Program-made: the position numbers and the translations under genes
Notes under the pieces: generated by a model
Told to the model about the DNA's origin: nothing
Seen by the model: only the letters and a program-made list of their open reading frames with translations
The model's database searches: none
In this document: positions 1-37,002 of the stretch, one piece after another
Position numbering within the stretch: position 1 is the stretch's first letter
How the letters are laid out: each line of letters starts with the position of its first letter
Source: Anaerolineales bacterium
Lineage (GTDB): Bacteria; Chloroflexota; Anaerolineae; Anaerolineales; Villigracilaceae
Direction: 5' to 3'
Length of the DNA stretch: 37,002 nucleotides
Assembly (NCBI GenBank): GCA_013360875.1
Contig: JABWAU010000025.1
Coordinates: 1-37,002, forward strand

Positions 1-2
1 TG

Positions 3-290
3 GGCGGGCGCAGCGCCTTGTCGCCGGATGGAACGAAACTCGCCTTCTATCGCGGCGAATTCGGGAATCGGGACATCTACGTCGTCAACGCGGACGGCAC
101 GGGCTTGGTCCAACTCACGAATGGAGGCGACAACCTCGGTCCCTCCTGGTCGCCGGATGGGAACTGGATCGCCTTCACCTCGTTTCGAGACGGCAACAAT
201 GAAATCTACATCGTCCACCCTGATGGAACCGGACTGATGCGTTTGACGGATAATCACATTTCGGATTGGCAGCCGAGGTGGGGGAATTAA
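3..290 (+). CDS. PD40/TolB-like beta-propeller protein, C-terminal fragment
   Basis: Only the last 95 codons are present; the reading frame is open to the left edge, so the true start lies outside. Two PD40 (WD40-like, TolB-type) repeats are visible: each has an SPDG turn followed by a strand reading LAF or IAF, then an IYVVNADGTG or IYIVHPDGTG strand and a QLT/RLT strand. Such repeats form blades of a beta-propeller in periplasmic TolB and in many secreted or lipid-anchored proteins. The fragment ends cleanly at TAA. The family assignment is firm; the function of the whole protein cannot be told because the N-terminus, where a signal peptide or enzymatic domain would lie, is missing. Confidence 0.8.
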   Translation, partial: GGRSALSPDGTKLAFYRGEFGNRDIYVVNADGTGLVQLTNGGDNLGPSWSPDGNWIAFTSFRDGNNEIYIVHPDGTGLMRLTDNHISDWQPRWGN

Positions 291-320
291 AGACGATTGG
301 ATTGTTTTATTATCAGTAGA

Positions 321-396
321 TCACGAAAATCTGCGTAGGTCTGCGCTCTCTAACGCAAACCTGTCGTTAGAGAACGCCAAGTACGCGCTTTCGTGA
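321..396. repeat. Nested palindromic element in the 291-614 gap
   Basis: Two nested inverted repeats lie here. The outer arms are TCACGAAA (321-328) and TTTCGTGA (389-396); the inner arms are TCTCTAACG (347-355) and CGTTAGAGA (365-373). The inner stem resembles one at 10965-11006, also intergenic, and both are preceded by GCGTAGG. This suggests a dispersed palindromic element. No open frame of note was seen in the 291-614 gap, which otherwise holds only this and the next hairpin. Confidence 0.55.
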
Positions 397-418
397 AGTA
401 CTGATTATTGACTCACCT

Positions 419-488
419 CACGCAGAACGTCCCGAAGGTTTTCTTGATTTAAGCCTGAATAGCAGAATAAACCTTCGGGACGGTGCGT
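419..488. repeat. Long imperfect inverted repeat
   Basis: A perfect 14-base inverted repeat, CGTCCCGAAGGTTT (428-441) and its complement (469-482), is extended outward by ACGCA (419-423) and TGCGT (484-488). The loop is about 27 bases. It lies between the convergent ends of the PD40 gene and the CAP lipoprotein gene, so it could act as a terminator, but no T-tract follows the stem on either strand. A dispersed repeat is equally likely. Confidence 0.55.
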
Positions 489-614
489 AACATCAGTTAT
501 TGAGACAGGAGAGTTCCCATGCCCACGGAGATCGAGCAGGTATTGTCTCAATTAAAAGGCTTATGACTTTTTGGATTTTCAAAAAACTATTTTGCAAGCC
601 AGCCGTGATTCTCG

Positions 615-1619
615 TCACGGTCCCCCCATATCCACCGTCCAATAACCTCCATACGAACTGAACTTGTTATACACGTAGCCCACGCCGATCTCGCGGACGC
701 GCGAGTTAAGCACCGCCTCCCAATGGGTGGGTTCGTTGCGCCATTGATTCATCGCGTCCTGCGGGAGGCCGATGGCGATGATCTCGAGGTAATATGAGTT
801 GGGGTATCCCGCCCGGAGCAGCCGGTCGCCGATCCACGTGCCGTCCGAGCCGCTGTGACGGAGGAAATCGTTGCAAGCCATATCGAGGCTGTGAGCCTGC
901 GCGGCATTCATCAACTGCCCGTTGACGGTGAGCGCGGCGCGTCCCACGTTCGCGCGGGCTTCGTTGATGAGACCGATCAACTGTTCGACGTAGGCGGGAT
1001 TCTCCGTGTAGGAACAATTGCCGATCTGCGAGTCGATCGGCGAACCCGCGCTGCCCAACCCCACGATGATCTTCACCCAGAACGTCTTCTCGACGCCGAT
1101 GGGAACGGTCTCTCCCGCCGCGTTGCGTAGTTCGTAATTGCCGGTGTAGGAGCCGTCCGCAGTCGGCGCGGTCAGTTCGACGGAAATATCCACGATTGCT
1201 TTCGCCGCGGTCTCAGGCACAGGCACGGAATCGGGGGCGCCCATCCGCTCGCCGGAAACGAACGCGACCGTGTATCCGCTCCACGCGCAGGATCCGGTGT
1301 TTTGCAGTTTCCACGTCTTGGTGAATTTCTCCCCGCCCGATACGCGCGTGTTATCGGGGTAGGTCATGTCTTCGACGAAGAGCGCGCTGTCCCTGCACGA
1401 GGCGGAGGAGGTCGCGCCGGGCGTCAGCGGATCGGAGGTGGGCGAGGCGGTGGGCGGAAGAGGCGTCGGGACGGTCAAGCCCGGTTTGGTCGGCGGCAGG
1501 GTCGAGGTCACGAAAAGAGGCGGGGCGGGCGTAGCCGTATCCTTCGCTTCGGTGGAAACCTTCACGCAGGAGGTCAATGTCAAAATGAATAAAAGAGTCA
1601 GGGTGATTTTCTTGAGCAT
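615..1619 (-). CDS. Lipoprotein with NBR1-like Ig domain and CAP domain
   Basis: A 334-residue predicted lipoprotein. The N-terminus has a lysine-rich start and a hydrophobic stretch ending in LTSC, so Cys18 would be lipidated. A Thr/Pro/Ser-rich linker (about 20-75) follows. Residues about 75-185 look like the Ig-like central domain of NBR1 (N_BRCA1_IG), with the pattern FTKTWKLQNTGSCAWSGY. Residues about 210-334 form a CAP/SCP domain (YVEQLIGLINEARANVG, HSLDMACNDFLRHSG, VREIGVGYVY). CAP domains in bacterial secreted proteins are often of unknown biochemical role. The start is supported by a TACAAT box nine bases upstream, which fits an almost leaderless transcript. It probably acts at the outer face of the cell, perhaps in binding envelope or extracellular material; this is inference. 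Confidence 0.8.
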   Translation of the reverse strand: MLKKITLTLLFILTLTSCVKVSTEAKDTATPAPPLFVTSTLPPTKPGLTVPTPLPPTASPTSDPLTPGATSSASCRDSALFVEDMTYPDNTRVSGGEKFTKTWKLQNTGSCAWSGYTVAFVSGERMGAPDSVPVPETAAKAIVDISVELTAPTADGSYTGNYELRNAAGETVPIGVEKTFWVKIIVGLGSAGSPIDSQIGNCSYTENPAYVEQLIGLINEARANVGRAALTVNGQLMNAAQAHSLDMACNDFLRHSGSDGTWIGDRLLRAGYPNSYYLEIIAIGLPQDAMNQWRNEPTHWEAVLNSRVREIGVGYVYNKFSSYGGYWTVDMGGP

Positions 1620-1628
1620 GGTTTTCTT

Positions 1629-1634
1629 ATTGTA
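1629..1634 (-). promoter_or_regulatory. -10 box TACAAT before the CAP lipoprotein gene
   Basis: On the minus strand TACAAT is followed by nine bases and then the ATG at 1619. There is no Shine-Dalgarno sequence in the gap. This matches the near-leaderless arrangement seen at five other genes in the left part of the window. Confidence 0.45.
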
Positions 1635-1687
1635 ATAGGGGATTGCTGCGCGGAGTTTACACTGAGCGAATGTGTTCGCAATGACAT

Positions 1688-4015
1688 TCAGAACATCATC
1701 ATCTGCGATCTGGATTTTTCGAGCGGGTCGCTGGCGATCTGTTCCTCGAACGTCTCACGCGTCAACACCGGGACCTCGAAGAGGGCGCGCAGTAAACGAT
1801 ACTTCACAATCCGATAATTTTTCATGCGCGCCGCCAGCGATGGGTCGCGTCCCGCCTTGTATTGGATCAGCCCCGCGCGCCCGCCGGGGATGACGACGAT
1901 CGTTTTCTCCGGCGGATACGGCGTTTCGGACATCGCCCGGCCGATCAATGCGGAGGCGAGGATGTAGAACGCACGAACCACGTTGTTCGTTCCATCCTCC
2001 CAAAGATAATTTTTATCCTGCTTGCGCGTGACGTAGTTCAGCCGCTTGCCCACCGCTTCGAGCATGGCGGTGATCGTGGTCAACTCGCTGCGCCTCGCCG
2101 CGGCAACATCTTCCGGGCGCAGCCGCCACGCCGCGCCGTCCCGCTGCGCGTACGAGTCAAGCACGGCATAGATCATCCCTTTCGAGGGCGTGAGCAGTCC
2201 GGGGAATTGCGGATACAGATGATCCTCGATCTCGAGGTAGATGCTGTCCGGGTTCTTTTGCAGGAAGGTGACAATGGCGATTTCGATGCGGTCGGAAAGC
2301 GAATCGTTCATGTCATTCCGAGGAAGCGGGCGGACAGACGGCGTTCTTTGGGTATCGAGACCAGCGACCGAAGAATCTCCTTCCCGTTGTGCGAGACTCT
2401 TCGTCGCTTCGCGGCTCAGGTTGATGCTGCTTAATCCCCACATCCCCGTCTCCACGCTTTCGCCGCTCGAGTAATGGACAAAACGTTCATCGTCGGATAA
2501 AGCCCTTTGAATCAACGATTGCGTCATTCGCAGCGCCTCGTCGAACTCCATTTCCTTTTTCTTCAACGCGTGCGCCTCCGCCAGCGCGATCAACCCCGCC
2601 GCGTGGAGATGTAAATAACCGGCCGGTTCGCCGCGTTCGGTCAAATGCGCCATCATGGCTTCGCGTACCGTTTCAAGATCGGGTTCGTTCACCTCGCGCT
2701 TCAGGGTTTCGCCGCGCCTCCATGTCAACTGGATCGGGTCGTGTTCCGTGCGCAGGGCAAGCGAGGTTAAATCAAAACCAGCCGCGCTCGCGGCGGTGAG
2801 CGCCGAGGTCAGAAAGGAAGGTTCGGGTTCGGGCAGCAACCCAAAGAACGACGTGCCGAGCGGGAGCAGATCGAACAAGTGCGAGAACATCGCGTGCAGC
2901 GCGGTCGCGTTCCATGCCCAGTCGTATCGCCTGCGACGAAGCGCCACCTTGAACGGTTCCACCGCCTCACGTCCCCACAGCCACCCCGCCCACAACGCGG
3001 ACAACGTCCAGAACGCCTGGTTCGGACGCGGCAGCGAGCCGATGACCGCGGCAATCGGGATTTCCTTTTTGACCTCGCGCGCCAGGTCCTTGAGACGGCC
3101 TTCGTAGATGCAGATGCCGCCGCTCTCCGGCAGTTTACGGGGCCACGCTTCGATCACGACGCCGGAACCTGTTTCCGTCCATAGACTTAATCCACGCTCG
3201 AGCATCATCCACAGGTTGTGTTCGCGGTATTGATTCGGTATGTTGAGTTGCCTGGGCCGCGGTCTTTCGAAGGGATGTCCCCACAGCGTATTACCCGCGT
3301 CGCAGGCGAGCAGGATCAGCGCGGTGAGGGCGCGTTTTCTTTCGGGAGTCAGTTTCAAGCCGTCGAGCCGGTTGATGACGGTGGTGAGGAAATATAACGG
3401 ACGCGGCAGGTAATGCGCGATGGCCTCCTCCGCGTAGATGCGGTCTTCGTCGTTGATCGCCGCGACGCGTTCGAAGGCGCGTGAGCGATGCAAGCCATCC
3501 GTTGCGGCGATCTTTTTCGCGCGTTCGATGTCCTGCTGTGTCGCCGCGCGTTCGCCCGCGTCCTCGCAATGCGGACATTTGTATACGCGCGCGTACGGAA
3601 CGTCTTCGCCGCTGCGCCAGAGAAAGGATTCGGCTCCTATTTCGCGTTCGCAGTTTTCGCAGGTCGTGAGATATAAAGACTGGAGATGCGCCTGCAATCG
3701 TTCCTCCCCTTTTTTGACGACGGCAAGTTCCGCCAGCGCGGCTTTGAAATCGGATTCGGATGGAGGGCGCGCGGACATCTCCAGCAGAAAGCGCGTGATG
3801 GGATTGTTGACCGTAACGAGCACACGATATCCCGCGCGCGCGGCTTCGAGGGTCAGCCGCGGGGAGAATCCGAATGGGTCGAGCACCCAGGTTCCGGGTC
3901 TGGCGTGAAGCGGGAGCCAACGCGTGAGTACCCCTTCCTCCAGCGGAGGCGTGAAGCGCGAAAGGGGACCCGGGTCGGCCGGCTTCGTCCCGGGCAGGTA
4001 GGGTTGATGCTCCAT
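1688..4015 (-). CDS. DUF1156-like DNA methyltransferase homologue, probably inactive
   Basis: A protein of about 775 residues. Near the N-terminus is a Rossmann-type SAM-binding-like segment (TWVLDPFGFSPRLTLEAA followed by GYRVLVTVNNP), comparable with the DPFxGSG and D-x-NP motifs of DUF1156/adenine methyltransferases. A zinc-ribbon-like pair follows (CENC about 70 residues later, then CPHC). The place where these enzymes carry the DPPY motif instead reads IGSLPRPNQAFWTLSALWAG, so catalysis looks lost; the following helix and the LLPLGTSFFGLLPE region still match the fold. An in-frame palindromic repeat interrupts the C-terminal half (about 2310-2425). I chose ATG 4015 because TATACT lies seven bases upstream, and longer versions would start inside a palindromic element. 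The role is unknown. Assignment to this fold is by motif order only. Confidence 0.6.
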   Translation of the reverse strand: MEHQPYLPGTKPADPGPLSRFTPPLEEGVLTRWLPLHARPGTWVLDPFGFSPRLTLEAARAGYRVLVTVNNPITRFLLEMSARPPSESDFKAALAELAVVKKGEERLQAHLQSLYLTTCENCEREIGAESFLWRSGEDVPYARVYKCPHCEDAGERAATQQDIERAKKIAATDGLHRSRAFERVAAINDEDRIYAEEAIAHYLPRPLYFLTTVINRLDGLKLTPERKRALTALILLACDAGNTLWGHPFERPRPRQLNIPNQYREHNLWMMLERGLSLWTETGSGVVIEAWPRKLPESGGICIYEGRLKDLAREVKKEIPIAAVIGSLPRPNQAFWTLSALWAGWLWGREAVEPFKVALRRRRYDWAWNATALHAMFSHLFDLLPLGTSFFGLLPEPEPSFLTSALTAASAAGFDLTSLALRTEHDPIQLTWRRGETLKREVNEPDLETVREAMMAHLTERGEPAGYLHLHAAGLIALAEAHALKKKEMEFDEALRMTQSLIQRALSDDERFVHYSSGESVETGMWGLSSINLSREATKSLAQREGDSSVAGLDTQRTPSVRPLPRNDMNDSLSDRIEIAIVTFLQKNPDSIYLEIEDHLYPQFPGLLTPSKGMIYAVLDSYAQRDGAAWRLRPEDVAAARRSELTTITAMLEAVGKRLNYVTRKQDKNYLWEDGTNNVVRAFYILASALIGRAMSETPYPPEKTIVVIPGGRAGLIQYKAGRDPSLAARMKNYRIVKYRLLRALFEVPVLTRETFEEQIASDPLEKSRSQMMMF
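2310..2425. repeat. Palindromic repeat inserted in frame within the DUF1156-like gene
   Basis: This coding stretch starts with TCATTCCGAGGAAGCGGGCG and contains the near-perfect inverted repeat CGAAGAATCTC (2369-2379) and GAGACTCTTCG (2393-2403, one mismatch), then TCGTCGCTTCGC. This layout is that of dispersed intergenic repeats found in many genomes. Here it is translated, giving about 40 low-conservation residues rich in Ser, Arg and Thr (roughly residues 530-570) without breaking the frame. Confidence 0.6.
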
Positions 4016-4022
4016 CGCGGTA

Positions 4023-4028
4023 AGTATA
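4023..4028 (-). promoter_or_regulatory. -10 box TATACT, candidate leaderless start
   Basis: On the minus strand TATACT is followed by seven bases and the ATG at 4015, with no Shine-Dalgarno sequence between. Transcription would begin at or next to the start codon. It supports 4015 over upstream ATGs at 4060 and 4075. Confidence 0.5.
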
Positions 4029-4043
4029 CATCCCCCAGCGGGA

Positions 4044-4100
4044 CGTAACGCAAAATTCATTTTGCGCCCGCGCATTTTGCAAGATAAATCTTGCGTTACG
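4044..4100. repeat. Composite palindromic element overlapping a stop codon
   Basis: Outer arms CGTAACGCAA (4044-4053) and TTGCGTTACG (4091-4100) enclose two smaller perfect palindromes, GCAAAATTCATTTTGC (4050-4065) and GCAAGATAAATCTTGC (4079-4094). The right arm contains the stop codon of the deacetylase gene. It may terminate that transcript before the downstream DUF1156-like gene, although the stems are not followed by a clear T-tract. Confidence 0.55.
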
Positions 4101-5250
4101 GAATGGCGCCCATCGTCGGCGCGCAGAGGATGTCGTAGTATTCGAGTTCGGTCGCTTTGTTTTGTTCGGCGTAGGCGGCGGCTTCCTTGCCGAGGTTGCG
4201 GACGTTATCGAGTTCGGAGCGCACCTGGTAGGGCCAGTAACGTGGAATAACCATGCGCGGGTCGTTGACGTAACCCTCGGCTTGATATACGGGGCGGGCG
4301 GGGTCGGGCTGGTCGGCGAGGGGAATCCAGTTATACATGACGGGTCCGCGCGGGTTGATGGTGAAGCCGAGGCGGTATCCGTATTCGCGCGCGATCTGAA
4401 CGGGTCGGACGCCGAACCCTCCGCCGGGCCAGATGATGGCGACGGGCGTTTTGTTGAAGTTGGTCTGCAGGTCGGCGATGGATTTTTCGAATTCGGTGCG
4501 GATGAATTCTTCGGTGGAGGCGTCGGTCATGTTGATATTGTGGACGTAGCCGTGCGATTGATGATCCACCCAACCTTCGCGCTCGAGGGCGACGTTGTCT
4601 TGCAGGGCGAGGGCGCGCGGACCGTCCTCGGCGCTGATCCACGCGTTGACGACCGTCCAGCCCCATTGTTCGTAATACGGTCGGAAGTGTTCATCGAAGT
4701 TTTGCCCGGTGCGGCGGTCGTCCTGGATGAGGAGGACGGAGCGTTGGGGGATCTTCGCGTTGTGATCCACGAAGTCCGCCATTTGCGCCGCGTTGATGGC
4801 TTGGAAACCCTGCTCGTGCAGGTCGTTCATCATTTGCTTGAAACCTTCAACCGTGATGTCGTTGGCGGTGACGTCCGCCGCATCCTGTTTGATGCCGTGC
4901 AGCATGACCACCATGACGATGGTACCGGGGGCGGCGTTGTTCGAGTTCCATTTGTTGTAGAGGTATTGGCAGGCGTCCTCCTCGTAGGTGTGAGGCGCAT
5001 CGAGAGGATTTAGCCTGTTCGTTGTAAAGGGTACCGGCAAGGCGGGCGGCGTGCGGAGCGCGGTCGGTTCGGGGATGGGGGTGTCTGTTGGCGCGGGAGT
5101 ATCCGTCGGTTGGATGGAGGCGAGGGCGGTTTGGAACGCCTGCGTGGAGAGCGCGCTCACGTCCAGGGTGGGGGAGGGAGAGGTCGAGGAGGAGCAAGCA
5201 GTCAATAGGATGGCGAGCAGGCTGAGGTTAAGAATGAGGCGGGAGGTCAT
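4096..5250 (-). CDS. Polysaccharide deacetylase (NodB-like) lipoprotein
   Basis: A 384-residue lipoprotein: the signal peptide ends in LLTAC with Cys19 as the lipid site, followed by a Ser/Thr/Pro-rich spacer to about residue 70. The NodB homology domain follows. Its motif 1 reads LIQDDRR (metal-binding Asp pair), motif 2 reads HQSHGYVH (two metal-binding His three residues apart), and motif 3 reads WPGGGFG. Enzymes of this family (carbohydrate esterase 4) remove acetyl groups from GlcNAc polymers such as peptidoglycan or exopolysaccharide. The lipid anchor places it at the outer face of the membrane. No clear Shine-Dalgarno sequence is seen, so the start is chosen from the signal peptide. 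The substrate cannot be told. Confidence 0.82.
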   Translation of the reverse strand: MTSRLILNLSLLAILLTACSSSTSPSPTLDVSALSTQAFQTALASIQPTDTPAPTDTPIPEPTALRTPPALPVPFTTNRLNPLDAPHTYEEDACQYLYNKWNSNNAAPGTIVMVVMLHGIKQDAADVTANDITVEGFKQMMNDLHEQGFQAINAAQMADFVDHNAKIPQRSVLLIQDDRRTGQNFDEHFRPYYEQWGWTVVNAWISAEDGPRALALQDNVALEREGWVDHQSHGYVHNINMTDASTEEFIRTEFEKSIADLQTNFNKTPVAIIWPGGGFGVRPVQIAREYGYRLGFTINPRGPVMYNWIPLADQPDPARPVYQAEGYVNDPRMVIPRYWPYQVRSELDNVRNLGKEAAAYAEQNKATELEYYDILCAPTMGAIP

Positions 5251-5261
5251 GGGAGATGAGC

Positions 5262-5282
5262 GATCAGTGATCAGTGGAGTGA
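5262..5282. repeat. Short heptamer array (two exact units)
   Basis: Two copies of GATCAGT (5262-5268, 5269-5275) are followed by a degenerate third unit. The array lies just upstream of the deacetylase start. It belongs with other heptamer and octamer arrays in the left part of the window. Confidence 0.45.
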
Positions 5283-5303
5283 TGGATCAATTGTCAATCG
5301 AAA

Positions 5304-6389
<1,086 letters not shown>

Positions 6390-6468
6390 GCGTGATTTAT
6401 CTCCTTGAGTTTTGGCTGTGAAAATCGGGTTGGTTCGATGGACTGCGCCCGTTCAGCCGCCGATGTTG

Positions 6469-6474
6469 TATAAT
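6469..6474 (+). promoter_or_regulatory. -10 box TATAAT, candidate leaderless start
   Basis: A consensus TATAAT is followed by seven bases and the ATG at 6482. Transcription would begin at or next to that ATG. No good -35 hexamer was seen. Confidence 0.6.
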
Positions 6475-6481
6475 GCAGGGG

Positions 6482-7747
6482 ATGACGACCAACGAGCGTA
6501 TTGACGATCTGGAGCGATTGCTCGAAGTGGTTCGGGGATTGACGACTGCGCCCGACATCGAATCCTTTTTGCAAACGATCATTACCGAAGCCAGCGAGAT
6601 GACGGACAGCGAGCTCGCTTCGATCCTCGAATACGATGCGGAGGCGAAGGAATTGCGTTTCCTCACCACCATCTGGTTCGACCGCGACGCGCTCCGTCCC
6701 GTGGGCGTGCCGCTGGAGGGGAGCGTCGCCGGGGAGGTCTTTCGCAAGGGACTGCCTTTGATCATCCAGGACGTCAAGGCGGACCGGCGTCACTTCAAGG
6801 TGGTGGACCGCTTGACCAAACACGAAACGCGCTCGCTCGCGGCGGTGCCTCTCATCGCGCGCGGGGAAACCATCGGCGTCCTCGAGGCGCTCAATAAACG
6901 GGACGACGCACATTATACCGAAGAAGACCTGACCATCATGATGACGCTGGGGGCGATCGCGGCGCAGGCGATACGGAACGTCCATTTGGAGCGGCAGGTG
7001 CGGGTGGCGCGCATCGAACTCGCCGAACTCGAACGCCTCAAAACGGACTTTATCGCCATCGCCTCGCACGAACTGCGGACGCCCCTCGGCCTGATCCTCG
7101 GTCACGCCACCTTCCTGCGGGAATTCATCGGGAAGGAGCACGAACCTCAACTGGATACGATCATCAAGAACGCCTCGAGGCTCAAAGAGATCGTCGAGAG
7201 CCTTTCGGACGTGGACAACGTCCAGGCAGGCGTTGCGCGCATCCGCAGTCACATGGTCTCGCTGGCGAAGATCGTGGAGGACGTCGTCCTGACGTTTCAG
7301 GACGAGGCGGAGTCGAAGAACATTACGCTCGCGTGGGATACGGGAAACTCCCCCTGTTTGGTCGAAGCCGACGGCATGAAGATCAATATCGCGTTGAGCA
7401 ACCTGGTCAAGAACGCAATTCAGTTCACGGAACCCGGCGGGAAGGTGCGTATCGAAGCGATGGAGGACTCGGGTTACATGAAAGTATCCGTGAGCGATAC
7501 CGGCATCGGCATCCCGGCGCGGGAACTGCCGAAGGTGTTCGACCGCTTCTACCAGGTGGAAACGCACCTGACGCGCAAGCACGGCGGCATGGGGCTGGGA
7601 CTCGCCGTCGCCAAATCCATGATCGAACTGCACGGCGGAAGGATCTGGGCGGAAAGCGAGGAGGGCAAGGGAAGCGCGTTCACCTTCCTCCTGCCCATCG
7701 AAGCCTCGACGAAAGCCTCCAAAACGACGGCTCCGTTCGTGGAGTGA
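6482..7747 (+). CDS. GAF-domain sensor histidine kinase
   Basis: A 421-residue soluble kinase without membrane segments. A GAF domain spans about residues 15-165 and probably senses a small ligand or redox state. A coiled-coil linker (VRVARIELAELERLKTDF) leads to the HisKA domain with IASHELRTPLG, His196 being the phosphorylation site. The HATPase domain carries the N box (NLVKNAIQFTE), G1 box (VSDTGIGIP), F box (FDRFYQVE) and G2 box (GGMGLGLA). It would autophosphorylate and pass phosphate to a response regulator; none is encoded nearby, so it is an orphan kinase. The start at 6482 is chosen over the ATG at 6473, which overlaps the TATAAT box. Confidence 0.9.
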   Translation: MTTNERIDDLERLLEVVRGLTTAPDIESFLQTIITEASEMTDSELASILEYDAEAKELRFLTTIWFDRDALRPVGVPLEGSVAGEVFRKGLPLIIQDVKADRRHFKVVDRLTKHETRSLAAVPLIARGETIGVLEALNKRDDAHYTEEDLTIMMTLGAIAAQAIRNVHLERQVRVARIELAELERLKTDFIAIASHELRTPLGLILGHATFLREFIGKEHEPQLDTIIKNASRLKEIVESLSDVDNVQAGVARIRSHMVSLAKIVEDVVLTFQDEAESKNITLAWDTGNSPCLVEADGMKINIALSNLVKNAIQFTEPGGKVRIEAMEDSGYMKVSVSDTGIGIPARELPKVFDRFYQVETHLTRKHGGMGLGLAVAKSMIELHGGRIWAESEEGKGSAFTFLLPIEASTKASKTTAPFVE

Positions 7748-7770
7748 ATTGACAAACGACCCGGCGTAAT

Positions 7771-7812
7771 AAAAGAGAGCCGCCGTTCATTGAATTGAGG
7801 CGGCTCTTTGGT
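7771..7812 (+). terminator. Probable terminator after the histidine kinase
   Basis: The stem GAGCCGCC (7777-7784) pairs with GGCGGCTC (7799-7806), followed by TTTGG. On the other strand the stem is followed by TCTTTTATTA, which could also end the convergent membrane-protein transcript. Confidence 0.6.
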
Positions 7813-7852
7813 TTCGCGCTCTGGAAGAATGCGTAAATCCGCGCCCGGAGGA

Positions 7853-8239
7853 TCACACGGCCGGACTGTTGATCTTGTCGAAGTAGGCTTTTACGGACGC
7901 GTCGTTGTAGAACACCAGCGCAAGGATGCCCGCCACCGTTGAAAGCACATTCCCCGCAAGGATGCAGCAAATTTCCATGATGGCGATGGCTTGGGAAAAG
8001 CGAACGGGTTGTTGCGGGGCGTTGAGCAGTTTGACCGCGTAAAGCAATTCAAACACTCCCAAAATGGTCGGAAGGATGGTGATCGGCGCGCAAAGCAACC
8101 CGATGCCGATCGTGCCGATGACGATAAGCGCCGTAATGGTCAGTCCGTAGAAAATGTTCAGGATGCCGCTTACCAGCGTGATGATGGCAAGGGCGGTGAA
8201 CATCCCCGGTTTTTCCGATGTGTTCTGTGGAATTGACAT
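7853..8239 (-). CDS. Small membrane protein of unknown function
   Basis: A 128-residue protein with three or four hydrophobic segments: about 14-38, 42-70 and 85-110. The ends are polar. I do not recognise a named family. AGGAGG-like GGAGGA lies just before the ATG. It is the last of three consecutive minus-strand genes for small membrane proteins (8752-9069, 8282-8683, this one), which may be co-transcribed in part, but a terminator-like hairpin follows the first. Confidence 0.75.
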   Translation of the reverse strand: MSIPQNTSEKPGMFTALAIITLVSGILNIFYGLTITALIVIGTIGIGLLCAPITILPTILGVFELLYAVKLLNAPQQPVRFSQAIAIMEICCILAGNVLSTVAGILALVFYNDASVKAYFDKINSPAV

Positions 8240-8281
8240 TTTTCCTCCAAATCATATACAAGACCGTTCGTCCGGGTCCGT

Positions 8282-8683
8282 TTAGTAGTTTAGCCAGGTG
8301 GAATAGTCCACCGTGCCCAACATTCCCATGGCTGCCCCTGCGCAAACCAGCAGGATGGTCAGCCCAAGCCCGATCACATTCATGATGAAACCTGCGTTTG
8401 CCATGCCGGCGCCCTCCCCGCCCGACTGCCTGATCTGATTTTTTGCGACGTAGCCGGTGATCGTGCCGATCAACCACCCCAGCGGCGACAGACATCCCAC
8501 AGCCAGGGTGCAGAAATAGAGAATACCGCCCACCCCCATCGTTGCCACTGTAACCACGGGCAGTATCACAAAATTCAGACAGGCTAACGCGATCGCCAGC
8601 ACCCACGCCAGAATCCCCACCACGAGACTCGTGACGGCAAGCCCGTTCGTTCCTCCCCGCGCGGGCATAACCTGGTCGTTCAT
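8282..8683 (-). CDS. DUF4190-like membrane protein
   Basis: A 133-residue membrane protein. It has the layout of DUF4190 proteins: LAVTSLVVGILAW at the start of the first membrane segment, a second segment ending in LGWLIGTITGYVAKNQIRQS, then GGEGAGMANAGFIMNVIG leading into the last segment. GAGGAGG lies about eight bases before the ATG. Function of the family is not known. Confidence 0.75.
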   Translation of the reverse strand: MNDQVMPARGGTNGLAVTSLVVGILAWVLAIALACLNFVILPVVTVATMGVGGILYFCTLAVGCLSPLGWLIGTITGYVAKNQIRQSGGEGAGMANAGFIMNVIGLGLTILLVCAGAAMGMLGTVDYSTWLNY

Positions 8684-8703
8684 GAAAAACCTCCTCTTTA
8701 CGA

Positions 8704-8737
8704 AAAATATTAAGGGCTACGAGTCATCGCAGCCCTT
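8704..8737 (-). terminator. Probable terminator after the DUF4870-like gene
   Basis: AAGGGCT (8712-8718) pairs with AGCCCTT (8731-8737). Read on the minus strand, the stem is followed by AATATTTTTCG. It lies just downstream of the gene at 8752-9069. Confidence 0.55.
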
Positions 8738-8751
8738 TTGCCTTATCGCTA

Positions 8752-9069
8752 TTATGCCCAGCCTTGACTCTTTATGAAATTGGTAATGAGGGGAATATTG
8801 ACCATTTCACCCTGATACGCCTTGTACGCCCAATACAGGAAAATCAGCCACAGCACAGGCACGCAAAACCCGCCAAAACCGATGGTTACGGTGATGAGGA
8901 TCGTGGAGACGATCCAGAAGGCGATGCTTGCCACGATGGATTGCACGGCGTGGAATTTGATGAACGGACGGGACTTTTTTTCTTCCATCAGCAATACGAT
9001 GATACCGACCAGCGGCGCAAAAACGTAACTCAATGCGGACCACAGTTTGTCGTCACTAGTTGTTTCCAT
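8752..9069 (-). CDS. DUF4870/Tic20-like membrane protein
   Basis: A 105-residue protein with three membrane segments. The motif FIKFHAVQSIVASIAFW, after a first hydrophobic segment LSYVFAPLVGIIVLLM, is the mark of the DUF4870 family, distantly related to Tic20. A final amphipathic stretch, YWAYKAYQGEMVNIPLI, is also typical. GGAGGAA lies nine bases before the ATG. The physiological role of the family is unknown. Confidence 0.8.
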   Translation of the reverse strand: METTSDDKLWSALSYVFAPLVGIIVLLMEEKKSRPFIKFHAVQSIVASIAFWIVSTILITVTIGFGGFCVPVLWLIFLYWAYKAYQGEMVNIPLITNFIKSQGWA

Positions 9070-9178
9070 GATTTATTCCTCCAGGCGAAATGGGTTTGGG
9101 ATTTCGAGTATTGTACAACCAATCAGAACAAAAAGCAACCGAATTTTCCAAAATGAAGGTTACATCATCTCCTGCTGG

Positions 9179-9184
9179 TAAAAT
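9179..9184 (+). promoter_or_regulatory. -10 box TAAAAT before fmt, candidate leaderless start
   Basis: TAAAAT is followed by six bases and the ATG of fmt at 9191. No Shine-Dalgarno sequence fits in the gap. Confidence 0.5.
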
Positions 9185-9190
9185 CGTCCC

Positions 9191-10096
9191 ATGACCAACA
9201 TCGTCTTCATGGGGTCGCCCGAATTTGCATTGCCGAGCCTGCGCGCGCTCGCCCGGCATTACGAGATCGTCGGCGTGGTCACACAACCGGACCGCGCCTC
9301 GGGACGCGGGCGCGAGATCAAAATGCCGCCCGTCAAAACGCTGGCGCTCGAACTTGAGATTCCCATCATGCAGCCCGAAAAACTCAAACAGCCCGAAGCG
9401 ATGGAGCAATTGCGCGCATGGGCTCCCGATCTCATCGTCGTTGCCGCGTTCGGGCAGATACTCAAACAGGATGTTCTGGATTTGCCGCGCTTTGGGTGTA
9501 TCAATGTCCACGCGTCGCTGCTGCCGCGTTGGAGAGGAGCCGCGCCGATCAATTATGCGATCTTGCATGGGGACGAGGAGACGGGTGTGACGATTATGCA
9601 AATGGACGCGGGACTCGATACGGGACCAATCCTCGCGCAGCGCTCCATCCGCCTCACGCGGGACGATACGGCTGGTTCCGTTACCGAAGCCTTGTCCCAC
9701 CTCGGAGCGGATCTCCTCCTCGCGACCCTGCCCGATTATTTATCCGGCAAGATCGTTTCCCAGCCTCAACCTGAAGACGGCGTGACCTACGCACCGATGC
9801 TCAAAAAAGAGCAGGGACGACTCGACTTCACGCGCGACGTGAATGAATTGGAGAGGCAAATCCGCGCCTTCCATCCGTGGCCCGGCGCGTTCATGGATTT
9901 CGATGGAACGTTCTTGAAAATCCATCGCGCGCACGTGGAGCAGGGAAATGCCGAGGCGGGGAAAAGATTGATCGTGCAGAATCAACCCGCGGTCGGCGCG
10001 GGAGGCGGATTCCTCGTCCTGGATGAAGTGCAGCCCGCCGGGAAAAAATCCATGAGCGGAAAGGCATTCCTCGCGGGCGCGCGTAATTGGTCGTGA
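9191..10096 (+). CDS. fmt: Methionyl-tRNA formyltransferase
   Basis: The 301-residue enzyme transfers a formyl group from 10-formyl-tetrahydrofolate to initiator Met-tRNA. The N-terminal Rossmann-like domain starts with IVFMGSPEFALPSL. The folate and catalytic motif reads INVHASLLPRWRGAAPI, with the catalytic Asn and His, and GVTIMQMDAGLDTGPI follows. The C-terminal OB-like tRNA-binding domain starts near residue 205 with TYAPMLKKEQGRLDF, and is slightly short. def, its usual partner, is not adjacent. The gene stands alone on the plus strand and is followed 54 bases later by the aquaporin gene. Confidence 0.95.
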   Translation: MTNIVFMGSPEFALPSLRALARHYEIVGVVTQPDRASGRGREIKMPPVKTLALELEIPIMQPEKLKQPEAMEQLRAWAPDLIVVAAFGQILKQDVLDLPRFGCINVHASLLPRWRGAAPINYAILHGDEETGVTIMQMDAGLDTGPILAQRSIRLTRDDTAGSVTEALSHLGADLLLATLPDYLSGKIVSQPQPEDGVTYAPMLKKEQGRLDFTRDVNELERQIRAFHPWPGAFMDFDGTFLKIHRAHVEQGNAEAGKRLIVQNQPAVGAGGGFLVLDEVQPAGKKSMSGKAFLAGARNWS

Positions 10097-10150
10097 CGGA
10101 TGGGAACGTTCGGGGTTCACTATCCTGTAATCAAATCATTTGGAGGAACC

Positions 10151-10855
10151 ATGTTCAATTCGAAGGTGTTCGTCGCCGAATTCATCGGCACGTTTGCGCT
10201 GGTGTTCATCGGCGCGGGCGCGGGGATTACCGGCATGAGCGGTCTATTCGGCGTGGCGGTGGCGCATGGCGCCGTGCTGGCGGTCTTTTATTATGCCTTT
10301 GGTCACATCTCCGGCGCGCACGTCAACCCGGCGGTGACGTTCGGGCTGGCGTTGAACGGCACGGTGAAATGGGGCGAGGCGGTCTTCTATTGGATCGCGC
10401 AGTTCGCGGGAGGCATCGTTGCCGCGTTCACGCTCAATCTTGCGGTCGGAGGCGTGAGCGTGGATGGGATCGGTGGCGGCGCGACGATTGGCGTCCTGAC
10501 GGATTCTGCGCCATATGCCGCGGCGCTGGTGGAGGTGATCCTGACCTTTTTCCTCGTCAACACGATCCTGCATACGGCTGTGGCTGGGAGGGGCGGCGCG
10601 TTTGCCGGGCTGGCGATCGGTCTCACGCTGACCTTTGCCATCCTCACGGGCGGAGCGATGACCGGCGCCTCGCTCAACCCGGCGCGGACGTTTGGACCCG
10701 CGATCTTTACCTCCCCCAGTCTTGCAGTGCCGATGACTTACGTCATCTATCTGCTGGGACCGCTCCTCGGCGCGGCTTTGGCGGTGGGGGTGTTCAAGTT
10801 CCTGAATAGTGGAGAAACATCCGAATCTTCTGCGAAGAAATCCACGAAACGCTAA
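10151..10855 (+). CDS. Aquaporin (MIP family)
   Basis: A 234-residue channel protein with six membrane segments. Both pore motifs are intact: SGAHVNPAVTFG in the first half and GASLNPARTFGPA in the second. Glycerol facilitators usually have Asp after the second NPAR; here Thr follows, as in water-type aquaporins. The position directly before glpK and glpD nevertheless suggests a role in glycerol entry, so specificity is open. GGAGGA lies just before the ATG at 10151, making that the start in preference to in-frame codons upstream. A strong terminator follows, separating it from glpK. Confidence 0.88.
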   Translation: MFNSKVFVAEFIGTFALVFIGAGAGITGMSGLFGVAVAHGAVLAVFYYAFGHISGAHVNPAVTFGLALNGTVKWGEAVFYWIAQFAGGIVAAFTLNLAVGGVSVDGIGGGATIGVLTDSAPYAAALVEVILTFFLVNTILHTAVAGRGGAFAGLAIGLTLTFAILTGGAMTGASLNPARTFGPAIFTSPSLAVPMTYVIYLLGPLLGAALAVGVFKFLNSGETSESSAKKSTKR

Positions 10856-10862
10856 TGTTATG

Positions 10863-10900
10863 AAGAAGTCCCCGTTATGCAGACGGGGACTTCTTGTTTG
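10863..10900 (+). terminator. Strong intrinsic terminator after the aquaporin gene
   Basis: A perfect 13-base stem (10863-10875 with 10883-10895, core AGTCCCCGT/ACGGGGACT) with a seven-base loop is followed by a short T-rich run, GTTTG. Confidence 0.8.
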
Positions 10901-10964
10901 AGACCAGCCGGGGCGAAGTCTTACAGCGCAAAGTCCGACCGTTACGCTTCCGCGTAGGCAGACG

Positions 10965-11006
10965 TTCTCTAACGTTTGCCCAACCTCGCGCCGTAAGGTT
11001 AGAGAA
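10965..11006. repeat. Palindromic element related to the one at 321-396
   Basis: TTCTCTAAC (10965-10973) pairs with GTTAGAGAA (10998-11006). GCGTAGG lies a few bases upstream, as in the element at 321-396. It sits in the 246-base gap between the aquaporin and glpK genes. Confidence 0.5.
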
Positions 11007-11101
11007 ATGAACAGAATGAACCTCGCCTGGCGGGCTGATGAAACTCCCAAAATTCCCGCGGCGTTTTGTTTTACAATGGGGAAAATCGCAGGAAGGTGAA
11101 T

Positions 11102-12610
11102 ATGCCAAAATTCGTCGCCGCGCTGGATCAGGGCACGACCAGCACTCGTTTCATGATCTTCGACCATGGGGGAAATGTGGTTGCCGTCCACCAGAAGGAG
11201 CATCGGCAAATTTATCCGAAGCCCGGCTGGGTGGAGCATGATCCGCTGGAGATTTGGGAGCGGACGCAGGAGGTGATGCGGGGGGCGATTCGGAAAGTGA
11301 GCAGTGAGCAGTTATCAGTTATCAGTCAGCAGTCGGCAGGGATCGGTGCGATTGGGATTACGAATCAACGCGAGACGACGGTGGTGTGGGATAAGAATAC
11401 CGGCAAGCCGGTATATAACGCAATCGTCTGGCAGGATACGCGCACGGATGCGATCATCAATGAGCTGGCGCGTGAGGGCGGTCAGGATCGTTTTCGCGAA
11501 AAGACAGGCTTGCCTCTCGCGACGTATTTCTCGGGACCAAAGATCAAATGGATACTCGATAACGTGGACGGCGCGCGGAAGAAAGCCGAACGTGGGGAGT
11601 TGTTGTTTGGGAACATTGATGCGTGGTTGATCTGGAATCTATGCGGCGTTCACGTCACAGATGTAACAAACGCTTCGCGCACGATGCTTATGAATCTCGA
11701 TACGCTGGATTGGGACGAGGAAATCCTGGACGGGTTGGGCATTCCTCGCGCGATGCTGCCGGAGATTCGATCATCATCCGAGGTGTATGGAAGCGTGAAC
11801 GCAGGCGCAACTCAGGGCATCCCTGTTGCAGGCGACCTTGGCGACCAGCAAGCCGCGTTGTTCGGGCAGACCTGTTTCAGCGTGGGCGAGGCGAAGAACA
11901 CATACGGGACGGGTTGTTTTATGCTGCTCAACACAGGCGAGAAACCTGTGCAAAGCAAGGCGGGATTGTTAACCACGCTGGGATACAAGATCGGAGATCA
12001 AGAGGCGGTCTACGCGCTCGAGGGTTCGATCGCGATCACGGGCGCGTTGATCCAGTGGCTGAGGGATAATTTGGGGCTGATCCAGTCGTCGGCGGAGGTG
12101 GAGGCGCTGGCGAAATCGGTCGAAGATAACGGTGGCATCTATTTCGTCCCCGCGTTTTCTGGATTATTCGCGCCGTATTGGAAGTCCGACGCGCGCGGCG
12201 TCATCGTCGGAATGACGCGGTACGTGAACAAGGGTCACATTGCAAGAGCCGCGCTCGAAGCGACCGCGTACCAGACGCGCGAAGTGATTGACGCCATGGA
12301 AATGGATTCGGACGTGAAGCTCACCGCGCTCAAAGTGGACGGCGGCATGGTGTTCAACGACTTGCTTATGCAGTTCCAGTCCGATATTTTGAACGTACCG
12401 GTCATCCGCCCGAAGGTCGCGGAAACCACCGCCCTCGGCGCGGCGTACGCGGCGGGACTCGCCATCGGCTTTTGGAAGGATTACGACGAACTGCGCGCCA
12501 ACTGGGCGAAGGACAAGGAATGGAAACCTGCCATGCGCGCGGATTTGCGAAAGAAGTTATACTCAGGTTGGAAGAAGGCAGTGACGCGCGCATTCGATTG
12601 GGTCGAATAA
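11102..12610 (+). CDS. glpK: Glycerol kinase
   Basis: A 502-residue FGGY-family kinase that phosphorylates glycerol to glycerol-3-phosphate. The N-terminal phosphate-binding motif reads [68 protein letters not shown] and the late [19 protein letters not shown] all match the family. AGGAAGG precedes the ATG at 11102. An oddity is an array of six heptamers (11297-11338) read in frame, adding about ten residues ([13 protein letters not shown]) before the GITNQRET motif compared with E. coli GlpK; the site is a surface loop in that enzyme by alignment, so activity is probably kept. glpD follows 93 bases later. Confidence 0.95.
11297..11338 (+). repeat. Six in-frame heptamers inside glpK
   Basis: Units read GTGAGCA twice, GTTATCA twice, GTCAGCA and GTCGGCA, contiguous from 11297. 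The 42 bases equal 14 codons, so the reading frame is kept. They encode the extra loop in GlpK. Confidence 0.85.
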
Positions 12611-12621
12611 CATTTGTATAG

Positions 12622-12691
12622 TCGGCGTTCTCCCCTGGCACCGCCCGTCAGGGCAGGTGTAACGCCGATGGATGCGCAAGAGCGCGCATCC
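12622..12691 (+). promoter_or_regulatory. Structured leader between glpK and glpD
   Basis: Two stems are visible: TCGGCGTT (12622-12629) with AACGCCGA (12661-12668), enclosing CCCTG/CAGGG, and GGATGCGC (12670-12677) with GCGCATCC (12684-12691). A TATAGT box lies at 12617-12622, so the stems could be in a glpD leader. They could regulate glpD or simply be a palindromic repeat. Confidence 0.4.
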
Positions 12692-12703
12692 TACGCAATC
12701 ACT

Positions 12704-14437
12704 ATGAACCGACAGGAAATCCTCTCTCACCTCAAAGAAAACCCCCAAGTCTCCGTGCTGATCGTCGGCGGGGGCATAAACGGCATTGGCGTCTTCCGCG
12801 ACCTGGCGTTGAACGGAGTGGACGTCCTGCTCGTCGAGCGCGGCGATTTTTGTTCGGGCGCGTCGGCGGCTTCCTCGCACATGGCGCACGGCGGGATTCG
12901 CTACCTCGAAAACGGCGAGTTCCGTCTGGTGCGTGAGGCGGTGCGCGAACGCAACTTGATGATCCGGAACGCGCCGCATCTGGTCAAGCCTTTGCCGACG
13001 ACCATTCCCATCTTCAAACGCTTCTCGGGCTTGCTCAATGCGCCGTTGAAATTTTTCGGCAAACTCGACAAACCCGCCGAACGCGGTTCGCTCGTCATCA
13101 AGATCGGATTGATACTGTACGACGCCTACACCGGGCGTTCCTCACGCCTCATCCCCCGGCACAAATTTCTTTCCAGAACCGTCTCCCTCAAAAAGTGGCA
13201 TCAACTCAATCCCGGCATCGTAAATACCGCCACGTATTACGACGGCGCCATCCTCCAGCCCGAACGCCTCGCCATCGAGGTCCTGCTCGACGCCGAAGCG
13301 GACAACCCCAACGCCTGCGCCCTCAACTACGTGAGCATGGTCGGCGGGATGGAAGGCACCGTCATCCTCCGCGACGAACTCACCGACGAAAACTACGACG
13401 TCAGACCGAAACTCGTCATCAACGCTTCCGGCGCGTGGATAGACGCCTCCAATCGCAAACTTGGGCTGTCCTCGCGCTTCATCGGCGGCACGAAAGGTTC
13501 GCACATCGTCGTCAAACACGACGCCCTCCGCAAAGCCATCGGCGACCACGAGTTCTTCTTCGAGAACAACGACGGGCGCATCGTGTTGATCTTTCCGTTG
13601 TACGATTGCGTACTGATCGGCACCACGGACATCCCGGTGGAGGATCCCGACGACGTGCGATGCGCGGAGGACGAGGTGGATTATTTTCTGGGGATGGTCG
13701 CACGCGTCTTTCCCGACCTGAGCCTGACGCGCCAAAACATTGTTTTCCGCTTCTCGGGCGTTCGTCCGCTCCCCCATTCGGGCGCAAAGACAACCTCCCA
13801 GATCTCACGCGATCACAGCATCGAGGTCATCAGCGGCGAGTGGACGAACCTTGATTTTCCGGTTTATTCCCTCGTCGGCGGCAAGTGGACTTCGTTCCGC
13901 GCCTTCGCGGAACAGGTGACCGACAAGGCGCTCGCGCACCTGGGTTTGACGCGTCAAAAGGACACGCGCGACCTTCCCATCGGCGGCGGGCGCGGCTACC
14001 CGGCCGACGAGGAGGACATGCGCCGCCAGATCGAAAGCCTCTCCGCGTGGACGGGAGTGGCGCGCGAACGACTGAAGATCCTCTTCGAGCGCTACGGCAC
14101 GCGCGCCGAGGCGGTCGCCACCTTCATCAATGGCGGCACGGATCACATCCTGCAAACGCTTCCCGATTATTCCCTGCGTGAGATCATCTTCCTCGCCGCG
14201 CACGAGAAGATCGTCCACCTCGACGATTTCGTCCTGCGCCGGTCCATGCTGGCGATGTTGGGGCGTCTCACGCGCGAGTCGCTGGAGGAACTGGCGCGGG
14301 CGCTCGCCAATGCCCTCGGCTGGACGAAGGAACAGAGGGAGGCTGAGGTGGCGCGCACGCTGTCCATTCTGGCGGACAGGCACGGGGTCGTCCTGAGCCG
14401 TCGCGTTGAGTCCGTCGAAACGGAAGACGAAGGATGA
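12704..14437 (+). CDS. glpD: FAD-dependent glycerol-3-phosphate dehydrogenase
   Basis: A 577-residue flavoprotein that oxidises glycerol-3-phosphate to dihydroxyacetone phosphate and passes electrons to the quinone pool at the membrane. The FAD-binding motif is VLIVGGGINGIGVFRDLAL, followed by LLVERGDFCSGASAASSHMAHGGIRYLE, split here as the GlpD signature DFCSGASAASS and HGGIRYLE. Further marks are LVINASGAWID, IGTTDIP and SGVRPLPHSG, then the C-terminal helical domain. The start at 12704 aligns with family starts; the region before it is a structured spacer without coding character. It completes the aquaporin-glpK-glpD cluster. Confidence 0.93.
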   Translation: MNRQEILSHLKENPQVSVLIVGGGINGIGVFRDLALNGVDVLLVERGDFCSGASAASSHMAHGGIRYLENGEFRLVREAVRERNLMIRNAPHLVKPLPTTIPIFKRFSGLLNAPLKFFGKLDKPAERGSLVIKIGLILYDAYTGRSSRLIPRHKFLSRTVSLKKWHQLNPGIVNTATYYDGAILQPERLAIEVLLDAEADNPNACALNYVSMVGGMEGTVILRDELTDENYDVRPKLVINASGAWIDASNRKLGLSSRFIGGTKGSHIVVKHDALRKAIGDHEFFFENNDGRIVLIFPLYDCVLIGTTDIPVEDPDDVRCAEDEVDYFLGMVARVFPDLSLTRQNIVFRFSGVRPLPHSGAKTTSQISRDHSIEVISGEWTNLDFPVYSLVGGKWTSFRAFAEQVTDKALAHLGLTRQKDTRDLPIGGGRGYPADEEDMRRQIESLSAWTGVARERLKILFERYGTRAEAVATFINGGTDHILQTLPDYSLREIIFLAAHEKIVHLDDFVLRRSMLAMLGRLTRESLEELARALANALGWTKEQREAEVARTLSILADRHGVVLSRRVESVETEDEG

Positions 14438-14450
14438 AGAGGGTGGGTGG

Positions 14451-14456
14451 TAGAAT
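14451..14456 (+). promoter_or_regulatory. -10 box TAGAAT, candidate leaderless start
   Basis: TAGAAT is followed by eight bases and the ATG at 14465 with no Shine-Dalgarno sequence. It would drive the glycosyltransferase, phosphatase and reductase run. Confidence 0.45.
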
Positions 14457-14464
14457 AGTCCCCT

Positions 14465-15412
14465 ATGTCCCCCAGAAAATCCAAACCCGAGATTGATCTC
14501 GTCATCCCCGTTTACAACGAGGCGGGGGTCGTCGAACAGACCTACGCGGAGCTCTGCCGGGTCATTGACCCCATGCCGCACAAGTTCCACATCTATTTCG
14601 TGGACGACGGTTCGGAGGACGCCACGGTCGAATCCCTGAACGCGCTGGCTCGAAAGGACAAGCGCGTCATCGTGCTGGAACTCTCGCGCAACTTCGGTCA
14701 CCAAGCCGCGTTGACCGCCGGGCTAGACGCTTCGCAGGGCGACTTTGTCATTTCGATGGACGCGGACGGACAACACCCGCCGGAAATGATCCCGCAGATG
14801 GTCGGTCTGTTCGAGCAGGGATACGACATCGTGCAGGCGCAGCGGATCGCGGATGGCGGGGCGTTCTCCTTCAAGCAGGCGACCTCTTCCGCGTTCTACC
14901 GCCTGATCAACGCCATCAGCGGGACGCAGATGGTGCCGGGCGCGGCGGATTTCCGCGGCATGAGCCGCCAGGCTGTGGACGCGTTGAAGGCGATGCCCGA
15001 ATATCATCGTTTTCTGCGCGGCATGGTCTCGGCGATCGGCTACAGGAGCGTCATCCTGCCCTATCACGAATCGAAGCGCATCGCGGGCAGGTCGAAGTAT
15101 TCGCTCGGCAGGATGTTCCGCCTCGCCATGGACGCCATCTTTTCGTTTTCGCTCGTGCCGTTGTACATCGGTTTGAGCGCGGGGGTCTTCTTTCTCTGTC
15201 TCGCCGCCATCGAAATGCTCTACGTGTACTCCTTCTGGTTCAAGGGCGATACGTCCACGCTCGCGCCGGGCTGGAGTTCGCTCATGTTCATCGTGTTGAT
15301 CGCAAGCGGAATCATTTTGATCGTGCTTGGCTTCATCGGCGTGTACGTCGGTTACATCTTCCAGGAAGTCAAGCGCAGACCCATCTATTTTTTGAAGGGC
15401 AGGGCGGAATGA
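14465..15412 (+). CDS. Family 2 glycosyltransferase (GtrB/DPM1-like)
   Basis: A 315-residue enzyme. The GT-A domain has IDLVIPVYNEAGVVEQTY at the start, YFVDDGSEDAT for nucleotide binding, LSRNFGHQAALTAGLD and the metal-binding SMDADGQHPPEMI. SKRIAGRSKYSLGRM precedes two C-terminal membrane segments (about 220-250 and 275-303), followed by a short basic tail (KRRPIYFLKGRAE). This is the layout of polyprenyl-phosphate sugar transferases such as GtrB and ArnC-like proteins, which load a sugar onto a lipid carrier on the cytoplasmic face. The sugar is unknown. Its end overlaps the next start by four bases (ATGA), so the two are translationally coupled. Confidence 0.88.
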   Translation: MSPRKSKPEIDLVIPVYNEAGVVEQTYAELCRVIDPMPHKFHIYFVDDGSEDATVESLNALARKDKRVIVLELSRNFGHQAALTAGLDASQGDFVISMDADGQHPPEMIPQMVGLFEQGYDIVQAQRIADGGAFSFKQATSSAFYRLINAISGTQMVPGAADFRGMSRQAVDALKAMPEYHRFLRGMVSAIGYRSVILPYHESKRIAGRSKYSLGRMFRLAMDAIFSFSLVPLYIGLSAGVFFLCLAAIEMLYVYSFWFKGDTSTLAPGWSSLMFIVLIASGIILIVLGFIGVYVGYIFQEVKRRPIYFLKGRAE

Positions 15413-16056
15413 CGCTGAACGAAAAACCCGTCTATCAATTCGTCTTCCTGCGCCACGGCGAATCGCTCGGCAACGCGCAATCGCGCTGGCAGGGACAATC
15501 CGATTACCCTCTCACCGACAAGGGACGCGCCCAGGCGCGCGCCCTGGCGGAAAGATGGAAGGCTGAAAACGCGCAGTTCGACCTGATCCTATCCAGTCCG
15601 CTGGGACGCGCAAAGGAGACGGCGGAGATCATCGCTTCGTCGTTGAACGTCTGCGTGGAACTCGACCCGATCTGGCTGGAACGCGCCATCGGCGAAATGG
15701 AGGGATTGACCGCGGAGGAGGTGCGCCAGAAACCCAAGCCGCCGTACACCAACCCGTTCGATTCCATCGGCGGGGACGGCGAAGGCGACTGGGCGCTATA
15801 CCTGCGCGCGGGTCAGGCGCTTCACGGTCTGTTGCGGAGATCCCCCGGCAGTTACCTCATCGTTTCGCACGGCGGTTTGTTGAACCAGGTGATGCACGCC
15901 ATTACCGGCGTCGCGCCGCACGCCGATCCTTCCGGCGTGCGGTTTCGCTTCGAGAACACCGCCTTCGCGCGCGTGATCTATCATCCGCACCAGCATCGCT
16001 GGGCGATCGACGCGGTGAACGACCGCGCGCACCTGCGATCCCTGGACAAAGAGTAA
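15409..16056 (+). CDS. Histidine phosphatase family protein (phosphoglycerate mutase-like)
   Basis: A 215-residue protein with the catalytic motif FLRHGESLGNAQSRWQG near residue 14, where the His is phosphorylated. The second conserved arginine is in LSSPLGRAKETAEII, the acid residue in ERAIGEMEGLTAEE, and the second catalytic His in YLIVSHGGLLNQVMHAI. These fit the branch-1 family that includes cofactor-dependent phosphoglycerate mutase and many phosphatases. It lacks the length of true glycolytic GpmA in parts, so a phosphatase of unknown substrate is more likely. It overlaps the glycosyltransferase by four bases and is two bases from the next gene. Confidence 0.85.
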   Translation: MTLNEKPVYQFVFLRHGESLGNAQSRWQGQSDYPLTDKGRAQARALAERWKAENAQFDLILSSPLGRAKETAEIIASSLNVCVELDPIWLERAIGEMEGLTAEEVRQKPKPPYTNPFDSIGGDGEGDWALYLRAGQALHGLLRRSPGSYLIVSHGGLLNQVMHAITGVAPHADPSGVRFRFENTAFARVIYHPHQHRWAIDAVNDRAHLRSLDKE

Positions 16057-16058
16057 GC

Positions 16059-17144
16059 ATGGCGCTTTCCGCATCTTTCGATCCGCTCAATGGCAGGTTG
16101 AAGTTCCTGATCTTCGGCGCGGGCGCGATCGGTGCCTATGTCGGCGGGAGCCTTGCGCTGGCGGGATATCCGGTGGTCTTCTTGGAACAACCAAAAACCG
16201 CGGAGGAGTTGCGCGCGCGCGGCTTGCGTTTGGACCTGACCCTCGACAAACGACGAAACACCCAGGACGCATCGGTGATTCCTCCCGCCTCGTTTGTCAT
16301 CGTCTCCTCGCTGGAGGAGGCGCTTCGTTACGGACCCTTCGACCTGTCCCTGTTTGCCCTGAAATCCTTCGACACCCAAGCCGCGCTGGACGACCTCAAA
16401 CCCTTCGCCGACAAAATGCCGCCGATTCTGTGCCTGTCGAACGGCGTCTCGAACGAACCGATGATCGCCGAAGCGCTGGGCAAGGACAAGGTCATCCCCG
16501 GCACGGTGACCTCCGCCATCGGGCGGCGCGGCGCGGGGGACATCGTCCTCGAACGACTGCGCGGTGTCGGCATCGCAAAGGGACATCCGCTTTCCGAAAA
16601 ACTGAACGACGCGTTGAACAAGGCGTATCTTAATTCGCGTCTCTTCGAGGATGCGGCTTCGATGAAATGGTCGAAGATGCTGACCAATCTCATCGCCAAT
16701 CCCACCTCCGCGATACTGGATATGACCGCCGCCGAAATCCTGGCAAATAAGGAGTTATACAAACTCGAAATCGCCATGCTCAAAGAATGTCTCGCGGTGA
16801 TGGAGGCGCAGGGCATCGAAGTTGTAGATCTGCCCGGCACGCCGGTCCGCGCGCTGGCGTTCGCAACGAAACTGCCACTCTGGTTGTCCAAGCCCCTTCT
16901 CTCGCGCGCGGCGGGCGCCGGTCGCGGCGCGAAGATGCCCTCCTTTCACATTGATCTGCATTCCGGACGCGGCAAAAGCGAAGTGGAATACCTGCACGGC
17001 GCGGTCGCGCGCGCCGGTGAACAAGTCAACGTGCCGACCCCTGTGAACAAGGCTTTGACCGAAACGTTGCTGGCTCTGACGCGCGGAGAAATCCCGCTGG
17101 AAGAGTTTGCGCGCCAGCCGGAAAAACTGCTCGAAAAAGTGTAG
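16059..17144 (+). CDS. Ketopantoate reductase family protein (PanE/ApbA-like)
   Basis: A 361-residue protein. The NADP-binding motif FLIFGAGAIGAYVGGSLAL lies near residue 15. LFALKSFDTQAALDDLKPF, the conserved LSNGVSNEPMIAEALG and the C-terminal helical domain with MLTNLIANPTSAILDM and MPSFHIDLHSGRGKSEVEYLHG are typical of 2-dehydropantoate 2-reductases, which make pantoate for CoA. The conserved catalytic Lys is probably in SMKWSKMLTNL. No other pantothenate gene is near and the family includes reductases of other 2-keto acids, so the gene symbol is withheld. It ends the three-gene run starting at 14465. Confidence 0.82.
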   Translation: MALSASFDPLNGRLKFLIFGAGAIGAYVGGSLALAGYPVVFLEQPKTAEELRARGLRLDLTLDKRRNTQDASVIPPASFVIVSSLEEALRYGPFDLSLFALKSFDTQAALDDLKPFADKMPPILCLSNGVSNEPMIAEALGKDKVIPGTVTSAIGRRGAGDIVLERLRGVGIAKGHPLSEKLNDALNKAYLNSRLFEDAASMKWSKMLTNLIANPTSAILDMTAAEILANKELYKLEIAMLKECLAVMEAQGIEVVDLPGTPVRALAFATKLPLWLSKPLLSRAAGAGRGAKMPSFHIDLHSGRGKSEVEYLHGAVARAGEQVNVPTPVNKALTETLLALTRGEIPLEEFARQPEKLLEKV

Positions 17145-17188
17145 GACAGTTTCACATTCGCGGGCGTGTCTCCCGATGAACTGAACCG

Positions 17189-18790
17189 ATGTCTGCAACC
17201 CCAAACCTTTATGCGGTCATGTTGATCCTGGCGTCCGCCAGCGGCATGGTCGCGATCGGCGTCTCCCTGTCGCGGTGGCGTTCGCATGGGGCAGGCACAA
17301 TGATTCTGTTGCTGGGCGGGTTATCCATCTGGTCGCTCACCTATGCGTTTCATTGGGTGTCGCAGGAAGCGGAATGGAAATATTTCTGGCTGAACATGAC
17401 GTATTTCGGGGTGGTGACGGCGCCAGCCGCTCTGCTGGTTTTTGCGTTCCGCTACACGGGCAGGGACGCGTGGATCACGCCCTCGAGGCTGGCGTTGTTC
17501 GTCATCGAACCCGCCGCGATCCTGATATTGCTCTGGACGGACCCGCAACACGGCTTGCTCTTCGCCGGGAAACGTGCCCTCACAGCCAGCGTCCTGCTCG
17601 ACGGGGGTCCGTTATTCTGGCTTCACGTCCTGTATTCTTATGGTTTGCTGCTGGTCGCAACGGTGATCCTGTTCGAGTATGCCCTGCGTTCGCTGCGGTT
17701 CTATCAATGGCAGATCGGGGCGTTCATCGCCAGCCTGTTGCTGCCCTGGGTCGCCAACATCCTGAGCATTGCAAAGTTGTCCCCGTTCCCCGACCTCGAC
17801 GTGACGCCCATCGTCTTCACCCTTACCGCCATCGTCATCCTGTACGACATGCTCACCCGGCGCCTGTTGGATATCCTGCCCATCGCGCGCGACCTGCTGG
17901 TCGAAAACATGGACGAGGGTTTGCTCGTGCTGGATACCAGCAATCGCGTGGTGGATTTCAACGCTTCCGCCCGAAGGGTGTTTTCAGATTCCGACGAACT
18001 GAAGGTCGGTCAACGGATAGACGCCCTGCTGACCCGCTGGTCTCACCTGGTGGACAAGTACATCGTCGTGGAGCAGTTGGATGCCGAGATCGAATTGGAC
18101 GGAAGTCCCCCAGCCTATTTCGACCTGCACATCAGGCCCATACGCGATAAAAAAGGCAGGTTGCTGGGACGGTTGATTACCTGGCGCAACGTGACCGCCC
18201 GCAAGCAGGTGGAACTCGCCCTACAGGAAGCCAACCAACAACTCAAACGGCGGGTCGAGGAGGTGGAATTGCTTCAAGCGCAGTTACGCGAGCAATCCAT
18301 CCGCGATCCGCTGACGGGGACCTACAATCGCCGCTACCTCGACGAAACCCTCGAACGCGAATTCAAACGCGCGCAACGCGAGAGAAAACCGTTGACCATC
18401 GCGATCATGGATCTGGACGCCTTCAAATCCATCAACGATACCTACGGTCACCGCGCCGGTGACCTGGCGCTTCAACACGTCGCCGGGTACCTCTCCATCC
18501 ACACCCGCGCCAGCGACATCGTCTGCCGCTACGGCGGGGAGGAGTTCGTCATCGTCATGCCCGGCGTTGACGTGGAGGTCGCCCGCTGCCGCGCCGAGGA
18601 TTGGAGGCGCTCCATCGAGGACCTGGTTATCAATTCGCCGAAAGGTTCCTTCCACGTGACCACCTCCATTGGGGTGGCGGTGCATCCCGCGCACGCGGGC
18701 AGCACGGAAGATCTGCTTCGCGCCGCGGACGACGCGCTCTACGCCGCCAAAAGGGATGGGAAAAACAAAATCGTCGTGAGCGGAGAGTAG
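17189..18790 (+). CDS. Membrane diguanylate cyclase (7TM, PAS, GGDEF)
   Basis: A 533-residue protein that would make cyclic di-GMP. The first about 220 residues hold roughly seven hydrophobic segments and match the histidine-kinase N-terminal 7TM sensor region. A PAS-like domain follows (about 240-345; NMDEGLLVLDTSNRVVDFNA), then a coiled coil (LQEANQQLKRRVEEVELLQA) and the GGDEF domain, starting at RDPLTGTYNRRYLDETL. The active-site loop reads RYGGEEFVIVMPG, so catalysis is expected. RASD five residues before GGEEF is an intact inhibitory I-site. No EAL domain is present. It sits 44 bases after the reductase gene; no strong Shine-Dalgarno sequence is seen. Confidence 0.9.
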   Translation: MSATPNLYAVMLILASASGMVAIGVSLSRWRSHGAGTMILLLGGLSIWSLTYAFHWVSQEAEWKYFWLNMTYFGVVTAPAALLVFAFRYTGRDAWITPSRLALFVIEPAAILILLWTDPQHGLLFAGKRALTASVLLDGGPLFWLHVLYSYGLLLVATVILFEYALRSLRFYQWQIGAFIASLLLPWVANILSIAKLSPFPDLDVTPIVFTLTAIVILYDMLTRRLLDILPIARDLLVENMDEGLLVLDTSNRVVDFNASARRVFSDSDELKVGQRIDALLTRWSHLVDKYIVVEQLDAEIELDGSPPAYFDLHIRPIRDKKGRLLGRLITWRNVTARKQVELALQEANQQLKRRVEEVELLQAQLREQSIRDPLTGTYNRRYLDETLEREFKRAQRERKPLTIAIMDLDAFKSINDTYGHRAGDLALQHVAGYLSIHTRASDIVCRYGGEEFVIVMPGVDVEVARCRAEDWRRSIEDLVINSPKGSFHVTTSIGVAVHPAHAGSTEDLLRAADDALYAAKRDGKNKIVVSGE

Positions 18791-18848
18791 CGGGGGGTGT
18801 GCGCCGCTCGAGACCACAATTTTCGCCCGCTCTCGAATATTTGAGTGA

Positions 18849-18876
18849 TACAATACGCCTCCCTTTAGGAAGGAGG
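18849..18876 (+). promoter_or_regulatory. -10 box and ribosome binding site for the nucleoside kinase gene
   Basis: TACAAT at 18849-18854 is followed by a short leader with AAGGAGG ending at 18876, seven bases before the ATG at 18884. This is a conventional leader, unlike the leaderless group. No clear -35 hexamer was seen. Confidence 0.5.
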
Positions 18877-18883
18877 ATAAACG

Positions 18884-20581
18884 ATGAACGATAAGATAAG
18901 GATCATTTCCCCTCGCGCCGAGGTCGAAATCCACCTGCCGGATGGACGCGTGTTATCCGGTCCGCGCGGGGCGGCGGTTGGGGAGTTCCTCGAAACCGTC
19001 GAACACGAAGCGCAACTGGTGGGGGCGGTGATCAACGGCGAACTGCGCGAATTGAACTATCCCATCCGGATCGAATCGAAGGTCCAGCCGGTGACGATCG
19101 CCGATCCCGACGGAGCGCGCATCTACCGGCGTTCGCTGACCTTCCTGCTCGAAAAGGCTTTTTCCGATCTGTATCCCGAAGGAATTCTTTACGTGGATCA
19201 TTCCGTCGCGTCGGGCGGGTATTTCTGCCAGGTATCGGGGCGCGAGCCGTTGTCGGAGTCGGAGATCGAAGCGTTGAAAATCCACATGCGAAAACTGGCT
19301 GAAGCCGACCTGCCGTTCGAGAGGAAAGAAGTCCCGCTGCAGGAAGCCATCGAATATTTCCGCTCGAAGAAGTCCGAAGACAAGTTTCGTTTGTTGAAAC
19401 ACCGCAAAAAGAATTACCTGACGATGTACCGCCTCGACGACCACCTGGATTACCATCACGGTTACATGGTTCCCTCCACGGGGTATTTGAGCGTGTTCGA
19501 CCTCAAGGCGACCGACGGCGGCTTTACGTTGAGTTATCCGCGCAGGCACAAACCCGACGAATTACAGCCCGTGCCGGAATATCCCAAATTGCTGGCGGCG
19601 TTTCGCCAGTACGGCGGTTGGCTGACGCGCCTGGGTATCGAAAATGTCGGTTCGTTGAACGACGCCATCGAGGAAGGGCGCGCCGGTGAGATCGTGCTGG
19701 TTTCCGAAGCCTTTCACGAACAGAACCTTTCGGATATTGCGCGCATGGTGGCGGAACGGCTCGACAGGAGTCATTTGATCCTGATTGCCGGTCCGTCCTC
19801 CTCGGGCAAGACGACCACCTCGAAACGTCTCACCGTGCAACTGCTGGCGTTGGGCATCTCGCCGTTCCCGCTCGAACTCGATAATTATTTCCTCGACCGC
19901 GACAAGACACCCCTGGGCGGGGACGGCAAGCCCGATTTCGAATCCATCGAGGCGCTCAACCTGCCTCTGCTTTGGGATCAATTGCCGCGCCTGATAAGGG
20001 GAGAGAAGGTCCAATTGCCGCGCTACAACTTCAAGTCGGGGAAGAGCGAGGCGGGGCATGTCATTCAGTTGAAGCCCGGACAACCGATCATCCTGGAGGG
20101 CATCCACGGCATGGATCCGCGCCTCATCCCCGAAAGTTTGAGCGGCGAGGCGTTCCGCATCTACGTCTCGGCTCTGACTCAGTTGAACCTGGATCGCCAC
20201 AACCGCGTTTCCACCACCGACACCCGACTCATCCGGCGCATCGTGCGCGACGCGCGCGAGCGCGGTTATACTGCCAAACAAACCATCGCCAACTGGGAGG
20301 CGGTGCGGCGCGGCGAGAAACGGCACATCTTTCCATTTCAGGAGAACGCCGACGTGATGTTCAATTCCGCGCTGGCTTATGAGATGGCGGCATTGAAACC
20401 GTTTGCCGAACCGCTGCTGCGACAGGTTCCGTTCGGCACGCCCGAATACATCGAGGCGAAACGATTGCTTGCCTTTCTCGAATGGTTCCTGCCGCTGGAT
20501 ATTGATCTCGTGCCGGATAATTCACTGTTGCGCGAGTTCCTGGGCGGTTCGATCCTGAGGGATTTTACGGTGTGGAGATAA
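18884..20581 (+). CDS. TGS-domain nucleoside (uridine-like) kinase
   Basis: A 565-residue protein. The first about 70 residues resemble a TGS domain (VEIHLPDGRVLSGPRGAAVG), and residues about 75-230 resemble the second additional domain of threonyl-tRNA synthetases (LYVDHSVASGGYFCQV, DHLDYHHGYMVPSTGY). The C-terminal half is a P-loop kinase of the uridine kinase/phosphoribulokinase family: LIAGPSSSGKTTTSKRLT (about 300-317), ELDNYFLDRDKTP, and IILEGIHGMDPRLIP. Proteins with this order are known as nucleoside kinases in several anaerobic phyla and Thermotogae; the exact substrate is not settled by sequence. It stands alone with its own promoter and AAGGAGG site. Confidence 0.85.
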   Translation: MNDKIRIISPRAEVEIHLPDGRVLSGPRGAAVGEFLETVEHEAQLVGAVINGELRELNYPIRIESKVQPVTIADPDGARIYRRSLTFLLEKAFSDLYPEGILYVDHSVASGGYFCQVSGREPLSESEIEALKIHMRKLAEADLPFERKEVPLQEAIEYFRSKKSEDKFRLLKHRKKNYLTMYRLDDHLDYHHGYMVPSTGYLSVFDLKATDGGFTLSYPRRHKPDELQPVPEYPKLLAAFRQYGGWLTRLGIENVGSLNDAIEEGRAGEIVLVSEAFHEQNLSDIARMVAERLDRSHLILIAGPSSSGKTTTSKRLTVQLLALGISPFPLELDNYFLDRDKTPLGGDGKPDFESIEALNLPLLWDQLPRLIRGEKVQLPRYNFKSGKSEAGHVIQLKPGQPIILEGIHGMDPRLIPESLSGEAFRIYVSALTQLNLDRHNRVSTTDTRLIRRIVRDARERGYTAKQTIANWEAVRRGEKRHIFPFQENADVMFNSALAYEMAALKPFAEPLLRQVPFGTPEYIEAKRLLAFLEWFLPLDIDLVPDNSLLREFLGGSILRDFTVWR

Positions 20582-20585
20582 AGGG

Positions 20586-21581
20586 TCAGGCTCGGCTCGG
20601 GCTCGCTTTGAACAACCGAACAAACCCAGGCAATAACGACAGAACGTAAACTGTCAACGGAAGGATCGCCAGCATTTGAAGAGCGACCCAGCCGTACACC
20701 CCCATCAGGTAGCCGAGATTGCCGAGCAACCCAATCCAGCCGATCGGCATGGCAAGCAGAAACAGCAGGTCGGTTTGTTGGAAATAAGGCATCGCCAGCC
20801 CCATCGCCGCCGTCAATGCAATCAGGCGGCGTCCCGGCTCCAGGTGCAGTAACAATGGCGGCAGCCAAAACAGAAGCGCCCAGGGTCCCAGCCAGCGCCA
20901 TAGCGAAACGCTCGCCAGGTCGTTGGGAGGATGAGCGACGAGGTTGTTCATCAATTGAAGGAGCCAGCCGGGATACACGACCAGGGACGCCAGCCAGATC
21001 AATACAGGCACCGTCATCACGCGCAGCCTGTCCTTCCACGTTATGTCCGCCATAAGCAGCAGGAGCAGGCTGCCGGTCAGTCCGGTTTGAAATTTTGCGC
21101 TCGCCAATGCAACACCCAGCCCGGCGACATGCCATTTGCGGTTGACCAATCCCCACCAACACAAAGCAAGTCCCCCAACGATCAAACCGGCGATGTTCCC
21201 ATAGATGAGGCTGTAAAACATTTGATAAGAGGCGAGCGCCGCGAACGCCTTTCCACCGAATACGCGGACCGCAAAGAACACTCCGAGTATGTTTGCGCCG
21301 CTCCAAAGCGCATACGCCAGATCGAGCGGAAGTCTGGATAGAGCGGCGAAAACCGGCAGCATCCAATAGCCGTAATAATAGTAGAGTCCCTGATAACTGA
21401 AGTTGCCCTGCGCCGCCTCAAGATAGATCCTGAAATCGAGATACGCAAATGAGAGATTGGGCTGTTGCCGGATGAATATCCCGACCACGCCGAACGCCAA
21501 TGCGAGCGCGAACAACTCTCCCAAAGTCAAGCGCCGATGCAGGCGTTCTTTCATCTGTTGGTTGTCGTGGGCAAGCGTCAT
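20586..21581 (-). CDS. GT87-like (DUF2029) membrane glycosyltransferase
   Basis: A 331-residue protein with about nine hydrophobic segments. The early extracytoplasmic loop contains YLDFRIYLEAAQGN, the D-F-R/x-Y pattern typical of GT-C enzymes of family 87, followed by a PV..A.LSRLPLDLAYALWS segment also seen there. Such enzymes transfer sugars from polyprenyl-phosphate donors on the outer face of the membrane. It is somewhat short for the family. The start could also be Met10 (21554). It converges with the nucleoside kinase gene with only four bases between. Confidence 0.65.
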   Translation of the reverse strand: MTLAHDNQQMKERLHRRLTLGELFALALAFGVVGIFIRQQPNLSFAYLDFRIYLEAAQGNFSYQGLYYYYGYWMLPVFAALSRLPLDLAYALWSGANILGVFFAVRVFGGKAFAALASYQMFYSLIYGNIAGLIVGGLALCWWGLVNRKWHVAGLGVALASAKFQTGLTGSLLLLLMADITWKDRLRVMTVPVLIWLASLVVYPGWLLQLMNNLVAHPPNDLASVSLWRWLGPWALLFWLPPLLLHLEPGRRLIALTAAMGLAMPYFQQTDLLFLLAMPIGWIGLLGNLGYLMGVYGWVALQMLAILPLTVYVLSLLPGFVRLFKASPSRA

Positions 21582-21591
21582 TGATCCTGTC

Positions 21592-22335
21592 TCATGTCGC
21601 CGGCACTCTGAAGATCAATCCGACAACATATCCAGCCAGCGCGCTGATCGTGCCGATGATCGCCATTTCGATTCCGCTGCGGAAGGGTTTGCCGATGGTG
21701 ACGCGGGCTTTGTACACGCCGACGATGAACAGGGTCAGGGCGGCGATGACAATGGATAGTCCGATGCTCAGGCTCACGGTCCAGAAGAAGAACGGGAAGA
21801 GCGGGATGAGGGAACCGATCAGGGCGGAGAATCCAACAATCAGCGCGGAGCGAAGCGCCTTCGATCTTTCCGGCGGCGTCATTTGGAATTCCTCCGACAT
21901 CATCACGTTGACCCACACGTCGGGGTTGGAGGTGATGACGTCCACGATCTTATCGAGCGTCTCGCCTTCGAAGCCCTTTTTGCGATAGATGTCGCGTATC
22001 TCCTCGACCTCCACGTCGGGCGCGAGATGGATGTGACGGTATTCGCGCTCGCGTTCGCTGTGATACAGGTCGTTCTCCGCCAGCGTGGATGTGTATGCGA
22101 CCGCGCCCATCGAGATGGATTCGGCAAAGGTCGCCGCGAGACCCGCCGCGATGACGATGCGCGCGTCCGCGGTCGCCGCGGCGACTCCGAGGATGACGCC
22201 CAGCACGTTGACCAATCCATCCTGCCCGCCGAGGATCACGTCCGAGAGGCGCGACTCGTGGCGATGTGGATCGTGATGATCGTGCCAGCGCACCTGTTCG
22301 ATGATCTTGCTGTGCCCCTGTTTCATGGTTGACAT
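21592..22335 (-). CDS. VIT1/CCC1-family metal transporter
   Basis: A 247-residue membrane protein of the vacuolar iron transporter family. The first segment has SDVILGGQDGLVNVLGVILGV, the signature, followed by AAGLAATFAESISMGAVAY. A cytoplasmic acidic helical region with many Glu and His (about 85-150) matches the metal-binding domain of VIT1. Three further membrane segments close the protein. In bacteria these proteins move Fe(II) or Mn(II). It lies 17 bases after the CDF transporter gene on the same strand, so they form a likely metal-handling operon. The His-rich N-terminus (HDHHDPHRHE) may bind metal. Confidence 0.88.
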   Translation of the reverse strand: MSTMKQGHSKIIEQVRWHDHHDPHRHESRLSDVILGGQDGLVNVLGVILGVAAATADARIVIAAGLAATFAESISMGAVAYTSTLAENDLYHSEREREYRHIHLAPDVEVEEIRDIYRKKGFEGETLDKIVDVITSNPDVWVNVMMSEEFQMTPPERSKALRSALIVGFSALIGSLIPLFPFFFWTVSLSIGLSIVIAALTLFIVGVYKARVTIGKPFRSGIEMAIIGTISALAGYVVGLIFRVPAT

Positions 22336-22352
22336 TGACTCTTCTTTCTCTT

Positions 22353-23291
22353 TTACCGATCCAAATACATGTCGTCCAGCGAGAGTTCATCCTCCGCCGG
22401 TTCGAGGTGCGTGAAGACCGTGACCGCGCCTCCCAGCGCGGCACGGATGTCGTTCTCGAAGTCCTCCACGATGTGATGCGCGTCGTGGACGGACGTATCG
22501 CCCGCCACAAGGACATGCACCGAGATGAAGCGACGCGCCGCGGCTTGCCGCGTGCGCAGGGCATGGAAATCCACGCCTTTTTCGCGATACTTCGTCATCA
22601 CCTGCCGAATGAGTTTCTGCTCTGCTTCCGGCAGCGCTTCGTCCATGAGACCCGAAACGGATCGGCGGATGAGTTGGTACCCCGTCCAAAGAATGTTGAG
22701 CGCGACCAGGATGGCGAGGATGGGATCGAGAACTTTCCAGCCCGTGAAGCCCGCGACCGCAACACCGCCGATGACGCCGACCGAGGTCCACACGTCGGTC
22801 ATCAGGTGATGCGCGTCCGCTTCGAGAGTGATGGAGCGTTGTTTCCTGCCCGCGTCGAGCAGGATCCGCGCCACGATCAGGTTGATAACGGAGGCGGCAA
22901 CGGACACTCCCAAACCTACCCCCAACTGCTCCAGTTCGCGCGGCTGGATCAAACGTTGAACCGCTGCGACGACGATGCCGATCGCTGCGCCGAAGATCAA
23001 AATCCCTTCGGTGACGCTGGCGAAGTATTCGGCTTTGCTGTGACCGTAGACGTGATCGCGGTCGGCAGGACGCGCCGCGACGACCAGCATGATCAATGCC
23101 ATGACCGCGCCCGCCAGGTTGACGAGCGATTCGATGGCGTCGGACAGCAACCCGACGGAACCGGTCAGCAGGTAGGCAATGGTCTTGAGCGCGATGGTTG
23201 CAATCGCCGCGCCGATGGACAGCCACGCGAATTTGGTCAACGAGGCGCGGCTTTGCATCAGGTCGTTGTGTTCGGTTTGTTCCCGGGGCAT
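22353..23291 (-). CDS. Cation diffusion facilitator transporter
   Basis: A 312-residue protein with six membrane segments and a C-terminal cytoplasmic domain (SVHDAHHIVEDFENDI, typical). The fifth segment carries HHLMTD, the usual HxxxD metal pair. The second segment reads SDAIESLVN, so Glu and Asn occupy the positions that are His/Asp and Asp in zinc and iron exporters; similar DALESxVN versions occur in some CDF proteins. The metal is therefore uncertain; the adjacent VIT-type gene favours Fe or Mn. I prefer the ATG at 23291 (MPREQ) because TATCAT lies six bases upstream; an alternative ATG is at 23306. Confidence 0.87.
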   Translation of the reverse strand: MPREQTEHNDLMQSRASLTKFAWLSIGAAIATIALKTIAYLLTGSVGLLSDAIESLVNLAGAVMALIMLVVAARPADRDHVYGHSKAEYFASVTEGILIFGAAIGIVVAAVQRLIQPRELEQLGVGLGVSVAASVINLIVARILLDAGRKQRSITLEADAHHLMTDVWTSVGVIGGVAVAGFTGWKVLDPILAILVALNILWTGYQLIRRSVSGLMDEALPEAEQKLIRQVMTKYREKGVDFHALRTRQAAARRFISVHVLVAGDTSVHDAHHIVEDFENDIRAALGGAVTVFTHLEPAEDELSLDDMYLDR

Positions 23292-23297
23292 AAAGAT

Positions 23298-23303
23298 ATG
23301 ATA
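23298..23303 (-). promoter_or_regulatory. -10 box TATCAT before the CDF gene, candidate leaderless start
   Basis: On the minus strand TATCAT is followed by six bases and the ATG at 23291. It would serve the CDF and VIT genes. Confidence 0.45.
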
Positions 23304-23407
23304 CATGCGCGCGGCAAAGTTTGAAAGGGACGAAAGTCACAATTCGAAATAAAAACGGGACGGTTGATAAACCCACCCCGTTTTCCGTTGAGATGAAGGA
23401 TGTTTCG

Positions 23408-23863
23408 TCAGTTCATCCCGATCCCGCGCGCCATCAACGCCGCGGAAAAGAGGATGACTGCCAGCCCGAGGACTTCCAGCCAGAGGACGGCGCGCGTGCG
23501 CTTGAATTCCGCTTCGGATACAACCGGAGGCTGGTTCTCTTTCAGAATCCGATTCCAACGAAGATAGCGAATCGTCGGGTCAATGGACAACAGTCCGACC
23601 AACGCGAACGCCCCCATCTTCACCCAGAAGAAGGGATTGTTGATGTAAAAGTTTACGCCCTTCCCGAAAAAGAACACGCGCAACAAACCGACGATCAGCA
23701 GCAAACCCGCTGAAATGCCATACGCAAGATCCACGCGCTGGAGGCGGCGCGCCTCCGCGATGGTTAATCCCTTACGAAAGGCGATAAACTCGTAGACCAT
23801 GCTCGACACGAGCGCGAAGGCGAACAGGTGATGGAAGAATGCCATGAGCGCTGAAAGGGTCAT
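23408..23863 (-). CDS. DUF2214 family membrane protein
   Basis: A 151-residue protein with four membrane segments. MAFFHHLFAFALVSSMVYEF at the start and the central RRLQRVDLAYGISAGLLLI with LRVFFFGKGVNFYINNPFFW are the signature of DUF2214 proteins. AAGGAGAG lies four bases before the ATG. The family function is unknown. It stands alone on the minus strand between the CDF gene and the divergent clostripain gene. Confidence 0.88.
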   Translation of the reverse strand: MTLSALMAFFHHLFAFALVSSMVYEFIAFRKGLTIAEARRLQRVDLAYGISAGLLLIVGLLRVFFFGKGVNFYINNPFFWVKMGAFALVGLLSIDPTIRYLRWNRILKENQPPVVSEAEFKRTRAVLWLEVLGLAVILFSAALMARGIGMN

Positions 23864-24013
23864 TTCTCTCTCCTTTGGTTGGTCTCGAATTGTATTCGCG
23901 ATACGGTAAAAAATGAAGCCGTTCGAGCGGAAATCAACAGGCGTTTTTTTCGCAGATGTGCTACACTGTTATCGAAAGACATTGCATCCATCTTTTCGCC
24001 AAATGGAGGAACC

Positions 24014-25180
24014 ATGCGCAGGTCAACCCGTTCGTTCGTGACATCGGTGATCCTGTTCGTTTTGCTCTCGACGCTCGGAGGAAGCGCCTCCGCCGCGCCG
24101 CCCACGCGGGCAAAATGGACGGTGATGGTTTACATTTCGGGAGATAATAATCTCGAATCGTATGTCGTCCCCGATATTGAAACGGAACTTGGCGCGGTCG
24201 GTTCGAACGCGGACGTGCAGATCATCGCGCTGGCGGACCGCGTGCCCGGATACGACACCAGCCGCGGCGACTGGCAGACAACCAAGTTGTTCCGCGTCAT
24301 GCAGGGCATGTTAGCCACGCCCGAGAACGCCCTCGCCGATTGGGGCGAGCGCAACTTCGGCGACCCGCAAACGCTGATTGATTTCGTCGCGTGGACGAAA
24401 GCCAATTATCCCGCCGACCGTTACGCGCTCTACTTCTGGGGTCACGGCTGGAGTTGGCATCCCGGCTGGGTGATGGCGGACGACACCGATGAGGACACGC
24501 TGGATTACCACGAGACGAAGGCGGCGATCCCGTCGCTCGGTTTCATTGACGTGATCGGGTACGACGGTTGTAACATGGCGTCCATCGAAATCCTCGAACT
24601 CTGGCATGGACATGCCACCGCCTTCACCAGTTCGCAGGAATGGGTGGGCGGCGAAGGGATTCAATACGACCTTGTCCTCGCGCAATTAGCCGCCAACCCG
24701 AACATGACCGCCGACCAGGTGGCAATCGCCACCAGCCAAAGCGCCACCAAAGACAAGACCTGGTCTGCCGTGGCGGTGGATTCCCGCCTCGACGCGCTGA
24801 TCGCCGCCGTGGATCAATGGTCGGCGGCGTTGAACGCCGGGTTGGGAACGCATCGTAAGAAATACGATCAAGCCTTCACTGCCACGCGCTCCTTCTGGCA
24901 GGCGCCCATGGACAAAGATTTGTACGACATGGCGTACGAGATCAAGAACAAGGTGAACGACACCAACATCAAAAACAAGAGCCAGGCAGTGATGAACGCG
25001 GTCACAGGAGTGGTCCTGCACGAACGGCACGTCAACGCGTATTCCGAAGTGCGCGGCATCACGATCTATCACATCTCGAAGGCGTCGCAAAAGGATTCGG
25101 ATTACGCGTATTATCGGTCAACGGTGGATTTTGCGTTGTTTACAGGATGGGATGAGTTTTTGAACGCGTACGCGAAGTAA
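24014..25180 (+). CDS. Secreted clostripain-like cysteine protease (peptidase C11)
   Basis: A 388-residue protein with a cleavable signal peptide (RRSTRSFVTSVILFVLLSTL, ending near ASAAPP). The C11 domain starts at KWTVMVYISGDNNLE. The catalytic His is in YFWGHGWSWH and the catalytic Cys in GYDGCNMASIE, followed by TSSQEWVGGEGIQYD. Clostripain-type enzymes cut after Arg or Lys and often activate themselves. GGAGGA precedes the ATG at 24014; in-frame codons further upstream lack a site. A TACACT box lies about 50 bases upstream. Two hairpins follow the gene. Confidence 0.9.
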   Translation: MRRSTRSFVTSVILFVLLSTLGGSASAAPPTRAKWTVMVYISGDNNLESYVVPDIETELGAVGSNADVQIIALADRVPGYDTSRGDWQTTKLFRVMQGMLATPENALADWGERNFGDPQTLIDFVAWTKANYPADRYALYFWGHGWSWHPGWVMADDTDEDTLDYHETKAAIPSLGFIDVIGYDGCNMASIEILELWHGHATAFTSSQEWVGGEGIQYDLVLAQLAANPNMTADQVAIATSQSATKDKTWSAVAVDSRLDALIAAVDQWSAALNAGLGTHRKKYDQAFTATRSFWQAPMDKDLYDMAYEIKNKVNDTNIKNKSQAVMNAVTGVVLHERHVNAYSEVRGITIYHISKASQKDSDYAYYRSTVDFALFTGWDEFLNAYAK

Positions 25181-25262
25181 CCCCCTCCGCCCTAAAGGGC
25201 ACCTCCCCCAAAATCCGACGAACTCCAGTCGGATTTTGGGGGAGGCTGGGTGGGGGTAGGGA
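25181..25262. repeat. Hairpin-rich intergenic repeat
   Basis: GCCCTAAAGGGC (25189-25200) is followed by a perfect 18-base inverted repeat: 25202-25219 with 25228-25245 (core CCCCCAAAATCCGAC). Flanking C-rich and G-rich runs extend the palindrome imperfectly. It looks like a MITE-like or REP-like dispersed element; it starts right after the clostripain stop codon. Confidence 0.7.
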
Positions 25263-25265
25263 TTA

Positions 25266-25306
25266 ACAAGACCTCCAAGTTTGCGGCTCGGAGGTCTTGT
25301 AATTTT
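25266..25306. terminator. Bidirectional intrinsic terminator
   Basis: ACAAGACCTCC (25266-25276) pairs with GGAGGTCTTGT (25290-25300), followed by AATTTTATAA on the plus strand. It lies between convergent genes and touches the stop of the nuclease-like gene. Confidence 0.7.
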
Positions 25307-26228
25307 ATAATGTTTGTTTGTAGGATTGCTCTATTAAGTACATCACAGAGTCTAATTCTGATAAATTAGACAATTTTGTTTCTACTGTGCCTGTGCCGTG
25401 ATGACCAATATTTGTTACATCTCTACCCAATTTCTTGGGATCGTCTAATTCTTCATAAAGTATATCCAACCACATTTTCAAACTGTTGGATTGAATTTGG
25501 AGTTCGCAAAAATTTTTCCCGTGTTTGTAACTTATATATATCTTGTTGGGTTTTTCAATAATATCGCCATCGGCGTTTAGAGCAAAGATCCGCTCTCTTA
25601 TTGCTTCAAAAAGAATCCGTGCATCATTCGGCTTTCCCTGCAGATGGTCATCCAAAGTGTAAATGGTTTCCCCTGCATCTTCACTTCCTTGCTCAATTTT
25701 GGGGTCCGTCGCTTTTTCTTTTTTGGTTGGTTTCACATCTGTTGTGGCGAAAATGGATTCCAAGAATAAGAAATCATCCCCGTATCGTCGATATGTCCAT
25801 AGTTGGATATTGGCGCCAATCCGATTTACTGCATATTTGTCATATTCCGAGAAACTCTCTGCCACTAGAATTAATCGCGGGCTTGACCAATCAATCTCAA
25901 TATCCTTACCCAATTTCTCCTGAGCGGCAAGGGCAAAGTCGCCTTTGTGGTCTACAAGCCAATCCAGATAGAACAAGCCTTGATTGATGACATTATCTTT
26001 GCCAGATTTTTTGTACTCAACAATGACAGGCGTTCCATCCTGGTCAATGCCCAGCGAGTCGATCCGTCCTCTTTGTCTGTCGCCAGTTGTAAATTCAGAC
26101 GCGACAAAACGGACACCAAGCAATTCTTCAAGGTTTGCCTCAAATAATTTTTGCAATCCTCTCTCATTTTTAAAGGAACTTGGCTTCACTTGTGATACTT
26201 GTTGCTGCTTGATCTGATAGAGTGGCAC
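25305..26228 (-). CDS. AT-rich nuclease-like protein with DUF5655 C-terminus
   Basis: A 307-residue protein. Residues about 20-135 look like a PD-(D/E)xK nuclease fold of the NucS type: GRIDSLGIDQDGTPVIVEYKKS gives the Asp and the E-x-K pair, here seen as RIDSLG and VIVEYKKS. The C-terminal about 110 residues (LFEAIRERIFALNADGDIIEKPNK, with YISYKHGKNFCELQ) resemble DUF5655, a small domain often at the end of such proteins. The gene is much poorer in GC than its neighbours: one line sampled by eye has 17 GC of 60 and another 26 of 60, against 38 of 60 in the clostripain gene. This points to recent transfer. The start is GTG with AGGA before it. DNA cleavage or repair is inferred, not shown. 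Confidence 0.7.
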   Translation of the reverse strand: MPLYQIKQQQVSQVKPSSFKNERGLQKLFEANLEELLGVRFVASEFTTGDRQRGRIDSLGIDQDGTPVIVEYKKSGKDNVINQGLFYLDWLVDHKGDFALAAQEKLGKDIEIDWSSPRLILVAESFSEYDKYAVNRIGANIQLWTYRRYGDDFLFLESIFATTDVKPTKKEKATDPKIEQGSEDAGETIYTLDDHLQGKPNDARILFEAIRERIFALNADGDIIEKPNKIYISYKHGKNFCELQIQSNSLKMWLDILYEELDDPKKLGRDVTNIGHHGTGTVETKLSNLSELDSVMYLIEQSYKQTL

Positions 26229-26251
26229 GGTATCCGTCCTTGAATAGCCAA

Positions 26252-26257
26252 ATTATA
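26252..26257 (-). promoter_or_regulatory. -10 box TATAAT of the nuclease-like gene
   Basis: On the minus strand a consensus TATAAT lies 23 bases before the GTG at 26228, with AAGGAC between as a possible ribosome binding site. Confidence 0.5.
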
Positions 26258-26292
26258 AACTATCGGGCGGTGTCCCTCCCTTCACCACCCAT

Positions 26293-26309
26293 CAATTACC
26301 ATTTACCAA

Positions 26310-26313
<4 letters not shown>
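26293..26313. repeat. Heptamer array covering the kbl stop codon
   Basis: Units CAATTAC, CATTTAC and CAATTAC are contiguous. The last unit contains the stop codon of the kbl gene, so the array marks the end of that gene. Confidence 0.6.
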
Positions 26314-27494
<1,181 letters not shown>

Positions 27495-27506
27495 GTGACC
27501 TCCTGA

Positions 27507-27538
27507 CGAGAGACTAGAGAATTAGAGATTGGAGAATT
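27507..27538. repeat. Octamer array upstream of kbl
   Basis: Degenerate octamers GACTAGAG, AATTAGAG, ATTGGAGA and ATTGATCG lie in the kbl leader. They share the phase of eight seen at 29281-29383. Confidence 0.5.
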
Positions 27539-27564
27539 GATCGTTTTGTAATTGGTACGTAACT

Positions 27565-27570
27565 ATTATA
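27565..27570 (-). promoter_or_regulatory. -10 box TATAAT for kbl
   Basis: A consensus TATAAT on the minus strand lies about 70 bases before the kbl ATG, upstream of the octamer array, giving a leader that includes the array and the AGGAGG site. Confidence 0.45.
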
Positions 27571-27612
27571 GCGAGTACGAAATCAATGCCTGTCATCGTT
27601 TGAATGTGACAA

Positions 27613-29274
27613 TCATTCGTTTTTCGGATTTTCCACTTCGGCGAGCAGACCCAGTTCGGTCAACGCATCCATCACCTTTTGGATGGCTCCACCTTTGATG
27701 ACCGCCGTTGTGGGACTTAGCACTTCGCCCAAAAAACGCGCCGCCGTGGACTTTCGGCGCATCTCTTCCAGAACTTCGGGCTTGCTCACCTTCAAAATGA
27801 CCTGTGTCTGCACCCGAGCCTCTGTGCCATTTACTTCCCAGCGTTTGAGCGCCTTGACCAGCGAAGGTGGGACCTTGTTGTCCGTGTGTTTGACGAGCAG
27901 CGCCAGCAGATGCCCGGCTTTCAATCCCTGTTCTTTGGCTTTGGTCAGGGAGTTGGTTGTGACGCGATAACGATACACGTCGTCTTTCGGTTCATCCCAT
28001 TCGCAGAACCGCGAGATTTGATAACGCACAACTCGCGGCGCGTGGCGTGGAATGAAAATCCTCCCGCTCGAAGTCGCCGCAATCTTTCCACTTTCCACTT
28101 TCCCACCTGCAATTGACGAGGTTTTAAACGAAGTTGCCTCTGCCGCCCCCTCCGCCGCCGACAAATCCACCTGCCCCAGCCAGTGCAAAATATCGGTGAT
28201 GAAATACCTGACGAGCGCGCCGTCCACTTCATCCCAATACGCGAAGCCGCGCAGGTATTGCCCGTCGGAGGCGCGTTTGATGAACCATGAATCGTAATCG
28301 CCGGCGGGACGCTGGAAATCGGCGTATTTGGCTTTGATGTCACGGAGGAAGGCGTTGAGACTCCACCATTTCCCTTCAGGGATTTCATCGAGCAGGTTGA
28401 GGAGGAACTCGCGCGTTTCGAGCGGCTGGTTCGTCCATTCACCCTCGCAGATTATTCCCGGCATGAGTTTGAGTTCGTTGAAGGAGTCGCTTTCGAGCCA
28501 TGCGTCTTGCAGCATTTTCAGGGCATCTGCGCGGGAGGCTTCGAGGAATATTTTCACGGCATCGGCTTGTATACTATTTTTCCTGATAAGTTTGGCGGAG
28601 GTGAGCAGGTTTTGGAGTCTGTGAGCTTGCCCCCGTAACGACGTCAGCACGCTGGCTGAGTCCAAACTCATGCCCATGCGCAACGCGGCGAGCATGGTGG
28701 TTGCGTCGTCGAGGATGTGATCGTTTGCGAGCATCTCCCGTCCCTTTTCGCCGGGGGAGGCGGGACGACCGAGCGGCTCGGAAACAACCATTCCATCCTC
28801 CATCTTCTTTCCACTTTTTTCCACCTTCTCTTCTTCACGCATTTCACGGTTCAAAAGAGATAGCAGGTCATCTGGAATGTAGGCGAATTCCTGTGGTCCT
28901 TTTTCCGTATCGAAGAAGGCTCTGGCGAGCAGGCCGCGATAATACAATATCTCCGTTGCAGAGGCTGGCTTGAGGTACAGTTTTTCGCGGTCGCGTTTGC
29001 CCGCGCCGGCTTCACGGATTTCGCCGTGTTTGCGCGTGAACGTGCCCCAGGGGATTCGTCCGCCGGCGTGGACGAGGGTGGCAAGGGCGGAATCCGCTTC
29101 GGGGGGGAGGGAATCAATTAGTTCAGCGAGCAGGTCCGGGTCGAGGAGCGAAGCGCAGAGTTCCTCCAACGCCCCTTCCGCTTTGGGAGAGTCCAATTCG
29201 AGTCCCCATAGTTCCGCAACGATGCGGAGGTGTCCGATGTCTTGTTTGAGGAGGGAGTGAAAAAGGTCGGGCAT
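27613..29274 (-). CDS. Helicase-associated (XPB/Ssl2 N-terminal-like) protein
   Basis: A 553-residue protein without helicase motifs. The N-terminal part (LLDPDLLAELIDSLPPEADSALATLVHAGGRIPW) and the C-terminal part (ILKVSKPEVLEEMRRKSTAARFL, then LGEVLSPTTAVIKGGAIQKV) match a bacterial family annotated as helicase-associated, with a domain like the N-terminus of XPB/Ssl2. Such stand-alone proteins occur in Actinobacteria and Chloroflexota; the role may be DNA repair, but is not known. Two Lys/Glu/Ser-rich stretches without conservation, at about residues 150-165 and 385-400, come from short repeats in the DNA, one being an in-frame heptamer array (28084-28104). No Shine-Dalgarno sequence is seen before the ATG. 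Confidence 0.6.
   Translation of the reverse strand: MPDLFHSLLKQDIGHLRIVAELWGLELDSPKAEGALEELCASLLDPDLLAELIDSLPPEADSALATLVHAGGRIPWGTFTRKHGEIREAGAGKRDREKLYLKPASATEILYYRGLLARAFFDTEKGPQEFAYIPDDLLSLLNREMREEEKVEKSGKKMEDGMVVSEPLGRPASPGEKGREMLANDHILDDATTMLAALRMGMSLDSASVLTSLRGQAHRLQNLLTSAKLIRKNSIQADAVKIFLEASRADALKMLQDAWLESDSFNELKLMPGIICEGEWTNQPLETREFLLNLLDEIPEGKWWSLNAFLRDIKAKYADFQRPAGDYDSWFIKRASDGQYLRGFAYWDEVDGALVRYFITDILHWLGQVDLSAAEGAAEATSFKTSSIAGGKVESGKIAATSSGRIFIPRHAPRVVRYQISRFCEWDEPKDDVYRYRVTTNSLTKAKEQGLKAGHLLALLVKHTDNKVPPSLVKALKRWEVNGTEARVQTQVILKVSKPEVLEEMRRKSTAARFLGEVLSPTTAVIKGGAIQKVMDALTELGLLAEVENPKNE
28084..28104. repeat. In-frame heptamer array inside the helicase-associated gene
   Basis: Three contiguous units, CTTTCCA, CTTTCCA and CTTTCCC. 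On the minus strand they encode GKVESGK. Twenty-one bases keep the frame. Confidence 0.6.
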
Positions 29275-29280
29275 GGGTGA

Positions 29281-29383
29281 AGGTACACAAGTAAACAGGT
29301 CAACAAGTACGCATGTATTGTACCTGCCTGCCTGTCTGCGTGTCTACCTGTGTACTTGTCTACTTATATACCTGTCTACCCTC
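29281..29383. repeat. Octamer arrays in opposite orientation between two genes
   Basis: At 29287-29310 the units ACAAGTAA, ACAGGTCA and ACAAGTAC are seen. From about 29336 the units GTCTGCGT, GTCTACCT, GTGTACTT, GTCTACTT, ATATACCT and GTCTACCC follow, which are close to the reverse complement. The two arrays could fold on each other. The right array includes the stop codon of the lipid kinase fragment. Confidence 0.65.
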
Positions 29384-29654
29384 TTATCACTTTCAGTGCG
29401 TTCGGAAGAATCTCAAAAGAAACTTTGCGAATATCGGTGCCGGGACCGGAAAAGATCTCGCCGTCGGCGTGGATGTAAAGCGGGCGGTCGGCGGTGAGGG
29501 TGAACTTTTTGCATTTGTCCAGCGTGACCTGTTTGAAGCGCCCGTGCGTGCCTTTCATCACTTCGGGGACGATACGAAACATCATCGGTCTGCTGACGTC
29601 GGTGATCATGGCGTAGTCGAGGACGCCGTCGTCAATCCTCGCGTCCGGCGCGAG
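29376..29654 (-). pseudogene. Lipid kinase (DAGK/YegS-like) C-terminal fragment
   Basis: The last 92 codons of a diacylglycerol kinase-family protein: LAPDARIDDGVLDYAMITDV, then a helix EVMKGTHGRF, then LTADRPLYIHADGEIFSG and the final ILPNALKVI. This is the closing part of the C-terminal domain of bacterial lipid kinases, including the DGE motif. The N-terminal ATP-binding domain with GGDGT and the start of the second domain are absent; upstream the frame continues without a stop into a PIG-L deacetylase. The fragment belongs by style and position to the left-hand genome. It is most likely a normal gene cut by a misjoin, and not a decayed gene. Confidence 0.8.
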
Positions 29655-31538
29655 CAGGGTGGCCACAAGCGAATGCTTTCCCACCCCAAGGGAGGATGAG
29701 GGCTTCCATTCAAGTGGGACTGCCTCCTGAAGCATCTCACTCCCGGAAAGACTAAGGGTTTGCCGTTGGCCATCCGGAAAAGTCACGGCAACCGTGGCGT
29801 CTTTCGGCTCCCGAGCATGTCTCACCACCTCCAGGGAGAGTGAGGTCTCCGCGACTCGGTCCGCGCGCAAGAGCGGCGCGGCCGGATGGAAACGAAGCTC
29901 CCAGGCCGGCTCGATCTCCAAACGATATTCGCCCTCGACTCGGCCGTATCGGTCTGCTCGCTTGAGCAAGACCAAGCCTCTGAGGTTGGATGGCCAAGGT
30001 CGGAGCGCCCGGTAAAGCGACTGGGTGGCTGGAAGAGTGGGCGGCTCTTCGGGCGCCACCCCGACATGGAAGCGCCGAGTGTGTTTCTCGCCCGGGGCGA
30101 GGGTCGCCCGCGCGTCCGCCGCCCCTTCTTCTCGGATCCCTTCCACGGTCCACCCCACCGGGGCTTCAAGGCGTAGGGATTCAATCTCAACATCGATCTC
30201 CCCTCGATTCGAAACCTCCAGAATGACCTCGGACACCTCACCCGGCGTGGGGGACTTCCCCTCGTTCCGAATCTCCAAGCGAATGCCCCACAGGTCACCA
30301 AGGATTCGCTCCAATCGACGTTGCTTGTCGCCGATCGATTCCAGGGTCTCCAAGACCTGGCGCTGGTATCGCTCCATGTCTTCCGCCGACCAGAACTCTT
30401 TCTCACCGAGGACCGCTTCCGGAGGGAACCGTTCCCACTCGGTGGCGGAATCCACTTCAACGGCCCGCGCGGAGAGCGAGGCGATGGCCTCGGAGACACT
30501 CGCTTCCACCTTCAAGCGGTCCACGAGCAGGTTTGACAGCGCGAGCCGGAGAGCCGCGTTGAATTGCCGCTCAGACGCCGTTGCAGCCTCAGAAGGCCCT
30601 AAGTCCTTGAAGGGTGTAGCGCTTCCATCCAGCCACCAAGCCCCAGCCATCCCCTCAAAAAGGTCCCGCAGCTTCCCCTCAGGCCGATCTCCCACGACCA
30701 ATCGGAAAGCATTCACCGGGGATTGTTCGCGCGCGGCGTTGACCCGGCCCCAGACCCCTTTGATGCCTTGTGAGCGGTGCCGGTTAAGCGCCTCGGCGGC
30801 AATTTCCTGGAAAGTGAGTCCGCGAATCGGGTCCGGATCCGCGACCCGGATGGCAACATCGTAATCCTCCCCAGGCAGGCCCTCATGGTGGCGCGCCTGC
30901 TGGAAAAAACGCTCCACTCGCCAGGGGACAAGCCCCTCCTCCACAAGCTGGGCGGTGTAGGCCTCGGGAGAGGCCGCAAGTGGAATCGCCTCGGCGATGA
31001 GCTCCGCCATCGCTTGGTGGTTGCCATGCCCCGATCCCACCCGGTGATTGGTGATGACCACATGGGGGCGCTCCGTGCGGAGGACACGAACCAGCCTCTC
31101 CAGCGCTACCTCCCGCCGCCAGAACCGCCAGGTCTCCTCGATGGTCTTGGAGTATCCGAAGTCCTTCTGGTTCAGACAGTAGACCCGAGTGCCCAGGAGT
31201 TCAGCCGCGGCTAGAGTTTCCCTCGCGCGAATTGCCCCGAGCTCCTCGTAGAGCTCCGACCCTATCTCGTTCTGTCCCCCTTCCCCCCAATTCGCCAACA
31301 CAATGGAGGTTCGGACCCCGCGCCCACGGTTGTAGTAGGCCAAAGTCTCGCTGTCCTCGTCATCCGGGTGGGCAGCCACGCACATCAGGCGCGAGTCCGT
31401 CCCAGTCTCGAGCAGCTGCTGCCGGATTCCGGCCAGTCCTCGGTCGGGGAGCAGACGCGGGGCTTCCTGGCCCAAAGCGGCAGTGACCGCGAGGCAGAGG
31501 GCCAACAAACGCCCATATGCGGGCAAGAGGTTTTTCAT
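29376..31538 (-). CDS. PIG-L deacetylase with NEW3-like domain, fused at its end to a lipid kinase fragment
   Basis: The first about 628 residues are a secreted PIG-L (LmbE-like) deacetylase. A signal peptide (MKNLLPAYGRLLALCLAVTA, ending near ALGQE) is followed by the zinc and catalytic motif VAAHPDDEDSETLAYY (AHPDDE at about 56-61) and GSGHGNHQAMAELI with the second zinc His. A helical stretch follows, then a NEW3-like beta domain (about 430-510; SEVILEVSNRGEIDVEIESL). Such proteins remove acetyl groups from N-acetylated sugars; the substrate is unknown. The last 92 residues are from a lipid kinase and do not belong; the true PIG-L C-terminus is missing. The start could also be 31559; I prefer 31538 for the signal peptide. 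Confidence 0.75.
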   Translation of the reverse strand: MKNLLPAYGRLLALCLAVTAALGQEAPRLLPDRGLAGIRQQLLETGTDSRLMCVAAHPDDEDSETLAYYNRGRGVRTSIVLANWGEGGQNEIGSELYEELGAIRARETLAAAELLGTRVYCLNQKDFGYSKTIEETWRFWRREVALERLVRVLRTERPHVVITNHRVGSGHGNHQAMAELIAEAIPLAASPEAYTAQLVEEGLVPWRVERFFQQARHHEGLPGEDYDVAIRVADPDPIRGLTFQEIAAEALNRHRSQGIKGVWGRVNAAREQSPVNAFRLVVGDRPEGKLRDLFEGMAGAWWLDGSATPFKDLGPSEAATASERQFNAALRLALSNLLVDRLKVEASVSEAIASLSARAVEVDSATEWERFPPEAVLGEKEFWSAEDMERYQRQVLETLESIGDKQRRLERILGDLWGIRLEIRNEGKSPTPGEVSEVILEVSNRGEIDVEIESLRLEAPVGWTVEGIREEGAADARATLAPGEKHTRRFHVGVAPEEPPTLPATQSLYRALRPWPSNLRGLVLLKRADRYGRVEGEYRLEIEPAWELRFHPAAPLLRADRVAETSLSLEVVRHAREPKDATVAVTFPDGQRQTLSLSGSEMLQEAVPLEWKPSSSLGVGKHSLVATLLAPDARIDDGVLDYAMITDVSRPMMFRIVPEVMKGTHGRFKQVTLDKCKKFTLTADRPLYIHADGEIFSGPGTDIRKVSFEILPNALKVIRG
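29640..29660. other. Join between two apparently unrelated sequences
   Basis: Within about 20 bases, coding sequence changes from PIG-L protein (GKHSLVATL) to the lipid kinase end (PDARIDDGVLDY). Both families could share the residues LAP at this point, so a short sequence match may have caused the join. The exact base cannot be fixed by eye. Confidence 0.7.
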
Positions 31539-31570
31539 GGATCGTATGTTATCACACAACCGAGTTTCCC

Positions 31571-33196
31571 CTAATCCGGCTCCTCCACCCGAGAGAGCGC
31601 GCGGATCATCGCGGTGGTGGTCTCGCGTTCGTCCACCACCACCTCGGTCGCGCCCGCGGCGCGCAGGAGATTGGCGTTTCCCATGTAGCGGCAGCGCGCG
31701 AGAATCGGGGCCTTGGGGTTGAGCAACCGAACCGCCTTGATCACCTGAATCGCGATTGGGTCATCCGGCACGCAAACCACGATCAGCTCGCATTCATTCA
31801 CCTCCGCGCGACGGAGAATTTCCTCATTGCGAGCGTCGCCCGCGATGGTCCGGAACCCCTGTTGCGCGAAGGGGTGGAGGTTAACCGGGCTCATGTCGAT
31901 CAGGGCCATGTCGAACCCATCCACCTCGAGCTTCGAGAAGACCTTGCGGCCAATCGGACCGACCCCGATCACCACCGCGTCATGAATGTCCGGAGGCAGC
32001 GTTCGGACCGGGACATGTCCCTCACGGTCCTTCTCCTTCGACAGGGCGGTCCAACCCAATCCCACCTTGAGGAGTTGAGGGGTGACCACCAGGCTGCCGA
32101 TGGCCACGGCCAGGAACCACCCATAGGCGTCGGCGGACAGAATCCCCGAACGGACACCCTCCAGCGCCAGGACAAAGGAGAACTCGCCAAGCTGAGATAT
32201 CCCGAGACCCATTCCCAATCCGGCCTTCCAAGAAACCCCGGTGACTCGCATCGAGGCCGCCCCGACAAGGGTTTTGAGCGCCAGCGTGGCGATGAGCAAC
32301 GGCAGCAGCCCCCTCCATTCCCTGATGTAGATTCCCGGGTCGAGCAGCAATCCAAGGCTGATGAAGAACACCGCCGAAAAGGACTCCCGAAAGGGAAGCG
32401 CGAGGGCGTCAATCTGGCTCGTGAGCCGGTTGCCGCTCAGCACCATCCCGGCGAGGAAAGCCCCCAATGGGGGCGGCAGCCCCAAGAGGTGGGATACAAA
32501 CGCGGTCCCGGCGATCACGACCAGGGTGAAAAGGACCACCAACTCAGGGCTCTTGAAGTCCACAAGCATTCCCACCAGCCATCGCCCGACTGTCCAGCGC
32601 AACCCGAACACGGAGAGCACGAGGACCGCCGAGGTGACGAGCAGTTTGAGAAGCGCCATCGCGGCGGGAGCATCCCCGGCGCCGGCGAGCAGGGGGATGA
32701 AGAGCAGGAAGGGGACCATGGCGATGTCCTGAAAAACCACAATTCCCATCGCGCGGGTGCCATGCGGAGTCGCCACCTGTCCCCACTCCGCGAGCGCTTT
32801 GTAGACCAGGACGGTGGAACTGAACGAAAACGCCACCGCGAGAAGCAGCGCCGCGCTTGAGGGAAGCCCAAGCCACCTCAGGGTCGCGTAAGCCGGAATC
32901 GCGCACCCGACCGTGAAAACACTTCCGCCCACAAGGAGTGGGCGCAGGATTTTACCGAAGTCCTCAAGCGTGAACTCAAGTCCCACCGAAAAGAGCAGCA
33001 GCAGGACCCCCACGGTCGCGAAGGATTCGATCTGATTGGAATCATCGTGGACCCAACCGAGCGCGCCCGGTCCGATCAGCGCCCCGACCACCAGATATCC
33101 TACAAGCAGCGACACGCCGAGCCGTTTGCAGATCGCCCCGGCCGCGAAGCCCGCGAGTAGAATGACCAGAAGGTCCTTGATCCAGAGATGCTCCAT
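31571..33196 (-). CDS. CPA2-family cation/proton antiporter with TrkA-N domain (KefB-like)
   Basis: A 541-residue protein. About twelve membrane segments span residues 1-375, with the CPA2 marks LLVGYLVVGALIGPGALGWV, LLLFSVGLEFTLEDF, AFSFSSTVLVYK, MGIVVFQDIAMVPFLLF, PLGAFLAGMVLSGN and FFISLGLLLDP. A TrkA-N domain follows (about 400-520), with the nucleotide-binding loop VVIGVGPIGRKVF. These proteins exchange K+ or Na+ for protons and are gated by NAD(H) or a similar ligand. The start at 33196 (MEHLWIKDLL) begins at the first membrane segment; an upstream start at 33244 would add a charged tail. It lies between nrdR (82 bases before) and the PIG-L gene (32 bases after) on the same strand. Confidence 0.9.
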   Translation of the reverse strand: MEHLWIKDLLVILLAGFAAGAICKRLGVSLLVGYLVVGALIGPGALGWVHDDSNQIESFATVGVLLLLFSVGLEFTLEDFGKILRPLLVGGSVFTVGCAIPAYATLRWLGLPSSAALLLAVAFSFSSTVLVYKALAEWGQVATPHGTRAMGIVVFQDIAMVPFLLFIPLLAGAGDAPAAMALLKLLVTSAVLVLSVFGLRWTVGRWLVGMLVDFKSPELVVLFTLVVIAGTAFVSHLLGLPPPLGAFLAGMVLSGNRLTSQIDALALPFRESFSAVFFISLGLLLDPGIYIREWRGLLPLLIATLALKTLVGAASMRVTGVSWKAGLGMGLGISQLGEFSFVLALEGVRSGILSADAYGWFLAVAIGSLVVTPQLLKVGLGWTALSKEKDREGHVPVRTLPPDIHDAVVIGVGPIGRKVFSKLEVDGFDMALIDMSPVNLHPFAQQGFRTIAGDARNEEILRRAEVNECELIVVCVPDDPIAIQVIKAVRLLNPKAPILARCRYMGNANLLRAAGATEVVVDERETTTAMIRALSRVEEPD

Positions 33197-33277
33197 CGTG
33201 GCTGTCCCATCGTGGGGCGCTGCGCGCCGCAGCCCATGCGGCATCGGACGGTGAACCCGAATGAGCGCCCCGCGGAA

Positions 33278-33784
33278 TCACTTCCGGCCCCGTGTCCCCC
33301 TTCGCCCCTTGACCTCTTTCCGGATCCGTTGGGGATGCTCCAAGAGGCGTGAGAGCTCGGACATGAACTCGTTCACATCCTTGAACGAACGGTAAACCGA
33401 GGCGAAGCGGACATAGGCCACTTGGTCGAGGTGTCGCAAGGTCTCCATCACCAGCTCCCCGACCTTGTGGCTCTCCACCTCCTTCTCCGGCTGGCTGAAG
33501 ACCCACTGCTCAATGGACCCGGTCACCTCCTGGATCTTGTCCTCGCTGATGGGTCGTTTCTGGCACGCGGTGCGGATTCCGGCCGCGATCTTCTCTCGAT
33601 TGTAAGGCTCGCGCCGTCCGTCCTTCTTGATGATCATCAACGCGATCTCATCGACATGCTCATAGGTGGTGAAGCGACGGTGGCAGGCCAGGCATTCCCG
33701 GCGGCGTCGAATCGCGGAACCATCCGGCATCGAGCGGGAATCGATCACGTGGTCATTGTCGGCGGAGCAGTAAGGACAGCGCAT
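33278..33784 (-). CDS. nrdR: Transcriptional repressor NrdR
   Basis: A 168-residue regulator that represses ribonucleotide reductase genes according to ATP/dATP levels. The N-terminal zinc ribbon has MRCPYCSADNDHVIDSR and RRRECLACHRRFTTYE, giving the CxxC pairs. The ATP-cone follows (LMIIKKDGRREPYNREKIAAG, then VAYVRFASVYRSFKDV). The length is slightly above the usual 150 because of a basic tail. It is the first gene of the minus-strand run towards the antiporter and is divergent from rpmB, with which it shares an 85-base intergenic region. NrdR boxes were not identified. Confidence 0.96.
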   Translation of the reverse strand: MRCPYCSADNDHVIDSRSMPDGSAIRRRRECLACHRRFTTYEHVDEIALMIIKKDGRREPYNREKIAAGIRTACQKRPISEDKIQEVTGSIEQWVFSQPEKEVESHKVGELVMETLRHLDQVAYVRFASVYRSFKDVNEFMSELSRLLEHPQRIRKEVKGRRGTRGRK

Positions 33785-33800
33785 GGATGGTCAACAGGCC

Positions 33801-33829
33801 TTGAACAGGGGGCCTTCCCTCGGTATAGT
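33801..33829 (+). promoter_or_regulatory. Sigma70-type promoter of rpmB
   Basis: TTGAAC (33801-33806) and TATAGT (33824-33829) are separated by 17 bases. The leader before the rpmB ATG at 33870 is about 35 bases and contains a Shine-Dalgarno sequence. Confidence 0.75.
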
Positions 33830-33869
33830 CTCATGGATTCTAGCGACTTTGAGGAGTTTGAGGAGTATC

Positions 33870-34079
33870 ATGCCGAGAGTTTGCGCTCTGACCGGAAAGA
33901 AAGTCGTGGCGGGACGGAATGTCAGTCACGCTCACAATGTGACAAGTAGGCGGTTTAAGCCGAACCTTCAGAAGAAGCGAGTGATGATCAACGGCAAGAA
34001 GGTGCGCGTGCTGGTCAGCACGCGGGCTCTGCGTTCGCTCACTCGGGGCAAGACCAAGAATCTGAATCTCGACGTTTGA
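33870..34079 (+). CDS. rpmB: Ribosomal protein bL28
   Basis: A 69-residue basic protein of the large ribosomal subunit. It has the signature MPRVCALTGKKVVAGRNVSH and then RRFKPNLQKKRVMINGKKV. Cys5 is present but the paired second Cys of zinc-binding forms is not obvious. GAGGAG lies six bases before the ATG. It is monocistronic, with a good promoter upstream and a terminator downstream. rpmB is a single-copy housekeeping gene in most genomes, useful for placing this part of the window on a tree. Confidence 0.95.
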   Translation: MPRVCALTGKKVVAGRNVSHAHNVTSRRFKPNLQKKRVMINGKKVRVLVSTRALRSLTRGKTKNLNLDV

Positions 34080-34105
34080 CGTCTCTCTGAAACGGATTTA
34101 GGGGG

Positions 34106-34165
34106 ACAGGGCGGTTTCGCCTGGCCGGAAGCTCGGCCCGCGAGTCCGCCCTGTTTGTGTTTTGC
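34106..34165 (+). terminator. Terminator after rpmB
   Basis: ACAGGGCGG (34106-34114) pairs with CCGCCCTGT (34146-34154), followed by TTGTGTTTTG. The loop holds a smaller stem, GGCC...GGCC. Confidence 0.7.
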
Positions 34166-34182
34166 TTGGTCGGTTGCCGCGG

Positions 34183-35820
34183 CTACGATTCAGGCCCCGC
34201 GCTACCGGCTTCATCCCGGATCTCCCTGCGATACTCCCCCACCAGCACCCGCAACAAACAGTACATCGGAATCGCCAGCACCATCCCGGTTACTCCCGCG
34301 ATCCCTCCCCCGAGCATCAGCGCCGCCATCACCACCAGCGGGGAAACATCAACGGTTTTGGCCATGACCTTGGGGCTGATAAGAAGCCCGTCGGCGGCCT
34401 GCACCACCATGAAACTCCCCAGCACCAGGAGAAGTTTGATCAACACCCAGTTGGCCGTTGTCTCGGGATCGAAGAACTCAAGCAGAGTGAGCGTGACTGC
34501 GGGAACCATCCCCATCGCCGGGCCGAGGTACGGGATGAAGTTGAAGCACCCCGCGGCGATCCCGATTGGGATCGCGAACGGCACGCGCAGAATGAGCAGG
34601 AAGAAAGTCACCATCAGCCCCACCGAGAGGCACACCATCGCCTGCCCACGAATGAAGCCCCCCAGCTGACGATCCAGTTCGCTTGCGAAACCGACCGCCC
34701 GAGGTCTCCACTTTTCGGGAATGACCTCCAAACATCCCTGCTTGAAGGCCGTGAAATCAAGAAGCATGTAAAACAGGATTACGCAGAGAAGCGCCACATA
34801 CACGGCGAGCGAAACCAAGCCCCCCACGCGCGCGGAAAGCCATGCCCAGGCCCCGCCCGCGCCCCCCGCCACCATCCCCGCGCCTTTGGCGCCGTAAGTG
34901 AACACCGTGGACAAGTTCGACCATGTCAGGAGGTGGCGGTACTCTTCGTACACGCCAGTCCAGTACCCGGGCTGGAAAAAGGGGAGCGGTGGGGGTTGAA
35001 GCAGCGCCACCGATTCGAGCCGAATCTCGCCCGCTCCAGGCTCCGCCTCCAGGGAGAACAACGCGCGCTCCACTTCCGCCGGGATGTACACGCTCTCGCG
35101 AAGCCCTCCCGCCGGGGGAATCGGAGACCGCCACGCAAAGGACGTCGCCGCGGATTGATCACTGGTGAGCGCGACTGTCCAGCCATGCACCTCGGACGTG
35201 GCCTCGCGGACCACCACGGCGAGCGTGAAAGTGGAATCCGAGGGGAGCTCCGCGAGGTTCTGACTCAGCACCCAAGCCTGCTCCTCGACCGCGGGGGAAA
35301 CTCGAAGTCCCGAGGGGGGATCCTCATCCAGGGGGAAACATCTCGCGTCCTCAGAGGCCTCCCAATCGATGGGAAGGCCCTCGTTCCACTCGGTGAAGTC
35401 TCCGTTTTCCAGAAGCGATTTTGCGGAGAACCAGTACTCGAGACGTGGGCGCAACTCAGCGCCTAACGCGGGGAGATAATCACGGGAGACCTTTCTTCCG
35501 AATTCGGCGCCCTCGGCGAAGATTCTCGGAAGAATCGCCGCGAGCACCATGGGGATGGAGAGTCCCACGCCCAGGTAGAGGAGTAGAATCGCCAGGGCGC
35601 GATGGATTCGAAGCCGCCCGCGCCTCTCCCCGGCGATCCAGTCCACCACCGGACTCAGGAGGTAAGCGAGAACAAACGCCAACGCGAACGGGGAGCAGGT
35701 TTCCAGGATCGGGCCCCCGAAGAACCACAAGCACGCGGCGATCGCAACCACCGGGAGCGTGACCAAAACCGCGCGGCGGAGATTCCCGCTGGAGGAGCCG
35801 AAATCAATCTCAATTCGCAT
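34183..35820 (-). CDS. AI-2E/PerM-family permease with inserted carbohydrate-binding-like domain
   Basis: A 545-residue protein. The membrane core is that of the AI-2E family: FALAFVLAYLLSPVVDWIAG near the start and, in the second half, MLLDFTAFKQGCLEVIPEKW, FIRGQAMVCLSVGL, IPIGIAAGCFNFIPYLGPAMG and the final GGGIAGVTGMVLAIPMYCLL. Ordinary members have about 350 residues. Here about 140 extra residues (136-276) sit in the first large loop: LLENGDFTEWNEGLPIDWEA at their start and ALFSLEAEPGAGEIRLESVA at their end, the pattern of CBM_4_9-type jelly-roll domains. Family transport substrates are poorly known (AI-2, Na+/H+ in some). The insert would lie outside the cytoplasm and may bind glycans; this is inference. 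Confidence 0.8.
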   Translation of the reverse strand: MRIEIDFGSSSGNLRRAVLVTLPVVAIAACLWFFGGPILETCSPFALAFVLAYLLSPVVDWIAGERRGRLRIHRALAILLLYLGVGLSIPMVLAAILPRIFAEGAEFGRKVSRDYLPALGAELRPRLEYWFSAKSLLENGDFTEWNEGLPIDWEASEDARCFPLDEDPPSGLRVSPAVEEQAWVLSQNLAELPSDSTFTLAVVVREATSEVHGWTVALTSDQSAATSFAWRSPIPPAGGLRESVYIPAEVERALFSLEAEPGAGEIRLESVALLQPPPLPFFQPGYWTGVYEEYRHLLTWSNLSTVFTYGAKGAGMVAGGAGGAWAWLSARVGGLVSLAVYVALLCVILFYMLLDFTAFKQGCLEVIPEKWRPRAVGFASELDRQLGGFIRGQAMVCLSVGLMVTFFLLILRVPFAIPIGIAAGCFNFIPYLGPAMGMVPAVTLTLLEFFDPETTANWVLIKLLLVLGSFMVVQAADGLLISPKVMAKTVDVSPLVVMAALMLGGGIAGVTGMVLAIPMYCLLRVLVGEYRREIRDEAGSAGPES

Positions 35821-35957
35821 CCGCCATCCTCCCCTCGTTCACAGTCGAGCTCTCCGCGGCCCTCGGTGGGCCTGGAATGGGATTATCTTCGCCTCTTGCG
35901 GAGGAGTAGAATATAGGAATAGACGTTGTCTCGCTATGGCCTGGGAGGATTTCCACC

Positions 35958-37002
35958 ATGTCTGAAGATAAACCACGACCCAAGCGGCGCCGGCTCCGAA
36001 ACCTGATTGTGCTTCTTGTCATCGTCGCCCTCGTATTCGGGGGCAGCCTATTCGCCCTGCTGTCACTCTTTGGCGGAGGAGTGGAGGTGAAGCCAGGTTC
36101 GATTCTGGAGGTCAGGCTATCTGGAGGTCTTTCGGAGGGCCCCAAGGATGATCTTCTTTCGGAGCTTTCCGGGGACTCTCGGACTTCACTCTGGGATTTG
36201 CGTCGCGGACTTCGCGCGGCGGCGGAGGACCGGAACATCTCCGGGATTCGACTGACAGTGGAGCCGCTTGCCACCGGCTGGGGCGCCGCCGAGGAGATCT
36301 TGGCCGAGTTCGACCGTTTTCGCTCCTCCGGCAAACCGGTCCATACCCTCTTTCCAGCGGATATGGTCGAGGACCTGGACTACTTTGTGGGAACCGGCGG
36401 AGACCCGCTCTGGATCACCCCGGATGCATTCACCCTGGTCAACGGCCTCGCGGCCGAGGTGAGCTTCTGGCGCGGCAGCCTTGAAAAGCTGGGCATCGAG
36501 CCGGAAGTCATCATGTTCAAGGAATACAAGAGCGCGGGGGAGCCCTTCGCCAACCGGGAGATGAGCCCGCACATGCGCGAGGCGCTCACGGCGGTGCTGG
36601 AGGACATCGACCTGCGCTTCAAGGGACGGGTCTCCGAGCGGCGGGCCGGAGTCACGCCGGAAAGCCTTGCCGCCTTCCTCGCGCGCGGCATGGCCTCGGC
36701 CAGGGAATTCAAGGACGCGGGCTTGGTTGATCGGCTCGGATATGTGGATGAGGTGAACGAGGCGCTCCGTGAGGTTTCAGGTGCCAAGGAGTACGAAGGG
36801 ATCACGCTGTCGAAATACCTGAGGTCCCTCAAGAAAGGCCCGCGCGGCGCGAGCGAAACCATCGCGGTCGTGTTTGGAGAGGGCCCGATCCTGTCCCTTG
36901 GGGAAGGCGAGTTCTTCGGGATGGGTCAGATGATCGTCGGTCCGGAACTGGCCGGCCACATTCGCAAGGCCGCGGAGGACAAGAAGGTCAAGGCGATTAT
37001 CT
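35958..37002 (+). CDS. sppA: Signal peptide peptidase SppA, N-terminal part
   Basis: The first 348 codons are present; the frame runs off the right edge. A basic N-terminus (PRPKRRRLRNLIVLLVIVAL) leads into one membrane anchor (about 16-38). The first SppA domain follows, with MFKEYKSAGEPFANREMSP holding the catalytic Lys (Tyr-Lys-Ser-Ala, as in E. coli SppA), then a linker FARGMASAREFKDAGLVDRL, seen here as MASAREFKDAGLVDRLGYVDE. A second domain begins near residue 300 (ETIAVVFGEGPI). The catalytic Ser lies in that second domain, outside the window. This is the long, 67K-type SppA. It degrades cleaved signal peptides in the membrane. GGAGGA precedes the ATG. Confidence 0.9.
   Translation, partial: MSEDKPRPKRRRLRNLIVLLVIVALVFGGSLFALLSLFGGGVEVKPGSILEVRLSGGLSEGPKDDLLSELSGDSRTSLWDLRRGLRAAAEDRNISGIRLTVEPLATGWGAAEEILAEFDRFRSSGKPVHTLFPADMVEDLDYFVGTGGDPLWITPDAFTLVNGLAAEVSFWRGSLEKLGIEPEVIMFKEYKSAGEPFANREMSPHMREALTAVLEDIDLRFKGRVSERRAGVTPESLAAFLARGMASAREFKDAGLVDRLGYVDEVNEALREVSGAKEYEGITLSKYLRSLKKGPRGASETIAVVFGEGPILSLGEGEFFGMGQMIVGPELAGHIRKAAEDKKVKAII

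What the first reader, a model, noticed from the sequence alone, without database searches (positions are those of the whole stretch)
25305..26228. AT-rich NucS-like/DUF5655 gene, probably acquired
Seen: base composition differs sharply from neighbours, the start is GTG, and the gene is flanked by a repeat-rich terminator region and a heptamer array. The protein has a likely PD-(D/E)xK site (RIDSLG, then VIVEYKKS) and a DUF5655-like end. Such stand-alone nucleases travel between genomes and some act in defence. No partner gene is adjacent, so a one-gene system is possible.
Basis: partly seen in the sequence, partly recalled or inferred. Interest (0 to 1): 0.5.

Follow-up and report, generated by a model that had tools for sequence, protein, structure and literature searches.

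The report
Lone nuclease, candidate phage-defence gene
This is a single, patchily distributed bacterial gene for a two-part DNA-cutting protein that already sits in a catalogue of untested phage-defence candidates; its predicted shape and its relatives' neighbours suggest that it attacks foreign, perhaps chemically modified, DNA.

Summary
The ORF at 25305-26228 (-) is real: 307 aa, GTG start, lowest G+C (0.406) of 29 window ORFs. It matches PADLOC PDC-S18 over its full length (E 1e-105), a single-gene phage-defence candidate; I found no test of it in print. Residues ~17-160 model as the NucS/EndoMS nuclease domain (Z 13); D57/E71/K73 align with NucS D160/E174/K176 and are kept in 62 of 63 aligned rows (the other lacks that part). 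Residues 188-307 (DUF5655) model as the frataxin/YdhG/YjbR fold, with weaker likeness to T4 MotA's "double-wing" DNA-binding domain; DUF5655 also ends 12 of 12 GmrSD-type frames scanned. Distant homologues lie near restriction-modification genes in 14 of 32 neighbourhoods (controls 0 of 29), sometimes inside type I operons; in the window's close clade 0 of 11 do. "Recently acquired" is weakened: the gene follows the same aminotransferase gene in four other genomes (three genera in all), and all 11 close copies are AT-rich, although most relatives lack it and three show an empty site. Best reading: a stand-alone defence endonuclease, a new member of a known candidate family. Boldest reading: a one-chain modification-dependent restriction enzyme.

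The parts
25305..26228 (-). coding sequence, 307 aa, PDC-S18 family nuclease (stop codon included)
25749..26180 (-). residues 17-160: NucS/EndoMS-type PD-(D/E)xK nuclease domain
   Evidence: model pLDDT 82.0, pTM 0.63; 2vld_B Z 13.0, 5gke_A Z 12.8
26010..26060 (-). predicted catalytic D57, E71, K73
   Evidence: aligned with P. abyssi NucS D160, E174, K176; kept in 62 of 63 rows, the other lacks the region
25668..25736 (-). residues 165-187: predicted flexible linker
   Evidence: pLDDT under 50
25308..25667 (-). residues 188-307: DUF5655 domain, frataxin/YdhG/YjbR-like fold, proposed DNA-binding or specificity domain
   Evidence: Pfam PF18899; own model pLDDT 93.2, pTM 0.87; fold matches
26252..26257 (-). 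TATAAT, proposed -10 element
   Evidence: present upstream in all five copies at this site and in 3 of the 9 other copies printed; the consensus scan did not report it
26233..26241 (-). AAGGACGGA, proposed ribosome-binding site
   Evidence: sequence; similar in relatives
25267..25299 (.). 10-bp-stem hairpin, CAAGACCTCC / GGAGGTCTTG; resembles the hairpin that follows the aminotransferase gene in relatives without this gene
26293..26313 (.). heptamer array, a dispersed genome repeat; not specific to this gene
26310..27494 (-). upstream neighbour, class I/II aminotransferase (2-amino-3-ketobutyrate CoA ligase-like by my own reading); marks the insertion site
   Evidence: Pfam Aminotran_1_2; synteny
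23879..25180 (+). downstream convergent neighbour, clostripain-family (C11) peptidase; other side of the site
   Evidence: Pfam PF03415; empty sites

Best explanation
A stand-alone, probably NTP-independent DNA endonuclease of the PDC-S18 family that acts against incoming DNA. The N-terminal NucS-type PD-(D/E)xK domain cuts DNA with two metal ions at D57/E71/K73 (fold and residues: predicted; cutting: inferred). The C-terminal DUF5655 domain, a frataxin/YjbR-like fold, holds and selects the DNA (inferred). In many bacteria it works beside type I, type III or type IIG restriction-modification as an extra nuclease; in this Chloroflexota clade it is a single-gene system behind housekeeping genes, gained, lost and relocated repeatedly (patchiness and the several sites: shown; direction of the changes: inferred).
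For: PDC-S18 over the full length, 9.9e-106. NucS/EndoMS nuclease domain: Foldseek 4.7e-05, Z 13.0 at 2.0 A over 105 residues; D57/E71/K73 on NucS D160/E174/K176; D57, E71, K73 and Q83 kept in 62 of 63 rows, the other partial. R-M genes within 6 kb in 14 of 32 homologue neighbourhoods against 0 of 29 control stretches of the same genomes (one-sided Fisher 2.1e-5). hsdM-gene-hsdS-hsdR order in L165, L181, L182; within or next to type I R-M in 6 of 14 plasmid records opened (Aeromonas). Both viral-contig relatives have type III R-M genes upstream. L016: start overlaps the end of an SNF2/PLD helicase gene that follows a type IIG enzyme gene. Patchy: 15 of 152 family genomes.
Against: No activity shown. 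In the window's own clade 0 of 11 copies lie near R-M genes, so the association is carried by distant homologues (mostly 28-57% identical to the query used). 18 of 32 homologue neighbourhoods, and 8 of 14 plasmid records, show no R-M locus by my criteria. The R-M reference proteins were taken from homologue neighbourhoods, and several matches are weak (21-30% identity; L183, L184 and L187 rest on such matches alone). Few phage records carry it (4 of 50,697).
Confidence: 0.6

Rival explanations
1. A guard of restriction-modification: kept quiet by the R-M enzyme beside it and released when a phage blocks restriction, like PrrC, which is embedded in a type IC R-M locus.
For: Lies inside hsd operons: between hsdS and hsdR or between hsdM and hsdS. 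PrrC and DarTG2 are known genes embedded in type I loci (passages).
Against: 0 of 11 close-clade copies have R-M genes nearby, so this copy could not be silenced by a neighbour; the gene also occurs with type III and type IIG enzymes. The host has N6_Mtase matches elsewhere (5 in G000), so silencing in trans is not excluded.
Confidence: 0.2
2. A DNA-repair nuclease (NucS/EndoMS-like mismatch or damage endonuclease) with a different DNA-binding module.
For: NucS/EndoMS is clearly the closest solved fold; copies stay beside aminotransferase, ABC-transporter or SHMT/GCV_T genes in related genomes.
Against: NCBIfam NucS models are far below cut-off (15.9 against 216 bits; 14.4 against 252); only 15 of 152 family genomes and 2 of 18 genus genomes carry it; R-M neighbourhoods of relatives.
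Confidence: 0.1
3. Cargo on its way out: a formerly useful nuclease now decaying in this clade.
For: Two of the 12 close-type copies in the family are broken: G013 by an in-frame stop, G908 (= L017) by a frame change; a third, G940, is only partly held.
Against: The window copy is intact and keeps every residue checked.
Confidence: 0.05

Closest known systems
PADLOC PDC-S18 (phage defence candidate, single gene)
   Same: Full-length match, 9.9e-106 (PDLC04946) and 5.4e-81 (PDLC04945). PDCs were proposed by 'guilt-by-embedding' in known immune systems (Payne et al. 2024, doi 10.1101/2024.01.29.577857, seen only as a citation in PMC12988326; the preprint itself is not held and was not read).
   Different: This copy is not embedded: no R-M gene in the window.
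NucS / EndoMS mismatch endonuclease
   Same: Nuclease domain fold (Z 13.0) and the three catalytic positions.
   Different: In NucS the nuclease domain is C-terminal (matched residues 126-233 of 2vld_B); here it is N-terminal and followed by DUF5655. NCBIfam equivalog scores are far below cut-off.
Shedu (SduA) single-protein defence nuclease
   Same: Single-gene PD-(D/E)xK nuclease; 8ps4_A Z 8.9 over 136 residues.
   Different: Lower structural score than NucS; no Shedu-type Pfam domain listed (the Shedu domain name DUF4263 is recalled).
GmrSD-type (type IV, modification-dependent) restriction proteins with a DUF5655 end
   Same: Same C-terminal domain: GmrSD_C and a DUF5655 match in 12 of 12 frames scanned, one of them just under the DUF5655 cut-off (23.8 against 24 bits).
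   Different: No GmrSD_N or GmrSD_C domain here; the nuclease is PD-(D/E)xK.
T4 MotA C-terminal domain / YjbR 'double-wing' DNA-binding fold
   Same: C-terminal model: YjbR 2fki Z 8.0; MotA-CTD 1kaf_D and 5jlt_A Z 6.8. MotA-CTD leaves room for glucosylated hydroxymethylcytosine (PMC6755090, passage).
   Different: Z under 8 can be a mere common arrangement (note); YdhG (9.0, 8.9) scores higher and frataxins (7.1, 6.3) about as high, so DNA binding is not shown.

Membership tests
PADLOC PDC-S18 | full-length profile match | tested here: met
   E 9.9e-106, residues 2-305, profile 22-322 of 365
PADLOC PDC-S18 | this copy embedded in a known defence system (the way PDCs were proposed) | tested here: not met
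   no R-M match in the window by tblastn; no PADLOC match at E 1e-10 in 10 of the 28 other window ORFs. The family as such is found in R-M loci
PADLOC PDC-S18 | anti-phage activity | not testable with these tools
   no experiment; term searches for DUF5655 and PDC-S18 found 0 papers
DUF5655 (PF18899) | score over the gathering cut-off | tested here: met
   44.7 bits against 24
PD-(D/E)xK nucleases | core fold with D, (D/E) and K at the site | tested here: met
   Z 13.0 to NucS; D57/E71/K73 aligned; 62 of 63 rows
NucS/EndoMS | equivalog score | tested here: not met
   15.9 against 216 bits and 14.4 against 252
NucS/EndoMS | nuclease domain at the C-terminus | tested here: not met
   nuclease domain at residues 17-160, DUF5655 after it
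Shedu (SduA) | Shedu-type Pfam domain | tested here: not met
   not among the Pfam matches up to E 1; structural likeness Z 8.9
GmrSD type IV restriction enzymes | GmrSD_N (DUF262) and GmrSD_C (DUF1524) domains | tested here: not met
   absent; only DUF5655 is shared
Type IV (modification-dependent) restriction, as a mode of action | cuts modified, not plain, DNA | not testable with these tools
   needs a nuclease assay

The most novel reading that the evidence does not exclude
A one-chain, NTP-independent, modification-dependent restriction enzyme of a new architecture: a NucS-type cutter plus a 'double-wing' (MotA-CTD/YjbR-like) DUF5655 domain that reads modified phage DNA. It travels alone or inside R-M operons, so that one locus strikes both unmodified DNA (by R-M) and hypermodified DNA (by this protein); DUF5655 would be the specificity module it shares with GmrSD-type enzymes.
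Probability: 0.25. Interest if true: 0.65.

Novelty: new member of a known kind. Interest (0 to 1): 0.35.

Why it matters
PDC-S18 is a widespread candidate: 27 of 395 sampled genomes of one other phylum match at E 1e-40 or better, and 52 of 72,556 plasmid records hold a match. I found no stated mechanism for it. The domain reading given here (NucS-type cutter plus a DNA-reading domain shared with GmrSD-type enzymes) turns it into a concrete bench question. The locus also shows a candidate usually proposed by embedding that lives alone beside housekeeping genes, and a gene that is markedly AT-rich in every close relative examined, which warns against dating acquisition from composition alone.

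Tried and rejected
Recent horizontal arrival from composition alone: weakened. Plain vertical descent of all copies: rejected. G063 and G066/G067 have aminotransferases 93-94% identical but nucleases only 70-71%; G000 and G065 are 82% in both, whereas same-site pairs differ more in the nuclease than in the aminotransferase (86/92, 88/94). Presence at the site needs at least 4 changes, no fewer than shuffled labels often give (245 of 500 as low).

Heptamer array as a mark of mobility: rejected, 30 places in the genome. NucS orthologue: rejected. Solved homologue by sequence: phmmer gave no credible hit; the profile search gave NucS only at E 0.94, behind a Myc chain at 0.14, so the NucS link rests on alignment of the motif and on the fold. 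PHROGs: one match at E 0.011 to an 11-residue stretch of an unknown family, not used. Promoter and terminator scan: nothing above shuffles (1 promoter-like site against a mean of 2.3, lying inside the gene; 1 terminator-like site against 1.6); its loop limit of 8 would miss the 13-base-loop hairpin. No tRNA in the window. C-terminal domain alone: no Foldseek hit under E 0.001, best YjbR at 5.6e-03. Phage-borne spread: the single-protein viral scan found no relative, the alignment scan 2 loci. Some close relatives of the standalone DUF5655 domain (about 120-240 aa frames) were left aside as a different architecture.

Full report
What is there. The ORF exists as described: 25305-26228 on the minus strand, 307 aa, GTG start. 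Its G+C is 0.406 with GC3 0.401; the other 28 greedy-longest ORFs of at least 130 aa lie at 0.462 (one doubtful 130-aa ORF) and 0.555-0.634. Pfam gives DUF5655 over residues 193-306 (44.7 bits, cut-off 24) and a sub-threshold NucS_C match. PADLOC gives PDC-S18 over the whole length, 9.9e-106. The kind is therefore already catalogued as a phage-defence candidate.

Neighbours in the window. Upstream lies a class I/II aminotransferase gene and, convergent on the other side, a clostripain-family peptidase gene; further out are a Helicase_C_3 protein, a PIG-L/YegS_C protein, a cation efflux protein and a DUF2214 membrane protein. None of the 10 neighbours scanned matches PADLOC at E 1e-10, and no R-M reference protein matches anywhere in the window. 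I call the aminotransferase gene the site marker.

The domains. A model from 14 aligned sequences has mean pLDDT 82.0 and pTM 0.63, with a disordered linker at 165-187. Against solved structures the clear best matches are NucS and EndoMS: Foldseek 4.7e-05 and 9.6e-05, Z 13.0 (2.0 A, 105 residues) and 12.8, with the next group at 8-10. The profile alignment puts D57, E71 and K73 on D160, E174 and K176 of P. abyssi NucS, although the E-value of that match is only 0.94. In an alignment of 63 rows, R55, D57, E71, K73 and Q83 are kept in 62; the remaining row (L019) lacks that part.

The C-terminal domain modelled alone is confident (pLDDT 93.2, pTM 0.87). Its best structural partners are YdhG proteins (Z 9.0, 8.9), YjbR (8.0) and other DUF419/DUF1801-like chains, then a frataxin (7.1), the T4 MotA DNA-binding domain (6.8, twice, once from a DNA complex) and CyaY (6.3). 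Foldseek gave nothing under E 0.001. YjbR-like proteins have been argued to bind DNA by a 'double wing' (PMC7641849, passage), and MotA's double wing leaves room for glucosylated hydroxymethylcytosine (PMC6755090, passage). Frataxins score about as well, so DNA or modified-base reading is an inference, not a result. It gains some weight because the same domain ends long frames in other Chloroflexota genomes: of 18 C-terminal-only matches, 12 have open frames of 700 aa or more, and 12 of 12 of these carry GmrSD_C and a DUF5655 match (one at 23.8 bits, just under cut-off); 11 of 12 show at least a partial GmrSD_N match. GmrSD enzymes cut modified DNA (PMC4619093, passages, where DUF5655 is not among the additional domains named in the passages seen).

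Distribution. In the genus 2 of 18 genomes have the gene, in the family 15 of 152, of which 12 are the close type. In a sample of 400 genomes of the phylum 29 match the profile at E 1e-10, but only 9 of these over most of the length. A sample of 395 genomes of the phylum of L020's genome gives 27 at E 1e-40. Matches are in 52 of 72,556 plasmid records and 4 of 50,697 phage records; the single-protein scan of viral contigs found none, the alignment scan two.

Neighbours elsewhere. I took 32 stretches of up to 6 kb either side of homologues (25 from the L020 phylum sample, 7 from Chloroflexota) and 29 control stretches from the same genomes, mostly 100 kb away (none for three short contigs). R-M genes were found by tblastn at E 1e-6 in 14 of 32 and 0 of 29 (one-sided Fisher 2.1e-5). 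By phylum this is 12 of 25 and 2 of 7. In L165, L181 and L182 the order is hsdM, this gene, hsdS, hsdR; in L170 and L176 it follows hsdR; L173 and L190 have type III genes. Some matches are weak (L183, L184, L187), and the reference proteins came from homologue neighbourhoods, though they are ordinary R-M proteins. I opened 14 of the 30 plasmid records that cover at least 80% of the query: type I R-M genes adjoin or enclose the gene in 6 (Rhizobium, Cupriavidus, two Acinetobacter, S. epidermidis by annotation; Aeromonas by tblastn); the other 8 show none, one of them with a NACHT gene and a methyltransferase gene beside it. Two of these records had no annotation in the stretch. L101 and L102 (viral contigs) have type III genes upstream, and L016 an overlapping gene order with a type IIG enzyme and an SNF2/PLD helicase.

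The window's own clade is different. In the 11 close-clade loci held with longer flanks (window, L008-L014, L017, L018, L186) no R-M gene was found. The gene sits behind the same aminotransferase gene in the window, L008, L011, L013 and L014; by matching coordinates these are genera g1, g5 and g9. In g9 two further shared sites occur: L010/L012, before a MarR gene and ABC transporter genes, and L009/L017, behind an SHMT/GCV_T gene. In three genus members the aminotransferase and peptidase genes lie about 100-140 bp apart with nothing between (L024, L031, L034), against 1129 bp in the window. In L031 and L034 the hairpin CAAGACCTCC/GGAGGTCTTG (or close) comes right after the aminotransferase gene; in the window and L008 a like hairpin comes after the nuclease gene. 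So the gene entered between the aminotransferase stop codon and its hairpin, in the same direction. A TATAAT and a ribosome-binding site stand before all five copies at this site; TATAAT occurs in 3 of the 9 other copies printed. The consensus scan did not report a promoter there.

History. All 11 close-clade copies are AT-rich against their flanks (mean -0.125), more weakly so in the L020-phylum sample (17 of 25 lower, mean -0.026) and other Chloroflexota (6 of 7, mean -0.063). Composition is thus a lasting trait in this clade and no clock. The gene trees disagree in part: G063's nuclease is 70-71% identical to those of G066/G067 although their aminotransferases are 93-94% identical, and G000-G065 are 82% in both genes, so some copies moved. 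Presence at the site needs at least 4 changes on a 15-row tree and is not clustered. Two of the 12 close-type copies in the family are broken (G013, G908) and one is partial (G940).

How it most likely works. Shown: family, fold prediction, conserved catalytic positions, R-M association of distant homologues, solitary state here. Inferred: it cuts DNA, the C-terminal domain selects it, the target is foreign DNA, and perhaps modified DNA. The slot inside hsd operons is also where PrrC and DarTG2 sit, so a guard role is a serious rival, but copies without any R-M gene nearby speak against silencing by a neighbour. The host does have N6_Mtase genes elsewhere (5 matches).

Prior knowledge. Full-text term searches for DUF5655 and PDC-S18 found no paper in the library. 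PDCs were proposed by guilt-by-embedding and are mostly unvalidated, according to passages of PMC12988326; the preprint behind it (doi 10.1101/2024.01.29.577857) is not held and I did not read it, so the R-M association of PDC-S18 may well be its published basis. I therefore rate this a new member of a known kind. Papers were seen as passages only: PMC7641849, PMC6755090, PMC4619093, PMC12707154, PMC11514479, PMC12988326, PMC12255303, PMC13092281; the other papers in the listings were not opened.

Noticed in passing
window 29376-31559 (-): A 727-aa ORF joins a PIG-L deacetylase domain to the last ~90 residues of a YegS-like kinase; in L008, L011, L013 and L014 the matching part belongs to a separate ORF of about 305-331 aa. 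A deletion fusion or an assembly join.
   Followed up: partly
window 26293-26313; also 27509-27538 and 29321-29380: Heptamer and octamer arrays between genes. The CAATTAC type occurs at 30 places in the genome; relatives show other short-unit arrays at the same gene boundary.
   Followed up: partly
window ~25185-25255: A long GC-rich inverted repeat (CCTCCCCCAAAATCCGAC ... GTCGGATTTTGGGGGAGG) beside the peptidase gene end; looks like a dispersed repeat, genome copy number not counted.
   Followed up: no
L008:8001-8921 (G013) and L017:8001-8919 (G908): Close relatives of the gene broken by an in-frame stop and by a frame change.
   Followed up: partly
L198:4162-7042 (Acinetobacter towneri plasmid): A type I R-M operon carrying three extra nuclease-like genes in a row between hsdS and hsdR: HNH endonuclease, DUF5655 protein, PD-(D/E)xK family protein.
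   Followed up: no
L104:1-7888 (Rhizobium plasmid) and L201:3552-8687 (Streptomyces plasmid): NB-ARC or NACHT genes close to the DUF5655 gene.
   Followed up: no
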